The notes beneath the pieces were generated by a model, which worked only from the letters and a program-made list of their open reading frames with translations, was not told the origin of the DNA and made no database searches. From the NCBI RefSeq assembly GCF_015223195.1, contig NZ_JADFUA010000005.1, forward strand, positions 1 through 64,000: DNA of 64,000 bases, given 5' to 3'. The position numbers and the translations under genes are program-made. Shown in pieces: positions 1 through 64,000 of the stretch; the stretch's first letter is position 1; the number at the start of each line of letters is the position of its first letter. The stretch is from Chitinilyticum piscinae. Lineage in GTDB: Bacteria; Pseudomonadota; Gammaproteobacteria; Burkholderiales; Chitinibacteraceae.

Positions 1-1010
1 GAGGGTGACCGTGTCACCCGTCGTCAGTCGCTGGACGGCGGCACTGTCATTGGCCAGCACGAAGCTGTAGCTGCCATTGGCGTTGAGCTGCAAGGTGCCG
101 TAGTCAGTCAGCACCGTCGACAACCCGGCCGGGGCAACCACCGTGCCGCTGCCGTCCCAGCTGACAAAGCTCTTGGGGTCGTCGGCGCCGTTGAGGTCAT
201 TGCTCAGCACAGAGGCACTGAGCGACTGGGTCGCACCGTCTTCGCGGACGCTCGGGGTGTCGTTGACCGCTTGTGGCAGGTCGTCCACCACCTTCACATC
301 CAGCGAGGCGGTCTGACTGTCGCCGTCACGGTCCATCACCTTCACCGCAAAGCTGTCCAGCATGCTGTTGCTGCCGTCGCCCGTGGGGTGGTTTGCGTCA
401 TTGACCAGCGTATAGCTGTAGCTGACCGTGCCGTTGCTGTAGCCCGTCACCGTCAGCGTGCCCAGTGCCGAGCTGACGCTGTGATCCGTGGCCAGGGTGC
501 CATCGGCATTGACCACCTGCTTGCTGCCGATCCACAGGCCTGCAAAGCCATCCGGGGTGCTGACGCTGAAGCTGCCGGTCTGCGTGAGCGCTCCGGCATC
601 CGGGCTGCGCCCGTCGGCCAGATTGGCTTCATAGACGGTTTCTTCGGCACCTTCGCCCGACAGGCCGGTGATGCTGACCCCGTCATTGGCACCCTGGATG
701 CTGATCACCAGCTGGGCGCTGGACGGGTCGCCGTCGGCATCCTGCATGGTGTAGCCCACCGTGAGGGTGACCGTGTCACCCGTCGTCAGTCGCTGGACGG
801 CGGCACTGTCATTGGCCAGCACGAAGCTGTAGCTGCCATTGGCGTTGAGCTGCAAGGTGCCGTAGTCGGCCAGCACCGTCGACAACCCGGCCGGGGCAAC
901 CACCGTGCCGCTGCCGTTCCAGCTGATAAAGCTCTTGGGGTCGTCGGCACCGTTGAGGTCGTTATCAAGCACATTGCCTGATGCGCCAATGGACTCGCTT
1001 TCTTCCCCAT
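1..1010 (-). repeat. 762-bp tandem repeat inside the adhesin gene
   Basis: The sequence at 1-250 recurs at 763-1010 with only a handful of base changes (for example tcagtcag against tcggccag near 105 and 867). The period is 762 bp, exactly 254 codons, so copy-number changes keep the reading frame. Each unit seems to hold two Ig-like domains, one ending in QGANDG and one ending in VVDDLPQA. The near identity implies recent duplication or ongoing homogenisation, and makes the region likely to be misassembled with short reads. Confidence 0.9.
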
Positions 1011-2322
1011 AGCCATCTTCGCTTAACTTGACAGCGTCATCGATGGCTTGCGGTACCGTATCCAGAATATTGATCGATCCCGTATCCGTACCTGTCTGAC
1101 CCAGTTGATCCGTCAAGGAAATACTGATGCTGTCACTCAAGGCTCCATTGCTATGATCCTGACCGCCGGGATTGACGACAAACTCATAACTCAAGGTCCC
1201 GGTCTGGCTGTCAAAGCCGGTGAGAATGAGTGTCCCGTGTTCGGTCACAAATTCGGCAGGTGAGCCGCCAAGATTCAGCAGCTGTGCAAGTGTTAGGGTA
1301 ATGCTGCCTTCACTTCCGGTCAGAGTGACACTGGCAATACCACCATCAGCCTGCAGCAGAATATTGCCGGTCACTCCAGCCTGGGCATTTTCAACGATGG
1401 TATTGTTGCCTGCCGCCTCTCCGTTGCTGTCTAAGAAATCGACAACGGGAGGATCCACAGGCGTCACGCCAATCTTCACCGTTGCGGTATCAACCCCGCC
1501 TTTTCCGTCGGTAATGGTGTAGGTAAAGCTGCCGCTGCCGTTGAAACCCTCATCCGGTGTAAACACTACCTTGCCGTCGATTAGGGCTACAGTGCCATTG
1601 ACTGCGCCCTGCACACTGATGATGGTCAGCGGGTCACCTTCCGGATCGGTGTCATTGGCCAGCAAGACGGCTGGATCAATAGTCAGCGGCGTGTTTTCAC
1701 GAGTAATCAGGGCATCATTGATCGCATCCGGAATCGTGCCATCATCCACAGCATCGGGTGGCTGGTTGACTGCCGGTGGTGTTCCGGGATCGGAATTGGC
1801 AATCGGGTCAAGCAGGTTGACATTGATGCCACCCGTATCAAATCCGCTACTCAAAGTACGCTGGGTATCATTGAAGGCGACAACCACGATGCTGCCACCG
1901 CCGTCATCCCCCCCGCCACCGGCCCCTGTCGGCCCAGCTGCGGTTGCTTCGGTAATTTGGGTCGGGTCGACGCCCTGAGCAATCAATTGCTGGATTTTTT
2001 CAGCATCACTGACCTCGGCAGCCCGATCTGCCGGAGCCGCAGCCAATTCATCTGCAGGTTTGAAGACGTCGAAGTCCAGCAGCATGCTGCTATTGCGCCC
2101 CAGATCGAGATGCTGGCCATTCTGAAAGGCAATACTGACGCTGCCGTCCTGCGTCTGGATGGTCTCGTTCTGGAAAACGGTATCACCGGCCTTGAGTTGC
2201 CGAACCACACCGGCACTATCCACAGCAGTGACTTCACCCGTCACCGCCTTGACCGTACCGATACCTTGCGCAGTCGCGCTGCCCTTGATGGTTTGGGTGG
2301 ATACCCCGCTTTGCCTGGCCAT
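1..2322 (-). CDS. LapA-type giant adhesin, N-terminal part (partial, continues past left edge)
   Basis: The frame is open for all 774 codons from an ATG at 2322 to the window edge. A GGAGGT ribosome site lies six bases before the start. There is no Sec signal; residues about 20-85 resemble the N-terminal retention module of LapA-like type I secreted adhesins (VKAVTGEVTAVDSAG, then a small beta fold). Residues 127-130 are TAAG, the kind of site the periplasmic protease LapG cuts, followed by a Gly/Asp-rich linker (133-143). After this come cadherin/VCBS-like Ig domains with DxDGD calcium motifs. From about position 1010 to the edge a unit of 254 residues (762 bp) begins to repeat, nearly identical in DNA. 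Known for the family: the retention module plugs the outer-membrane TolC-like pore and holds the adhesin on the surface for biofilm formation, under c-di-GMP control through LapD/LapG. The C-terminal RTX and secretion signal, and any lapBCDG genes, would lie outside the window. Confidence 0.9.
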   Translation of the reverse strand, partial: MARQSGVSTQTIKGSATAQGIGTVKAVTGEVTAVDSAGVVRQLKAGDTVFQNETIQTQDGSVSIAFQNGQHLDLGRNSSMLLDFDVFKPADELAAAPADRAAEVSDAEKIQQLIAQGVDPTQITEATAAGPTGAGGGGDDGGGSIVVVAFNDTQRTLSSGFDTGGINVNLLDPIANSDPGTPPAVNQPPDAVDDGTIPDAINDALITRENTPLTIDPAVLLANDTDPEGDPLTIISVQGAVNGTVALIDGKVVFTPDEGFNGSGSFTYTITDGKGGVDTATVKIGVTPVDPPVVDFLDSNGEAAGNNTIVENAQAGVTGNILLQADGGIASVTLTGSEGSITLTLAQLLNLGGSPAEFVTEHGTLILTGFDSQTGTLSYEFVVNPGGQDHSNGALSDSISISLTDQLGQTGTDTGSINILDTVPQAIDDAVKLSEDGYGEESESIGASGNVLDNDLNGADDPKSFISWNGSGTVVAPAGLSTVLADYGTLQLNANGSYSFVLANDSAAVQRLTTGDTVTLTVGYTMQDADGDPSSAQLVISIQGANDGVSITGLSGEGAEETVYEANLADGRSPDAGALTQTGSFSVSTPDGFAGLWIGSKQVVNADGTLATDHSVSSALGTLTVTGYSNGTVSYSYTLVNDANHPTGDGSNSMLDSFAVKVMDRDGDSQTASLDVKVVDDLPQAVNDTPSVREDGATQSLSASVLSNDLNGADDPKSFVSWDGSGTVVAPAGLSTVLTDYGTLQLNANGSYSFVLANDSAAVQRLTTGDTVTL

Positions 2323-2409
2323 GATGCACCTCCATAGAGGAAATCAACTATCCCGATTGGATATAGGAATGCTTCAGGCTCAATTTAGGCTGTTGCGGTC
2401 AGCCCCCCC

Positions 2410-2425
2410 TCGTACTTAGGTACTA
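2410..2425. promoter_or_regulatory. Palindromic candidate operator upstream of the adhesin gene
   Basis: An imperfect 16-bp palindrome (tcgtacttaggtacta, 12 of 16 positions symmetric) overlaps the stop codon of the LuxR-type gene and lies about 90 bp before the adhesin start. LuxR/NarL-type proteins bind short inverted repeats of this size, so autoregulation or adhesin control by the neighbouring regulator is plausible. This is inference from position and symmetry only. Confidence 0.4.
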
Positions 2426-3097
2426 GGAATCCTGCGCGGCCTGACCGTTGGTCGATTGCTGCTGGTGCAAGAGCAAAGCCAGCTGCAGGCGATCTGCCAC
2501 CCCGAGTTTGCTGAAGACGGCTGTCAGATGGGTTTTGACCGTGCGATCGGTAATATTCAGGGCACGGGCAATCTGCTTGTTGCTCGAGCCATCAGCCACC
2601 AGTTGCGCTACGTCGCGTTCGCGACCGGTCAAGGTTTGCAAGGCGCCTGCAGTTGGTGTAGCCATCGCCTCGCTGCGCTGTTGTAGATGCTGCATGAACA
2701 GTGGCCAGGCCCGGGCTGAAAGCCAGAATCCCCCTTGTGAGACCACCGCGATGATGCGGCGGCAGTCCTCCACTTTCAGGGCAGGATCACAACAGGCCAG
2801 AATGCCACAGCCCAGCCAGTGGAGCTCCTCCTGCTCGCTGAATCGGCGTCCGGCGAGCAACATCCGGCAGCGCCGCGCCAGCAGTGCCACCCAGCGCTCC
2901 AACACGACAGCGGGCATGCGGGCATCCAGCACGAGCAACTGCTCCTGCCCAAGTTGTTCAAGCGCCAGCAATTCGCAGCCTTCATGGCTGCATATTGGCG
3001 CTTGCTCCTCAAGAACCTGCTGCCAGGCGAGCCGGAAAGCCCGGCGACCAGAAACAATGTGCTGCACCTTGACCTTGCCCGCCGGCCAAGCCGGCAT
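2423..3097 (-). CDS. LuxR/NarL-family regulator with degenerate receiver
   Basis: The protein has 224 residues. The C-terminal part (about 155-215) is a clear LuxR-type helix-turn-helix: LTGRERDVAQLVADG, NKQIARALNI, RTVKTHL. The N-terminal 130 residues look like a receiver fold. Asp58 sits in LLVLDARMP at the phospho-acceptor position, but the acidic pair expected near the N-terminus is missing (VQHIVSGRRAF instead), so phosphorylation is doubtful. It stands 100 bp upstream of the adhesin gene on the same strand and probably regulates it, as CsgD-like and VpsT-like regulators do for biofilm matrix genes. That role is inference. The start is uncertain because the first residues (MPAWPAGK) are unusual; no other regulator or kinase is adjacent. 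Confidence 0.8.
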   Translation of the reverse strand: MPAWPAGKVKVQHIVSGRRAFRLAWQQVLEEQAPICSHEGCELLALEQLGQEQLLVLDARMPAVVLERWVALLARRCRMLLAGRRFSEQEELHWLGCGILACCDPALKVEDCRRIIAVVSQGGFWLSARAWPLFMQHLQQRSEAMATPTAGALQTLTGRERDVAQLVADGSSNKQIARALNITDRTVKTHLTAVFSKLGVADRLQLALLLHQQQSTNGQAAQDS

Positions 3098-3321
3098 TAA
3101 CGCTGCTTTACTTTTTATAGGCGGAAGCCGTCAATCTGCTGTCGCAATCAGCCGTGAAATGTCGACGGGGATCAGAGGAAACAATACATGCGTACGTATA
3201 GCCGTATAGTCGATTGAAAACATAGCAACCTGGCACATACCCACCACCCTCATCGCGTCGTCGCACACACTGGCGGGCGCCGATTCGGCTACAATAACAG
3301 CCCATACCGAGGTACCGACAC

Positions 3322-4707
3322 GTGACGACATCCCGCTTTGCTTCGCTCAATCTCTCTGCCGATTTTCTGGGCAATCTGGATAGCCTTGGCTACCGGGAAA
3401 TGACAGCAATCCAGGCAGCGGCGCTACCGGATGCGCTGGATGGCCGGGATCTGATCGCCCAGGCCAAGACGGGCAGCGGCAAAACCGCGACGTTTGGCAT
3501 TCCGATTCTGCACAAGCTGAATCCGCGCTTTTTCGGCATTCAGGCACTGGTGCTGTGCCCGACGCGCGAACTGGCCGACCAGGTTGCCAATGAGCTACGC
3601 CGGCTGGCACGCCACATCGACAATGTGAAGATCGTGACGCTGTGCGGTGGCGTCCCAATGGGGCCGCAGATCGGTTCGCTTGAACACGGAGCGCATATTG
3701 TTGTTGGCACCCCGGGGCGCATCCAGGATCACCTCTACCGGGAAACGCTCGACCTGTCGCGCATCAGCACGCTGGTCTTGGATGAGGCCGACCGCATGGT
3801 GGACATGGGCTTTGTCGACGATATCACGCGCATCGTGCGGGCCTGTCCGCGCTTTCGCCAGACGCTGCTGTTTTCGGCCACTTATCCGGACAGCATCCGC
3901 AAGATTGCATCACCCTTCCTGCGCAGCCCGCTGGAAATCAAGGTGGAAAGCCAGCATACCAGCAAGCTGATCGAGCAGCGCTTTTATGCCTGCGAACACG
4001 AATCACGCAATGAGGTGGTCGCCGAACTGCTGCGGCATTACCGCCCAGTGTCGGCACTGGCGTTCTGCAATACCAAGATCCATTGCCGCGAACTGGTCGA
4101 GCAGCTGCAGGATGCCGGCTTCTATGCCCTGCCACTGTATGGTGAACTGGAACAGCGGGATCGTGATGCAACACTGGTACAGTTTGCCAACCGCAGCATC
4201 AGTGTACTGGTCGCGACCGACGTCGCCGCACGCGGGCTGGATATCTCCGGCATCGATCTGGTGATCAATGTGGACATCGCCAAGGATACGGAAATTCACA
4301 TCCACCGGATCGGCCGCACGGGCCGTGCCGGCGAGAAAGGCATGGCGGTCAGTATCGCCAGTCCACAGGAAAAAAAATGGGTGCGCTTCATCGAGGAATA
4401 TCAGGGCGGCCCGGTGCGCTGGTACGAGCGCGATAGCCTCAACGACCCGGATGGCGCCCCGTTGCTGCCTCCGATGAAAACACTGAACATTGCCGGCGGC
4501 AAAAAGGACAAGCTGCGCCCGGGCGATATTCTGGGCGCGCTCACCGGCGATGGCGGACTGAGCGGACAGCAAGTTGGCAAGATCGCGGTATTTGACCAGC
4601 AGAGTTTTGTAGCCATTGATCGCAGCGTGGCCGACAAGGTATTCCGCCAGCTGGAACGCAGCAAGATGAAAGGTCGCGAATTCAAGATGCGCTGGATCGG
4701 TCTCTAG
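3322..4707 (+). CDS. dbpA: ATP-dependent RNA helicase DbpA
   Basis: The protein has 461 residues and begins with GTG. Helicase motifs are in order: Q motif (GYREMTAIQ, about 23-31), Walker A AKTGSGKT (48-55), PTREL, DEAD (154-157), SAT (185-187), and HRIGRTGR in the second RecA domain. The C-terminal about 75 residues (GGKKDKLRPGDILGALTG ... KMKGREFKM) match the DbpA RNA-binding domain, which in E. coli recognises hairpin 92 of 23S rRNA and aids late 50S assembly. That domain, not only the DEAD core, supports the specific name. It is transcribed alone, divergent from the LuxR gene over a 224-bp gap and convergent with cheR. A TACAAT at 3290-3295 could be a -10 box, but I see no good -35. Confidence 0.93.
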   Translation: MTTSRFASLNLSADFLGNLDSLGYREMTAIQAAALPDALDGRDLIAQAKTGSGKTATFGIPILHKLNPRFFGIQALVLCPTRELADQVANELRRLARHIDNVKIVTLCGGVPMGPQIGSLEHGAHIVVGTPGRIQDHLYRETLDLSRISTLVLDEADRMVDMGFVDDITRIVRACPRFRQTLLFSATYPDSIRKIASPFLRSPLEIKVESQHTSKLIEQRFYACEHESRNEVVAELLRHYRPVSALAFCNTKIHCRELVEQLQDAGFYALPLYGELEQRDRDATLVQFANRSISVLVATDVAARGLDISGIDLVINVDIAKDTEIHIHRIGRTGRAGEKGMAVSIASPQEKKWVRFIEEYQGGPVRWYERDSLNDPDGAPLLPPMKTLNIAGGKKDKLRPGDILGALTGDGGLSGQQVGKIAVFDQQSFVAIDRSVADKVFRQLERSKMKGREFKMRWIGL

Positions 4708-4748
4708 CCAAGAGCGCGGCCAGCTGCAGGGCTGGTCGCACCCGAAAA

Positions 4749-5606
4749 CTAGTAACTGCGCAGCGGGGCTCCCCCTGTCGACGGCGCCCCAGCCAGTTCG
4801 TACACCGTCTTGCCCTGGAGGCGGAAGTAATCTGCCGCGTGATACAGGTTTTCCGAATGCCCGACAAACAGCAAACCGTCCGGCTTCATCAGCGGAGCAA
4901 AGCGCTGCAGGATTTTGAGCTGGGTCGGCTTGTCGAAGTAGATCATCACGTTGCGGCAGAAAATCGCATCAAACGGGCCGCGCACCAGCCAGGAAGCCTC
5001 GATCAGATTCAGCTTGCGAAACACGATCATGTCGCGCAGTTCCTGCTTGACGCGGTAGGTTCGGCCATCGGCCTGCTTGTCAAAGAAACGACTGACACGC
5101 GCCGCACCGATTTTCTGCACTTCCTCGGCGTTGTAGATCCCGTTCTTGGCCACCTCGAGTACATTGGTATCCAAATCGGTTGCGACAATCTTCACCGGCG
5201 GGCGCAGCGTATCGAAGGCCTCGCAAGCGGTCATCGCAATCGTATAGGGCTCCTCGCCCGTGCTGGATGCCGAACACCAGACATTGAGCCCACCCAGGGC
5301 TGAGCGCTGCTTGCGCAGATGCTCGGCCAGAATCGGGAAATGATGCGCCTCGCGAAAAAACGAAGTGAGGTTGGTGGTCAGCGAGTTGGTGAACAGCTCG
5401 AATTCCTTGCTGTCGCCACGCTCCAGCACCCGCAGATAGTCGTTGAAGGTCTGCAGATTCAACGCACGCAAGCGCTTGGCCAGCCGGCCGTACACCATAT
5501 CCTGCTTGGACGGTGCCAGCGCGATACCCGCGTAGTCGTAGATCATCTTGCGGACTTTTTCGAAATCGGCCTGGGTGAACTGAAATTCGCGGGAACTGGA
5601 AATCAT
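4749..5606 (-). CDS. cheR: Chemotaxis protein methyltransferase CheR
   Basis: The protein has 285 residues, normal for CheR. The N-terminal helical domain (about 1-85) is followed by a SAM-binding Rossmann domain starting near LNVWCSASSTGEEPYTIAM, the characteristic CheR motif, and later by IFCRNVMIYFD and GHSENL. CheR methylates glutamates on chemoreceptors and opposes CheB during adaptation. No other che gene is next to it; the only chemoreceptor in the window lies 35 kb away. It lacks the TPR extension of some CheR variants. Spacing to the upstream DUF1992 gene is 68 bp on the same strand, so cotranscription is possible but not evident. Confidence 0.93.
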   Translation of the reverse strand: MISSSREFQFTQADFEKVRKMIYDYAGIALAPSKQDMVYGRLAKRLRALNLQTFNDYLRVLERGDSKEFELFTNSLTTNLTSFFREAHHFPILAEHLRKQRSALGGLNVWCSASSTGEEPYTIAMTACEAFDTLRPPVKIVATDLDTNVLEVAKNGIYNAEEVQKIGAARVSRFFDKQADGRTYRVKQELRDMIVFRKLNLIEASWLVRGPFDAIFCRNVMIYFDKPTQLKILQRFAPLMKPDGLLFVGHSENLYHAADYFRLQGKTVYELAGAPSTGGAPLRSY

Positions 5607-5674
5607 GGGCTCACTCGGATGAGGTTATGTTGGGGATACTGGCACACGGCAAGCCGCGCCAGCCACTGGGCTTA

Positions 5675-6064
5675 CTACGATATAGCACCTGCACTGGTGG
5701 GCTGCGCAAAACGCTGCGCCAATTGCGAGCCATAGTACTCGACCCGCAAGGCAGCGTGCCCCTGCTGCAGCAGGAACAGATTGATGCGGGCCAGCCGCGC
5801 CAGCAGTGCCGGGCGGCAGTCGGCACAGGCCGTTACCAGTTGTAGGCTGATTTCGACCGCTTCACGGTGCTGCTCGATCTCGGGCGGGATATAGCCCGCG
5901 TTTTTCAGTGGGCGATAAGCAATGCGCTGATGCTCGGGCAGCAGTGGGTCAATCGCTTCTTGTGGCAAGGGCTGCCCCATGCCGGGCAGATTATCGAACT
6001 CCCCTGCATCGCGCGCCGCCTCGATGCGGCGCTCGGCGAGCTCAAGCAGCAAACCGAAACTCAT
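5675..6064 (-). CDS. DUF1992 (DnaJ-homologue subfamily C member 28-like) protein
   Basis: The protein has 129 residues. The N-terminus ([25 protein letters not shown]) is the signature of the DUF1992 domain, also found in eukaryotic DNAJC28 proteins. There is no J domain, signal peptide or membrane segment. Its ATG overlaps the ubiD stop codon (ATGA, 6061-6064), so the two are probably translated together. The function is not known to me. The C-terminal tail is hydrophilic and poorly conserved in character. Confidence 0.85.
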
Positions 6065-7605
6065 CGGCCAAGACCCAGGCTGGCAGGATCGATTTCAGCC
6101 AGCAGCGCATCGATGCGTGCCACGGCAGCGCCATCGCGTTCGATCACCCGGCCCCATTCGCGATTGGTTTCACCCGGCCACTTGTTGGTGGCATCCAGCC
6201 CCATCTTGCCGCCCAGGCCGCTGATGGGCGAAGCAAAATCGAGATAATCAATCGGCGTGTTTTCCACCAGCACTGTGTCGCGCACCGGATCCATGCGCGT
6301 GGTGATTGCCCAGATGACCTCCTGCCAGCTGCGCGCATCGACATCGTCATCCACCACCACAATGTACTTGGTGTACATGAACTGACGCAGGAAGGACCAC
6401 ACACCGAAGAGCACGCGCTTGGCGTGACCGGGGTATTGCTTCTTGATCGAAACGATCGCCATCCGGTAGCTGCAGCCTTCGGGCGGCAGATAGAAATCGG
6501 TGATTTCCGGGAACTGCTTTTGCAGGATCGGCACGAAAACTTCATTCAGTGCCACCCCCAGCATCGCCGGCTCATCAGGCGGCTTGCCGGTATAGGTGCT
6601 GTGATAGACCGGATTGTCGCGATGCGTGATGCAGTCGATTTCGAACACCGGAAACCAGTCCTGTTCGTTGTAGTAACCAGTGTGATCCCCGTACGGCCCC
6701 TCCAGCGCATGCAGGTAACCATTGATTTCCTTGATGGGGACGCCATGCTCTGAAACACCACTGAACCCCGGCTCGCAGGGCTTGATGGCGCCTTCGAGCA
6801 CGATTTCTGCAGTGGCCGGCACCTGCAGATCGCTGCCGATGCAGCGGGTCAACTCGGTCTTGCTGCCACGCAGGAGGCCGGCGAACTGGTATTCGGACAG
6901 CGTGTCCGGCACCGGCGTAACAGCGCCGAGGATCGTAGCCGGATCACAGCCCAGCACCACGGCAATCGGGAATGGCTGGCCCGGATTTTGTGCGGCATGT
7001 TCGCGAAAATCCAGCGCGCCGCCCCGATGCGCCAGCCAGCGCATGATCACCTGATTTTTTGCGATCACCTGCTGCCGGTAGATGCCGAGATTCTGGCGCT
7101 TCTTGCCCGGCCCGCGCGTGACCACCAGCCCCCAGGTAATCAGCGGGGCCACATCACCGGGCCAGCAGTGCTGCACCGGAATCGTGCCCAGATCAACCTC
7201 GCTGCCTTCCAGCACATTCTGCTGCACCTGTCCCTTGCCGATTTCTTTCGGCGACATGGACAGCACCTGCTTCAGCAGCGGCAATTTGTCCCAGGCATCG
7301 CGCAAGCCTTTGGGCGGCTCGGGCTCTTTCAGATACGCCAGCGTCTTGCCGATCTCGCGCAACGCCGAGGTGTCCTGCGCGCCCATTCCCAACGCAACAC
7401 GTCTGGGAGTACCAAACAGATTGCCCAGTACCGGCATGCGGTACCCGGGCACATTTTCAAACAGGATCGCCGGCCCTTGTGCGCGCAGGACGCGATCGCA
7501 CAGTTCGGTCATTTCCAGGCGGGGCGATACCGGCACACTCAGCCGGCGCAATTCGCCCTGCTGCTCCAACCCCTTCATGAAATCGCGCAAATCTCGGTAT
7601 TGCAT
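6061..7605 (-). CDS. ubiD: UbiD family 4-hydroxy-3-polyprenylbenzoate decarboxylase
   Basis: The protein has 514 residues from the ATG at 7605 ([19 protein letters not shown]). An in-frame start at 7656 would add 17 residues unlike the family, so I prefer the shorter form. Typical UbiD features are visible: the N-terminal RDLRDF region, [17 protein letters not shown] and the long C-terminal domain ending in DATNKWPGE. UbiD removes the carboxyl group of the ubiquinone precursor using prenylated FMN made by UbiX. No ubiX or other ubi gene is adjacent. It overlaps the DUF1992 gene by 4 bp. Confidence 0.95.
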
Positions 7606-7669
7606 GGCTTTTCCCGTGAAAACGCCCGGACTCGCCGGGCGCATATACATTAGCACGTACCAGCCGGAA

Positions 7670-8575
7670 TCATCCGGAAATAGTCATGTTCGCGCGATAT
7701 ACCTCACCCGGCTTCAGGGTGATGGCATTATCGAACGCATCGCCCCGCTCAACACAGACAAAGCCGGTATACGCGGGACCGATATCACCGCCCTTGAGGG
7801 CATTGGTCCCCGGATTCCAGACAATCGCGCTGCGCGTGTCACTATCGATACGGGTTTGCCCTGAGGGCGTGCGGATGATCTGTACCGCCGGTACATCAAG
7901 ATAAACCGAATCATGAACATCGCGGATGACCACATCGCCTTCATTATGCAGGCGGGTGATGCCACCCAGGGTATTGATCTGTTCGCAGCCAGCCAGCCCC
8001 TCGATCACGCATTCGGCCACATTCGGCACGGCAAAGTAGCTATGCATGGCAGCGGTAAATTCGACCGGCACATGCCCCTGATGTTCCGCCTCCAGCATCA
8101 CGGTCAGCTCGCTGCCGACGGTGATGGCAAAGCGGAAATGGAAATGATGCGGCCACATCTCGCGGGTCAGCAAGGTATCCTTCAGGCCGAGCACCAGCTG
8201 ATGGCGGCCGTCGGCGAGTACCTCGGCACTTTCCAGTTGCCAGTCGCTGGTGCGCGCGAAACCGTGCGCCGGCAGCCCGCGACTCTTGTCTGGATGGCCA
8301 CCAAACCATGGCAGGCACAGTGGAATGCCGCCGCGGATCGCTTTGCCGGGATTGAATTTGGCCAGCGGCGACAGCCAGAGCAGGTCACGCCCGCCCTGCG
8401 GCACGAAGGACAGCAGATGCGCCCCCTGCAGGGCAAGGACAGCGCGCCCGTGGGCATTCTGGATTTCCAGTACGGGCAGTCCTGCCCCACGTCCCGGATA
8501 CAACTCGTCCGAGGAACGCAGAACGACTCCGGGCACGGCAGCAAGCAGCTGGGCCAGATCGGCTGGACTGGTCAT
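7670..8575 (-). CDS. D-hexose-6-phosphate mutarotase (YeaD-like aldose 1-epimerase)
   Basis: The protein has 301 residues from the ATG at 8575, which has GGGAGA eight bases upstream; a start at 8632 would add 19 atypical residues. The galactose-mutarotase-like fold is indicated by [33 protein letters not shown], and GFVCVERGD near the C-terminus. YeaD-type enzymes interconvert the anomers of glucose-6-phosphate and related sugars. It is transcribed in the same direction as ubiD with 64 bp between, but no sugar genes are adjacent. Confidence 0.88.
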
Positions 8576-8697
8576 TGGAAATCTCCCTTTGGCAAAACGG
8601 GCATTGTAATGCATGGAGCCAAGCCGCGGCAAAGCCGGGGAGCGTCACCTTACATGCCGTTGCGCCGGGACAAGGGTAGAGAAAAAGCAGGCGAGGA

Positions 8698-8772
8698 TGG
8701 CGGCCCCAACAGGAATCGAACCTGTAACTAGCCCTTAGGAGGGGCTTGTTATATCCATTTAACTATGAGGCC
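8698..8772 (-). tRNA. tRNA-Arg (anticodon CCU), CCA encoded
   Basis: On the minus strand the sequence folds as a full cloverleaf. Acceptor GGCCTCA pairs with TGGGGCC with one G-T wobble. The anticodon stem AGCCC/GGGCT holds loop CTCCTAA with anticodon CCT, and the T arm ACAGG/CCTGT holds TTCGATT. The discriminator is G and CCA follows in the DNA (8698-8700). This tRNA reads the rare arginine codon AGG. Confidence 0.95.
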
Positions 8773-8973
8773 TGCCCAAGATGCATCCGCCGCCTCCGGA
8801 CGAAGGCGTGTCTGACGCTGGCGCATGATACCGAAGCAGCGCAAAAACGGGAAGCTGCCATGGTCGCCCGCCCGGCATCGCGGTTGCATCCTTGTCGCCC
8901 GGATGCACGCAGTGCTGGCCGGGATACGCGCTTTGCTCTAAGGTGGCGGTTTGTCGCAATCGTGGAGCCGGTC

Positions 8974-9774
8974 ATGAGCGTCATTGCCGTTTTCAACCAG
9001 AAAGGCGGGGTCGGAAAAACCACCATCGCGGTGCATCTGGCCGCAGCTCTGGCCCGCAATGGCGTTGAAACGATCGTGATCGACCTGGATCCACAGGCGC
9101 ACCTGACCTCGGTCTGGCGGCCGCAAGCCAAGGCCAATGAATCCATCTACCGCTTCTATCAGGGCAGCTGCCAGCTGCTTGATCTGGCGCGCCCGCTGGA
9201 TCGCCATGTGCATTTCATCCCTTCGCACATCGAACTCTCCCGCGTGGATGCCATGGTCAGCCGCCATCGCGATAATCTCTGGCGGCTCAAGCTGGCACTG
9301 GAAGCCGAAATGCTGGCTGGCAGCGACATACCTATCATCATCGATTGCAGCCCGATGCTGGGGGTACTGGCTTTTTCGGCACTGCTTGCGGCTGACATGG
9401 TATTGATTCCGGTTGCGGCCGAGTATCTGGCACTCAACGGCGCGCACCTGCTCGACAATACGCTGGCAGGTCTGGAAAAATTCCAGCCTCGGGTACCTCG
9501 CCGCTACCTGCTCAACCGCTACCAGCCCAATGCGCCGACCTCGCAGAAAATCCTGCAGCAGCTCAATCGGCATTATCCCGGCGAAGTTCTGCAGACGCGC
9601 ATTCACGAGAACATCGACATCATCGAAGCCATCGGCGCAGGCACCGATGTGTTTACATCGACTCCTAATGGCAGCGGCGGCACCGATTTTGCGTTTTTGC
9701 TCGATGAGCTGGTCGAACAGGGTCTGATGCACGCCACGCCATCAAGCCGCGAGCAGACTCTGCTCGGGCTGTAG
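8974..9774 (+). CDS. Orphan ParA/MinD-family ATPase
   Basis: The protein has 266 residues from the ATG at 8974 (MSVIAVFNQKGGVGKTT). A longer open frame starts at 8746, but it would run through the tRNA gene, so I reject it. The deviant Walker A motif KGGVGKTT (10-17) and the DLDPQAHLT and IIIDCSPMLGVL motifs place it in the ParA/Soj group. Members position DNA, chemoreceptor arrays or other large complexes by ATP-dependent surface binding. No parB-like partner or parS site is visible nearby, so the cargo is unknown. It is bracketed by tRNA-Arg and the lol genes. Chromosome partitioning is not implied by the context. Confidence 0.85.
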   Translation: MSVIAVFNQKGGVGKTTIAVHLAAALARNGVETIVIDLDPQAHLTSVWRPQAKANESIYRFYQGSCQLLDLARPLDRHVHFIPSHIELSRVDAMVSRHRDNLWRLKLALEAEMLAGSDIPIIIDCSPMLGVLAFSALLAADMVLIPVAAEYLALNGAHLLDNTLAGLEKFQPRVPRRYLLNRYQPNAPTSQKILQQLNRHYPGEVLQTRIHENIDIIEAIGAGTDVFTSTPNGSGGTDFAFLLDELVEQGLMHATPSSREQTLLGL

Positions 9775-9865
9775 CTCACCGCAAGGCCTGCTGCTGCGGC
9801 ATTTCTCACACCGCTGCACCGCAGCACAATGGTAAACTGCGCCCTCGCCAACCCGACGGCCTGCC

Positions 9866-11101
9866 ATGTTCGAATTTCTGCTGGGCTTGCGCTACACGCG
9901 CGCCAAACGCCGCAACGGCTTCATTTCCTTCATCTCGCTGGTCTCCATCTTGGGCATCGCGCTCGGCGTCGCCGCGCTGATCATCGTGCTGTCCGTCATG
10001 AACGGTTTCCAGCAGGAAGTCCGCAACCGCATTCTCGGCATGACGGCACATGTCACGATCAGCTCCCCCGAAGGCCAGTTACATGACTGGGAACATGCCG
10101 CCGACGTCGCCAGCAAACAAAACGAAGTGATCGGCACCGCTCCCTTCGTGCTCGGTCAGGGACTACTGACCAGCGGTGAGCAGGTCAAGGGCACGCTGAT
10201 CCGCGGCATCGATCCGCAACACGAAGGTTCAGTCAGCGAAATCCCGCAAAAAATGGCCATCGGCTCGCTGGCAGACCTGCGGCCGGGTGAATTCAACATC
10301 GTCATTGGCTGGGAAATGGCACGCGAGCTGGGCGTCAATCTGGGCGACAAGATCACCCTGATCACGCCCCAGGGTCAAGTCACTCCCGCCGGGATGATCC
10401 CCCGGCTCAAGCAGTTCAAGGTCGTTGGCGTCTTCAAGGCGGATTATTACCCGTACGATTCGAGTCTTGGCCTGTTGAATCTGCAGGATGCCCAGCGCCT
10501 CTTCCGACTGGGTGACGCCGTGAGCGGCGTGCACGTCAAACTGTCCGACATCATGCTGGCACGCCAATTGGCGCCGAAAATCAACGCTGGCCTGCCCAAT
10601 CTCTACGTCAACGACTGGACGCACGAAAATCCAACGTATTTCCGCGCAGTTGAAATCGAAAAGCGCATGATGTTCATCATCCTCACGCTGATCGTGGCCG
10701 TCGCGGCATTCAATCTGGTGTCGACACTGGTCATGCTGGTCACCGACAAGCAGGCCGATATCGCCATTCTGCGCACACTCGGCGCCTCACCGGGCAGCAT
10801 CATGCGCATTTTCATGATCCAGGGAGCCATTTCCGGCTTCATGGGAACCGCCGCTGGCGTGATCGGCGGTGTAGTGGTCGCACTGAACATCGGCACCATC
10901 GTGCCCTTTATCGAACGCCTGCTGGGCACGCGCATTCTCTCGCCGGATGTGTACCTGATTACCGAACTGCCATCACGGGTCATCCCGTCCGACGTTAGCA
11001 GCATCGCCATCATTTCCTTGCTGCTGGCACTGTTTGCCACGCTCTACCCGAGCTGGCGTGCCGCCCGCATCAATCCGGCCGAGGCCCTGCGCTATGAGTA
11101 A
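9866..11101 (+). CDS. lolC: Lipoprotein-releasing ABC permease (LolC/LolE family)
   Basis: The protein has 411 residues. There is one N-terminal membrane helix (about 22-48, [24 protein letters not shown]), a large periplasmic domain (about 50-265) and three C-terminal helices of the FtsX/MacB type. The family motif [14 protein letters not shown] follows the first helix. With LolD it extracts lipoproteins from the inner membrane and hands them to LolA. Only one permease gene is present next to lolD, whereas E. coli has lolC and lolE on either side of it. A single homodimeric permease (LolF type, known in Neisseria and Acinetobacter) is therefore possible; if a second copy exists it is outside the window. 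Confidence 0.92.
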
Positions 11102-11783
11102 GCCCGACGACATCATCCTCGCCGCCAGCAGCCTTGGCCGCACCTACCGTAGCGGCAAGCTGGAAACACCCGTCTTGCATGCGGTGGATTTTTCCCTGCG
11201 GCGCGGCGAAATCGTCGCGATTGTCGGCGCCTCCGGCTCGGGAAAGTCCACCCTGCTGCATTGCCTCGGCGCACTTGACACCCCTGACAGTGGCAGCGTC
11301 AGCCTGCTGGGACAAAATCCGTTTGTACTGGACGCCCGCCGCCGCGGCGAGCTGCGAAACCGCAACCTGGGTTTTGTCTACCAGTTCCACCACCTGCTGC
11401 CGGAATTCACGGCCGCGGAAAATGTGGCCATGCCCCTGATCATCCGGCGCGAGCCCCGCAAGGCGGCCCTCGCACAAGCCGTTGCCATGCTGGACAAAGT
11501 GGGACTCGGAGCCCGTTCGCATCACAAGCCGGGCGAGCTCTCCGGGGGCGAGCGTCAGCGCGCAGCCATTGCCCGGGCACTCGTGACGCAACCTGCTTGC
11601 ATCCTGGCCGATGAGCCAACCGGCAATCTTGATCGCGACACGGCCGAGGGCGTGTTCGCCCTGCTATTGCAACTGTCACGCGAATGCGGCAGCGGCATCG
11701 TCATCGTGACTCACGATAACGAGTTGGCAGCGCGCTGTGACCGCATCCTGCGACTTGACCATGGCCGGCTAAACAATACATAG
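11094..11783 (+). CDS. lolD: Lipoprotein-releasing ABC transporter ATP-binding protein LolD
   Basis: The protein has 229 residues from the ATG at 11094, which overlaps the end of the permease gene by 8 bp and so predicts coupled translation. Walker A is GASGSGKST (45-53), the signature is [15 protein letters not shown], Walker B is [11 protein letters not shown], and the H-loop is VIVTHD. LolD supplies ATP hydrolysis for lipoprotein release from the inner membrane. The sister family MacB/FtsE has the same motifs, but the adjacent permease fixes the assignment. Confidence 0.95.
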
Positions 11784-11829
11784 GTATGAGCCCGTAAGCC
11801 CTATGAATAAGCTCACTACCGAACATACC
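11783..11829. repeat. Dispersed intergenic element, copy at lolD/DUF1993 junction
   Basis: GGTATG (11783-11788) and CATACC (11824-11829) form inverted ends around a TAAGCCCTAT core. About 24 of 33 bases from ATAGGTAT onward match the copy at 63637. It starts on the last base of the lolD stop codon and fills the gap between two convergent genes. Confidence 0.5.
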
Positions 11830-11831
11830 CA

Positions 11832-12341
11832 TCAGTGATGCAAATTACCCAGGTAATCCGCCTTCCCCAGGGGCACCCCGTTATGCCGCAAAATCGCATA
11901 TGCCATGCTCACATGGAAGTACAGATTGGGCAGGGCAAAATGCAGCAGGTAGAAGTCTCCCTGCAAGGGAGAATCGGGTAGCCAGGGCAGAGTGATGTGC
12001 TGCTCGCCAGCCTGCGCCAAGTCATCCGGACGCAGGCTCTCGATATAGGATTGCGTGCGGGTGATACGCTGCTGCAGTTCCGCAAACGTCGTTTCCTCAT
12101 CGGCAAAGCTCGGTGCCTGCTGCCCTGCCAGCCGCGCCAGTGCTCCCTTGCTGACATCGGAAACGATCTGCACCTGGCGCAGCAGCGGATACATGTCCGG
12201 CGCCAGCCGGCTTTGTAGCAGCACCTGCGGCTCGATCTTGCGCTCGATTGCCCAAGCTTCCGCGCTGGCCAGAATGGCCGACAGATTGGCCAGCATGCGG
12301 TGGCATGTCGGGGCAATGATCTTGTAATGACTCAGACTCAT
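11832..12341 (-). CDS. DUF1993 family protein
   Basis: The protein has 169 residues. It matches the DUF1993 family by its N-terminal pattern (a conserved helix with ANLSAILASAEAWA), the central LAPDMYPLLRQVQ segment and the C-terminal FYLLHFALPNLYFHVSMAYAILRHNGVPLGK. The fold is expected to be an all-helical bundle of the DinB-like type. No signal peptide or membrane segment is seen. The biological role is unknown. It is convergent with lolD and divergent from mscL. Confidence 0.85.
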   Translation of the reverse strand: MSLSHYKIIAPTCHRMLANLSAILASAEAWAIERKIEPQVLLQSRLAPDMYPLLRQVQIVSDVSKGALARLAGQQAPSFADEETTFAELQQRITRTQSYIESLRPDDLAQAGEQHITLPWLPDSPLQGDFYLLHFALPNLYFHVSMAYAILRHNGVPLGKADYLGNLHH

Positions 12342-12467
12342 GATTTACTCCGGTGCGCGAATCTCTGACGGTGACTTGCCAAGTTATGGCAATGCTGGTG
12401 TACTTCGCCTTTATAAACGCTCGGCAAGCTTTTTGCCGGCATCCCTGTTCTATGGAGAGTAAAGCGG

Positions 12468-12893
12468 ATGTTCAAGGAGTTTCGTGAATTCGCCATGCGC
12501 GGCAATGTCATCGATCTCGCGGTCGGTGTAGTCATCGGTGCGGCCTTCGGCAAGATCGTTGATTCGCTGGTCAAGGACGTGATCATGCCGCCGCTGGGTT
12601 TCATCATCGGCAAGGTCGATTTTGCCAACCTGTTTGTCACACTGGCCGATGGCAAGGTCGCCGGCCCCTACGCCACGCTGAAGGCTGCGCAGGATGCGGG
12701 CGCAGTCACCATGAACATCGGCATGTTCATCAATACCCTGATCAGCTTCATTATTGTGGCGTTTGCCATCTTCCTGGTGGTAAAGGCGATGAACAAGCTA
12801 AAGCGTGAAGAAGCACCGGCACCGGCGGAGCCTGCAGCGACTCCGGAAGACATCGCACTGCTGCGCGAAATTCGCGATCTGCTCAAAAAGTGA
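12468..12893 (+). CDS. mscL: Large-conductance mechanosensitive channel MscL
   Basis: The protein has 141 residues, typical for MscL. The amphipathic N-terminus [24 protein letters not shown] leads into the first membrane helix (about 16-45), with the pore-lining glycine/alanine pattern. A second helix spans about 78-105, and a charged C-terminal helix ([15 protein letters not shown]) forms the cytoplasmic bundle. The channel opens under membrane tension to release solutes during hypo-osmotic shock. It appears monocistronic, with a bidirectional terminator downstream. Confidence 0.97.
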
Positions 12894-12894
12894 A

Positions 12895-12944
12895 GGTATA
12901 GCCCGCCACGCCTCACCAAGCAAGGCATTCAGGCACATACATCC
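12895..12944. repeat. Dispersed intergenic element, diverged copy at mscL/cyclophilin junction
   Basis: GGTATA begins two bases after the mscL stop codon, and a CACATACATCC end lies at 12934-12944, just before the terminator. Compared with other copies the core (CAAGCAAGGC) is only loosely related, so membership is tentative. Confidence 0.3.
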
Positions 12945-12968
12945 AAAACCCGCCATCCGGCGGGTTTT
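12945..12968. terminator. Bidirectional intrinsic terminator (mscL / cyclophilin)
   Basis: AAAACCCGCC and GGCGGGTTTT form a 10-bp stem around ATCC, with a T tract on either strand. It serves the convergent mscL and cyclophilin genes. Confidence 0.85.
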
Positions 12969-12984
12969 GTCTATGCAATCCCAT

Positions 12985-13620
12985 TCATTTGCGCTTGCAG
13001 CTGCGGATGTAATCCAGCTGCGGGAAACCGGCCTTGAGATAAGCCGCGCCATCTGGTGCCGCAATACGCTGCGGATCCGGCCCCTTGCCCCAGGGCGGCA
13101 TGTCACCATACCGGGTTGTCAGCTGGGGCAACACCTTGCTCAGCGATGGCTCGGTAATCACCGCAAACGGTGCTTCCCAGGGTTGTGTACCCAGGCTCTC
13201 GACCTTCTCGCCCAGCGTAATGAAGGCATGGTTGCTGCGGCTATTAGGACCACTGCCTGCAAAACTCAGATAACCTCGCTTGAAGGGCAGCAGCTCCCTT
13301 TTCACCGGATCATCGGGTATTGCGGCATAGTTGCGCGCCCCCGCCTTCAGTGGCACGACACCGAACTGGCAGAGAAAGTTGTTCACACAGCGAAACAGTG
13401 GCACATCCTGATAAAAGCCTTGCTCGACCAGCTGCAAAAAACGGGCCGCCCCCTGTGGCGCCCAGGCGGGCTGAACCAGAATATCCAGATCACCCTTGCT
13501 GGTCGTGCAGACCACATGGACGGGTTTGACTACTGGCGTGGTCGCCTGCGCCGCCAGGAGCGGCGCAGCGGCAAACACAAACGAGACGAACAGGCTCAGA
13601 CGCATGCTGGAATCCATCAT
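12985..13620 (-). CDS. Secreted cyclophilin-type peptidyl-prolyl isomerase
   Basis: The protein has 211 residues from the ATG at 13620; in-frame ATGs at 13617 and 13605 are equally possible and no strong ribosome site decides. A signal peptide follows (RLSLFVSFVFAAAPLLA, cleavage probably after AQA). The mature part has cyclophilin features: TSKGDLDILVQPAWAPQGAARFLQLVEQGFY, the FRCVNNFLCQFG motif that carries the catalytic Arg and the Phe/Gln pair, and SRSNHAFITLG. It probably assists folding of periplasmic proteins by proline isomerisation. Its C-terminal part (after about 165) differs from PpiA and may be lineage specific. Confidence 0.8.
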   Translation of the reverse strand: MMDSSMRLSLFVSFVFAAAPLLAAQATTPVVKPVHVVCTTSKGDLDILVQPAWAPQGAARFLQLVEQGFYQDVPLFRCVNNFLCQFGVVPLKAGARNYAAIPDDPVKRELLPFKRGYLSFAGSGPNSRSNHAFITLGEKVESLGTQPWEAPFAVITEPSLSKVLPQLTTRYGDMPPWGKGPDPQRIAAPDGAAYLKAGFPQLDYIRSCKRK

Positions 13621-13810
13621 CCATGGTAAAGGTGCCGAGCTTAACGCAATCGGCACGAGAGAGAAATGTGGGGCGCGCAACGATGATCAGATTGCCACAC
13701 CATGCAAATACCCAAATCAGTATCTTTACCTAGACATTGATTTCAATGAATTACAGGCACATACCCATATAAACTCATATCTACCCCATCAAATAAAGGG
13801 GGCGACAACC

Positions 13811-13842
13811 AACAAAAAACCCGCCGAAGCGGGTTTTTTGTT
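13811..13842 (-). terminator. Intrinsic terminator of purA
   Basis: On the minus strand a 14-bp arm (AACAAAAAACCCGC) pairs with its complement around a TTCG tetraloop and ends in TTTTTTGTT, 16 bp after the purA stop. The plus-strand version is also T-rich. Confidence 0.9.
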
Positions 13843-13857
13843 GCAGACCGGAAGTGC

Positions 13858-15153
<1,296 letters not shown>

Positions 15154-15205
15154 TCAAAACCTCGATGCCGTTTCAGTTGCAACACATGCACACTACACAA
15201 GACAA

Positions 15206-15240
15206 GGCACGGGAACGCTCCTCGCGGGCGTTCCCGTGCC
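15206..15240 (-). terminator. Strong hairpin between hisZ and purA (terminator or leader structure)
   Basis: A perfect 13-bp stem (GGCACGGGAACGC with its complement) encloses a 9-base loop. On the minus strand it is followed by TTGTCTTGTG, which is only weakly U-rich. It could end the hisZ transcript or act in the purA leader, whose start codon is 52 bp further on. Confidence 0.5.
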
Positions 15241-15309
15241 GTAAAAATGCAATCATACCTGCTGTTAGGGTTTTCCGCTAATCCTCAGGCGTAACGATTC
15301 AGCCTTTCA

Positions 15310-16452
15310 TCAGGCCGCTACAACCTGCCATTGCCCGCCCTGCTCGGCCAGACGTCGATCATAGGCCACTTCCCCATCCACCACACCGAGATCGACAATA
15401 ACCGTTTCGCCAGCGGCACGCAGCGCGCGAATGGCCGCAACCAGCCCAGCCTCATCCCCCTGCGGCGCCAGAATACCCGGTTTACCCTGCGGGAAGGGCA
15501 ACTGGGTCAGCGCGCGCACATCAAGACTGAAACCGGTGGCAGGACGCGAACGGCCGAATTTTTCGCCCACCGAATCATAACGCCCGCCCCTTGCGACGGC
15601 ATTGGCAAACCCCGGCGTGTAGGCGTTGAACACCAGCCCCGTGTGGTAATAGCTGCTGTGCAGCTCGGAAAGGTCAAAACCAACGGCAATGCCACGCACC
15701 TGCAAGGCCGATTGCAGAGCCACCAGGGTATCCAGCGCAGCGCTGACAGCCGGCAATGCGGGCAGCGCGGCACGTGCCTTCGCCAGCACATCGCTGCCAC
15801 CATAACAGCGGGCCAATGCCTGCAGCCCCTGTGCGGCATCCTGCGGCAATGCCGCCGTCAATTCGATCAGACCCGGCAGATCTTTCTGCTGCAATGCCAC
15901 GAACACCTGCTCGCGCAACTCTCCCTGCAGTCCGGCTGCGTCAGCCAGCGCCAGGAACAGACCGATATGCCCGATTTCCAGGCGAATATCCTTGACACCA
16001 GCCAGCGACAGACTTTCCACCATCAACTCGATGATTTCAACGTCCGCGGCAATTCCAGGCACCCCGTAGAGCTCCGCGCCGATCTGGCGCGGCTCGCGCG
16101 TAGCCAGAATGCCATCAGGGCGAGTGGTCACCACCGAGCCGGCGTAGCACAGGCGCGTGGCCCCCTGACGGTTGAGCAGATGCGCATCAATCCGCGCCAC
16201 CTGCGGGGTGATATCGGCACGCAGGCCCATCTGGCGCCCGGTCAGTTCATCAACCAGCTTGAAGGTTTTCAGATCCAGCGCCCGGTCGTCCTGGGTAAAC
16301 AGGGATTCGACGTACTCCACCAGCGGTGGCTGCACCAGCTCATAGCCGTAGCGGGCAAACAGGTCGAGCAGATTGCGGCGCATGGCCTCGATCTGGCGCG
16401 CCTCGGAAGGCAGCACGTCGGAGATGTATTCGGGAAGGATCCAGTTTCGCAT
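15310..16452 (-). CDS. hisZ: ATP phosphoribosyltransferase regulatory subunit HisZ
   Basis: The protein has 380 residues from the ATG at 16452 (MRNWILPEYISDVLP); the frame extends 17 residues further but without family resemblance. It looks like the catalytic domain of histidyl-tRNA synthetase (GLRADITPQVARI, LCYAGSVV, REPRQIGAELYG, GGRYDSVGEKFGRSRPATGFSLD) but lacks the anticodon domain. HisZ assembles with a short HisG and makes it sensitive to histidine. The position between DUF2065 and purA is the usual betaproteobacterial order. A genuine hisS is present separately at 23511-24791, which excludes a synthetase role. Confidence 0.95.
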   Translation of the reverse strand: MRNWILPEYISDVLPSEARQIEAMRRNLLDLFARYGYELVQPPLVEYVESLFTQDDRALDLKTFKLVDELTGRQMGLRADITPQVARIDAHLLNRQGATRLCYAGSVVTTRPDGILATREPRQIGAELYGVPGIAADVEIIELMVESLSLAGVKDIRLEIGHIGLFLALADAAGLQGELREQVFVALQQKDLPGLIELTAALPQDAAQGLQALARCYGGSDVLAKARAALPALPAVSAALDTLVALQSALQVRGIAVGFDLSELHSSYYHTGLVFNAYTPGFANAVARGGRYDSVGEKFGRSRPATGFSLDVRALTQLPFPQGKPGILAPQGDEAGLVAAIRALRAAGETVIVDLGVVDGEVAYDRRLAEQGGQWQVVAA

Positions 16453-16516
16453 GTTCGGAGCACAGAAAAATGCCCGCGCACGACATGGCGCGGGCTGAAA
16501 CACTATTCTACCTCAG

Positions 16517-16702
16517 TCAGCTCGCCAGCAGCACCACCGCCAGCCCGGCCAGCAGTCCACAGAAGCCAACCAGCCGGATCTGCCGGTCCGAAAGACGCGC
16601 CAGATTGAGCATGGTGGCCCGCCAGGCCGCCGGCATCGAAAAGGGCAGAATCCCTTCGAAGACCAGCATCAGCCCGACTGCCAGCCAGAGCGTGTCACTC
16701 AC
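16517..16702 (-). CDS. DUF2065 small membrane protein (YjeT-like)
   Basis: The protein has 61 residues with two hydrophobic helices (about 5-23 and 43-60) joined by a basic loop. It matches the DUF2065 family found behind hflC in many proteobacteria. Its start overlaps the hflC stop codon by 4 bp (16699-16702), which suggests coupled translation and a membrane role related to HflKC. The function is unknown. Confidence 0.88.
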   Translation of the reverse strand: MSDTLWLAVGLMLVFEGILPFSMPAAWRATMLNLARLSDRQIRLVGFCGLLAGLAVVLLAS

Positions 16703-17577
16703 TTGCCGCCACCGGCGCGGGGATTCTTCATGTACTTGAAGAATTCCGAGCTCGGGTCAAGCACCATGACGTCGCTCTTCTTGTTGAAGCTTTCGCGGTA
16801 CGCATCCATGCTCTTGTAAAAGGCATAGAACTCCGGATTTTTGCCGTACGCGGCCGCGTAAATTGCCGCAGCCTTGGCGTCGCCGTCACCCTTCATCTGC
16901 TGTGCCTTGTTGTAGGCATCGGCAAGAACCACTTCGCGCTGCTTGTCGGCATCGGCCCGAATCTGGTCAGCCTGGGCGGCCCCCTCGGCACGCAGCCGGT
17001 TGGCTTCTGTCTTGCGTTCGGACTGCATGCGCTCGTATACCGAATTCAGCGTACCGGTTTCCAGCTCTACGCGCTTGAGCCGCACATCGACAATGCGCAC
17101 ACCAATTCGCTCGGCGTCCGCATCAGCCACCTTGCGTACTTGCCGCATCACTTCCTCGCGTTTGCCGGAAATCACATCCTGCACAGTGCGCTTGCCAAAC
17201 TCGTCTCGCAGCATGTTGTTCACTGTGGTGCGCAAACGATCAGTGGCCTTGCCTTCGACCTGGCCAACGGCCTTGTAGTATTTCTCCACATCAGCGATCT
17301 GCCATTTGATATAGCTGTCAGCCAGCACATTCATCTTCTCGACGGTCTGGATCCGTGCCGGACTGGATTCGTCGATGGTCTGGATGCGTTTGTCGAAACG
17401 GCGGACCTCCTGCAGGAACGGCACCTTGAAGTAGATACCTGGCTTGCTGATGATGCGCTTGGCTTCCGAGAACTGGAACACTACAGCGTGATAGCGCTCG
17501 TCAACCGTAAAGAACGAGAGGAAAAAGGCAAAGGCGGCAAACAGGCCGATGGCCACAACGGAAAATAAACGATTCAT
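16699..17577 (-). CDS. hflC: HflC, modulator of FtsH protease
   Basis: The protein has 292 residues from the ATG at 17577, which follows AAGGGGG at good distance; an upstream ATG-less extension to 17601 is unlikely. One N-terminal membrane anchor (about 4-22) is followed by the SPFH/band-7 domain (ERYHAVVFQF, DTRIQTIDESSPARIQT) and a coiled coil rich in AxADK repeats. HflC and HflK form the large periplasmic cage around FtsH and restrain its proteolysis of membrane proteins. The stop overlaps the DUF2065 start, and hflK ends 10 bp upstream of the hflC start codon. Confidence 0.96.
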   Translation of the reverse strand: MNRLFSVVAIGLFAAFAFFLSFFTVDERYHAVVFQFSEAKRIISKPGIYFKVPFLQEVRRFDKRIQTIDESSPARIQTVEKMNVLADSYIKWQIADVEKYYKAVGQVEGKATDRLRTTVNNMLRDEFGKRTVQDVISGKREEVMRQVRKVADADAERIGVRIVDVRLKRVELETGTLNSVYERMQSERKTEANRLRAEGAAQADQIRADADKQREVVLADAYNKAQQMKGDGDAKAAAIYAAAYGKNPEFYAFYKSMDAYRESFNKKSDVMVLDPSSEFFKYMKNPRAGGGK

Positions 17578-17587
17578 GGCTACCCCC

Positions 17588-18745
17588 TTAGCGGCCGTCA
17601 CGGTCGGAGCGCAGCGGCGAAGCCGGGCGCTGCGGCGCAGTTTCAGCCGGCTTGGCGCTCACCACCTCGGCTGGCTTGACCTCGCCAGCCGGCGCCGGTG
17701 CAGCGGTCTGCTGCATCAGCTTGTCCAGCGGCAGATACAGCAGATTGCCACCCTGCTTCTGATCCACAATCACCTTGGTCGATTTCTGCATCACCTGTTG
17801 CATGGTGTCGTAATACATGCGGTCGCGCGTCACCTGTGGCGACTTGGCATACTCGGCAGCAATCTTGCTGAAACGATCAGCCTCACCCTCCGCACGCGAC
17901 ACCACCTGCTGCTGATAGCCTTCGGCTTCCTGCAGCAGCTTGCCGGCAGTACCGCTCGCACGCGGCACGACATCGTTGTAATACGCACGCCCTTCATTGA
18001 TCAGACGTTCGCGATCCTGGCGGGCCTTCACCGCATCACTGAATGCTTCCTGCACTTCCTTCGGTGCATTCACATCAGCAATGTTCACACGGGCAATCGA
18101 AATGCCGGCGTTATAACGATCCAGCAAGCCCTGCATCAGCACCTTGGTGTCTTCGCCGACCTTGGCCCGGCCTTCATTCCACACGGCATCGACATTGTTG
18201 CGACCGATCACCTCGCGAATGGCCGACTCGGCAACCTGATTCACCAGATCGCGTTCATCACCATCCTTGAAGCGGTTGTTGAACAAATAGTCCCGTGCGC
18301 TGTTCAGCGTGTACTGCACATTCAGCTTCACCTCAATGACATTCTGGTCAGCGGTCAGCACCATATTCGATGCGGATGCAGAGCCACCGCCCAGCTCCAG
18401 ACTGCGGATTTCGGTCATGTTGACCAGCTCCGAGCGCTGGATCGGCCATGGCAGATGCCAGTGCAAACCCGGGCTGGCCACGGTTTCGACATAGCGGCCG
18501 AACTGGGTCAGTACGGCGTTCTCCCGTTCATCGACCACATAGAGCCCGCTTGCCACCCACAGTGCGGCAACGGCACCAACAACCAGCCCCCCTATACCGG
18601 TGAAGCCTTTCCCCGGCTGTTGCGAGGCCCCGTTGCCACCGCCACCGAACAAGGAACCAACCTTGTTGCTGACCGAGCGCAGGATTTCGTCCAGTTCGGG
18701 CGGACCGTCCTTGCGGCCACCGCGTTGCGGATCATTTTGACTCAT
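17588..18745 (-). CDS. hflK: HflK, modulator of FtsH protease
   Basis: The protein has 385 residues. The N-terminal cytosolic part is Gly/Asn/Gln-rich (SLFGGGGNGASQQPGKG), followed by a membrane helix at about 52-72, the SPFH domain (YVVDERENAVLTQFGRY) and a C-terminal coiled coil with GEADRFSKIAAEYAKSP. HflK pairs with HflC. Its ATG overlaps the hflX stop by 4 bp (18742-18745). The Pro/Ala-rich tail (KPAEVVSAKPAETAPQ) is typical for the family. Confidence 0.97.
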   Translation of the reverse strand: MSQNDPQRGGRKDGPPELDEILRSVSNKVGSLFGGGGNGASQQPGKGFTGIGGLVVGAVAALWVASGLYVVDERENAVLTQFGRYVETVASPGLHWHLPWPIQRSELVNMTEIRSLELGGGSASASNMVLTADQNVIEVKLNVQYTLNSARDYLFNNRFKDGDERDLVNQVAESAIREVIGRNNVDAVWNEGRAKVGEDTKVLMQGLLDRYNAGISIARVNIADVNAPKEVQEAFSDAVKARQDRERLINEGRAYYNDVVPRASGTAGKLLQEAEGYQQQVVSRAEGEADRFSKIAAEYAKSPQVTRDRMYYDTMQQVMQKSTKVIVDQKQGGNLLYLPLDKLMQQTAAPAPAGEVKPAEVVSAKPAETAPQRPASPLRSDRDGR

Positions 18746-19848
18746 TCATCTTCCTTGACGGATTGGTCCATAGTTTCGATCAGCGCCTGGCGCAATTCAT
18801 CCAGGCCCAGGTTCTGCATGGCACTGACCCGTACCGCCACGGCACGGCCATGCTCGTCGTGCTCAACGCCGGCAGGCTGGTCGCGCAGATCGATCTTGTT
18901 CCAGACCAGCAATTGCGGAATCTGTTCCGCACCAATTTCAGCGAGCACCTTGTTGACCTCGGCAATTTGCATCTCGCGCAGGGGATGGCTGACGTCAACC
19001 ACGTGCAGCAGCAGGTCCGCTTCGACCGTTTCCTCCAGCGTCGCCCGGAATGCCGCTACCAGCGTATGCGGCAACTGGCGGATGAAGCCGACAGTATCAG
19101 AGATGATGACGGAGTGCTCGGAATCAAGGTAGAGCTTGCGCGATGTCGTGTCCAGTGTGGCAAACAACTGGTCGGCAGCATAGATCTTGGCTTTGGTCAG
19201 CGCATTGAACAGCGTCGACTTGCCGGCATTGGTATATCCGACAATCGAAACGGTAAACTGGCCGCGCCGCTGGCGTGCACGGCGCTGGGTCGAGCGCTGC
19301 TTTTGCACGGTCGCCAGTTGCCCCTTCAGGCGCTTGACCCGCTCGCCAATGAGCCGGCGATCGGTTTCAAGCTGGGTTTCACCCGGCCCGCGCAACCCGA
19401 TACCACCCTTCTGCCGCTCCAAGTGCGTCCAGCCGCGAATCAGCCGGGTCTGGATGTGCGCAAGCTGCGCCAACTCCACTTGCAGCTTGCCTTCCGAAGT
19501 CCGTGCGCGCTGGGCAAAGATATCGAGAATCAGGGTTGTGCGATCCAGGACGCGACATTGCAGGGCGCGCTCCAGATTGCGTTCCTGGGCGGGCGAGAGC
19601 TGGTGATTGAAAATGACCAGCTCGGCACCGTGCGTGCGAACAGCCAGCGCGATTTCATCGACTTTGCCGGTCCCGGCAAAATACGCAGGATCGGGCCGCG
19701 AACGCTTGCCCTCGACCACATCCAGTGCAGTCACCCCAGCGGATTCGACCAGTTGCACGAATTCGGCAACATCATCACGAAAATCCGGATTGCCGAAATC
19801 AAGGCAGACCAGTATGGCCTCCTCGCCCCCTTTATGACGCTCGAACAT
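18742..19848 (-). CDS. hflX: GTPase HflX
   Basis: The protein has 368 residues. An N-terminal HflX nucleotide-binding domain (about 1-130) leads through a helical linker with the conserved GGIGLRGPGETQLE to the G domain: G1 GYTNAGKST (204-212), DTVGFIRQLPH, and NKID. HflX splits stalled 70S ribosomes during heat shock. It is first in the hflX-hflK-hflC-DUF2065 unit and follows hfq after an intrinsic terminator, as in many relatives. The C-terminal extension present in E. coli HflX is short here. Confidence 0.97.
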   Translation of the reverse strand: MFERHKGGEEAILVCLDFGNPDFRDDVAEFVQLVESAGVTALDVVEGKRSRPDPAYFAGTGKVDEIALAVRTHGAELVIFNHQLSPAQERNLERALQCRVLDRTTLILDIFAQRARTSEGKLQVELAQLAHIQTRLIRGWTHLERQKGGIGLRGPGETQLETDRRLIGERVKRLKGQLATVQKQRSTQRRARQRRGQFTVSIVGYTNAGKSTLFNALTKAKIYAADQLFATLDTTSRKLYLDSEHSVIISDTVGFIRQLPHTLVAAFRATLEETVEADLLLHVVDVSHPLREMQIAEVNKVLAEIGAEQIPQLLVWNKIDLRDQPAGVEHDEHGRAVAVRVSAMQNLGLDELRQALIETMDQSVKEDE

Positions 19849-19890
19849 CCAGTACTCGCAGGTATACAGACATAAACTACAAAATCAAAA

Positions 19891-19916
19891 ACCCCGCGAG
19901 GGATACCCTGCGGGGT
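19891..19916 (-). terminator. Intrinsic terminator between hfq and hflX
   Basis: On the minus strand ACCCCGCAGGG pairs with CCCTCGCGGGGT (one bulged base) and is followed by TTTTTGATTTTG. It lies 18 bp after the hfq stop, so hflX either is reached by read-through or has its own start site in the 40 bp that follow. Confidence 0.8.
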
Positions 19917-19933
19917 AATTGATAACCCGACAC

Positions 19934-20185
19934 TTAACCCTCGAGGGTAGCCGCGTTCGGGGAGTCGTGCGGAATATTGACCGGGCGCGACGGCACGACC
20001 GTGGAAATGGCGTGCTTGTAAACCATTTGCGTGACTGTATTGCGCAGCAGGACGACATACTGGTCAAACGATTCGATCTGGCCTTGCAGCTTGATGCCGT
20101 TGACCAGGTAGATGGAGACCGGTACATGTTCCTTGCGCAGGATATTCAGAAATGGGTCCTGCAACATTTGCCCCTTGGCACTCAT
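19934..20185 (-). CDS. hfq: RNA chaperone Hfq
   Basis: The protein has 83 residues. The Sm1 and Sm2 motifs are intact: [39 protein letters not shown] and the Sm2 [10 protein letters not shown]. Residues Gln8, Asp9, Phe42-equivalent, and the YKH motif that bind RNA on the proximal face are visible. The C-terminal tail is short, as usual in betaproteobacteria. Hfq forms a hexamer that pairs small RNAs with mRNAs, so small-RNA regulation is expected in this organism. Confidence 0.98.
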
Positions 20186-20328
20186 TTATTAGTTCTCCGA
20201 CTTTTGCGTTATTAGGTACCACGATTTACGACGTCGCAGTGCTCAGCGTCTTACGCTTATAGTACAAACGACGTCAAAAGCCAATAGGCTAAAGCCCCTG
20301 CCTGCCTCTGGCTGTAACTATTACCAGG

Positions 20329-21726
20329 TTATTTCTTCGCCTTCCCTTCGGCCAGCTTACCACGATGCTTGGTTTTCATGCGCGGATTGAGCTTGGCTGT
20401 CGGCGCCGGCTTGACCTCGAACGGGTTCTCGCTCTTCTTGAACTGCACGCGCAGCGGTGTTCCCTGCAGCTTGAACATCTTGATGAAGCTGTGTTCCAGA
20501 TAGCGCCAGTATGCTGCAGGCACAGCCTCCAGCGCATTGCCGTGGATCACAACCACTGGCGGATTGGTGCCTCCTTGGTGCGCATAGCGCATTTTGGGGC
20601 GAATCTTGCCGGCCAGCGGCGGTTGCTGCCGCTCGAGGGCCAGCTGCAGGGCGCGCGTGAGTTTCGGCGTCGGAATTTTGGTCATGGCCGCCGCATAGGC
20701 CTGGTCAATCGACGCGAAGAGGTCTCCGACACCCTTGCCCTGCAGCGCCGAGATGTAATGGAACTTGGCAAAATCGAGGAACGCCAGTTTGCGGGCGATA
20801 TCGCGCTTGATCTGGTCTTTCTGCTCCTGCGTGGCTGCTTCCCATTTGTTCACGGCCACCACCAGCGCACGCCCGGCCTCCAGAACAAAGCTGGCTACAC
20901 GGGCATCCTGATCGGAGACATCCTGCGTGGCATCCAGCACCAGCACGGCGACATTGGCATCTTCAATTGCCTGGATGGTTTTCACGACCGAGAATTTCTC
21001 GATCACATCAGTCACCTTGCCACGGCGACGCACACCGGCCGTATCAATGATCGTGTAGTTACCGCCATTGCGTTCGAAATCGATATAGATCGAGTCGCGG
21101 GTTGTACCCGGTGCATCGAAGGCAATGACGCGTTCTTCACCGAGCACGGCATTCACCAGCGTGGACTTGCCGACATTCGGACGACCAACAATCACGAATT
21201 TCGGATGATCGGGATCTTCCTCCGGTTCCGGCTCGGGGAAGCGTTCAAGAATTTCGTTAAGCAAGGTGCGCACACCTTCGCCATGCGAAGCAGAAATCGC
21301 CACCGGCTCGCCAAGACCCAGCTCGAAGAACTCGGAAGTCACGACGGCACGATTCATGCCCTCCGCCTTGTTGACCGCCAGCCACACCGGCCGGGAGCCT
21401 TGGCGAAGCCGGTTGGCGATGATCTTGTCATGCGGGGTCAGGCCGGTACGGCCATCAACGATAAAGACAATCGCATCCGCTTCATCAACAGCCTGCAGCG
21501 TCTGCTTGGCCATCTCGAACATGATGCCTTCGTCCACCACCGGCTCGAAGCCGCCAGTGTCCACCACCAGATAGGGTTTGTCACCCACGCGGCCATGACC
21601 ATAGTGACGGTCGCGAGTCAGACCCGGCTGATCGGCCACCAGCGCGTCACGCGATTTGGTCAGGCGGTTAAACAGGGTCGACTTGCCAACATTCGGGCGG
21701 CCGACCAGAGCAATCGTGGGTTTCAT
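20329..21726 (-). CDS. der: Ribosome-associated GTPase Der (EngA)
   Basis: The protein has 465 residues with two tandem G domains. G1 motifs are GRPNVGKS at 9-16 and again at 181-188, with DTGG (56-59), NKAE (119-122), a second DTAG and NKWE, then a KH-like C-terminal domain and a lysine-rich tail. Der is essential for 50S subunit maturation. It is the last gene of the rlmN to der block and ends 143 bp from the hfq start; I see no clear terminator there. Confidence 0.98.
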
Positions 21727-21734
21727 TCAAATCC

Positions 21735-22865
21735 TTACTTCACACCAAAAGCGTACAGCCCACCCTTGGTGGTCTGTACCAGTACTGTATCGCCGGAAAG
21801 TGCCTGCGGAGCAACCGCTACACGCCCGCCGTCGGTCGGACGCTGAGCCACAAAGGCGCCGTCGTCGCGATTGATCCAGTGCAGATAGCCTTCAAAATCA
21901 CCAACCAGCAAATAGTTGCCGTGTAGCGCCGGCGCACTCAAAGCGCGGTTCGCGAGCTTGTCCTGACGCCAGAGATTGCGGCCACTGCTGCGATCCAGCG
22001 CCACCACCGCCCCCTTGTCGTCCGTGAAATACACCGCCTGACCATCGGCTTCCAGACCAGAGGCACTGGAGGCCTCGCGCGTCCACAGCAAAGTACCAGA
22101 AGCGGCCTCAATGCATCCGACACGTCCCTGGTATGCCACGGCGCAGACCGAGCCACTGGCAAACACCGGGGTAGTCACGACGTCCGTTACGCGCTCCAGT
22201 TCGGAAGCCCCGCGCGGCAAGGCCAGCGGCGCATCCCAGCGCACCCGTCCATCCTGCAGATCGAGCGCAACCAGCCGCCCAGCCGGAAGCCCGACATAGG
22301 CGACTCCATTATTGATCAGCGGAGCCGCGAAATTGCGCAGCAGCAATGCCGGCTGCTGGCGCTGATAGAACCATTTCAGCGAGCCATCTTCGGCGGAAAA
22401 TGCCGAGACACGCCCATCACCGCTGCGCACCAGAACCACGCCACTGCCGATTACCGGAGGAGCAATGATTTCGCTAGTCGCCTTGGCGGTCCACAGCTGT
22501 TGGCCGCTGCGACTGAAGGCGATCACGTCACCCTTGAGCGTCCCGACCACCACCAGCTTGTCATTCAGACCGACACCGCCTGCAACCGGACGCTCCAGCG
22601 TCACGGTCCAGCGAGCCTGACCGCTGGCCTTGTCCAGCAAGGCCAGCTGATTGGGAGCACCCGCTACGGCAATGGCCTCGTCACTGACCGCCGGCCGATA
22701 GCGCAGCTCGGTAGAACCACCAATGCTGCGATTCCACCGCACAGCAGCGCCGGCCTTGTCGGCAACTTGCGGCAGCGGATTGGGTTCAGGTGCATTGCTG
22801 GTGGTACCACACGCCGCCAGCGCCAGAATCAGGCAGGATGCAAGACCGAGACGCTTCGTCGACAT
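21735..22865 (-). CDS. bamB: Outer membrane assembly lipoprotein BamB
   Basis: The protein has 376 residues. The signal peptide ends in a lipobox (LALAACG, Cys19), so the protein is lipid-anchored. The rest is an eight-bladed beta-propeller made of PQQ-like repeats (GKLVALDLQDGRVRWDAPL type). BamB binds BamA and helps feed beta-barrel proteins into the BAM complex. Its start codon shares one base with the yfgM stop (22865), and der follows after 8 bp, so the genes are cotranscribed. Confidence 0.95.
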   Translation of the reverse strand: MSTKRLGLASCLILALAACGTTSNAPEPNPLPQVADKAGAAVRWNRSIGGSTELRYRPAVSDEAIAVAGAPNQLALLDKASGQARWTVTLERPVAGGVGLNDKLVVVGTLKGDVIAFSRSGQQLWTAKATSEIIAPPVIGSGVVLVRSGDGRVSAFSAEDGSLKWFYQRQQPALLLRNFAAPLINNGVAYVGLPAGRLVALDLQDGRVRWDAPLALPRGASELERVTDVVTTPVFASGSVCAVAYQGRVGCIEAASGTLLWTREASSASGLEADGQAVYFTDDKGAVVALDRSSGRNLWRQDKLANRALSAPALHGNYLLVGDFEGYLHWINRDDGAFVAQRPTDGGRVAVAPQALSGDTVLVQTTKGGLYAFGVK

Positions 22866-23494
22866 TATTGGGCTCCAGCGGCGTGCAACTTGAATTCGAT
22901 CAGCCGGTAATTCGGCATTTCCTTGTTGGTCTTGGCCAGCGCCTGCTGGTACGCATCGCGCGCGGCCCCCTTGTCACCCTTCAGCAGATAGGCGTCGCCA
23001 CGGGTTTCGGCAAACACGGCCGAGAAACTGGTTTCTTCCGGCGCCTTGGCCAGAGACAGCGCCTCATCGAATTTCTTTTCGTCCAGCGCAATGCCGGCTT
23101 GACGCAGACGAGCCAGATCGCGCAGCACGGATTCGCCGGAGTGATCGATCACCCATTTCAGCTCCGCGCGCGCATCCTGCAACTTGCCCAGTGTATAGGC
23201 CTGTTGGGCAGCAATCATGGCCCCACGCGACGCATACGGAGTGGAGGTATAATCAGACTTCAGTTTATCCAGCTGAGCCTTGAACTTGGCGGGATCAGCC
23301 ACCACATCCTGCAGCGCAATGAATTCAGCACCCGCTTTTTCATGCACATGCCGCTGCCAGGCTTGCCAGCCCTGCCAGCCGATAAAACCGATCAGGACGG
23401 CCGCCAGCACGGCTGCCAGATAGCGCCCCCAGTCCTGCCACCAGCCCTTCAACTGGGCCAGCTGTTCCTGTTCCTGCAGATCGAATGCAGCCAT
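22865..23494 (-). CDS. yfgM: YfgM-like tetratricopeptide membrane protein
   Basis: The protein has 209 residues. A short cytoplasmic N-terminus (FDLQEQEQLAQLKGWWQDWG) is followed by one membrane helix (about 22-42) and a periplasmic domain with TPR-like repeats (RGDAYLLKGDKGAARDAYQQAL). In E. coli YfgM joins the SecYEG translocon and periplasmic chaperones. The order hisS-yfgM-bamB-der is the same as in E. coli, which supports the identification. Confidence 0.92.
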   Translation of the reverse strand: MAAFDLQEQEQLAQLKGWWQDWGRYLAAVLAAVLIGFIGWQGWQAWQRHVHEKAGAEFIALQDVVADPAKFKAQLDKLKSDYTSTPYASRGAMIAAQQAYTLGKLQDARAELKWVIDHSGESVLRDLARLRQAGIALDEKKFDEALSLAKAPEETSFSAVFAETRGDAYLLKGDKGAARDAYQQALAKTNKEMPNYRLIEFKLHAAGAQ

Positions 23495-23510
23495 TTCACG
23501 TCACCCCTGT

Positions 23511-24791
23511 TCAGTTTGTTGTTCTTGCAGCCAAGATGATCTCAGCCAGATCGGTCAGCACCACGCTCTGCTGTTCACCCTGGCGCTCACCGGTCAGCAC
23601 TTTCAGATTGGCCTGCCCGGCTTCGGCCTCGGCCTCGCCGATAATAACGGCGAAGCGGGCACCACTGCTGTCGGCTTTCTTGAATTGCGACTTGAAGCTG
23701 CCGCCACCGGCGTGCAGGATGACATCGAGTCCGGCCGCGCGCAATGCCATTGCACAGCGGAATGCCGGCATTGCGGCGGCGTCACCCTGATGCACCAGAT
23801 ACACATCCGGCTGGGCTACCTGGCCAGCAACACCTTGCGCCTCGAGCAACAGCAGCAAACGCTCGATGCCGATGGCAAAGCCAACAGCAGGGCAAGGCTT
23901 GCCCCCCAGCTGCTCGACCAGCCCGTCGTAGCGCCCGCCCGCCGCGACCGTGGCCTGCGCGCCAAGTTGCGTAGTCGTCCACTCGAATACCGTGCGGTTG
24001 TAATAATCCAGCCCGCGCACCAGCCGGTCATTCAGCACATAGCCGATACCCGCCGCATCCAGCCGTGCACGCACGCCATCGAGATGCGCGCGGGATTCGG
24101 CCCCCAGAAAATCCGCAAGTTTCGGCGCATTCTGCGCCATGTCCTGCAGAGCCGGATTCTTGGTATCCAGCACCCGCAGCGGATTGGTGTAGAGACGACG
24201 CTTGCCATCATCATCCAGAATGTCGACGAAACCTTCGAGGTAGGCAATCAGCGCCACACGGTGCGCAGCACGCTCATCGGCGTTGCCGAGCGAGTTAAGC
24301 TCGAGTTGCAGGCCGGTCAACCCCAGGCGTTGCCACAAGTCAGCCAGCATGACGATGAGTTCGGCGTCGACGTCAGGACCTTCGAAGCCGAAGGCTTCGA
24401 TACCCAGCTGATGGAACTGGCGATAGCGGCCCTTTTGCGGGCGTTCGTGGCGGAACATCGGCCCGATATACCACAGACGCTGCGTCTGGTTGTAGAGCAG
24501 ATTATGTTCGATGCAGGCGCGCACGCAGCCCGCAGTGCCTTCCGGGCGCAAGGTCAGCTTTTCGCCGTTGAGGCTATCCTCGAAGGAGTACATTTCCTTC
24601 TCGACGATGTCGGTATGCTCGCCTACCCCACGTACGAACAAGCCGGTCGGCTCGACGATGGGCATGCGGATATTCTTGTAGCCATACGCCGCGGCCCAGT
24701 TACGAAAGACCTGCTCGACATGCAGCCATGCCTGGGAATCCTGCGGCAGCACATCATTCATGCCGCGGATACCTTGAATAGTATTCGCCAT
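23511..24791 (-). CDS. hisS: Histidyl-tRNA synthetase
   Basis: The protein has 426 residues. The N-terminus [12 protein letters not shown], class II motif 2 ([18 protein letters not shown]), the histidine-specific motifs [15 protein letters not shown] and [13 protein letters not shown], motif 3 ([11 protein letters not shown]) and the anticodon-binding domain are all present. It charges tRNA-His. It lies 28 bp after ispG on the same strand. Unlike hisZ at 15310-16452 it keeps the full anticodon domain. Confidence 0.98.
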
Positions 24792-24819
24792 AAATCGCTT
24801 ATATTACTGGGTTACAACC

Positions 24820-26094
24820 TCATACCCCGACAATCGGGATAACCTTCTGCACCGGTTCGCGGCGCTTGCTGCCACCTTCGCCATAGCGGGTGCGCACATA
24901 GTTCTCGACGATGGCCTGGAATTCCTCGGCAACGCGCCCCCCCTTCAGGGTCACATCCTTTTCGCCATCGATATAGACCGGACATACCGGAACTTCACCC
25001 GTACCGGGCAGGGAAATGCCGATATCGGCAAGCTTGGATTCACCCGGGCCATTGACCACACAGCCCATTACGGCGACCTTCATGTCTTCGACGCCCGGAT
25101 ATTCCGTACGCCAGATCGGCATCTGCACACGCAGGAAATTCTGGATGTCCTGAGCGAGTTCCTGGAATACCGTCGACGTCGTGCGGCCACAACCTGGGCA
25201 TGCCGTTACCAGCGGCACGAAAGAGCGCAAGCCCATGGTCTGCAGCAGCTCCTGCGCCACGACTACTTCCTTGGTACGGTCGCCGCCGGGCTCCGGGGTA
25301 AGCGAAATGCGGATGGTATCACCAATCCCTTCCTGCAGCAGAACCCCCAGCGCCGCCGAAGAGGCCACGATGCCCTTGGAACCCATGCCGGCCTCGGTCA
25401 GGCCGAGATGCAGTGGATAATCGCAGCGTCCAGCCAGATCACGATACACCGCAATCAGATCCTGCACATGCGACACCTTGCAGGAAAGCAGAATCTGATC
25501 GGCCGACAAGCCCCAGGACTGCGCCTGTTCGGCAGATTCAAGCGCTGACACAATCAGCGCCTCGCGCATGACGGCCTCGGCCGGCAGAGGCTGCGACAAC
25601 CTGCTGTTTTCATCCATCATCCGGGCGGCAATCGCCTGATCAAGCGACCCCCAGTTCACACCAATGCGCACCGCCTTCTGATATTCGATCGCCTTCTCGA
25701 CCATGAAGGCGAACTTCTCGTCACGCTTGGCTCCCTTGCCCACATTGCCGGGATTGATGCGGTACTTGGCCAGCACCTGGGCACATTCGGGGTAGTCGCG
25801 CAATAGACGATCGCCATTGAAATGGAAATCCCCTACCAGCGGCACTCGACAACCCCAGTTGTCCAGCTTTTCCCAGATGGCAGGTACGGCAGCCGCCGCT
25901 TCGGCACTGTTAACCGTGATGCGCACCACCTCGGAGCCTGCACGCCAGAGCTCGAAAATCTGCCGGGCCGTACCTTCGGCATCGGCTGTATCGGTATTGG
26001 TCATGGACTGAACCATTACCGGATGATCACTACCGACCCAGACATGGCCGATCCGGACCTGCCGGGTTTTACGACGGGGAATTGCTGATGTCAT
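24820..26094 (-). CDS. ispG: 4-hydroxy-3-methylbut-2-en-1-yl diphosphate synthase IspG
   Basis: The protein has 424 residues. The N-terminal TIM barrel carries [17 protein letters not shown]; the C-terminal iron-sulfur domain carries [13 protein letters not shown] and [10 protein letters not shown], which hold the three cysteines of the 4Fe-4S cluster and the catalytic glutamate. IspG makes HMBPP in the methylerythritol phosphate route to isoprenoids. The conserved position between rodZ and hisS is as in E. coli. It starts 8 bp after rodZ ends. Confidence 0.98.
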
Positions 26095-26102
26095 GGCTGT
26101 AC

Positions 26103-27014
26103 TTATTTGAGTTCGATCGTGGCCACATTGGCTCGCGTTGCAGAAGCAAGATCAACCTGCTTGCCACGGAAAGTGATGCGGGTATTCGGTGCATTACCCA
26201 CAGTAAGAGTGTAGGGAAGCTTGCCACCCAGCACCTGATCTGCGCCGGGCTTGAGCATTCCGGAGTAGAGTTTCTGGCCGTCGGCATCGCGGACCTCGAC
26301 CCAGCTGTCTGCCTGCGCGGCGATCTGCAGATCGCCATGCCCCAGCGGCACACTAGCCCCGAGCGAGCCCGGCGCGCTGGCCGGCTTGATGACAATAACC
26401 GGCTCACTGGCAACCTGCGCAGCAGACCCCGCCAACACCTGGCTGGCGGCTGATGCCTGGCGCCCTGCGACTGCGGATGCCGGAATGATCTCACTGGCGA
26501 CCAGATCACTCGCCGCAACAGGAACCAGCGCCACAGCCGGAGCCGAGGATTCAGCAAGAGCCAGCTCAGGGCGCGCCGGTTGCTGCAGATACCAGAACAC
26601 CAGTACAGCACCAAGTAGCAAACCTGCGAGCACGGCGATGATACCCAGAAGCGGCTTGCCCCCCCCTCCCGCCGTTGCGGTAAAGCTCGGACCATCTTCC
26701 TGGGGCAAGCGCGGAAGTGCGGCTTGCGCTCGCTCTGCCGGTAGCAGCAAGGCCAGTTGCGCCAGCAAGGGTTCCGATTCCATTCCCAGCAAACGGGAGT
26801 AATTGCGGACAAATCCGCGGATGAAGGTGTTTCCGGGCAGCCGATCAAAGGCATCCGCCTCCAGCGCAGCAATCTGCCCGGTAGAGAGCTTCAACTGGGA
26901 CGCGACGTATTCGATGGTCCAGCCCTTGATTTCACGGGCTACGCGCAGTGCAGCACCGGGAGACGGGGCCACAGAAGGTGCCACAGCAGCCTGGCTCAGT
27001 TCGTCCATACTCAT
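26103..27014 (-). CDS. rodZ: RodZ-like cytoskeletal membrane protein
   Basis: The protein has 303 residues. An N-terminal helix-turn-helix of the Xre/HTH_25 type spans about 20-95 ([39 protein letters not shown]), one membrane helix is at about 122-142 ([22 protein letters not shown]), an Ala/Ser/Pro-rich linker follows, and a periplasmic DUF4115 domain ([19 protein letters not shown]) ends the protein. RodZ links MreB filaments to the wall synthesis machinery and sets rod shape. Its ATG shares one base with the pilW stop (27014). Confidence 0.92.
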
Positions 27015-27772
27015 TATTCGTACTGCCCTGCTTTCAAATAACCAGCTTCACGTGAATCGGGAAATTGCGCCAGCAATTGGTCGGCAAGTTTCTTCTCGGC
27101 AGCACGGTTACCTGCCTTGCGCTCAAGCCGCACGCCCAGCCAGATGACATCGGGAGCCGGGCGAGAAACGACACGTGTGAGGCCATTGTAGGCATCCCGC
27201 GCCTCCGCGAGCTGCCCCTCCCGCAGATACACCGAAGCCAGCCGATAACGCGCCAGCGCATTGCCGGGCCGATACTGTAACGCCATCCGGTAATAGGCCA
27301 GCGCCTGCTTGGTATCTCCCGCCTTATCCAGGCAATCACCTGCTACCGTGTAGCTGTTATCAATACCCGCATAGGAAGTAACCCCGAACACCTGCTGCAA
27401 GCGTGCCAAACCCGCTGCATATTCGCCCTTGCTGCACAGATATCGGCCATAGTTGTGATTCAGATCGAGATTGCCGGGCTCGATATTCAGCCCTTGCTGG
27501 AAATTGCTGCGCGCCATGCCATCATCCAGCAATTCGGCGAACGCCAAGGCCATCACGAGATACGCCGGGGCATAGTCTGCCTTGGATTGAAGAGCCTTCT
27601 TGGCCTCCTCGATTGCAATCGGATACTGATTGCGATTGTAATATTCGGCCGCCAGCTCCGTTCTAATCCGCGCCCGATCGGCATCGGTATAGGTCGGTGC
27701 CTCTTCGGCTGCGCTGGCTACCCGGCCAGTCAGCACACTGCACAGCAATACAGCACTTGCAAAAATCCGCAT
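27014..27772 (-). CDS. pilW: Type IV pilus biogenesis/stability TPR protein PilW (PilF)
   Basis: The protein has 252 residues. A signal peptide (FASAVLLCSVLTGRVASA) is followed by about six TPR motifs (RTELAAEYYNRNQYPIAIEEAKKAL, HNYGRYLCSKGEYAAGLARL). PilW/PilF proteins help assemble the PilQ secretin, usually as an outer-membrane lipoprotein. Here the only signal-region cysteine (Cys11) is preceded by Leu-Leu, which is a poor lipobox, so lipidation is doubtful. The gene sits between rlmN (1-bp overlap at 27772) and rodZ, its usual position in pilus-bearing proteobacteria. Confidence 0.88.
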   Translation of the reverse strand: MRIFASAVLLCSVLTGRVASAAEEAPTYTDADRARIRTELAAEYYNRNQYPIAIEEAKKALQSKADYAPAYLVMALAFAELLDDGMARSNFQQGLNIEPGNLDLNHNYGRYLCSKGEYAAGLARLQQVFGVTSYAGIDNSYTVAGDCLDKAGDTKQALAYYRMALQYRPGNALARYRLASVYLREGQLAEARDAYNGLTRVVSRPAPDVIWLGVRLERKAGNRAAEKKLADQLLAQFPDSREAGYLKAGQYE

Positions 27773-28908
27773 CAGTTTCCCTGCCCCTGTTTGTGAAACA
27801 CGATGGGCGAAGCCTCGGCGAGCCGCGCAGTGCGCCGCGTTTTATCTTTCACCTGCCCAGCCAGCTGGCCACAGGCGGCGTCGATATCATCCCCACGCGT
27901 CTTGCGTACCGTAACGACCTGTCCGGCTTCGGCGAGCACATCCCGGAAACGGAGAATAGCATCGCGCGACGAACGGTTGTAGCCCGAGTTCGGAAAGGGA
28001 TTGAAGGGAATGAGGTTGAACTTGCACGACACCTGCTTGGCGATATCGAGCAATTCACGGGCATGCTCGGGCTGGTCATTCACCCCTTCGAGCATGATGT
28101 ATTCAAATGTCACAAAATCGCGCGGCGCCCTGTCCAGATAGCGGTTACAGGCTGCCAGCAGCTCTTTGAGCGGGTATTTCTTGTTAATCGGCACGATCTC
28201 GTCGCGAATCCGGTCATTGGATGCATGCAGACTTACTGCGAGTGCCACCGGACACTCATCCCGCAGCCGATCCATCGCCGGAACCAGCCCGGAAGTCGAC
28301 AAAGTGACGCGTCGGCGCGACAGTCCGTAGGCATTGTCGTCCAGCATCAGCTTAAGCGCACGAACCACATTGTCGTAATTGGCCAAGGGCTCACCCATGC
28401 CCATCATGACCACATTGGAAACAATGCGGGCATCGTCATTGGCCACTTCACCGATCCGCGCGGTTTCACGCGACAGGCGCTGATTGGCCCACCACAGCTG
28501 GCCGATGATCTCGCCGGTTGACAGATTGCGGTTAAAACCCTGGCGCGCGGTAGAACAGAAGGTACATTCCAGTGCGCAGCCCACCTGACTGGAAACGCAG
28601 AGCGTTCCGCGGTCATCTTCAGGGATGAACACCGTTTCGATGCCGTTGCCGACACCGACATCGAGCAGCCACTTGTGCGTACCATCACTGGCCACCTGCT
28701 CGGCCAGCATGGACGGCGCCTTGACACAGGCACCGGCATGCAGCTTTGTGCGGAAAGTCTTGGCAATGTCGGTCATCGCGTCGAAATCGCTCTCGCCGCG
28801 CTGGTGCACCCATTTCATCAACTGCTTGCCGCGAAAGGGTTTCTCACCGAACTCGGCCATCAATTCCTGCATGCCTGCAGCGTCGAAATCCAGCAGATTG
28901 ACCGACAT
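27772..28908 (-). CDS. rlmN: Dual-specificity 23S rRNA/tRNA adenine C2-methyltransferase RlmN
   Basis: The protein has 378 residues. The radical SAM motif is CALECTFC (Cys111, Cys115, Cys118), and the C-terminal Cys346 (DIDAACGQL) is the residue that carries the methyl intermediate. [12 protein letters not shown] and SLHASND are further family motifs. RlmN methylates A2503 of 23S rRNA and A37 of several tRNAs. It is the first gene of the minus-strand rlmN to der block and ends with a one-base overlap with pilW. Confidence 0.97.
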
Positions 28909-28931
28909 TGTTTTACTCCTGCACTACCGGA

Positions 28932-29360
28932 TTAACGACCGGCGTAAACTTCGCTGGAGGCGAAGAAAAAAGCGATTTCAATTGCGGCATTTTCCGGGCT
29001 GTCGGAACCATGCACCGCGTTAGCATCAATAGAAGCGGCGAAATCGGCGCGGATGGTGCCGGCGTCAGCCTTCTTCGGATCGGTAGCGCCCATCAGTTCG
29101 CGATTCTTCAGGATGGCGTTTTCACCTTCCAGCACCTGGATCATGACCGGACCGGAGGTCATGAAGTTCACCAGATCGTTGAAGAAGGGGCGTTCCTTGT
29201 GCACGGCATAGAAACCTTCGGCTTCAGCGCGGGACAGATGCTTCATCTTGGCGGCCACAATCTTCAGGCCAGCAGATTCGAAACGGTCATAAATTTTGCC
29301 GATTACATTCTTGCCTACAGCGTCCGGCTTGACGATGGAAATCGTGCGTTCGATAGCCAT
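28932..29360 (-). CDS. ndk: Nucleoside diphosphate kinase
   Basis: The protein has 142 residues from the ATG at 29360, preceded by GGAG at a suitable distance; a longer frame to 29408 adds 16 unlikely residues. The N-terminus [18 protein letters not shown] and the active-site NAVHGSDS with His117 are diagnostic. Ndk transfers the gamma phosphate between nucleoside triphosphates and diphosphates through phospho-His117. It lies 23 bp upstream of rlmN in the same direction, so it may lead that operon. Confidence 0.98.
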
Positions 29361-29548
29361 GTGAATATCTCCATTACTTTCACGGTTGTTATAAACTTGA
29401 CACACCACCTCAGCGCCACGACATCCATTCCGGCTCTACGGACGGATCAGGAGCCATGCGCCACACACAAGCCAGCCAAAAACGGCTCTTGCGCCCAGGG
29501 TGAATGCAAAATAGCCGCACAGTATAACAAACCAGACACGCACGGGAT

Positions 29549-30298
29549 ATGAGCGACAGCCAAGACCCTCTTCTGCAGCAGCGCGAACAGAATCAGCTGC
29601 GCACCCAACTCCTTTGGCGACTCGCCATCGCCATCTGCCTGATCGGTGCCGCGCTAGGCGCCATTTACTGGCTTGAAAACCGGCAAGCCCCTGCCGAGCA
29701 ACCTGCGCCCGTCACACCCAGGATTGCACCGCCATTAAGCACCCCGGTCATTACACCTGCCAGCCCTCCGGCATCGGCCAGTCCAGCGAGCAGCGCCAGC
29801 AGCACTGCCAGCGCCCCGATCACTAGCCAGACAACCATCACGCCCCTCCCCGCCAGCACGCCCCCATTGCCAGCAACTGACACAGGGGCAAGTCCGATTC
29901 CGACGCAGCCCCCAACCAACAAAAAGAGCGCAGCGGCCGCACCTGCACCAACTGCCGCAGCCTTACCTGCCAGGCTAGCGGAGAAAGCCACCCCTCAGCC
30001 CTCCAGCAAGCCCCAGCCGCAACCAGCGACTACACCACCGCAGTCAACCCAGAACTTGCCTCTTCCGGCAGTTGCAACCCCGGCCCCGAATAGCAAGAGC
30101 AGCTACACGGTGCAGGCCGGAGTGTTCCTGCATGCCGCACGGGCAGAAAAACTGCTCGAACAGCTGCAGCAGGCGGGCATTCCTGCGTACCTGGAAACGC
30201 GGGTGCAGATTGGGCCTTTCAACAACAAGGCAGAAGCGGACAAGGCCATTCAGAAATTGCGCAGCATGGGCATCGAACCCGTTGTACGGGTGCAATAA
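29549..30298 (+). CDS. SPOR-domain inner membrane protein
   Basis: The protein has 249 residues. A single membrane helix is at about 22-43 (LLWRLAIAICLIGAALGAIYW), a long Pro/Ala/Ser/Thr-rich linker covers about 48-178, and a C-terminal SPOR domain (SYTVQAGVFLHAARAEKLLEQLQQAGIPAYLETRVQIGPFNNKAEADKA) follows. SPOR domains bind glycan strands that lack stem peptides at the division septum, so a cell-division role of the DedD or FtsN kind is likely. A second SPOR protein is encoded at 48173-48940. It is divergent from ndk and convergent with oxyR. Confidence 0.85.
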   Translation: MSDSQDPLLQQREQNQLRTQLLWRLAIAICLIGAALGAIYWLENRQAPAEQPAPVTPRIAPPLSTPVITPASPPASASPASSASSTASAPITSQTTITPLPASTPPLPATDTGASPIPTQPPTNKKSAAAAPAPTAAALPARLAEKATPQPSSKPQPQPATTPPQSTQNLPLPAVATPAPNSKSSYTVQAGVFLHAARAEKLLEQLQQAGIPAYLETRVQIGPFNNKAEADKAIQKLRSMGIEPVVRVQ

Positions 30299-30300
30299 CA

Positions 30301-30359
30301 CATACCCACCAATGTATTTACCCCAAACTTTTAATAACAAATAGCTACAAGCGCATACC
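30301..30359. repeat. Dispersed intergenic element, copy at SPOR/oxyR junction
   Basis: CATACCCACC (30301-30310) and GCTACAAGC (30344-30352), followed by GCATACC, recur from the other copies, but in a different arrangement. The segment fills nearly the whole 67-bp gap between the convergent genes. Confidence 0.45.
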
Positions 30360-30365
30360 TGTGCA

Positions 30366-31301
30366 TCAGTCTATTATTTCATCAGGAAGCATGGTCACCG
30401 TCGGCAGACCGGAAATCAGCACAGCCTGACGCAGCGCCTCGATTGCCGCCGCGCGGGGGAAATTCTTGCGCCAGGCCAGCAACACCCGGCGGGTCGGCGC
30501 CTCGCCGGAGAAGGGACGTATCGCCAGCAAATGTTCATCCGCCTCGGTCACCGAGGTCGCCGGCAACACCGTCACGCCCACCCCACCGGCAACCATGTGC
30601 CGGATAGTCGTCAGCGAGCTCCCTTGCAGGGTGCGCTGCAGACTGCCTGCGGGGAGACTCTCGCGATTCAGGTCCGGACAGGCCTGCAGCACATGATCAC
30701 GGAAACAGTTGCCCGGCGAGAGCAGTAACACGTTCTCGTCCGCCAACTGCTCGGCCGAAACCGCCTCCTGTTCCTCCCAGGGATGCCCCTTCGGGGTGGC
30801 AACGACAAAAGGCTCCTCGTACACCACCTGGGTGAGTACGCCCGCCTCGCTGAACGGCTCGGCCAGGATGGCCACATCGATCTCACCCTGCTTGAGCATC
30901 TCGGCAAGCCTGGCGGTGTAATTTTCTTCCAACAGCATCTGCATCTGCGGCGCCTTCAGCCGCAGCGCCGGAATAAGATAGGGCAACAAATAGGGGCTAA
31001 TGGTGTAGATGATCCCGACCCGCAGGGCTCCCGCCAGCGGATCCTTGCCTTGCTCGGCCAGCTGCTTGATGAGCTGCACCTCTTCAAGCACCGTTTGCGC
31101 CTGATTCACAATCCGCTCGCCAATCGGCGTCAGCGTGACATCGCCAGCGGAACGCTCGAACAGCGCCAAACCAAGCTCGTCCTCCAGTTTTTTCACTGCA
31201 ACAGACAGGGTAGGCTGAGACACAAAACAACTGGCCGCTGCGCGTCCAAAATGGCGCTCGCGAGCCACCGCGACGATGTAGCGCAATTCAGTAAGCGTCA
31301 T
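30366..31301 (-). CDS. oxyR: Hydrogen peroxide sensor regulator OxyR (LysR family)
   Basis: The protein has 311 residues. The N-terminal winged helix (ELRYIVAVARERHFGRAAASCFVSQPTLSVAVKKLEDELG) is typical LysR. In the effector domain Cys199 and Cys208 stand in GNCFRDHVLQAC at exactly the E. coli numbering, so peroxide-driven disulfide formation is expected. That cysteine pair separates it from other LysR proteins. Its ATG overlaps the dsbB stop by 4 bp (31298-31301), so the two are translated together; activation of peroxide defence genes elsewhere is known for the family. Confidence 0.95.
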   Translation of the reverse strand: MTLTELRYIVAVARERHFGRAAASCFVSQPTLSVAVKKLEDELGLALFERSAGDVTLTPIGERIVNQAQTVLEEVQLIKQLAEQGKDPLAGALRVGIIYTISPYLLPYLIPALRLKAPQMQMLLEENYTARLAEMLKQGEIDVAILAEPFSEAGVLTQVVYEEPFVVATPKGHPWEEQEAVSAEQLADENVLLLSPGNCFRDHVLQACPDLNRESLPAGSLQRTLQGSSLTTIRHMVAGGVGVTVLPATSVTEADEHLLAIRPFSGEAPTRRVLLAWRKNFPRAAAIEALRQAVLISGLPTVTMLPDEIID

Positions 31302-31795
31302 GCTTTTTCCTTGGAAAATTGCCAGTGGCGGATCAGCCAGCCCGAGGTGGCCATAGCCACAAACCCCAGCCCAGCCCAGATAGCCAGACTGAGACCGAGC
31401 ACCTCATCCTTCGCAGCACATTCGCCATGACCGGAGAGAACCGAGCTGAACACCTGCAACCAGGGCTGCGTATCAAAGAGAAAGCCAAGTCCTGCACCGC
31501 AACTAGGCAGACTGGCCGGATCAATAAAATACTGCAGATAGACCTGCCGCAGCGAAATGGACAAGCCACCGAGCGCCACTCCACTCAGCAACAGAGGCCA
31601 GAAACGCGACCAGCGTGGCAAGGGCAGCACGGCTGCCATCAACGCCACCACGCCACAGCCCATCACGGCCACGCGCTGAAAAATACACAAGGGACATGGG
31701 TCCTTGAATTCGTAGTATTGCTGGTACAGCGCAAATGCGATCGTTGCCGCACAGAAAAGTACCACCGCAAGAAAGCCCAGCCGCCAGCGCATCAT
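31298..31795 (-). CDS. dsbB: Disulfide bond formation protein DsbB
   Basis: The protein has 165 residues from the ATG at 31795; ATG at 31792 or GTG at 31822 are alternatives without a decisive ribosome site. Four membrane helices are visible. The first periplasmic loop has CPLC in FKDPCPLCIFQR, and the second has the cysteines in LPSCGAG and HGECAA. DsbB reoxidises DsbA and passes electrons to quinone. The gene is directly upstream of oxyR with a 4-bp overlap, tying a thiol oxidase to a thiol-based peroxide sensor. Confidence 0.93.
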   Translation of the reverse strand: MMRWRLGFLAVVLFCAATIAFALYQQYYEFKDPCPLCIFQRVAVMGCGVVALMAAVLPLPRWSRFWPLLLSGVALGGLSISLRQVYLQYFIDPASLPSCGAGLGFLFDTQPWLQVFSSVLSGHGECAAKDEVLGLSLAIWAGLGFVAMATSGWLIRHWQFSKEKA

Positions 31796-31861
31796 GTCCG
31801 ATCCAGTCCAGTTTGGTTTCACAAAACGCTGATTCTAGCGCCAACCAGCAAAATCCTGTAA

Positions 31862-33409
<1,548 letters not shown>

Positions 33410-33423
33410 ACGCGAGATCGTTC

Positions 33424-33466
33424 GGACAATAAAAAACCGGAGCCTTGCTCCGGTTTTTTATTGTCC
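33424..33466 (+). terminator. Long intrinsic terminator of guaB
   Basis: A perfect 19-bp inverted repeat (GGACAATAAAAAACCGGAG and its complement, loop CCTTG) ends in TTTTTTATTG. The symmetry allows termination on both strands, also for the small gene on the minus strand. Confidence 0.92.
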
Positions 33467-33476
33467 GGTGTACTTC

Positions 33477-33671
33477 CTAGCTCCCACCGGCACGCAAGCG
33501 TGCCGCGCGGCGGGAAAAAACACCACGTCTGATCAACTCCAGTTGCAAATAGAGCCTGAGTCGATAGGCCAGTTGGTAGAGTCTGGACTCCGGTTTTGCA
33601 GTTTCCAGCATCTGCCCGGCCTGCTGCTCGATCTGCACCAGCTCGGCGGTTTCGTAAAGTTGCGGGTTCAT
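33477..33671 (-). CDS. Small hypothetical protein
   Basis: A 64-residue frame starts at the ATG at 33671, which has a strong AAGGAGG ribosome site nine bases upstream. The protein is helical and charged (LYETAELVQIEQQAGQMLETAKPESRLYQLAYRLRLYLQLELIRRG) with a basic tail; no membrane segment or known motif. The ribosome site and the regular amphipathic pattern are the only support. I do not recognise the family. Confidence 0.5.
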   Translation of the reverse strand: MNPQLYETAELVQIEQQAGQMLETAKPESRLYQLAYRLRLYLQLELIRRGVFSRRAARLRAGGS

Positions 33672-34024
33672 GATTGCCAGCCTCCTTGCCATTGTGCGCG
33701 CAGCGTTTTCAGCAGCGCACTCAGAGTAAAGATATCGCCACACCCTGCAAAAACAAACAGCACACCGACACTCGGCAGACATAACTTGTAAGAATCAGAG
33801 CAACGACAAGCAAAGCATACGCGCTCGATCAAGATACCCATTACGGTATTACCGGATTGGACTTTATTAACAACACTCATTCTGATATACCCAACGGAAA
33901 TCCAGATCGTCGTCTTGATCAACCATTCGTCGGAGAACGCTATCGACACCAGGAGACTGGCTGCCTTGGGCAAGCGCTCATGGTTTGTTATCATCGCCCT
34001 CCCTGCCCCGCGAGGTCGCCCGAC
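33672..34024. other. 353-bp region without a convincing gene
   Basis: This AT-richer stretch separates the small minus-strand gene from hemH. A 108-codon minus frame (33668-33994) crosses it and meets the small gene in an ATGA overlap, but its sequence is cysteine-rich and irregular and it has no recognisable family. Both flanking genes must have their promoters here; I cannot assign clear -35/-10 pairs. Confidence 0.5.
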
Positions 34025-35131
34025 GTGTCACGATTTGCACCTGAACCGGAATTCTCCCATGGTCAGCCTACCCGCACAGGGGTACTGGTGGTCAACCTTG
34101 GTACGCCCGCAGCGCCAACCTCCAGTGCCATACGCCCTTGGCTGAGGGAGTTCCTCTCCGACCCACGGGTGGTAGAACTTCCGCGCGCACTGTGGTTACC
34201 GATTCTGCATGGTTTCATTCTGCCATTTCGACCAGGCAAGACAGCGCACAAATATGCCAGCATCTGGAGCAAGGACGGCTCGCCACTTGCCATCTGGACC
34301 GAAAAGCAGGGCAAATTGCTCAAAGGCTGGCTGGGCGAACGCCATGGCGACAGCATCCGAATCGCCCATGCCATGCGCTATGGAAGCCCATCGATCGAAA
34401 CTGGCATCCACCAACTTCGTCAATCCGGATGCGAGCGCATCCTGATTCTGCCGCTCTATCCACAATACTCCGCCAGCACCACAGCCACCGTCATAGATGA
34501 AGCAGCCCGGGTTCTCGCTACGTTGCGCAACCAACCTGCGCTTCGGACACTGCGTGGCTTTCATGATGACCCCGGTTATATCAAGGCACTGGCGCAGTCT
34601 GTGCAGCGAGACTGGATGACTCACGGCCGCGGCAACCACCTGCTGATGAGTTTCCATGGTGTACCACGCTATACCCTTGACAAGGGTGACCCCTATCATT
34701 GCCTGTGCCTGAAAACCGCCCGCCTGCTGGCGACTGAGCTCGGGCTTGCTGAAGGCAGCTGGTCGGTTGCATTCCAGTCCCGCTTCGGCAAGGCGGAATG
34801 GCTCAAACCCTACACCAGCACTGTCATCAGTGAACTGGCGAAGAAAAAGATCGGCCGACTTGACGTTATCTGCCCCGGCTTTGTCTCAGACTGCCTGGAG
34901 ACGCTGGAAGAAATCGCCCTGGAAGGCAAAGCGGATTTTCTTGCAGCCGGCGGCAGCGAGTACCACTTCATTCCCTGCCTGAACGATGCGCCGGAGTGGA
35001 TTCATGCCCTGGGCATGCTCGCCGAACGCGAGCTTTCAGGCTGGCTGACAGACGGCAAGAACGCATCTGCGCAAAAAAATCTTACAGAACAGACACTTTT
35101 GCGGGCCAAAGCCATGGGCGCCTCAAAATGA
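34025..35131 (+). CDS. hemH: Ferrochelatase
   Basis: The protein has 368 residues from a GTG at 34025 (SRFAPEPEFSHGQPTRTGVLVVNLGTP), preceded by GAGG; the frame is open further upstream to 33857 but that part is not family-like. Characteristic motifs are VVNLGTPAAPT, LPLYPQYSASTTA, MSFHGVPRYTLDKGDPY with the catalytic His, and the C-terminal CPGFVSDCLETLEEI with the active-site Glu. It inserts iron into protoporphyrin IX, the last step of heme synthesis. A response regulator follows 69 bp later. Confidence 0.95.
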   Translation: MSRFAPEPEFSHGQPTRTGVLVVNLGTPAAPTSSAIRPWLREFLSDPRVVELPRALWLPILHGFILPFRPGKTAHKYASIWSKDGSPLAIWTEKQGKLLKGWLGERHGDSIRIAHAMRYGSPSIETGIHQLRQSGCERILILPLYPQYSASTTATVIDEAARVLATLRNQPALRTLRGFHDDPGYIKALAQSVQRDWMTHGRGNHLLMSFHGVPRYTLDKGDPYHCLCLKTARLLATELGLAEGSWSVAFQSRFGKAEWLKPYTSTVISELAKKKIGRLDVICPGFVSDCLETLEEIALEGKADFLAAGGSEYHFIPCLNDAPEWIHALGMLAERELSGWLTDGKNASAQKNLTEQTLLRAKAMGASK

Positions 35132-35133
35132 GC

Positions 35134-35162
35134 TTGGGGATTCACGAAATTAACGCTACACT
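35134..35162 (+). promoter_or_regulatory. Possible promoter of the two-component operon
   Basis: TTGGGG (35134-35139) and TACACT (35157-35162) are spaced by 17 bp, upstream of the response regulator start at 35201. The match is moderate. The predicted start site falls in the palindrome at 35168-35183. Confidence 0.35.
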
Positions 35163-35167
35163 CAGCG

Positions 35168-35183
35168 GTAAGTTTAGACTTAC
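35168..35183. promoter_or_regulatory. Palindromic candidate operator of the two-component operon
   Basis: GTAAGT and ACTTAC form perfect 6-bp inverted arms around TTAG, 17 bp before the response regulator ATG. Size and position suit binding of an OmpR-type dimer for autoregulation. Confidence 0.4.
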
Positions 35184-35200
35184 AAACACGGAGTTCCCGC

Positions 35201-35899
35201 ATGGCTACACGCCTCTTTCTTGCCGAAGATGATCTGATTCTCGCCGATGCGCTGAAAACCAGCCTTTCTCAGGCAGATTTTCAGGTTGACTGTGTCAATG
35301 ATGGCGCACTGGCAATGCAGATTCTGCTGCACAATGATTATGACGTCGTCGTCCTGGATATCGGCTTGCCCAATATGGACGGCCTGACCGTATTGCGCAA
35401 CGTGCGCCAGCACAAGCCGTCGATGCCCATTCTGCTGCTGACTGCGCTTGATGGTCTGGAAGATCGGGTTGCCGGCCTGGATGCCGGCGCCGACGACTAC
35501 CTGCCGAAACCTTTCGAATTCGCCGAACTGGAAGCTCGCCTGCGCGCCCTGCTGCGCCGCAGCCAGATTTTGCCGCAATCGGTACAGCAACTGGGCAATC
35601 TGCGACTGGATCGTGCCGGCCAGCGCGCCTGGTGTAACGATACACCGCTGGATCTCTCTGCCCGTGAACTCACGGTGCTGGAAATCCTGATGTCGAACAT
35701 CGACCGCGTGGTAACCAAAGAGCAGATTGTCAGCGAACTCGGCAACGAGAACGCCGAGGTCGGCCTGAACGCCATTGAAGTTTACGTTCACCGTCTGCGC
35801 AAGAAACTGGAACCGTGCGGTGTTGTGATCCGTACCATCCGTGGCCTGGGCTACCTGCTGGAAAAACAGCAACCCGGCGTAACGGATGCAGACCAGTAA
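35201..35899 (+). CDS. OmpR-family response regulator
   Basis: The protein has 232 residues. The receiver domain (1-118) has the acidic pair Asp10/Asp11, phospho-acceptor Asp53 in VVVLDIGLPNMDG, and the conserved Lys in LPKPFEF. The C-terminal winged helix (about 128-225) ends in NAIEVYVHRLRKKLEPCGVVIRTIRGLGYLLE, as in QseB, PmrA and TctD. It overlaps the kinase gene by 14 bp, so the pair is one operon. The target genes cannot be deduced from the sequence. Confidence 0.92.
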   Translation: MATRLFLAEDDLILADALKTSLSQADFQVDCVNDGALAMQILLHNDYDVVVLDIGLPNMDGLTVLRNVRQHKPSMPILLLTALDGLEDRVAGLDAGADDYLPKPFEFAELEARLRALLRRSQILPQSVQQLGNLRLDRAGQRAWCNDTPLDLSARELTVLEILMSNIDRVVTKEQIVSELGNENAEVGLNAIEVYVHRLRKKLEPCGVVIRTIRGLGYLLEKQQPGVTDADQ

Positions 35900-37298
35900 G
35901 CGCACCCTCAAGCAGCAGCTGCTCAAGTGGCTGCTGCTACCGCAACTGGTATTCTGGCTGGTCGGCGCGGCACTCTCCTACGGGGTCGCGCTGCACTATG
36001 CCAACACCATCATCGACGGAAACCTGCAGCAAATTGGCAGAGCCCTCTCCTTGTTGATCAGTACCACCCCCGCCGGGGTCAATGTGGCACTTCCGCCTGA
36101 AGCCGCCAGATTGCTCGATAGCTCCCAGCAAGGCTCGATTCATTACACAATCCGCGATCCTGCCGGAAATGTGGTTTCCAGCAACACCCTGCTCCCCCTT
36201 CCAGGCAAAACGGAACTTAGCAAGCTGACAGCAGAGCCTGAGCTTTATAACGCCCAGCTTGGGGAATCCGCCCTACGTATTGCGATACTGCGCCTTTCTC
36301 CGGCAAATGGCCCTTATCCATGGCTGATTTTCCAGACGGCCCAGAAAGCCGACTACCGCAATAATCTGTCCCACCAGATCATTCTCTCGATTGCACTGCC
36401 ACTGGCGCTACTGATGCTGGCCACCTCGATTCTGGTGTGGTGGGGGCTGGGTACCGGCCTGCGTCCGCTGGCGAAGCTCAGGAATCTGGTGGCCAATCGC
36501 AAACCGCAGGACATGTCGCCCATCGTCATGCCTGATGCACCGGATGAAGTAATTCAGATTGCCGATTCACTGAACGAGCTGCTTTCCACCACAGAAGCCA
36601 GCATCGCCCGCCAAAGACGTTTCATTGCCGATGCCGCACACCAATTGCGGACCCCGCTAGCCGGCCTGAAATCCCAGACGGAACTGGCCATGCGGGAAAC
36701 CTCGCCCGAGCAATTACGCGATCGCCTGCGCATGGTGCACACCAGTGCCACACGCAGCATTCACCTGGTCAACCAGCTGCTCACTCTGGCCCGCTCGGAG
36801 CCAGGCAGTCAAACCGGCATACCCAAGGTTCAGATGGATCTGGCACGGATGCTGCGCGACATCACCGCCGAATCAGTTCCGCGTGCACTGGCCGCCGGCG
36901 TTGATCTGGGCTGTGAGATTTTCGTCAGCGAAGCTGTTACCGAAGGCAACTCCGCCCTGCTGCGCGAACTGTTTATCAATCTGGTAGACAATGCGATCAA
37001 GTACATCCCCCGCAACGGCTGCATTACTGTACGCCTGCTGGAAGACGCAACCCACTATCGCATCTCCGTCGAAGACGATGGCCCGGGCATCCCTGATGAA
37101 GACAAGGTCCGGGTGTTCGAGCGCTTCTACCGCCGCGAACAGACCGGCAATGGCTGCGGCCTCGGCATGGCAATTGTCAGGGAGATTGCCGAGCGGCATG
37201 GTGGAACAGTCGAGTTGCGCGATGCCGACCCGCATGGTCTGATCGTGCTGGTGAGCCTGCCACACCACAAACCCGTGCAGCCTCCTGGCGAAGACTGA
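35886..37298 (+). CDS. Sensor histidine kinase (TctE/QseC-like)
   Basis: The protein has 470 residues. Membrane helix one is at about 15-37 and helix two at about 164-187; the periplasmic part between resembles the 2CSK_N sensor domain of TctE-type kinases. HAMP-like linker, then His252 in FIADAAHQLRTPLAGLK, then the HATPase domain with NLVDNAIKYIP, DDGPGIP and GCGLGMAIVREI. TctE-type kinases often sense carboxylic acids, but no transporter is adjacent, so the signal is unknown. A terminator follows directly. Confidence 0.92.
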   Translation: MQTSKRTLKQQLLKWLLLPQLVFWLVGAALSYGVALHYANTIIDGNLQQIGRALSLLISTTPAGVNVALPPEAARLLDSSQQGSIHYTIRDPAGNVVSSNTLLPLPGKTELSKLTAEPELYNAQLGESALRIAILRLSPANGPYPWLIFQTAQKADYRNNLSHQIILSIALPLALLMLATSILVWWGLGTGLRPLAKLRNLVANRKPQDMSPIVMPDAPDEVIQIADSLNELLSTTEASIARQRRFIADAAHQLRTPLAGLKSQTELAMRETSPEQLRDRLRMVHTSATRSIHLVNQLLTLARSEPGSQTGIPKVQMDLARMLRDITAESVPRALAAGVDLGCEIFVSEAVTEGNSALLRELFINLVDNAIKYIPRNGCITVRLLEDATHYRISVEDDGPGIPDEDKVRVFERFYRREQTGNGCGLGMAIVREIAERHGGTVELRDADPHGLIVLVSLPHHKPVQPPGED

Positions 37299-37316
37299 GT
37301 TAGCCCTTCATTCGAT

Positions 37317-37344
37317 AAAAAGCCCGCGGTATCGCGGGCTTTTT
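37317..37344. terminator. Bidirectional terminator (sensor kinase / purU)
   Basis: AAAAAGCCCGCG and its complement form a 12-bp stem around GTAT with T tracts on both strands. It lies between the convergent kinase gene and purU. Confidence 0.9.
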
Positions 37345-37358
37345 ATTTGTTTTACCAC

Positions 37359-38216
37359 TCAGGAGAAGATCACCGTCTTGTTGGAATACACCAGCACCCG
37401 GTTTTCCAGATGCCAGCGCACAGCCCTGGACAACACGATGCGTTCAAGATCGCGCCCCTTGCGAATCAGCGAATCCACATCCTCGCGATGGCTGATACGG
37501 ATCACGTCCTGCTCGATGATCGGACCATCGTCGAGCACTTCGGTCACATAGTGACTGGTGGCACCAATCAGCTTCACACCACGAGCAAAGGCGCGGTGAT
37601 AGGGTTTGGCGCCATCAAACGCCGGCAGGAAACTGTGATGAATATTGATCACGCGCTGCGGATAATCCGCAGTAAAGTCGTGGCTGAGCACCTGCATGTA
37701 GCGGGCCAGCACAATCAGATCAATTCCATGCTCGGCCAGCAAAGCCTTTTGTTGCGCCTCGGCCTCGGCCTTGTTGTCCTTGCTTACCGGAATCACATGG
37801 AAGGGGATTCCGTAGAACCTGGCCAGCGGCTCGCAGTCCGGATGATTGGAAATGATCAGCGGAATCTCGCATGGCAATTCACCACTGCGATAGCGATGCA
37901 GCAGGTCAACCAGGCAGTGGTCATATTTCGACACAAAAATGGCCATGCGCTGGCGGCGCGAAGACAGGGCTACTTTCCACTCCATCTGGAAACGGTCGGC
38001 AATCGGAGCGAATGCGGGCGTGAACGCCTCCATATCCAGCGTGAAATCGGTCAGATCCCACTCCACGCGCATCAGGAACAAATTTTCGGTTGTATCCTGG
38101 TGCTGGTCGACATGCACGATATTGGCATTGTAGGTGTAGAGAAAATTGGCAATCGCGGCCGACAAACCCTTGCGGTCCGGGCAGCTGATAAGGAGGGTTG
38201 CGGTATTCATTGGCAC
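37359..38216 (-). CDS. purU: Formyltetrahydrofolate deformylase
   Basis: The protein has 285 residues. An N-terminal ACT domain (about 5-85, [20 protein letters not shown]) precedes a formyltransferase-like domain with [11 protein letters not shown] and [17 protein letters not shown]. The enzyme hydrolyses 10-formyl-THF to THF and formate, with the ACT domain as regulatory site in E. coli. The formate feeds PurT, whose gene lies 1.1 kb away at 39337-40554. The gene is alone on its strand here. Confidence 0.97.
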
Positions 38217-38420
38217 CGATCAGCATTAATCAAATCACAATGCCTGATTCTAACAGCAGCCGGTGCAAACAGGCGATGCAGACAAACCCGATCCTGCTCC
38301 GGATCAAGCGCTAGTCGGCAATAAACAAACCGCTGTTTGCGCTGCGCGGCCCCGATGCGGATAATCCGCAACTTCTCTCGCCCGCGGCGGCCTGTCCCGC
38401 CCTCAATCGCAGCCTTCGCC

Positions 38421-38885
38421 ATGTTCGATGTCGTTCTCTACCAGCCGGAAATCCCGCCCAATACCGGCAACATCATCCGTCTTAGCGCCAACACGGGCGT
38501 TCGCCTGCATCTGGTCAAGCCGTTGGGCTTTCCGCTGGACGATGCCAAAATGCGCCGCGCCGGGCTGGATTATCACGAATATGCCGAGATGCAGGTGCAT
38601 GAGAGCTGGGAAGAATGCCTTGCAGCACTGCCGGGGCGCCGGTTTTTTGCCGCGACAACCAAGGGGGCAGTACGTTATGACTCGGTAGCGTATCAGGCTG
38701 GCGATGTGCTGGTGTTCGGTCCGGAAACACGGGGGCTTTCCGACGAACTACTGGCCACCCTTCCGGCGGAACAACGCATCCGGTTGCCGATGCGCCCGGA
38801 CAACCGCAGCCTGAACCTCTCGAATGCCGTTGCCGTCATCGTGTATGAGGCCTGGCGGCAGCAAGGCTTTGCCGGCGGCGCATAA
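38421..38885 (+). CDS. trmL: tRNA (cytidine/uridine-2'-O)-methyltransferase TrmL
   Basis: The protein has 154 residues from the ATG at 38421 (MFDVVLYQPEIPPNTGNI); the frame upstream is open but lacks family resemblance. The SPOUT fold is shown by NTGNIIRLSANTG, the knot region VFGPETRGLSDELL and the C-terminal RSLNLSNAVAVIVYEAWRQ. TrmL methylates the wobble nucleotide of some tRNA-Leu species. It is divergent from purU and convergent with the globin gene. Confidence 0.96.
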   Translation: MFDVVLYQPEIPPNTGNIIRLSANTGVRLHLVKPLGFPLDDAKMRRAGLDYHEYAEMQVHESWEECLAALPGRRFFAATTKGAVRYDSVAYQAGDVLVFGPETRGLSDELLATLPAEQRIRLPMRPDNRSLNLSNAVAVIVYEAWRQQGFAGGA

Positions 38886-38893
38886 ATAGCCAC

Positions 38894-38943
38894 GTATAAG
38901 GCTACAAGCTCTATCAATCATCGGCTGCAGCCTTATACCCACC
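38894..38943. repeat. Dispersed intergenic element with perfect inverted ends (trmL/globin junction)
   Basis: GTATAAGGCT (38894-38903) and AGCCTTATAC (38929-38938) are perfect 10-bp inverted repeats around ACAAGCTCTATCAATCA. The first 27 bases match the copy at 63640 at about 20 positions. It lies between convergent genes and lacks a T tract, so it is not an ordinary terminator. Confidence 0.65.
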
Positions 38944-38947
38944 ACGA

Positions 38948-39340
38948 TTATTCTTTATTGCGCATGAAGTCCGCAGTCCGGAAGAACGCCTCCTCCAGAT
39001 GGCTGCGCAGCCCTTCATCCATCGGGATCTCCGCCATCGCCTGATACATGCAGATCAGCCACTGATCGCGCTCGTCTTCACCGATGGCAAAGGGCAGATG
39101 CCGCGCACGCAAGCGGGGATGCCCGTATTTCTGCACAAAAAGCTCAGGCCCACCCAGCCAGCCGGATAGAAACTCGAACAGTTTTTCGCGGATCAGCCCC
39201 GTATCGGCCGCATGCATGGCATGAATTCCTGCGGCACGCGGATCACTGGCCATAATGTCGTAGAAGCGATCAACCAGCTGGCGCAGCACCGGCGACCCAC
39301 CCAGCAAATCATACGGACTCAAAGCCTTGGGGTCGCTCAT
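38948..39340 (-). CDS. Group II truncated hemoglobin
   Basis: The protein has 130 residues, normal for truncated globins. The proximal histidine stands in [15 protein letters not shown], a Trp at the G8 position in [11 protein letters not shown], and Tyr/Phe in FYDIM near helix B. Group II members bind oxygen and are proposed to help in oxygen or nitric oxide handling. Its start overlaps the purT stop by 4 bp (39337-39340), so both are on one transcript. There is no fused reductase domain. Confidence 0.92.
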
Positions 39341-40554
39341 GCGCCCTCCTTGCTGACCACCACCGGTTGCACCAGGCTGGCTGCATGGCGTGCCCGCTCA
39401 CGTGCCACGTCGGTATCCGGACCCGCAGCCAGCGCAACGCCCATGCGACGACGGGTGAACGCCTCGGGCTTGCCGAACAGTCGCAGGTCGGCCCCTGGCA
39501 CCGCGAGTGCCGCCGGAACCCCATCGAAGGCAATGCCTGTCGCATCCACGCCGCCATAAATCACGGCACTGGCAGCCGGCTCACGCTGCTCGACATTCAC
39601 GGGCAAGCCCAGAATGGCTCGTGCATGCAGTTCGAATTCCGAATAGCGCTGGCTCATCAATGTCACCAGCCCGGTATCGTGCGGACGCGGACTAACTTCT
39701 GAGAACCAGACCTGATCGCCCTTCACAAACAGCTCGACACCGAAGAGCCCTCGTCCACCCAATGCAGCCGTAACCTTGCCGGCAATATCCTGCGCCCGCT
39801 GCAAAGCCAGCGGGCTCATCAGCTGCGGCTGCCAGCTTTCCACATAGTCGCCCTTGACCTGGACATGGCCGACCGGTGCGCAGAATGACGTCGCGATCTG
39901 CCCGTCAGCCCCCAGCGAACGCACTGTCAGTAGGGTGACTTCATAATCAAAGTCGACAAACCCCTCCACGATTACCTTGCCATGATTCACGCGACTTCCT
40001 TCCAGCGCATACTGCCAGGCAGCTAGCACGTCCTCCGCCCCCCGCAGCAGTGATTGCCCCTTGCCGGAGGATGACATAACCGGCTTGACCAGACAGGGAA
40101 AGCCGATCTCGGCCACGGCCGCTTCTAGCTCGACCAGCGATCCGGCAAAACGGTAGCTCGAGGTGGGCAAGCCCAGCTCCTCGGCGGCAAGCCGGCGGAT
40201 GCCTTCACGATTCATGGTCAGCTGGGTAGCCCGGGCGGTTGGGATCACGCTAGCCAGGCCATCCTCCTCGATACGCAGCAGCGCTTCGGTAGCGATTGCC
40301 TCGATTTCCGGAACGATCAGCTGCGGACGTTCGGCCTCGACAAGCCGGCGCAGAGCCTGTGCATCGCTCATGTCGATCACGTGGCTGCGGTGTGCGACCT
40401 GCATTCCCGGTGCATTGGCATAGCGATCCACGCCAATGACCTCGACGCCCAGACGCTGCAAGGCAATGATGACTTCCTTGCCCAGTTCGCCGCAACCAAG
40501 CAGCATCACCCGCGTCGCGGTATGACTGAGAGGGGTTCCGATGCGCATGTGCAC
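39337..40554 (-). CDS. purT: Formate-dependent phosphoribosylglycinamide formyltransferase PurT
   Basis: The protein has 405 residues. An N-terminal Rossmann part ([48 protein letters not shown]) leads into an ATP-grasp domain ([31 protein letters not shown]). PurT formylates GAR with free formate and ATP, independent of folate. PurU, a formate source, is encoded close by. It is divergent from the chemoreceptor gene. Confidence 0.97.
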
Positions 40555-40666
40555 TACTCCTGAATGATCTGCAACGAATGGCGGGATTCTAACAGTCTGC
40601 GCAGCAAGTTAACTGAGCCTTGTCTATATTGCGTGGAACTTCGCCTTGAATAATCCGGAGTGCCCC

Positions 40667-42298
40667 ATGCTCAACCAGATCAATATTGCCAAACGCATTG
40701 CGCTTGGCTTCGCAATCCTGCTGCTCTTCATCCTGCTGATCTGTCTGGCAGCCCTCTACAACCAGCAGCGTCTGCAAGCAGTCAGCTCGGACATGATGCA
40801 TCACACCTTGCGCTACAGTCTGGCGCTGGACGACGCCCGGTATCAGGTCGGCAATCTGCGTCGCTACGAAAAGGACATGTTCCTGAATATTGCCAAATCC
40901 GAGAAGGTCAGCGAATACAAGAAAAAATGGGACGAGACGCTGGAAAAGGCTGGCAAGGCACTCAAACAGGCCACCGAGGCAGCTCGGCCCGAACAGCAAG
41001 CTGACGTGCAAAAGCTTGAAGCAAGCCTGGCGGCATACGCACAGGGCCTGAATGCCGTGCACCAGGAAATCACCGCCGGACAAGTCACCACACCAGCAGA
41101 CGCCAATGCGGCAATGGACAAACACAAAGCCGCCGTCCGGAAACTGGGGGACGATATCACTGCCCTGACCGATGCATCCCTGGAAGCAGCGATGAAAATT
41201 GACGACCAGCTCGATGCGATTTCGGACAGCAACCGCAGCAAGCTGATCACACTTGGCGCCATTGCGCTCGTACTGGCGGTAGCCGCCGCCTTTTACATCA
41301 CCAACAGCATCCGCCGTCCGCTGGCGCAGATGCAGGACATGATCCGCAGCATTGACGAGAGCAAACAGATCAACCTGCGACTGCCAATACTCGGTAACGA
41401 TGAAGTCTCGGCTACGTCTGCCAGCATGAACAATCTGCTCGCGGGCATGGGCAAGGTGATCGGCGCGGCCAAGCAAAACTCCACCCAACTGTTCACCGCC
41501 TCGCAGGAGCTGGCCAATGCGGCATCGCAGGTGAGTAGCGCCTCGGGCATGCAGGCGGAGGCAGCTTCTTCAACCGCTGCCGCCGTCGAGGAACTGGCGG
41601 TCAGTGTGAACATGATTTCCGACAACTCCCGCAGCCTGGAAGCAGACGCGCGCAATGTTGCAGGCACAGCGGCAGCCAGTTCAAGCCGGGCTCGCGCCGC
41701 CGCCGATGAAATCCTGCAGATTGCCGAGGCGATTGGTCATTCAACCACGCTGATCGGCAAACTGAATCAGCGCTCCGATGAAATTGGCAGCATTGCCATG
41801 GTGATCAAGGAAATCGCGGATCAAACCAACCTGCTGGCGCTGAATGCTGCGATCGAAGCCGCCCGCGCCGGTGAACTTGGCCGCGGGTTTGCCGTTGTCG
41901 CCGACGAAGTGCGCAAATTGGCCGAACGCACCACCCAGGCAACTGTCGAGATCACGTCGAAAATCCAGGCCGTGCAACAGGATACCGCCGAGGCCTCGCG
42001 TGGCATGCAGCAAGCCAGTGGACGCGTCGATCAGGGCGTGGAAACAACCCAGGAAGTATCCTCCGCACTGGGCGAAATCGAAGCCATGGCCAATAGTACG
42101 GTCGCACATGTCAGCAGCATTGCCATCGCACTGAAGGAGCAAAGCCAGGCCAGCCAGGAAATCGCTCGCCACGTTGAGCGCATTTCGCAGGCCAGCGAGG
42201 AGAACAATATGGCCGCACGTTCCACCAATGAACTGTCGCAACGGCTGACCGGGCTGGCCTCGCAGCTTGACGGCATCATCCAGCAATACCGTACCTGA
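40667..42298 (+). CDS. Methyl-accepting chemotaxis protein
   Basis: The protein has 543 residues from the ATG at 40667, with CGGAG upstream. Membrane helix one is at about 11-31, a helical periplasmic sensor domain of the four-helix type follows (about 35-190), helix two is at about 193-215, then HAMP, then the signalling domain with the hairpin-tip motif [24 protein letters not shown]. No C-terminal NWETF-type CheR-binding pentapeptide is visible (it ends in IQQYRT). The ligand is unknown. A cheR gene is at 4749-5606, otherwise the chemotaxis cluster is elsewhere. Confidence 0.95.
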
Positions 42299-42371
42299 GC
42301 GACATAACTAGGGAAAGCCCCAATCTTTTCAGTCTTGACGGCTGTTATTTGCAGGGAGCATCATCAATTCC

Positions 42372-42425
42372 ATGACTACGTTCAACGCCGTTTCCTTCGC
42401 ATATTATTACTGGTGGCGCCATTAG
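42372..42425 (+). CDS. trpS leader peptide (17 residues, Tyr3-Trp2)
   Basis: The frame encodes MTTFNAVSFAYYYWWRH. AGGGAG lies 13 bases upstream, a little far but usable. Three Tyr codons (42402-42410) and two Trp codons (42411-42416) stand four codons or fewer before the stop, exactly over the first strand of the attenuator hairpin. Peptides of this design let the ribosome report the level of charged tRNA. It lies 120 bp before trpS. Confidence rests on the combined peptide and hairpin arrangement. Confidence 0.8.
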   Translation: MTTFNAVSFAYYYWWRH

Positions 42426-42497
42426 GCGGCACCGGGACGCGTTGCGCATCAACCGCATACACGAACCTGCCGCCGGATCTGGCGGCAGGTTTTTTTA
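42412..42497 (+). promoter_or_regulatory. Transcription attenuator controlling trpS
   Basis: Four segments can pair in alternatives. Segment 1 GGTGGCGCC (42412-42420, covering the Trp codons) pairs with segment 2 GGCGGCACC (42425-42433), eight of nine bases. Segment 2 GGCGGCA (42425-42431) pairs perfectly with segment 3 TGCCGCC (42468-42474), the antiterminator. Segment 3 pairs perfectly with segment 4 GGCGGCA (42481-42487), the terminator, extended to 11 bp and followed by seven T. A ribosome stalled at the Trp codons would mask segment 1, free segment 2 and allow read-through to trpS. A ribosome reaching the stop would cover segment 2 and let the terminator form. Confidence 0.8.
42464..42497 (+). 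terminator. Attenuator terminator before trpS
   Basis: AACCTGCCGCC (42464-42474) and GGCGGCAGGTT (42481-42491) pair over 11 bp around GGATCT, followed by a T run. It stands 49 bp before the trpS start, so it must be regulated or leaky for trpS expression. Confidence 0.9.
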
Positions 42498-42545
42498 TAT
42501 CCACACCCTCCCCCAGCATCCGGCAGCATAGACCAGGAGAAGTCC

Positions 42546-43553
42546 ATGTCTGACCAGGAAATCATCGTCGTCACAGGCGACCGTACCACCGGCCCGCTGC
42601 ACCTGGGCCACCTTGCCGGCTCACTCCAGAACCGCCTGCGTCTGCAGGGGCAGTACCGCCAGTTCCTGCTGCTGGCCGATACCCAGGCGCTGTCCGACCA
42701 TCAGGGCGATTACAGCCGCGTGCGCCAGAGCGTGATCGACGTGGCACTGGATTATCTCGCCGTCGGCCTGGATCCCAAGCAATCGACTTTTCTGATCCAG
42801 TCCATGGTGCCCGAGCTGGCAGAATTGTCGTTCTACTTCATGAATCTGGTCTCGGTGGCCCGGCTTGAGCGCAACCCGACGGTGAAAAACGAGATCCGCC
42901 AGAAAGGCATGGAGCGCGATATTGCGGCCGGTTTTCTCAGCTATCCCGTCAGCCAGGCCGCCGACATCTGCGCCTTGAAAGGCACCCTCGTCCCGGTGGG
43001 AGAGGATCAGCTGCCCATGATCGAGCAGACCAATGAAATCGTGCGCCGTTTCAACCGCATGGTCGGCAGTGACATTCTGCGCGAGTGCAAGGCAGAAGTC
43101 GGCAAGGTGGCCAGACTGCCGGGCATCGACGGCGCCAGCAAGATGAGCCGCGCACTGGGCAATCACCTGCCCCTGTCTGCCTCGCCCGATGAAATTCGCC
43201 ACGCGGTCCAGCGCATGTTCACCGACCCGCAGCACTTGCGAGTCAGTGATCCCGGCCGCATCGAGGGCAATGTGGTGTTCACCTTCCTCGATGCCTTTGC
43301 CAGCGATAGCGAGCAGGTAGCCGAATTCAAGGAGCACTACCAGCGTGGCGGGCTGGCTGATTCAGCCGTCAAGACCTACCTTGAACAGGTACTGCTGGAA
43401 CTGCTGGAGCCGATCCGACTGCGGCGCGCCGAGCTGGCCAAAGATCCGGACCAGATCCTGTCACTGCTGATGGCCGGCTCCAGCCGGGCCCGCGAAGTGG
43501 CTGTACTGACGCTGTATCAGGTCAAAAAGGCCATGGGTATGTTCTACTTCTAG
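42546..43553 (+). CDS. trpS: Tryptophanyl-tRNA synthetase
   Basis: The protein has 335 residues and an AGGAG site upstream. The class I HIGH motif is PLHLGHLAG (17-25) and the KMSKS loop is KMSRA (199-203). Sequence patterns (VTGDRTTGPLHLGH, FYFMNLVSVARLERNPTVKNEI, YPVSQAADICALK) match the clade typified by streptococcal TrpRS rather than the short E. coli type. Gln47 in ADTQALSDH stands where housekeeping enzymes commonly have His (DxHA), a position linked to indolmycin sensitivity. It is controlled by the leader at 42372-42497. Confidence 0.95.
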   Translation: MSDQEIIVVTGDRTTGPLHLGHLAGSLQNRLRLQGQYRQFLLLADTQALSDHQGDYSRVRQSVIDVALDYLAVGLDPKQSTFLIQSMVPELAELSFYFMNLVSVARLERNPTVKNEIRQKGMERDIAAGFLSYPVSQAADICALKGTLVPVGEDQLPMIEQTNEIVRRFNRMVGSDILRECKAEVGKVARLPGIDGASKMSRALGNHLPLSASPDEIRHAVQRMFTDPQHLRVSDPGRIEGNVVFTFLDAFASDSEQVAEFKEHYQRGGLADSAVKTYLEQVLLELLEPIRLRRAELAKDPDQILSLLMAGSSRAREVAVLTLYQVKKAMGMFYF

Positions 43554-43652
43554 TGCGGGCGCCACAACATGGCAGCAGTACAAATCTGCATGCAAGAGGA
43601 ACTTCGGCAATAATGTCAGTCTGATGTCATTTAGTCGCAGGAGGAAGATCGC

Positions 43653-44735
43653 ATGCCCATTGCCCAGTTTCTGCTGCGCTATATGCGGCAGCTGCAGCAA
43701 CAGCGTCTGCCGATGCGGGTGCTGTTCTGGAGCAGCTGGCTACTGGTGTTGCTGCTCGCGCACGTCACGCTGATCCACTATCTGGAAAAGCTGCGCTGGT
43801 TTGACGCGCTATGGCTGACCCTGACCACCGTCTTCACGGTTGGCTATGGTGACCTCTACCCGAAAACCGACGCCGGTCGCTGGACCACCATCCTGCTGCT
43901 GTACGCCGGCTCCATTTTCATCCTGGCCAATCTAGTCGGTGAATTCTTCCAGCTGCTTTCCGCCCACTTCCAGCGCCGGCTGCACGGCAAATGGAGCTAT
44001 CACACCATGCATGATCATGTCGTCATTGTTGGCGCTCCCGCCAATCATCCCGTGCGCTATCTGGAACGCCTCATCGACGAATTGCAACGGCATCGCGACT
44101 GGCAGGACCGCAGCATCGTGGTTCTGAACCAGCGCTTCGAACAGCTCCCCATTGAACTGGTTGACCGCAAGGTGCGCTGGGTCAACGGCTGCGGCACCAG
44201 CCAGACCAGCCTGACTGCAGCAGCGGCCGGGCAGGCCCATGCCGTGATTCTGGTTGCCGCCAACAGCACGGATGCCGATTCCGACTCCTACACGCTGGAT
44301 TGCATCGACCGGCTGCGCAACGGCGGCATGCGCGGGCTGATCGTCGCGGAATGCGTGAAGGATCCCAACCGCGAACGCATGAAACGCTTCGGTGCCAGCG
44401 CCGTAGTGCGTGTGATGCACGGCTACCCAGAGGCCATTGCCCGTGCCGTACTGGCGCCAGGCGCCGAAGTCGTTCTGGAGGGATTGTTTTCCAGCGAAGG
44501 CGAGGAATGCGAGCGCATCAGCCTCAGCGGAAGCTACGCCTGGCGTGACGTGCTGATCACACTGGCCGATGCCGGCATTGGTACCGCACTGGCAGCCCAA
44601 ACACGCGCTGGCGAAATCGTGCTTAACCCGCTCGGGAAGACACTCGAAATCGAGGCCTTGTTCGTGATGATGGATGACAGCGGCTCGAGCAGAAAACACG
44701 AAGTCGCCGCGTTGCTCGCCGACAAGAAGAAATAG
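43653..44735 (+). CDS. Potassium channel with RCK/TrkA_N-type domain
   Basis: The protein has 360 residues. Membrane helices are at about 22-42 and 76-98 with a pore loop between; the selectivity filter TVGYGD is at 62-67. The cytoplasmic part from about 120 resembles the TrkA_N/RCK fold (HVVIVGA, AVILVAANSTDADSDSYTLDCIDRLR), but the dinucleotide-binding GxGxxG is replaced by GAPANH, so NAD(H) binding is doubtful. This is a two-helix channel of the MthK/Kch kind. It follows trpS after 99 bp and is convergent with metZ. Confidence 0.9.
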   Translation: MPIAQFLLRYMRQLQQQRLPMRVLFWSSWLLVLLLAHVTLIHYLEKLRWFDALWLTLTTVFTVGYGDLYPKTDAGRWTTILLLYAGSIFILANLVGEFFQLLSAHFQRRLHGKWSYHTMHDHVVIVGAPANHPVRYLERLIDELQRHRDWQDRSIVVLNQRFEQLPIELVDRKVRWVNGCGTSQTSLTAAAAGQAHAVILVAANSTDADSDSYTLDCIDRLRNGGMRGLIVAECVKDPNRERMKRFGASAVVRVMHGYPEAIARAVLAPGAEVVLEGLFSSEGEECERISLSGSYAWRDVLITLADAGIGTALAAQTRAGEIVLNPLGKTLEIEALFVMMDDSGSSRKHEVAALLADKKK

Positions 44736-44736
44736 A

Positions 44737-44787
44737 GGGTATATACCCACAAGCGAATTTTGAATTAGCCTGCAGACATATACCCAC
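44737..44787. repeat. Dispersed intergenic element, copy at potassium channel/metZ junction
   Basis: GGGTATAT (44737-44744) and ATATACCC (44778-44785) are inverted ends around an ACAAGCGAATT core. The left end is itself the palindrome GGGTATATACCC. It begins two bases after the channel stop codon and ends 7 bp from the metZ stop. Confidence 0.55.
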
Positions 44788-44793
44788 TTAACA

Positions 44794-45975
44794 TTAACTC
44801 AATCCGCGCTGCAGATCGGCGATCAGGTCGTCGGGATGCTCCAACCCCACCGAAATGCGGATCAGGCCGTCACGGATTCCGGCTGCAGCACGAGCCTCAG
44901 GGCTGACCCGGCCATGCGTAGTGGTTGCCGGATGCGTGATGGTCGTGCGCGTATCGCCCAGATTGGCGGTACGGCTCATCAGTGTCACCGCATCGACAAG
45001 CTTCCACGCCGCATCCTTGCCCCCCTTCACCTCAAACGACACGATGCCGCCGCCCCCCTTCTGCTGGCGTTGCGCCAGTTCATGCTGCGGATGCGAAGGC
45101 AGGCCGGGGTAATACACCCGCTCGATCTGCGGCTGGGCTTCCAGCCATTGCGCGAGCTTCAGCGCATTCTCGCAATGGGCACGCATGCGCAGCGGCAGGG
45201 TCTCCAGACCCTTGAGCATCACCCAGGCATTGAACGGCGACAGGCTCGGACCAGCGGTGCGCAGGAACAGATACACCGGATCAACCAGCTCCTTGCGGCC
45301 GACCACGGCACCACCCAGTACCCGCCCCTGCCCGTCCAGATACTTGGTACCGGAATGCACCACCAGATCGGCGCCCAGCTTCAGCGGCTGCTGCAAAATC
45401 GGGGTACAGAAACAGTTGTCCACCGCCAGCAGCGCACCGTGTGCATGCGCGATGGCTGCAATCGCAGCGATATCGGCCACTTCGGTTAACGGGTTGCTGG
45501 GGGTTTCCAGGAAAAACAGCCGGGTATTGGGCTTGACTGCCGCCGCCCAGGCGGACGGATCGGTCGGTGCGGCATAAGAGACTTCCACACCGAACTTGCT
45601 GAAGTAGGTATTGAACAGCTGGATCGTCGCACCAAACAGCCCATTGGACGCCACCACATGATCACCGGCCTTCAGGTGGGCCATTCCGAGTGACAGGATC
45701 GCCGCCATGCCGCTGGCGGTCGCAATGGCCGCCTCGCCGCCTTCCAGCGCCGCCAGCCGCTGCTCGAATGCGGTGACGGTCGGATTGGTAAAGCGGGAAT
45801 AGATGTAACCCGGAATCTGATTAGTGAATTTCAGCGACGCCTCTTCGGCGCTGCCAACGCAGAAGCTCGACGTCAGATGCAGGGCATCGGAATGCTCGCC
45901 GAATTCGCTGCGCAGGGTGCCAGCCCGCACCGCCAGCGTTTCAGGATGCAGGTCATCAAAATCATCAAATTGCAT
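44794..45975 (-). CDS. metZ: O-succinylhomoserine sulfhydrylase
   Basis: The protein has 393 residues. It belongs to the Cys/Met metabolism PLP family: YIYSRFTNPTVTAFEQRLAALEGGEAAIATASGMAA, and LVVHSGTKYLDGQGRVLGG with the PLP-binding Lys. The N-terminus (HPETLAVRAGTLRSEFGEHSDALHLTSSFC) and its place behind purF identify it as MetZ, which makes homocysteine directly from O-succinylhomoserine and sulfide. MetB or MetY functions cannot be fully excluded by sequence reading alone. A strong hairpin precedes the gene. Confidence 0.93.
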   Translation of the reverse strand: MQFDDFDDLHPETLAVRAGTLRSEFGEHSDALHLTSSFCVGSAEEASLKFTNQIPGYIYSRFTNPTVTAFEQRLAALEGGEAAIATASGMAAILSLGMAHLKAGDHVVASNGLFGATIQLFNTYFSKFGVEVSYAAPTDPSAWAAAVKPNTRLFFLETPSNPLTEVADIAAIAAIAHAHGALLAVDNCFCTPILQQPLKLGADLVVHSGTKYLDGQGRVLGGAVVGRKELVDPVYLFLRTAGPSLSPFNAWVMLKGLETLPLRMRAHCENALKLAQWLEAQPQIERVYYPGLPSHPQHELAQRQQKGGGGIVSFEVKGGKDAAWKLVDAVTLMSRTANLGDTRTTITHPATTTHGRVSPEARAAAGIRDGLIRISVGLEHPDDLIADLQRGLS

Positions 45976-45992
45976 GCTTCGTCTCCAGACGG

Positions 45993-46016
45993 CAACGGGG
46001 GCCGCAGCCCCCGTTG
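45993..46016 (-). other. Hairpin in the purF-metZ gap
   Basis: A perfect 10-bp stem (CAACGGGGGC and its complement) with loop TGCG on the minus strand stands 18 bp before metZ. There is no T tract, so it is more likely an RNA stability or processing element than a terminator. A second small stem, CGTC/GACG with loop TGGA, follows at 45980-45991 and contains the metZ ribosome site. Confidence 0.45.
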
Positions 46017-46075
46017 TGATTAGTATGGCTAGTTTCCGATTATCCGGAAAATGCCGGCATAGCCTGTAACCAGAC

Positions 46076-47608
46076 TTACATCAGATTCTGCTCGGCCACA
46101 CCGATGTTCAGGTCCAGATGACCAACCGAATCGGCCTTGGTCGACAAGGGCGAGAGGCGTTTGGCCTCCAGCTCGTCGAGATAGGCATCGGTCACATCGC
46201 CGGTGATGTAGTTGCCGTCGAAACAGGACGTTTCGAACTTGCTGATGCGGCCACCGCTGGCATCGCTACAGGCCTGGATCAGCGCCCCCAGCTCCTGATA
46301 GATCACGGCATCGGCTGAGATTTCGTGGGCAATCTGTACCGCATCGCGCCCCGTGGCGATCAACTCGCCGCGCGTGGGCATATCGATGCCGTACACGTGC
46401 GGGAATTTAACCGGCGGAGCCGCAGAGGCCAGATAAACCTTTTTCGCGCCGCAGTCGCGCACCATTTGCACGATTTCTTTCGAGGTAGTGCCACGAACGA
46501 TCGAATCATCCACCAGCAGCACATTCTTGCCGCGGAACTCGACCGCAATCGGGTTCAGTTTCTGGCGCACGGACTTCTTGCGACTGGCCTGACCCGGCAT
46601 GATGAACGTACGGCCGATATAGCGGTTCTTCATGAAGCCTTCGCGATACGGCTTGCCCAGTGCCAACGCCAGCTCCATCGCGGAATCGCGACTGGTATCG
46701 GGAATCGGGATGACCACATCGATTTGATCGTCACTGACCGTTGCACGCACCTTTTCGGCCAGCTGCTCGCCCATTTTCAGGCGCGCCTCGTGCACGGAAA
46801 TACCGTCGATTACCGAATCCGGACGGGCAAAATACACGTGCTCGAAGATGCAGGGCACCAGTTGCGGGTTCGGATGGCATTGTTTGCTGTGCAGCTGGCC
46901 ATCGAAGGAAATGAAGAGCGCCTCGCCCGGAGCAACATCGCGCTCGAAGCGGAAGCCCAGGGTATCGTGGACCACGGATTCGGACGCCACGGCAAACTCG
47001 GGGCCGTCTGCCGTCTCGTGACGACCGAGGCTGAGCGGGCGGATGCCATAGGGATCACGGAATGCCACGAGGCCGAAACCGGCAATCAGCGCCACCACGG
47101 CATAGGCCCCCTTGACGCGGCGATGTACGGCAGCCACCGCATCGAAAATGGTCGCCACATCCAGATGCGGCCCCTGCACACGGCGCGAGAGCTCGTGCGC
47201 AAACACATTCAGCAGCGCTTCCGAGTCGGAATTGGTGTTGATGTGCCGCAGATCGGTGCGGTACATCTCGTCCTTCAGTTGCTTGTCGTTGGTCAGATTG
47301 CCGTTATGCGCCAGCACGATACCGAAAGGGCTGTTCACGTAGAACGGCTGCGCCTCGGCCAGACTGGAGGCCGAACCGGCAGTCGGGTAGCGCACATGGC
47401 CGATGCCGGCATTACCCAGCAAGGAACGCATGTTGCGGGTGCGAAATACATCACGCACCAGCCCCTGACCCTTGTGCATGTGCAGACGCTGGCCTTCGGC
47501 GGTCACAATGCCGGCGGCATCCTGACCACGATGCTGCAGCATGAGCAGACCGTCATACAGCAACTGGTTTACCGGTGTTTTGGCCACGACGCCAACAATG
47601 CCACACAT
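46076..47608 (-). CDS. purF: Amidophosphoribosyltransferase
   Basis: The protein has 510 residues. [10 protein letters not shown] places the nucleophile Cys2 of the class II glutamine amidotransferase domain at the N-terminus; no propeptide is present. The PRTase domain has the PRPP loop [18 protein letters not shown] and [12 protein letters not shown]. PurF makes phosphoribosylamine from PRPP and glutamine, the first step of purine synthesis. It follows cvpA after 68 bp, the same order as in E. coli. Confidence 0.98.
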
Positions 47609-47676
47609 GGATGAAAATCCCTCGAACTCGATTTAGCAGACACACATCAGCACAGGATATACCTGCGCGATACAAA

Positions 47677-48168
47677 TTACTCGTAACGCAGATGCTCGCC
47701 GAGCATTGCTGGCAGCCAAGGCCGCAGCAGCAGCACGCTTTCTTCAAAGAGCGGACTGAACATCGCGTTGCGCCAGACCTCACTGCGCGGCAGCGACGTC
47801 AGCCCCGCCAGAATGACCAGCATCAATACAAACAGATAACCTCGCAACAGGCCAAAGCCCGCCCCCATCACCCGATCCATCACCTTCAGCCCGCTGGCCT
47901 TGAGAAAGGCATTGAGCGTAATGCGCACGATGGCCGAGACCACCCAGACCGCAAAGAAAATCACCACAAACGCCGCCAGATAGCGCAATCCATCACTGGG
48001 CAGCGACGCCGGCATCTGCGTACTCAGCTCATCCGAATACGTGCACGCCAGCCAGAACGCCAAAACCCATGCCAGTAGCGCCAGCAACTCGGGAACCAGC
48101 CCGCGCATTACCGACAGCAGGATTGAAAGGCCAATGATGGTCAGCGCGACATAATCTACCAGCGTCAT
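47677..48168 (-). CDS. cvpA: CvpA family membrane protein
   Basis: The protein has 163 residues with four hydrophobic helices (about 5-20, 28-45, 65-88, 100-125). The N-terminus LVDYVALTIIGLSILLSVMRGLVPELLALLAWVLAFWLA is typical CvpA. It is required for colicin V production in E. coli and is linked to envelope stress tolerance; the molecular role is unclear. It sits directly before purF and 4 bp after the SPOR gene, as in many proteobacteria. Confidence 0.93.
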   Translation of the reverse strand: MTLVDYVALTIIGLSILLSVMRGLVPELLALLAWVLAFWLACTYSDELSTQMPASLPSDGLRYLAAFVVIFFAVWVVSAIVRITLNAFLKASGLKVMDRVMGAGFGLLRGYLFVLMLVILAGLTSLPRSEVWRNAMFSPLFEESVLLLRPWLPAMLGEHLRYE

Positions 48169-48172
48169 GCCG

Positions 48173-48940
48173 CTACTTCGCGATCAGTCGGCCATCGACG
48201 CCCAAGGCTTCCAACCGGCGCAGTGCTTCCTTCGCCTTGGCTTCGTCCTTGGTCGGACCGAGCCGCACCCGCGTCAGTACCCCTTTTTCCTTGGTGTCGA
48301 TCTTGTCAGTGACCACCGGCAAACCGGCACCCTTGATTTTGCTTACATGTGCAGCTGCCTTGTCGGCATCGGCATACGCACCAACCTGGATCCAGTATGT
48401 TTTGCCCTCGGCTTTGTCATGCTTCACGGCAGAAGGGTCATCAAGGCCATCCAGTATCCGCTGGGGATCGGTAGTGGGCTTGGGGGCGGCAGTGGGTTTT
48501 GGCGCCGGTTTTTCCGTCGGTTTCGGCGTCGGGCGTGCAGTCGGTGCCGGCTTGGGCTTGGCGGTGGTCGAGGCTTCGGGCTGCTGGACATTTACCAGCT
48601 TGCCGGGCAAGGCTGCCGTAGGGGATTCCTCGGCAGGCGGCTCGGCGGGCGGTTGGGCCACCGAACTGGCCACCGCTGCCGCATCCGGCAGACTGGCCTG
48701 ATCCGCCACCGCAATGGCGCTGGCTGCGGGCTGCGGAGCAGCCGTGACCAGCGCGGGCGCACTGGAAATCACTTCGATCGGCTGGACCTGCTGCATGCTG
48801 GCAGGAGGCTGGCTGTCCAGCGCCGTCCACAGCACGCACAGCGAGAAGACAACCAGCGCAATGGCGCCGATCAGGCGACGGCGCGCACGCTTGCGCAGAT
48901 GGTGCAGTTCTTCGGGGATGTTCTGTTGGGGCATGCTCAC
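48173..48940 (-). CDS. DedD-like SPOR-domain cell division protein
   Basis: The protein has 255 residues. A basic N-terminus (HHLRKRARRRLIGAIAL) leads into one membrane helix at about 20-40, then a long Ala/Pro/Lys linker with PTPKPTEKPAPKPTA-like repeats, then a SPOR domain (YWIQVGAYADADKAAAHVSKIKGAGLPVVTDKI). The folC-SPOR-cvpA-purF order equals E. coli folC-dedD-cvpA-purF, so a DedD role at the septum is likely. Its ATG overlaps the folC stop by 4 bp (48937-48940). Confidence 0.9.
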   Translation of the reverse strand: MSMPQQNIPEELHHLRKRARRRLIGAIALVVFSLCVLWTALDSQPPASMQQVQPIEVISSAPALVTAAPQPAASAIAVADQASLPDAAAVASSVAQPPAEPPAEESPTAALPGKLVNVQQPEASTTAKPKPAPTARPTPKPTEKPAPKPTAAPKPTTDPQRILDGLDDPSAVKHDKAEGKTYWIQVGAYADADKAAAHVSKIKGAGLPVVTDKIDTKEKGVLTRVRLGPTKDEAKAKEALRRLEALGVDGRLIAK

Positions 48941-50211
48941 GCTTCCCGGGCCGCCAGCACTTCAGCCACGGTATAGAAGGATCCGAAAACCAGAATTCTA
49001 TCAGCTTCGGCCGCCTGCTCACAGGCGGCTTGGTAGGCCGCAGCAACGCTATCATGCACATGGCAGCGCGCCTGCGGCGAGCGCTGCTGTACCTGCTGCT
49101 GCAGCAATTCCGCCGTGGCAGCTCGTGGCAACTGCGGCGCAGCCAGATGCCAGACATCAATCAGTCCGGCCAGCTCGTCAAGCACGCCGGCAATGTCCTT
49201 GTCCTGCATCATGCCAAGCACGGCATGGGTCTGCGGGTAGAAGCCCATCTGCGACAGCGCCTCTTTCAGCACGTGAGCAGCATGGGGGTTATGCGCCACA
49301 TCCAGCACGGTTACTGGTCTGCCGGGCAATACCTGGCATCGTGCCGGCCACTCGACTTCAAGCAGGCCACGCTTGATGGCGGCAAGCGGGACATGCAGGC
49401 GATCACTCAGCGCATCCAGCAGGGCAATCGCCAGCGCGGCATTCCCGAGCTGATAGGCTCCGCGCAGCGCCGGGATCGGCAAGGCATGCTTGCGCGCACC
49501 ATCCCTGCCCCACCACGACCATTGCTGGCCTTCGCCATTACGGGCAAAGCCATAATCGCGACCGATCAGCCGGAAATCGCAACCAGTCTGTTCTGCTGCA
49601 GCCAGCAACGTTTGCGGCGGCTCTGGATCCGCGCAAAACGCAGGACGAGCAGTGCGGTAGATGCCCGCTTTTTCTTGCGCAACCGCCTCACGGGTATCTC
49701 CGAGGTAAGCCTGATGATCAAGACCAATGCTCACGACCGCGGCGACATCGGCATCAAACGCATTGACGGCATCCAGGCGCCCACCCAGACCGACCTCCAG
49801 AACCATGACGTCGACAGCGGCGGCCATGAAGACCGAAACCGCGGCCAGCGTACCGAATTCGAAATAGGTCAGGGAAATGTCGCCACGGGCGGCCTCGATG
49901 GCTGCAAATGCACTGGTGATTTTCTCATCCGCAACCGGGTGCAGATCGACCGTGATGCGTTCGTTGTAATGCAGCAGATGCGGTGACGTGTAAGTGCCAA
50001 CCTTGTAACCGGCTGCCACCAGCATCGCCGACAGCATGGCGCAGACCGAGCCCTTGCCATTGGTGCCACCAACCACAATGACCGGACACGACGGCACCAG
50101 CTGCAGCCGGTCGCGTACGGTCGCGACGCGCTGCAGCCCCATGTCGATGGCTTTGGGATGCAGGCCTTCGAGATAGGCCAGCCAGTCGTCCAGACTATCG
50201 CAGGCCTGCAT
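48937..50211 (-). CDS. folC: Bifunctional folylpolyglutamate/dihydrofolate synthase
   Basis: The protein has 424 residues. The Mur-ligase-like fold shows the P-loop VVGGTNGKGSVCAML, YTSPHLLHYNERI, the omega-loop region and the conserved VEWPARCQVLPGRPVTVLDVAHNPHA. FolC adds glutamate residues to folates and also makes dihydrofolate. It follows accD directly (start 50211, accD stop 50212), with no spacer. Confidence 0.97.
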   Translation of the reverse strand: MQACDSLDDWLAYLEGLHPKAIDMGLQRVATVRDRLQLVPSCPVIVVGGTNGKGSVCAMLSAMLVAAGYKVGTYTSPHLLHYNERITVDLHPVADEKITSAFAAIEAARGDISLTYFEFGTLAAVSVFMAAAVDVMVLEVGLGGRLDAVNAFDADVAAVVSIGLDHQAYLGDTREAVAQEKAGIYRTARPAFCADPEPPQTLLAAAEQTGCDFRLIGRDYGFARNGEGQQWSWWGRDGARKHALPIPALRGAYQLGNAALAIALLDALSDRLHVPLAAIKRGLLEVEWPARCQVLPGRPVTVLDVAHNPHAAHVLKEALSQMGFYPQTHAVLGMMQDKDIAGVLDELAGLIDVWHLAAPQLPRAATAELLQQQVQQRSPQARCHVHDSVAAAYQAACEQAAEADRILVFGSFYTVAEVLAAREA

Positions 50212-51078
50212 TTAGCCGACTGCCGCCTGTTTGGTCAGCAGGGTCAGCAGATCGGCCAGCTTGCGGCGCAGCTCGCGACGATCGACGATCATGTCGATTG
50301 CGCCCTTTTCCAGCAGGAATTCCGAACGCTGGAACCCTTCCGGCAAGGTCTCGCGCACGGTCTGCTCGATCACGCGCGGGCCGGCAAAACCGATCAATGC
50401 ACCGGGCTCGCCAATGACCACATCACCCAGAAAGGCAAACGAGGCAGATACACCGCCCATGGTCGGGTCGGTCAGCACGGAGATGAACGGCAGGCGCTGA
50501 TCCGACAGTCTGGTCAGAATGGCACTGGTCTTGGCCATCTGCATCAGCGAATTAAGGCCTTCCTGCATGCGCGCACCGCCGGAAGCGGCCACGCAGATGA
50601 AGGGCAGATTGTTGTCAATGGCGGTTTTCACGCCACGCACAAAGCGTTCGCCAACCACTGAACCCATCGAGCCGCCAATGAACTTGAATTCAAACGCGGC
50701 GACCACGCAGGGAACATTGTGAATCGCGCCCTGCATTACCACCAGCGCATCATCCTCGCCGGTGCTTTCCTGCGCCGCATCCAGACGATCCGGATAGCGC
50801 TTGCTGTCCTTGAACTTGAGGATGTCGACCGGTCGCACTTCGGCGCCGATCTCGAACCGCCCTTCCGCATCCAGCAGAATGTCCAGGCGACGGCGCGCGG
50901 AAACGGGGGTGTGATAGCTGCACTTCGGGCAGACATCGAGATTGTTTTCCAGGTCGGTACGGTACAGCACCGCACCGCAGGCATTGCACTTGCTCCACAG
51001 CCCTTCGGGTACACCCGACTTGCCGCCGTTACTGCGGCTTTTGATTTTCGGCGGTAGCAGCTTTTGCAACCAGCTCAT
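50212..51078 (-). CDS. accD: Acetyl-CoA carboxylase carboxyltransferase beta subunit
   Basis: The protein has 288 residues. The N-terminal zinc ribbon is complete (Cys31, Cys34, Cys50, Cys53), followed by the crotonase-like carboxyltransferase domain ([49 protein letters not shown]). With AccA it transfers carboxyl to acetyl-CoA for fatty acid synthesis. It stands between trpA and folC, the usual order in beta- and gammaproteobacteria. Confidence 0.98.
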
Positions 51079-51121
51079 GGGGATCTCCTAGTACAAGCTG
51101 AATTTCTGGCGAAGGCGCGGA

Positions 51122-51919
51122 TTATGCCTGATCCATCGCCTGACGGACACCCGTCAGGAACGCGGTCAGACGATCGTTAAGGCCAGCGGCCCCAGCCTCG
51201 AACTCCTGTACCAGTCGCGAGCCGATTACTACGGCATCGCCAATGCGTGCAACCTGCCGGGCAGTTTCCGCGTCACGGATGCCAAAACCGACGCCGATCG
51301 GCAGCGCAATATGCTGGCGCAGCATGGCCAGCTTCTCGGCAACACTGGCGGTATCGAGGTTGGCCGCACCGGTTACCCCCTTGAGCGACACGTAGTACAC
51401 ATAGCCGCTGGCCAGACGCGCCACATGGGCCACGCGAGCTTCGGTGGTCGTCGGAGCCAGCAGGAAAATCAGGTCGATGCCGTGCGCCTTGAGAATATTG
51501 GCACAGGGTTCGGCCTCTTCCGGCGGCAGATCGACCGTCAGCAGGCCATCGACGCCTGCAGCGCGGGCTGCGGTCGCAAAGGTCTCATAGCCCATCGCCT
51601 CGACCGGATTGGCATACCCCATCAGCACAATCGGGGTCTTGTCATCGCTCTTGCGAAATTCGGCCACCATCGCCAGCACTTTCGTCAGCGTCATGCCTTT
51701 GGCCAGCGCACGCTCGGAGGCCCGCTGGATCACCGGGCCATCGGCCATCGGATCGGAGAACGGCACACCGAGTTCAATGATGTCGGCACCACCGGCCACC
51801 AGCGCATGCATGGCAGAAACGGTAACGTCCGGCTGCGGATCACCCGCAGTGATAAAGGGAATAAGAGCCTTGCGGCCGGAAGCCTTGAGTGCATCCAGCA
51901 CGGATTGGATTCGGGACAT
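51122..51919 (-). CDS. trpA: Tryptophan synthase alpha chain
   Basis: The protein has 265 residues, a TIM barrel with catalytic Glu in [16 protein letters not shown] and the Asp of the same motif, followed by [12 protein letters not shown] and [14 protein letters not shown]. It cleaves indole-glycerol phosphate and channels indole to TrpB. It follows trpB after 43 bp; that gap contains a copy of the dispersed GGTATA element. Confidence 0.97.
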
Positions 51920-51930
51920 ATAGATTTCCA

Positions 51931-51960
51931 GGTATATCTCTACAAGCTTTGATATTCGCT
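51931..51960. repeat. Dispersed intergenic element, copy between trpB and trpA
   Basis: GGTATATCTCTACAAGC matches the core of the copies at 38894 and 63639. It occupies the trpB-trpA gap, upstream of the trpA ribosome site; no inverted end is visible here. Confidence 0.5.
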
Positions 51961-51962
51961 AC

Positions 51963-53174
51963 TTACAGCTGAATACCCTTCATTTTTGCCACAGTCGGAA
52001 TATCCTTGTCGCCACGACCGGACAGGCAGACCAGCAGGACTTCGTCCTTGTTCATGGTCTTGGCCATCTTGGCGGCCTGCGCCAGCGCATGGCTGGATTC
52101 CAGCGCCGGGATAATTCCCTCGTATTTGCACAGGTCATGGAAGGCCGCCAGCGCTTCATCGTCGTTGATGGCGACGTATTCGGCACGTCCGATGTCCTTG
52201 AGGTAGCTGTGCTCCGGACCGACACCCGGATAATCCAGACCCGCAGAAATCGAATGCGTTTCAACGATCAGGCCGTTCTCATCCTGCATCAGGAAGGAGC
52301 GCTGGCCGTGCAGTACACCCGGCTTGGCGTTCGATGTCAGCGGCGCAGCGTGACGGCCGGTTTCGACGCCATCACCTCCGGCCTCAACGCCGATGATGCG
52401 CACGCCTTCAACCTCGATATAGGGATAGAACATGCCGATGGCGTTCGAGCCGCCCCCCACACAGGCAATCACGGCATCGGGCTGACGGCCGATCATTTCG
52501 ACGATCTGGGTCTTGCACTCCTCGCCGATGATTTTCTGGAATTCGCGCACCAGCTTCGGGTACGGATGCGGGCCGGCGGCGGTGCCGATGATGTAATAGG
52601 TGCTGTCGATATTGGTCACCCAGTCGCGCATTGCCTCGTTCATCGCGTCTTTCAGGGTCTTCGAGCCGCTCTCGACCGGAACGACGGTGGCGCCCAGGAG
52701 CTTGATGCGGAATACGTTCGGCGCCTGCCGGGCCACGTCTTCGGCCCCCATGTAAACCACACATTCCATGCCATAGCGGGCCGCAACGGTCGCGGACGCC
52801 ACGCCGTGCTGGCCGGCGCCGGTTTCGGCGATCACGCGCTTCTTGCCCATGCGGCGGGCCAGCAGCGCCTGACCGATGGTGTTGTTCACCTTGTGCGCAC
52901 CGGTGTGGTTCAGGTCTTCGCGTTTGAGGTAGATCTGCGCGCCACCGAGCTCTTCCGACCAGCGCTTGGCATGGTAGATGGGGCTGGGGCGGCCAACATA
53001 GTGCTTGAGTTCATGCCGATATTCGGCCATGAATTCGGGATCGGCGAGGGCTTTTTCGAATTCGACGCGCAACTCGTCCAGCGCAGGAATCAGGGTTTCA
53101 GCGACGTAAATGCCGCCGAAAATGCCGAAGTGACCCTGCTCGTCCGGCAGGTTGTAATTGGCTTTATCGTTCAT
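51963..53174 (-). CDS. trpB: Tryptophan synthase beta chain
   Basis: The protein has 403 residues. PLP-binding Lys95 stands in [23 protein letters not shown], the phosphate-binding [12 protein letters not shown] and the C-terminal [12 protein letters not shown] complete the family motifs. It condenses indole with serine. The ATG overlaps the trpF stop by 4 bp (53171-53174), as usual for trpFBA operons. Confidence 0.98.
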
Positions 53175-53818
53175 TGACCATCCCTCGTTGCGGCAGACTG
53201 CACTGCCTGGATAAATGCGGCCACCCGGCCCAGATCCTTGATTCCCTTGCTGCTTTCGACGCCACTGGACACGTCGACCGACCAGGGCGCCACCTGCCTG
53301 ACTGCCTCGGCAACATTCTCCGGATGCAGCCCGCCAGAGAGAATCAGCGGCAGGGGCAGCGAATCGGGCAACAGCGACCAGTCAAAGCTGGCCCCCGTGC
53401 CACCGGGAACACCGTCAACAAAGGCATCGACCAGCAGGCCGCGACACAGGCCGCCGGTTGCGGCAAAGGAAAGCGCATATTCTAGCAAATCCAGTCCGGG
53501 TTTGACCCTAATTGCCTTGATAAAAGGACGGCCAAACTGCGCACAGTATTGCGGGCTTTCTTCACCGTGAAATTGCAACAGATCCAGCGGCACCTGCGCA
53601 GCCATATCCCGGACAAAGCCAGCCTCGGCATCGACAAACAGACCCACCGACATGACGAATGCCGGCAGTGCCGCAACGACTTCGCGAGCCTGCGCCAGAT
53701 CAACGTGGCGAGGACTCGGCGGATAGAAAACCAGGCCGATGGCATCAGCCCCCAACTCCGCCGTTGCCCTGGCCGTTGCGCCATCGCGCAAACCACACAC
53801 CTTGATGCGAGGACGCAT
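53171..53818 (-). CDS. trpF: Phosphoribosylanthranilate isomerase
   Basis: The protein has 215 residues from the ATG at 53818, with GGTGGG upstream; a GTG at 53830 would add four residues. The N-terminus [11 protein letters not shown] with general-base Cys8, [15 protein letters not shown] with the acid Asp and [15 protein letters not shown] mark the TIM-barrel isomerase. It converts phosphoribosylanthranilate to CdRP. It follows truA after 71 bp, a conserved association. Confidence 0.97.
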
Positions 53819-53889
53819 AAACAAACCCACCGAGGTATTTAATCAGAATTTATTAATCAAGCCAGCCACAAAGACATACCCGGCAAGCA

Positions 53890-54675
53890 CTACAGCAGAC
53901 CATAGCGCTGCGCCGGCTCGCTGGGCAACTCGAACTCAGCCGGATAGCTTACACCGGAAAGATAGAGCCCGTCCGGCATGAACGTCGGCGGCGCAAGGCT
54001 GCGATCCCGCCAGGCGAGCAATTCGCTCATCCACTCGGCCGGCTGATTGCCTTTGCCGATGTGCAGCAAGGCACCCATGATATTGCGCACCATATGGTGC
54101 AGAAAGGCGCTGGCGGAAAAATCGAAACACAGCAGATGCCCATCCTGCCGGATGCGAATGGCGTGCATCAGCTTGACCGGACTGGGCGCCTGGCATTCGG
54201 CAGCGCGAAAGCTGGAAAAATCATGTTCGCCCAGCAGACGATCCGCAGCCAGCTGCATGGCAGCCACATCAAGCTTCTGATGCGCCCAGCCTATCCTTCC
54301 CGCCAGCAGAGCCGGGCGCACCGGGTGATTCAGCACCAGATAGCGGTAATGCCTTGCCATCGCCAGAAAGCGGGCATGAAAGTGCTCGGGCACGGTGCGC
54401 GACCAGGTTACAGCGACCCCTTCCGGCAAGAAGCTGTTTACCCCCCTCACCCAGGCAGTCAGCGGCCTTGGGGCAGCGGAATCAAAGTGGCAGACCTGCC
54501 CGGTGGCGTGCACGCCGGCATCGGTACGACCGGCCGCATGAATACGCACCTCATGACCAGCCATTTTGCTGATCGCCGTTTCCAGTGCGTCCTGCACCGT
54601 GGGGCGATCAGGCTGGATCTGCCAGCCATTGAAGGCACGGCCATCGTATTCGATACCGAGCGCGTAGCGTTGCAT
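53890..54675 (-). CDS. truA: tRNA pseudouridine(38-40) synthase TruA
   Basis: The protein has 261 residues from the ATG at 54675 (MQRYALGIEYDGRAFNGWQ); the open frame beyond that is not family-like. Catalytic Asp52 stands in AAGRTDAGVHATGQ, and FLHHMVRNIMGALLHIG is the typical C-terminal motif. TruA modifies positions 38-40 of many tRNAs. The start shares one base with the stop of the upstream membrane protein gene (TAATG), so the genes are coupled. Confidence 0.98.
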   Translation of the reverse strand: MQRYALGIEYDGRAFNGWQIQPDRPTVQDALETAISKMAGHEVRIHAAGRTDAGVHATGQVCHFDSAAPRPLTAWVRGVNSFLPEGVAVTWSRTVPEHFHARFLAMARHYRYLVLNHPVRPALLAGRIGWAHQKLDVAAMQLAADRLLGEHDFSSFRAAECQAPSPVKLMHAIRIRQDGHLLCFDFSASAFLHHMVRNIMGALLHIGKGNQPAEWMSELLAWRDRSLAPPTFMPDGLYLSGVSYPAEFELPSEPAQRYGLL

Positions 54676-55304
54676 TACGGCCACGACAGCGTCCCCAGAA
54701 AAAAACAGGTCGCCATGATTGCGCAAACCAGCAGCAGCAGCAAGCCAGAATCTTTGCGGCGCAAAGGGCACAGCGGAAAATCAACCCAGCCCTGGTCGCC
54801 AGCCACAGGCGGCGCCGGGCTCACAAACTCATCGAGCAAGGCACTGAAGCTGCGCCGCTCTTCCAGCAAGCGATCAGTAAAATCCAGCGTCAGTGCAAGG
54901 CGCACTGCCAGCCGCTCGCGATTCAGCAGCCACTGCAATGGCCAGGCAAGCTGGAACAAGGCCCCGAACAAGGCCGGTCGATCCAGCCGCGCCAATACGA
55001 ATTGCAAACCGGCAACCAGCGCCAGCAAGCGCAGCGCCTGCTCAAGGCCCAGCACCAAACCTTCGCGGGTCGGAGCAAAGCCCCCCGTCCAGAGATACCA
55101 GCCCGGCGTTGACCAGCCGTAGACCAGCACTACCGCCAGCAGCAACCACTTCATCCGGCGCAGCGCCTTGAACAGGCGCTCGCGCAGCAGAAGCAGCGCA
55201 GCAAGCAGCACCAGTGCGACCAGCATATAAAGCGACTGGCGCCCCAGTCCGGCCAGCATGACTGCCAGCCAGAACCAGAGCGCCAGAATATTAACAGCGT
55301 GCAA
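54675..55304 (-). CDS. CbiQ/EcfT-like membrane protein
   Basis: The protein has 209 residues with about five hydrophobic helices: four in the first 105 residues and one at the C-terminus (LLLLLVCAIMATCFFLGTL). The central segment (AFSALLDEFVS, LDFTDRLLEERRSF) resembles the cytoplasmic coupling helices of EcfT/CbiQ transporters, but no ATPase or S component is nearby and the Ala-Arg-Gly motifs are not clear. It is known to me only as a conserved neighbour between fimV and truA in related bacteria (memory, not checked). Function unknown. Confidence 0.6.
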   Translation of the reverse strand: MHAVNILALWFWLAVMLAGLGRQSLYMLVALVLLAALLLLRERLFKALRRMKWLLLAVVLVYGWSTPGWYLWTGGFAPTREGLVLGLEQALRLLALVAGLQFVLARLDRPALFGALFQLAWPLQWLLNRERLAVRLALTLDFTDRLLEERRSFSALLDEFVSPAPPVAGDQGWVDFPLCPLRRKDSGLLLLLVCAIMATCFFLGTLSWP

Positions 55305-55313
55305 GAGCCGGGC

Positions 55314-57956
55314 TTAGATGCCGGAGAGCATGCCCTGCGCCACCGATTTCTGCTCGGCATTGCCTTCTTGCATGGCCTCCTGCAGGATTTCACGGGCACC
55401 TTCAACATCACCCATATCGATATAAGCACGCGCCAGATCGATCTTGGTCTGTACCGGATCATCCGAAGCCAGATCCAGTTCGGTAGCCGGGTCGGTATCG
55501 CTGGCAAAATTCAGATCAAAGCCGCTCAGCGTTTCCTCTCCCAGCTCGGTGCTGACCGCCTCAATGGCTTCAACAGGCGCAGCAGCATCCAGATTGAAGT
55601 CGAAATCCAGCCCCAGACCGGCATCCGCAGACTCGGCAGCCAGCTCAGGGAGTTCCAGATCAGCAGGCGCGGCAGCCGCACTGCCAAGATCAAGATCAAG
55701 GGCGGACAACTCCTCCCCCATATCCAGCTCCGGCAGTTCACCGAAATCCATGGCCAGATCGTCACCAGCCGGAGCAGCCGCCACATCAATCGGCAAATCC
55801 AGAGCCATCACACCATCGTCGGGTAACGCATCTGCCACATCCAGATCGAGCCCGGCCGCCAGCTCTGCCGGCTCCGGCAGATCAAGACTGAAATCCAGAT
55901 CAGCCGCATCAGCAGACGGCATTTCCAGCGCAGCCGGAACGTCCGCAGCCACCGGCGGCACAACCGGATCAAGCGGAGCAGGTGCCGGCTCGACCGCAGC
56001 GGGAGCAGCCAGCACATTGTCGGCGACCACCGCAGCAACGCCCGCAGCCGCAACGGCCGCGACAGCGCCGTACAGCGAGTTATCCGGGGACATGGCACGC
56101 CCCATCTTCGCAGCCTCATCCCACAAGGGGCCTGCACCACCAGTCTGTTCGTGCAGCTCCTTGGCCAGGACATCGAATTGCGCCCGATCCTTGTTCGCGG
56201 AATAGATTTCCAGCAGCTTCAGCCGGATTTCGGCGCGCTGCGGATCCTTGGCCAAGGCGTCTTTCAGAATTTCTTCTGCTTGCGGATAACGGCCGTAGGC
56301 CATATAGACATCCGCCTCGGCAATCGGATCAACCTCATCAGTATCGATGGTCCCCAGACCCTGACGGCTAAAGTCCGTCAGAAAGGAATTTTCGGTAGGC
56401 TGGGTGCTGATCAAGCCGCCGCCAGTGCTGCCAAGCACGGTGTTGGCCTTAAGGTCGCTACCGGTAATGATGCTGTCTTCAAAGACCGGTGCCCGCTGCT
56501 GACGGCGACGCATGAAGATCAGGCCGCCAGCACCTGCCAGAAGGGCCAGCAGAACACCACCGACCGGAACGATATTTTCCATCAGCATATCGACGATACC
56601 CGGCTCTTCAACCGGCTCGGGCATCGGTACTGGCTTGCGCTTGGGCTTGGGAGCCGGGGCACTCGCTGCCTCGCTGGCCACAGACGCCATGCTGGCCACC
56701 GCGACCGCCGAAGCATCGCTGGCAACGGCGACAGCCGAAGCCACTGCGGATGCGGGAAGCGATGCGGCAGCCACCACTGCAGGGGCGGGGGCGGAAGCGG
56801 CAGAAGCTACGCTGGCCTTGGACTTGGTAGACAGGTACTGCTCCATGTCCTTGACGTTCTTGTTCAGCTCCTTGACGCGCTTGTTGGCATCATCGAGCGA
56901 CTTCTGCTTGGCAACCGCCTCGTCTTCGAGCGCCTTGACCTTGGCATCCTTCGCCCCCGAGCCCTTGGCGTCGGATTTGGACAGTTTCAGCTCGGACTTG
57001 TGCGCATCTGGAACTGTCGCACCCTTGTCTTCCATCTTGGGGGTGATCTTACCGGTACTGGCGCTGGGGGCCGCCTCGACTGCCGGCGTTTTCGCGGCCA
57101 CCTCACCGAGCTTGGCACGATAAGCCTGCCAGTTGCTGGTGTGTACCTTGATCTCGCTGCGCGCCTCAGCGGCAGAAACCGCCTTCATCTCCTCGGCGCC
57201 CGGGACATTCAGAATCTTGCCGCGCTTCAGGCGGTTCATGTTATTGGCCTCGAAGGCCTGCGGATTGGCACGGTACAAAGCCAGTAGTACCTGATCAAGG
57301 CTCACACCTTCCGGCTGCACACGACGAGCAATCGAAGACAGGGTATCACCGTTCTTGACCGTATAGCCCTCACCGGATGCAACCGCTGGCTCGGCGGCCG
57401 GCTTGCTTGCACGCTGCGGCGCCTCTGCCGCTTGCTCGGCAACCTCGGCTGCAGGCTTGGCTTTACCCCGCTTGACCTTGCCGCTGCTGCGCACACCAGG
57501 CAGCACATCGGTCTGGTAAGACGGCTCGGTCTGTGTCGCGCCCGCCGGAGCACGGTAGTTGGGAGGATCGATCAGCGCGGTAAATTCGCGCTTCACATTG
57601 CCACCATCCCAGTAAAGCTCGACGATCAGGTCCACAAAAGGCTCGGTTACAGCCTGGGCAGAATTGACCAGCACGACATAGCGGCCATTCTTGCGCTTTT
57701 CGACATTGAATCGCAGCCCCATCGAACCCGGATAGGGAAGCTGGGCATTTTCGTGCGCCTCGGGACTACCCAGCTTCACCAGCAAGGAATCCCCCTCGCC
57801 GGCATTGACACCGACAATCTCGATCTGCCCACGGAAAGGCTCGCCAAGACTGGAAAGCACATTCATCCGCCCAAGCCCTGCCGCACTGGCAAACATCGGT
57901 ATCGCAGCCAGCGACAGAGCAAGGACACATTGTTTGAATCGAAGCGTTTTCCGCAC
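55314..57956 (-). CDS. fimV: FimV-like pilus assembly / polar hub protein
   Basis: The protein has 880 residues. A signal peptide (LRFKQCVLALSLAAIPMFASA) leads to a periplasmic N-terminal domain (GLGRMNVLSSLGEPFRGQIEI), a LysM domain at about 195-255 (GYTVKNGDTLSSIARRV), a coiled coil (about 340-385), a membrane helix at about 465-490 (VPVGGVLLALLAGAGGLIFMRRRQQ), a long acidic Ala/Asp/Leu-rich cytoplasmic part and a C-terminal TPR/FimV motif (KIDLARAYIDMGDVEGAREILQEAMQEG). FimV supports type IV pilus secretin assembly and twitching, and acts as a pole organiser. It heads the fimV-truA-trp-accD block. Confidence 0.93.
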   Translation of the reverse strand: MRKTLRFKQCVLALSLAAIPMFASAAGLGRMNVLSSLGEPFRGQIEIVGVNAGEGDSLLVKLGSPEAHENAQLPYPGSMGLRFNVEKRKNGRYVVLVNSAQAVTEPFVDLIVELYWDGGNVKREFTALIDPPNYRAPAGATQTEPSYQTDVLPGVRSSGKVKRGKAKPAAEVAEQAAEAPQRASKPAAEPAVASGEGYTVKNGDTLSSIARRVQPEGVSLDQVLLALYRANPQAFEANNMNRLKRGKILNVPGAEEMKAVSAAEARSEIKVHTSNWQAYRAKLGEVAAKTPAVEAAPSASTGKITPKMEDKGATVPDAHKSELKLSKSDAKGSGAKDAKVKALEDEAVAKQKSLDDANKRVKELNKNVKDMEQYLSTKSKASVASAASAPAPAVVAAASLPASAVASAVAVASDASAVAVASMASVASEAASAPAPKPKRKPVPMPEPVEEPGIVDMLMENIVPVGGVLLALLAGAGGLIFMRRRQQRAPVFEDSIITGSDLKANTVLGSTGGGLISTQPTENSFLTDFSRQGLGTIDTDEVDPIAEADVYMAYGRYPQAEEILKDALAKDPQRAEIRLKLLEIYSANKDRAQFDVLAKELHEQTGGAGPLWDEAAKMGRAMSPDNSLYGAVAAVAAAGVAAVVADNVLAAPAAVEPAPAPLDPVVPPVAADVPAALEMPSADAADLDFSLDLPEPAELAAGLDLDVADALPDDGVMALDLPIDVAAAPAGDDLAMDFGELPELDMGEELSALDLDLGSAAAAPADLELPELAAESADAGLGLDFDFNLDAAAPVEAIEAVSTELGEETLSGFDLNFASDTDPATELDLASDDPVQTKIDLARAYIDMGDVEGAREILQEAMQEGNAEQKSVAQGMLSGI

Positions 57957-58148
57957 AGCCCTTCTCCCTACAGCTCGGCATCTTGCTGAATAAGATGCGG
58001 CAAAAGTTACATCCTGCCCCCGCGGACGCGGCCATCAACTTACCGCAGCGATGACCACAACGCCCACCATCCGGAAGCACAAAATACGCATGCATGCAGC
58101 GCCCATCTCCAAGGCGCGCCTGTGCGGATCATAATTGAAAGAAATGGA

Positions 58149-59141
58149 TTACAGGATTTTATAGCCACTCTTTGGGTCATACTCCACTGAAATGGCTTTG
58201 CAGTGTGGTATCTTGCTGACAGTCCAGTGCGCAACAGCCCACTCCCAGAGCCCGGAGAGCCCCCATAATTGCGCCCCGGCAGGTGGATTTTGTCCGAGCA
58301 ACTGTAATACCAGCACGAGCAAATTGGTCTCACCCCCCTCCGGAAGCGGTGGCGCGAGCGTCTGCTTGCTGAGCTTTTCACCCGCTGAATTGACCAGCAC
58401 CGGTAAATGCAGATAGTGCGGCTCGCCAAACCCGAGAATCCGTTGCAAATAAATCTGCCGTGGCGTCGAATCCAACAGGTCAGCCCCTCTTACTATCTGG
58501 TTCACTCCGCAATCCGCATCATCGACGACCACGGCAAGCTGATAAGCCCAGCAACCATCCGCACGCCGGAGTACAAAGTCACCAACATCGGCCGCAAGTT
58601 CCTGCGATTGTCGCCCCTGCAAACGATCGAGATACTCGACACACCCGACAGGCACCCGCAAGCGGACCGCCAGATCAGTGGCCAGCTGCAAACCGGCATC
58701 ACGGCAAAACCCCGGATAGCGCCAGCCGTCCACGGCCAGCAGACCTGCTGCCTTGATCTTGCTGCGACTGCAATGACAAGGGTAAGCCAACCCTCGCTCA
58801 AGGAGCTCATCCATAATGTCGGCGTAGCGCCCATGCCGATGGCTCTGCCACACTATCTCGCCATCCCAGACAAAACCGTACCGTTGCAAGGTGGCAATCA
58901 TGCGCTCTGCGACCCCGGGCACCTCCCGGGGCGGATCCAGATCCTCGATTCGCAACAGCCATTTCCCGCCATGACTGCGAGCATCCAGATAGCTCGCTAC
59001 CGCCGTAAGCAATGAGCCGATGTGCAACTCGCCGGTCGGGCTGGGCGCAAACCGCCCGACATATCCCGACGCCCCGCCTTCAGCCGCAGAAGGCGCGCCC
59101 ATGGAAATGAACTGGTTGGAATGACTGACTGATTGCGGCAT
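58149..59141 (-). CDS. gluQ: Glutamyl-queuosine tRNA(Asp) synthetase
   Basis: The protein has 330 residues, shorter than GltX, as expected for GluQ-RS. The HIGH-type motif is FAPSPTGELHIGSL, followed by LLRIEDLDPPRE; the zinc region begins YPCHCSRSKI and ends with the Cys in YPGFCRD; the KMSKS loop is EKLSKQ. There is no anticodon-binding domain. The enzyme attaches glutamate to the queuosine base of tRNA-Asp. The C-terminal 30 residues (VSKIPHCKAISVEYDPKSGYKIL) look like an added tail. Start at 59141 is preferred; Met14 is an alternative. Confidence 0.92.
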   Translation of the reverse strand: MPQSVSHSNQFISMGAPSAAEGGASGYVGRFAPSPTGELHIGSLLTAVASYLDARSHGGKWLLRIEDLDPPREVPGVAERMIATLQRYGFVWDGEIVWQSHRHGRYADIMDELLERGLAYPCHCSRSKIKAAGLLAVDGWRYPGFCRDAGLQLATDLAVRLRVPVGCVEYLDRLQGRQSQELAADVGDFVLRRADGCWAYQLAVVVDDADCGVNQIVRGADLLDSTPRQIYLQRILGFGEPHYLHLPVLVNSAGEKLSKQTLAPPLPEGGETNLLVLVLQLLGQNPPAGAQLWGLSGLWEWAVAHWTVSKIPHCKAISVEYDPKSGYKIL

Positions 59142-59184
59142 AGTCCTGCCTGGCTGATACCTGTATTTTCTGGAGCATTATTTT

Positions 59185-59508
59185 ATGGCTTTTGTCGTCA
59201 CCGATGCCTGCGTGCGCTGCAAATATACTGATTGCGTCGCAGTATGCCCCGTTGACTGCTTTCGCGAAGGCCCCAACTTCCTCGCGATTGACCCCGACGA
59301 ATGCATCGACTGCTCACTGTGCGTGGCCGAATGCCCTGTTGACGCAATTTTCCCCGGGGACGAAGTCCCCGAGCAATATCGCGACTATATCGTACTGAAT
59401 GCCGAACTCGCGAAATCCTGGCCACCGATCACCGAGCGTAAAGCACCACCGGACGACCATGCCGAATGGGCATCGGTGAATCACAAGATCAAATTGATCG
59501 AACGCTAA
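59185..59508 (+). CDS. fdxA: 7Fe ferredoxin FdxA
   Basis: The protein has 107 residues. Cys9, Cys17 and Cys50 can bind a 3Fe-4S cluster and Cys21, Cys40, Cys43 and Cys46 a 4Fe-4S cluster, as in Azotobacter FdI-type proteins ([26 protein letters not shown]). The C-terminal half ([17 protein letters not shown]) is typical of FdxA. It carries low-potential electrons; the partner is unknown. It is divergent from gluQ. Confidence 0.95.
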
Positions 59509-59526
59509 TCACTCCGCAGGAAGCAC

Positions 59527-59556
59527 TTGAGCCAAACGGCGGCGCATGAGTATAAT
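59527..59556 (+). promoter_or_regulatory. Sigma-70 promoter of the rpsF operon
   Basis: TTGAGC (59527-59532) and a perfect TATAAT (59551-59556) are separated by 18 bp. Transcription would start near 59563, giving a leader of about 60 bases before rpsF. Confidence 0.7.
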
Positions 59557-59573
59557 GCGCGGTTTACCGCCTT

Positions 59574-59600
59574 GCCTGACCGACGTCGCAATCGGCAGGC
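59574..59600 (+). promoter_or_regulatory. Leader hairpin of rpsF, possible S6:S18 binding site
   Basis: GCCTG (59574-59578) pairs with CAGGC (59596-59600) and CCGA (59580-59583) with TCGG (59592-59595), with a bulged A. Autogenous binding of the S6:S18 complex to a leader hairpin with a CCG element is known from several bacteria. The position fits, but I did not check the motif against a covariance model. Confidence 0.4.
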
Positions 59601-59624
59601 TGTGTCAAACCACAAGGAGTTCTC

Positions 59625-59987
59625 ATGCGACACTATGAAATTGTATTCATCGTACACCCCGATCAAAGCGAGCAAGTGCCCGCAATGATCGAGCGCTACA
59701 AGAGCCTGATCACTGGCGCTAACGGTGTCATCCACCGCCTGGAAGACTGGGGCCGTCGTCAACTGGCTTACCCGATCCAGAAAATTCACAAGGCTCACTA
59801 CGTTCTGATGAACGTGGAAATCGGCCAGGACACCCTGGACGAGCTGGAACACGCCTTCAAGTTCAATGACGCTGTTCTGCGTCACCTGACCCTGAAGAAG
59901 GAAGTGGCTGTGACTGAAGCTTCCCCGATGATGAAGGAAGAAAAGTCCAAGTCGCTGACCGCTGCCAGCGAAGAGCAGGCTGCCTGA
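59625..59987 (+). CDS. rpsF: 30S ribosomal protein S6
   Basis: The protein has 120 residues with AAGGAG seven bases upstream. [49 protein letters not shown] and [11 protein letters not shown] are canonical. S6 pairs with S18 on the 30S platform. A short, charged C-terminal extension ([21 protein letters not shown]) takes the place of the Glu tail that RimK extends in E. coli; it is not a poly-Glu tail. Confidence 0.98.
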
Positions 59988-60000
59988 TCCAGGCCAGCCC

Positions 60001-60324
60001 TTGCGTAACCGGATCTTACTGGAAGGCATACTCGACACGGTACTGACGCTTCGGCAGACCCCGGCTGGCATCCCCATCGTGGAAGGCGAGCTGCTGCATG
60101 AATCGGAACAGCACGAAGCGGGGCTGACCCGCAAAGTAAAATGTGTCGTGAAAATCGTGGTGATCGGCAAACCAGCTGAACAGTTCTGCCGCATCCCGGT
60201 GCACAGCACCGTCAGATGCAAAGGCTTTCTCGCTGCACTGAATCACCGCCAGCCCGACAGACTAGTTATGCATATCGACGAATACGAATTTTCTGAATCA
60301 AGGAAAGACCATGTCCCAACGTAA
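60001..60324 (+). CDS. priB: Primosomal replication protein PriB
   Basis: The protein has 107 residues from a TTG start at 60001, 13 bp after rpsF; no ATG near the start gives a complete OB fold. The OB-type beta segments [23 protein letters not shown] and [17 protein letters not shown] are visible. PriB helps restart stalled replication forks by loading DnaB with PriA. The end overlaps rpsR by 14 bp. The rare start codon and the position between two ribosomal genes suggest strongly reduced but coupled expression. Confidence 0.9.
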
Positions 60325-60541
60325 TCTGTTCAAGCGGAAAAAATACTGCCGCTTCACCGCCGAAGGCATCAAGGAAGTGGACTACAAGGATGTAGCCCTG
60401 CTGAAGGATTTCATTGCTGAAAACGGCAAGATCATCCCCGCCCGCATCACTGGTACCAAGGCGAAGTATCAACGTCAGCTGTCCACCGCGATCAAGCTGG
60501 CTCGCTTCCTGGCCCTGCTGCCGTACACCGACCAGCACTAA
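60311..60541 (+). CDS. rpsR: 30S ribosomal protein S18
   Basis: The protein has 76 residues. [65 protein letters not shown] covers almost the full family pattern. S18 binds next to S6. Its start lies inside the end of priB, with AAGGAA upstream of the ATG. Confidence 0.98.
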
Positions 60542-60561
60542 GACAGGAAAGGAATCAAGTC

Positions 60562-61011
60562 ATGCAAATCATTCTGCTCGAAAAAGTGGCTAACCTGGGT
60601 CAACTGGGTGATGTAGTCAAGGTTAAGGATGGTTACGCCCGTAACTTCCTGATCCCGCAAGGCAAGGCCAAGCGCGCCAACGAAGCCAATCTGGCTGAAT
60701 TCGAAGCCCGCCGCGCCGAACTGGAAGCTCGTCAGGCTGAAGTCCTGGCTGCAGCCCAGGCTCGCGCTGAAAAGCTGGCTGACGCCTCCTTCACTCTGGC
60801 TCAGAAGGCCGGTGTTGATGGCCGTCTGTTCGGCTCCGTTGGTACCCAGGACATCGCTGACGCGATCACTGCTGCCGGCACCGACGTGAAGAAGACCGAA
60901 GTTCGTCTGCCGGAAGGTCCGCTGAAGGCCATCGGCGAGTACGAAATCGCTCTGGCTCTGCACCACGACGTCGTCGTGTCCGTGAAGATCGTGATCGTTG
61001 GCGAGCAATAA
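60562..61011 (+). CDS. rplI: 50S ribosomal protein L9
   Basis: The protein has 149 residues. The N-terminal domain ([36 protein letters not shown]) leads through the long helix (about 40-75) to a C-terminal domain ([32 protein letters not shown]). L9 binds 23S rRNA and projects from the subunit. It is the last gene of the rpsF-priB-rpsR-rplI operon. Confidence 0.98.
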
Positions 61012-61036
61012 GCTGGCTGCGTACTGATCCGCACAC

Positions 61037-61067
61037 AAAAACAGGGGGCTATGCCCCCTGTTTTTTT
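61037..61067 (+). terminator. Terminator of the rpsF operon
   Basis: ACAGGGGGC and GCCCCCTGT pair around TAT and are followed by seven T, 25 bp after rplI. Confidence 0.92.
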
Positions 61068-61164
61068 ATTACTACCAGTCATCCATCCCGAATCACTGAC
61101 CTGCTTGCTCCCTGCCAGCGTACCCCACCAGACTGCAGCATGACCCGGAAGACCGGAGCACAGC

Positions 61165-61962
61165 ATGCCCAGCCGTCGACTTCCTGCTGTTGCGGGTATC
61201 TTCTACCCCGCGCAAGCCAATCTGCTCTATGACACCATCAGCCAGCTGCTGGCTGAAAATCAGCGACAACTCGCCTGCGCGCCCAAAGCACTGATTGTGC
61301 CGCATGCGGGTTATCAGTACTCCGCAGCCGTAGCTGCTTGCGCCTACAGCACCCTGCAGCCGTTTGCCCACACGTACCAGCGGGTTGTTCTGGCCGGCCC
61401 GGCACATCGGGTTGCTTTCTCGGGGCTGTGCGTGCCAGCGACAGGAATTTTCAGCACGCCACTGGGCGAAATTCCGCTGCAAGCCCCGGCAGCCCTGACC
61501 GCACAGACAACGCTCAGCGACCTCCCGCATCAGCTCGAGCATTCACTGGAAGTCCAGCTCCCGTTTCTGCAGCACATTCTGCCCGAATTCACGCTCACCC
61601 CCTTGCTGGCCGGCCACACCACAGCGAGCGCCATGGCCGAAGCACTGGAGCAGCTCTGGGGGGATAGCGGCACGCTGATCGTCATCAGCAGCGATCTGTC
61701 GCACTACCTGAGCTACGACCATGCCCGCCAGAAGGATCGGGCAACCCTGCAGCAGATTCTGCGTGGCGATGCTGATCTGGACGGTGACCAGGCTTGTGGT
61801 GCCATCCCGATTGCCGGACTGCTACAGTGCATCCGGCAACACCAGCTTACCGGACACCTGCTGGACTACCGCAACTCAGGCGACACCGCCGGCGACCGGC
61901 AGCGTGTCGTTGGCTACGCCGCGCTGGCATATTGCGAGGAACATCATGACACCATTCACTGA
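61165..61962 (+). CDS. amrB: AmmeMemoRadiSam system protein B (MEMO1 family)
   Basis: The protein has 265 residues. It begins RRLPAVAGIFYPAQANLL; conserved MEMO1-family features are VPHAGYQYSAAVAACAY, LAGPAHRVAFSGL, HSLEVQLPFLQ and the SSDLSHYLSYDHARQKD segment. The fold resembles extradiol dioxygenases, with His residues that bind a metal in human MEMO1. It is first in an overlapping three-gene operon with AMMECR1 and a radical SAM enzyme. The substrate is unknown to me. An ATG 5' of the family start is used; no strong ribosome site is seen. Confidence 0.9.
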   Translation: MPSRRLPAVAGIFYPAQANLLYDTISQLLAENQRQLACAPKALIVPHAGYQYSAAVAACAYSTLQPFAHTYQRVVLAGPAHRVAFSGLCVPATGIFSTPLGEIPLQAPAALTAQTTLSDLPHQLEHSLEVQLPFLQHILPEFTLTPLLAGHTTASAMAEALEQLWGDSGTLIVISSDLSHYLSYDHARQKDRATLQQILRGDADLDGDQACGAIPIAGLLQCIRQHQLTGHLLDYRNSGDTAGDRQRVVGYAALAYCEEHHDTIH

Positions 61963-62509
61963 TACCGAAGGCGCCCAATTGCTGCGCCTCGCCCGGCACA
62001 GCATTCATGCTCATATCACTGGTATAGCGCCAGATCCACTGCCAGATCTTGATTACCTGAAGATACCCGCGGCATCATTTGTCACCCTCACCCAGCACAA
62101 GCAACTGCGCGGGTGCATTGGTTCACTTCAGGCCTGGCGCACACTGGGTGAAGACGTCAGCCAGAATGCCATCGCCGCGGCCACCCGCGATCCGCGCTTT
62201 CCTTCACTGCTGGCTGCCGAATTGCCGCTAACCCGCATCGAAGTTTCGCTACTGAGCGTCGCCGAGCCGTTGAGTTTCCGAGATGAAGCCGATCTATTGG
62301 CTCAGTTGCGCCCGCACACCGACGGCCTGATTCTGTATCACGGCCAGCAGCAGGCCACTTTCCTGCCCCAGGTGTGGCACCAGATTCCCGAGCCAGCCGA
62401 CTTCCTGGCTCATCTGAAAATGAAAGCCGGCCTGGCACCTGACCATCAGACTGCCTCCCTGCGCTTTGCCCGCTATTCGGTGCAGAAATGGCTGGAAGCG
62501 CCCCACTGA
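61946..62509 (+). CDS. amrA: AmmeMemoRadiSam system protein A (AMMECR1 family)
   Basis: The protein has 187 residues from the ATG at 61946, which has GAGGA upstream and overlaps amrB by 17 bp. The hallmark LRGCIGSLQAW (near 50-60) is intact, followed by SQNAIAAATRDPRFPSL and the C-terminal LIGRPPH-like region VWHQIPEPADFLAHLKMKAGL. Human AMMECR1 shares this fold; its biochemical role is not settled. The tight overlap with both neighbours implies that the three proteins act together. Confidence 0.9.
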   Translation: MTPFTDTEGAQLLRLARHSIHAHITGIAPDPLPDLDYLKIPAASFVTLTQHKQLRGCIGSLQAWRTLGEDVSQNAIAAATRDPRFPSLLAAELPLTRIEVSLLSVAEPLSFRDEADLLAQLRPHTDGLILYHGQQQATFLPQVWHQIPEPADFLAHLKMKAGLAPDHQTASLRFARYSVQKWLEAPH

Positions 62510-63585
62510 GCCGCGGATTACGCGCCGGACAAGCCTGGTTTCACCGGCTTGACGATGGTCGACTGCAATGCGATCTCTGTCCGCGGGACTGCAAACTGAA
62601 AGAGGGTCAGCATGGCGCCTGCCTGATCCGCGAACGGCATGGCGATGCGATCGAGCTCACCAGTTGGGGGCGTTCGTCCGGCTTCTGCGTCGACCCGATC
62701 GAGAAAAAGCCACTCAATCACTTCTACCCCGGCAGCAGGGTATTGTCGTTCGGTACCGCCGGCTGCAATCTCGCCTGCAAGTTCTGCCAGAACTGGGATA
62801 TCTCGCACTCGAAGGAGCTCGACCGGCTGCAGGATCAGGCCAACCCCCAGCAACTCGCGAGACTCGCAGGCGAGCTGGGCTGCCATAGCGTAGCGTTCAC
62901 CTACAACGACCCGGTCATTTTTGCCGAATATGCGCTCGACGTGGCCGATGCCTGCCACGCACAGGGCATCCAGACCGTGGCGGTCACGGCTGGCTACATC
63001 AACCCCGGGCCACGGCAGCTGTTCTACGCCGCAATGGATGCCGCCAACATCGACCTGAAAGGCTTCAGCGAGGCATTTTACAAGCAGTATTGCGGTGCCC
63101 GACTCGCACCCGTTCTCGACACCCTGGCCTACGTACACCACGAAACCGCATGCTGGCTGGAAATCACCACGTTGCTGATCCCACAGGCGAACGATAATCC
63201 GGATGAACTGCGCCAGCTCTGCCAGTGGATCGCCCGCGAACTGGGGCCGGAAGTGCCACTGCACTTCACCGCCTTTCATCCCGACTACCGGCTGACTGAT
63301 CGCTGCAGCACGCCGGCCAGCACGCTGGAGCTGGCGCAGCAGATCGGCCACGATTGTGGCCTGCACTACGTGTACACCGGCAATGTCCACACCCGCGATG
63401 GTGGCACCACCCACTGCCCGGGCTGCCACTCGGTCGTGATCGAACGCTGCGGTTACAGCATCACGGCCTACCAACTGGACGAGCATGGCCATTGCCTGGC
63501 GTGTGGCACAGCCCTGCCCGGACGCTTCAAGCCGTACACGGGCTGTTTTGGCAACCGGCGGATTCCCTTGCGAGTGCATCCCTGA
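62488..63585 (+). CDS. amrS: AmmeMemoRadiSam system radical SAM enzyme
   Basis: The protein has 365 residues and overlaps amrA by 22 bp. The N-terminal cysteine motif (CDLCPRDCKLKEGQHGAC, Cys28-Cys45) resembles that of pyruvate formate-lyase activating enzymes. The cluster motif is CNLACKFC (Cys93, Cys97, Cys100). The C-terminus has further CxxC pairs (THCPGCHS, HCLACGT) that may bind zinc or an auxiliary cluster. It generates the 5'-deoxyadenosyl radical; the target is not known. This is the chemically active member of the set. Confidence 0.92.
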   Translation: MAGSAPLSRGLRAGQAWFHRLDDGRLQCDLCPRDCKLKEGQHGACLIRERHGDAIELTSWGRSSGFCVDPIEKKPLNHFYPGSRVLSFGTAGCNLACKFCQNWDISHSKELDRLQDQANPQQLARLAGELGCHSVAFTYNDPVIFAEYALDVADACHAQGIQTVAVTAGYINPGPRQLFYAAMDAANIDLKGFSEAFYKQYCGARLAPVLDTLAYVHHETACWLEITTLLIPQANDNPDELRQLCQWIARELGPEVPLHFTAFHPDYRLTDRCSTPASTLELAQQIGHDCGLHYVYTGNVHTRDGGTTHCPGCHSVVIERCGYSITAYQLDEHGHCLACGTALPGRFKPYTGCFGNRRIPLRVHP

Positions 63586-63608
63586 TTATGAAATTGCCCT
63601 GCTCCATG

Positions 63609-63636
63609 AAAAACGGCGCCTTCGGCGCCGCTTTTA
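63609..63636 (+). terminator. Terminator after the AmmeMemoRadiSam operon
   Basis: CGGCGCC and GGCGCCG pair around TTC, flanked by AAAAA and CTTTTA. The 7-bp GC stem lies 28 bp after amrS and also works for the convergent tcdA. Confidence 0.75.
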
Positions 63637-63638
63637 TA

Positions 63639-63666
63639 GGTATATGACTGCAAGCCTTATCCATCA
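63639..63666. repeat. Dispersed intergenic element, copy at amrS/tcdA junction
   Basis: GGTATATGACTGCAAGCCTTATCCATCA matches the copy at 38893 at about 20 of 27 positions and the copy at 11783 at about 24 of 33 (counted with flanks). No inverted end is seen. It lies directly behind the terminator. Confidence 0.6.
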
Positions 63667-63688
63667 AGATCTGCATGGCAATACTCGC

Positions 63689-64000
63689 TCACGTCTTTAC
63701 CAAGTGCTTCAATGCCTGTGCCGCGGCAACAAAGCCGAAAGTACCCGTTACGGCGACACTGGCACCAAAACCGCCTGCGCAATCGAGCTTCACCGGACCA
63801 TCGCCGGCCTGCGGTTTTTGCGCACAGACCGAGCCATCAGGCTGCGGATACTGCAATTGTTCGGTCGAATAGACAATCTCGACTCCCATCTTCTTGTCGC
63901 CCTTGGCAAAACCATACTCGCGACGCAGGGTACTGCGCACCTTGCTTGCCAGCGGGTCATGTGTGGTGCGCGAGAGATCGTCGACGCAAACCTGGGTCGG
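63689..64000 (-). CDS. tcdA: tRNA threonylcarbamoyladenosine dehydratase, C-terminal part (partial)
   Basis: The frame is open to the right window edge; 103 codons plus stop are visible. The segments QVCVDDLSRTTHDPLASKVR, GVEIVYSTEQLQYPQPDGSVCA, LDCAGGFGASVAVTGTFGFVAAAQALKHL match the C-terminal part of TcdA (CsdL/YgdL), a ThiF/MoeB-type enzyme that cyclises t6A37 in tRNA to ct6A. The ATP-binding N-terminal half lies outside the window. Confidence 0.9.
   Translation of the reverse strand, partial: PTQVCVDDLSRTTHDPLASKVRSTLRREYGFAKGDKKMGVEIVYSTEQLQYPQPDGSVCAQKPQAGDGPVKLDCAGGFGASVAVTGTFGFVAAAQALKHLVKT

Follow-up and report, generated by a model that had tools for sequence, protein, structure and literature searches.

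Attenuators of the E. coli type, as in the trp operon, combine a leader peptide with tandem Trp codons, the exclusive pairings 1:2, 2:3, and 3:4 among four RNA segments, and an intrinsic terminator. A survey of proteobacterial attenuators by Vitreschak (2004) is cited in PMC1262725. In Streptomyces coelicolor, the tryptophanyl-tRNA synthetase (TrpRS) gene with a Trp leader is the auxiliary one, and Vecchione and Sello reportedly did experimental work on the S. coelicolor trpRS1 attenuator. Other Streptomyces attenuators before trpS are in print, namely a prediction for S. avermitilis trpS2 (PMC1262725) and S. lividans trpL2 (PMC8079986). Leaderless Trp leaders, in which the transcript begins with the leader ATG, are in print for Sinorhizobium meliloti trpL (PMC7298713) and S. 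lividans trpL1 (PMC8079986). Ribosome stalling with transcription and translation attenuation in one leader is described for Bacillus subtilis vmlR (PMC9226507), and a translated small ORF lies upstream of trpS in the proteobacterium Caulobacter crescentus (PMC4117421). Deinococcus radiodurans has a second TrpRS, TrpRS II, that partners nitric-oxide synthase (review, PMC9437257). Statements on these PMC sources, here and below, refer to excerpts of them. Open-access PMC yielded nothing on a Chromobacterium TrpRS leader, which is not a claim of absence from print.

The switch described here precedes a trpS gene of Chitinilyticum, within the 64,000-nucleotide stretch of DNA that was analyzed as a whole (the window). 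It has the parts of an E. coli-type trp attenuator, from which it differs in that the gene controlled encodes a TrpRS, a leaderless start is predicted for the leader ORF, and a conserved fifth segment is tied to segment 3, the terminator loop, and the ribosome binding site (RBS). As in Streptomyces, the Trp leader stands 5' of a TrpRS gene, although in another phylum and with other leader sequences, and the excerpts of the Streptomyces papers describe no segment 5. The initial annotation was aware of no described trpS attenuator in this clade; the kind itself is known from the Streptomyces examples in print (PMC1262725, PMC8079986), so the Burkholderiales switch is a variant and not a new kind. 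A transcript beginning with the leader ATG would be shared with S. meliloti trpL and S. lividans trpL1, but those stand before trpE(G) or trpE and not trpS. Stalling that acts on both transcription and translation would be shared with the vmlR leader, which is an antibiotic sensor with other sequences and another gene.

The Trp leader and its conservation

The features of the locus are as follows, with the basis for each in parentheses.

42335-42364, forward strand: predicted promoter, TTGACG (42335-42340), an 18-base spacer, and CATCAT (42359-42364) (two-box scan)
42372-42425, forward strand: leader ORF encoding MTTFNAVSFAYYYWWRH and a stop; Trp codons 42411-42416 conserved, Tyr run only in the nearest genera
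42410-42420, forward strand: segment 1, which spans the Trp codons (fold; 1:2 coevolution)
42425-42435, forward strand: segment 2, of which 42425-42431 pairs with segment 3 in the antiterminator (fold; 2:3 swap test, p=0.00035)
42463-42479, forward strand: segment 3 and terminator loop (fold)
42480-42496, forward strand: segment 4 and T run, an intrinsic terminator with segment 3 (fold)
42518-42528, forward strand: segment 5, ATCCGGCAGCA, complementary to TGCCGCCGGAT at 42468-42478 with one A-C mismatch (group tests)
42535-42548, forward strand: Shine-Dalgarno AGGAG (42535-42539) and trpS start codon (42546-42548) (sequence)
42546-43553, forward strand: trpS, a second, TrpRS II-type tryptophanyl-tRNA synthetase of 335 aa with zero Trp residues (profile and PDB match)

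The leader parts lie where the initial annotation had placed them: a 17-codon ORF 5' of trpS, a hairpin over the Trp codons, a 7-bp antiterminator 2:3 (GGCGGCA at 42425-42431 with TGCCGCC at 42468-42474; sequence and fold), a 3:4 terminator with T run, and the trpS ATG at 42546, 49 bases 3' of the terminator. The 1:2 hairpin, which had been given as 8 of 9 pairs, is slightly better than that: 42410-42420 folds with 42425-42435 in 10 pairs and one G-G mismatch. The terminator (42463-42492) folds to a 13-bp hairpin whose last T's are paired with A's, and the T's continue to 42496. No Rfam family (T-box and known leaders included) reached the gathering score in the leader, weak matches all staying below it, and the sole match in the window was a tRNA away from the leader; a known Rfam RNA was thus ruled out as the identity of the leader. 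Just 3' of the T run, at 42500-42516, there is a C-rich, G-poor tract (CACACCCTCCCCC), also present in many Neisseriales leaders and reminiscent of Rho loading sites.

The promoter ends 7 bases 5' of the leader ATG, so that the transcript is expected to start at or next to the ATG, and we predict that the leader ORF is leaderless. A sigma-70-like two-box site ends 5, 6, or 7 bases 5' of the leader ATG in 86 of the 102 leaders described below, and a Shine-Dalgarno-like motif precedes the leader ORF in one of them. This spacing with a score of at least 8 occurs in 36 of 41 representative leaders versus 0.29% of shuffled upstream regions and none of the 41 trpS starts.

Conservation was evaluated by reading upstream regions at 80 named loci, 28 further loci of the family, and 43 loci of the order (one of these not placed). 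One script retained a Trp-codon leader plus terminator for 102 of 152 trpS orthologue loci (some species are present twice, and L010 stands in for L007, the same C. aquatile gene). Not kept were 23 loci without leader Trp by the script's distance rule, 16 without a terminator by its strict T-run rule, two without a start found, and nine dropped as false leaders or wrongly called hairpins; it should be noted that L151 and L152, among the 23, do have a WW leader on direct reading. WW or WWW leaders, mostly with Arg as the next residue, occur in Chitinibacteraceae, Chromobacteriaceae, Oxalobacteraceae, and further families. The Trp run has length 1 in 17 of the kept leaders (mostly Duganella-like, plus one genus of the window's family), 2 in 65, and 3 in 20. 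At Methylophilaceae loci, and in Collimonas, Noviherbaspirillum, and Undibacterium, no Trp-codon leader was found upstream of trpS.

In Undibacterium curvum (L084), which has one TrpRS and no Trp leader that we could find, a terminator-like hairpin with a T run stays 5' of trpS. Collimonas-type loci (L047, L054, L062, L063, L070, L170) have a strong GCCGCCGGC hairpin and T run in this place without a WW leader; the upstream gene may end in this hairpin. Duganella-like leaders (L046, L059, L071, and others) have a common AGTGATGTGATATTTTTATCA between segments 2 and 3, conserved far above its surroundings.

Coevolution was assessed by a swap test, in which the pairing strength of a segment with its own partner is compared with that of partners from other leaders (p=0.00005 is the smallest possible value). 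For the 41 representatives (leaders below 78% identity), p was 0.00005 for 1:2, 0.00035 for 2:3, and 0.00005 for 3:4. The 2:3 test was null when short segments were used, and longer ones brought p to 0.0002 in Neisseriales; in the Oxalobacteraceae-type set alone, no coevolution of 1:2, 2:3, or 3:4 was seen. Across 50 aligned Neisseriales leaders, 1:2, 3:4, and 5:RBS are jointly 70.2% paired, versus 35 to 41% after sliding. Trp-codon leaders with a terminator recur upstream of orthologous trpS genes in several Burkholderiales families, and this wide conservation, with the coevolving helices, supports the Trp attenuator that the initial annotation had proposed for trpS. That the attenuator is real is, in our judgment, near certain.

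Predicted pairing of a fifth segment

Segment 5 lies between the terminator and the RBS. It is complementary to segment 3 and the terminator loop, and overlapping bases of it are complementary to the trpS RBS. Compared with shuffled sequences, the 3:5 complementarity has p=0.023 in the window and 0.003 in C. aquatile (L010), where it consists of 12 perfect pairs. The RBS helix with segment 5 is weak in the window's species, at about -3.6 kcal/mol. For 50 distinct Neisseriales leaders, the median for the 3:5 duplex is -22.2 kcal/mol versus -12.4 shuffled (p<0.05 in 46/50); for 32 Oxalobacteraceae-type leaders, a set that takes in one leader of the alphaproteobacterium Nisaea, it is -17.8 versus -13.3, with p<0.05 in only 9/32.

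In the swap tests on the 41 representatives, own partners pair more strongly than swapped ones both for 3:5 (-18.2 vs. -14.3) and for 5:RBS (-10.8 vs. -8.4), each with p=0.00005, and the control swaps 1:5, 2:5, 4:5, 3:RBS, and 4:RBS, for which ancestry and composition are the same, gave p=0.56 to 0.99 in the same set. Segment 3 also coevolves with the RBS-pairing strand of segment 5 (-10.5 vs. -8.2, p=0.00005; 36 representatives), as does the terminator loop with segment 5 (-11.7 vs. -8.0, p=0.00005), with null controls in both cases. When 30 Oxalobacteraceae-type leaders were aligned blind to pairing, 87.8% of 3:5 cells were paired with covariation 0.370; sliding left 34 to 51% paired (50.7% at the highest) and a covariation no greater than 0.142. 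The 3:5 register had been selected on this very alignment out of 30 candidates, with a one-column bulge in addition. Between Neisseriales clades, the 3:5 register is shifted by indels. The RBS helix has at least 4 bp in 36 of the 41 representatives, and the RBS-pairing and segment-3-pairing parts of segment 5 overlap by at least 2 bases in 31. Leaders of the Aquitalea, Deefgea, and Chitinibacter types are among those whose RBS hairpin is strong.

Across the group, these results show two exclusive pairings, 3:5 and 5:RBS, to be under selection, whatever their order in time. We consider it likely that both pairings are functional in the wider group, and the combination of a Trp attenuator of trpS with a functional fifth segment there, the direction of any gate aside, is still probable. 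The competing possibility is that the switch is a plain four-segment Trp attenuator and that the complementarity of segment 5 is a by-product of GGCGGC/GCCGCC repeats and common descent. GC-rich motifs are indeed repeated in segments 2, 4, and 5, the window has a weak RBS helix and a mismatch in 3:5, and computed energies do not favor 3:5 (see below). However, ancestry and composition are preserved in the swap tests, and yet 3:5 and 5:RBS are significant in them and the five controls are not. Furthermore, the bases of the terminator loop, which in an attenuator are free of any need to pair, coevolve with segment 5. We regard the four-segment explanation as unlikely.

A possible translational gate

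The ORF, the helices, and the promoter spacing are seen in the sequences, together with their conservation and coevolution. We infer a transcription start, ribosome stalling, and read-through that would combine as follows. When charged tRNA-Trp is sufficient, 1:2 and the 3:4 terminator would form. When it is scarce, the ribosome would stall at the Trp codons, 2:3 would form, and RNA polymerase would enter trpS. Segment 5, transcribed only past the terminator, could pair either with segment 3 and the loop or with the trpS RBS. In RNAs that leak past a formed terminator, 5:RBS would hold the RBS closed; in RNAs with segment 3 outside the terminator, 3:5 could form and the RBS would be exposed. 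Tentatively, then, the likeliest role of segment 5 would be that of a second, translational gate that opens on starvation.

Relatives of the module were found away from trpS. A covariance model built from Neisseriales leaders matched 22 of 250 genomes of the order at E<=0.001 (the score of the window itself, E=5.2e-18, is not independent because the training set includes the window). Six regions away from trpS were viewed, five from the 250-genome scan and one from the scan that scored the window; weak matches (G130, G157, G236, G307) were left out. Full five-segment modules are present in three of the six, from G274 and G303 (one family) and G202 (another family), with leaders MTSTVTTQAVKWWRFR, MIRTVSILAAQWWRFR, and MNGTPVSIIVAQWWRFQ. 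The modules (G274:C13, G303:C6, and G202:C50; loci L197, L198, and L201) are followed by trpG and trpD, which score above the TIGR00566 and TIGR01245 cut-offs. Module and trpG are separated by a short ORF (31 to 73 codons), and it is to this ORF that the RBS of the module belongs. Only 1 or 2 T's occur in the 8 bases after the 3:4 hairpin, hence there is no T run, and the RBS hairpin and 3:5 are retained (3:5 at -17.4 to -20.9 vs. 2:3 at -11.8 to -13.8). Such a version would act by translation alone. Matches in G186 and in C4 of the window's own genome look like coding sequence by eye, and the G272 match looks like an unrelated terminator by eye. Separately, a candidate Trp leader (MAFVTSQRLDWRWRRS and a stop; L148) lies 5' of trpE (68906-70267, minus strand) elsewhere in the same genome (G000:C3). 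It stops 131 bases short of the start of the match, and by eye there is a hairpin 3' of it along with a T-rich stretch.

Three observations favor an opening role. Taken alone, 3:5 equals or exceeds 2:3 in strength in 29 of 41 representatives and in all three trpG-trpD modules. Formation of the terminator leaves the Shine-Dalgarno sequence less free than occupation of segment 5 does in 17/25 Neisseriales, but in only 4/15 others. Finally, both 3:5 and 5:RBS are retained in the modules without a T run. In the window, the Shine-Dalgarno sequence is 0.97 free with the terminator formed and the RBS helix is weak, and from the weak helix it follows that the RBS gate may be reduced in Chitinilyticum.

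A thermodynamic proof of the gate failed, as static energies came out against the simple model. In the energy comparison (26 Neisseriales and 15 other representatives), 3:4 with a closed RBS is lowest, and so below 3:5, in 26/26 and 15/15, and 2:3 with a closed RBS lies below 3:5 in 24/26 and 14/15. A pseudoknot that combined the outer stem of the terminator with 3:5, at a fixed penalty, was favored in 0/26 and 0/15. A toehold argument failed as well: the part of segment 3 left free in the 2:3 state is longer in 10, equal in 12, and shorter in 19 of the 41.

The gate could also work in reverse, with starvation leading to 2:3, segment 5 closing the RBS so that translation of read-through RNA is held back or delayed, and free segment 3 opening it through 3:5. 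Such an arrangement follows from the exclusive chain 1:2, 2:3, 3:5, 5:RBS, and it fits the energies just given, which rank 2:3 with a closed RBS as more stable than 3:5 in 24/26 and 14/15. It would, however, lower expression just when trpS or trpGD is needed, and the strength of 3:5 relative to 2:3 (at least equal in 29/41 representatives and the three trpG-trpD modules) speaks against it. We think a reverse gate improbable.

Sensing of Tyr is a separate matter, raised in the initial annotation by the Tyr triplet before the Trp pair. Two or three Tyr codons lie immediately 5' of the Trp codons in 17 of the 102 kept leaders, which belong to Chitinilyticum, Chitinibacter, Deefgea, and family mates. 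In the remaining leaders, Trp is preceded by F, S, N, G, H, a single Y, or another residue, or there is a third W. Tyr sensing was therefore rejected as a general function of the switch, as the Tyr run is not conserved beyond the nearest genera. For Chitinilyticum and its nearest relatives, a response to Tyr as well as Trp is conceivable, in that the Tyr codons are a feature of precisely these genera and a ribosome stalled at Tyr12 or Tyr13 would cover segment 1 and free segment 2 (by arithmetic with an assumed footprint). Against this, the run is lacking in other leaders, and even a Deefgea-like leader (L100) has YF and a Chitinibacter-like one (L095) YYKW in its place. We doubt that the switch responds to Tyr even there.

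E. coli ThrRS represses its own synthesis by binding its RBS region, and TrpRS II could similarly bind the RBS hairpin, which would suit the RBS helix of at least 4 bp in 36/41 representatives; this is very improbable, given that a tRNA-like loop was not seen by eye and that the module stands before trpG-trpD too.

Returning to the gate that opens on starvation, it is a real possibility that Burkholderiales have a five-segment class of leaderless Trp leaders, in which segment 3 would set both termination and RBS opening by swapping to segment 5, and which would be used before TrpRS II-type trpS and, in a T-run-less, translation-only form, before trpG-trpD. If so, the textbook four-segment attenuator would be extended to five segments, with the terminator strand linked to the RBS, and natural versions would exist both with a terminator and lacking one. 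A spare TrpRS that itself has almost no Trp would be equipped with a sensor fit for rescue once charged tRNA-Trp is exhausted, as in Streptomyces.

The second tryptophanyl-tRNA synthetase

The window trpS encodes a second TrpRS of the cell, a feature that the initial annotation missed, along with segment 5 and the leaderless start. Its product scores above the TIGR00233 cut-off, and its closest solved relative, the best of 59 PDB matches, is D. radiodurans TrpRS II (2a4m, 1yi8; E about 2e-117), likewise a second TrpRS in its cell. The C. aquatile TrpRS is 93% identical to the window enzyme. Another TrpRS of the window's genome (G000:C18) is 33% identical to it, and no WW leader was found in the 450 bases 5' of that gene.

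The window-type TrpRS is present in 32 of the 43 genomes of the GTDB family, and each of the 32 has at least one further match; in the order, the window-type TrpRS was found at E<=1e-75 in 57 of 399 genomes (28 of 158 genera). Of 30 named relatives chosen from the 80 named loci, 22 carry two or more TrpRS genes; in the other eight, the TrpRS II type is the sole TrpRS found. The leader is present in 20 of the 22 genomes with two TrpRS versus four of the eight with one (present in Massilia aquatica, Paludibacterium purpuratum, P. yongneupense, and Janthinobacterium K2E3; absent from three Methylophilaceae and Undibacterium curvum). Zero Trp residues were counted from the match start in 75 of the 80 named-locus enzymes, and the translated paralogues L009 and L008 have four each. 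An enzyme whose synthesis takes no Trp would fit a rescue role, and absence of the leader from four of the eight genomes in which the TrpRS II type is the sole TrpRS found fits a housekeeping role. One genus of the family has its TrpRS II-type gene adjoining another TrpRS-like gene on the opposite strand (G036:C17:69592-71316, G037:C1:1659384-1660910, and G038:C1:2094747-2096466), with a TGA inside the match to the latter in two of the three genomes.
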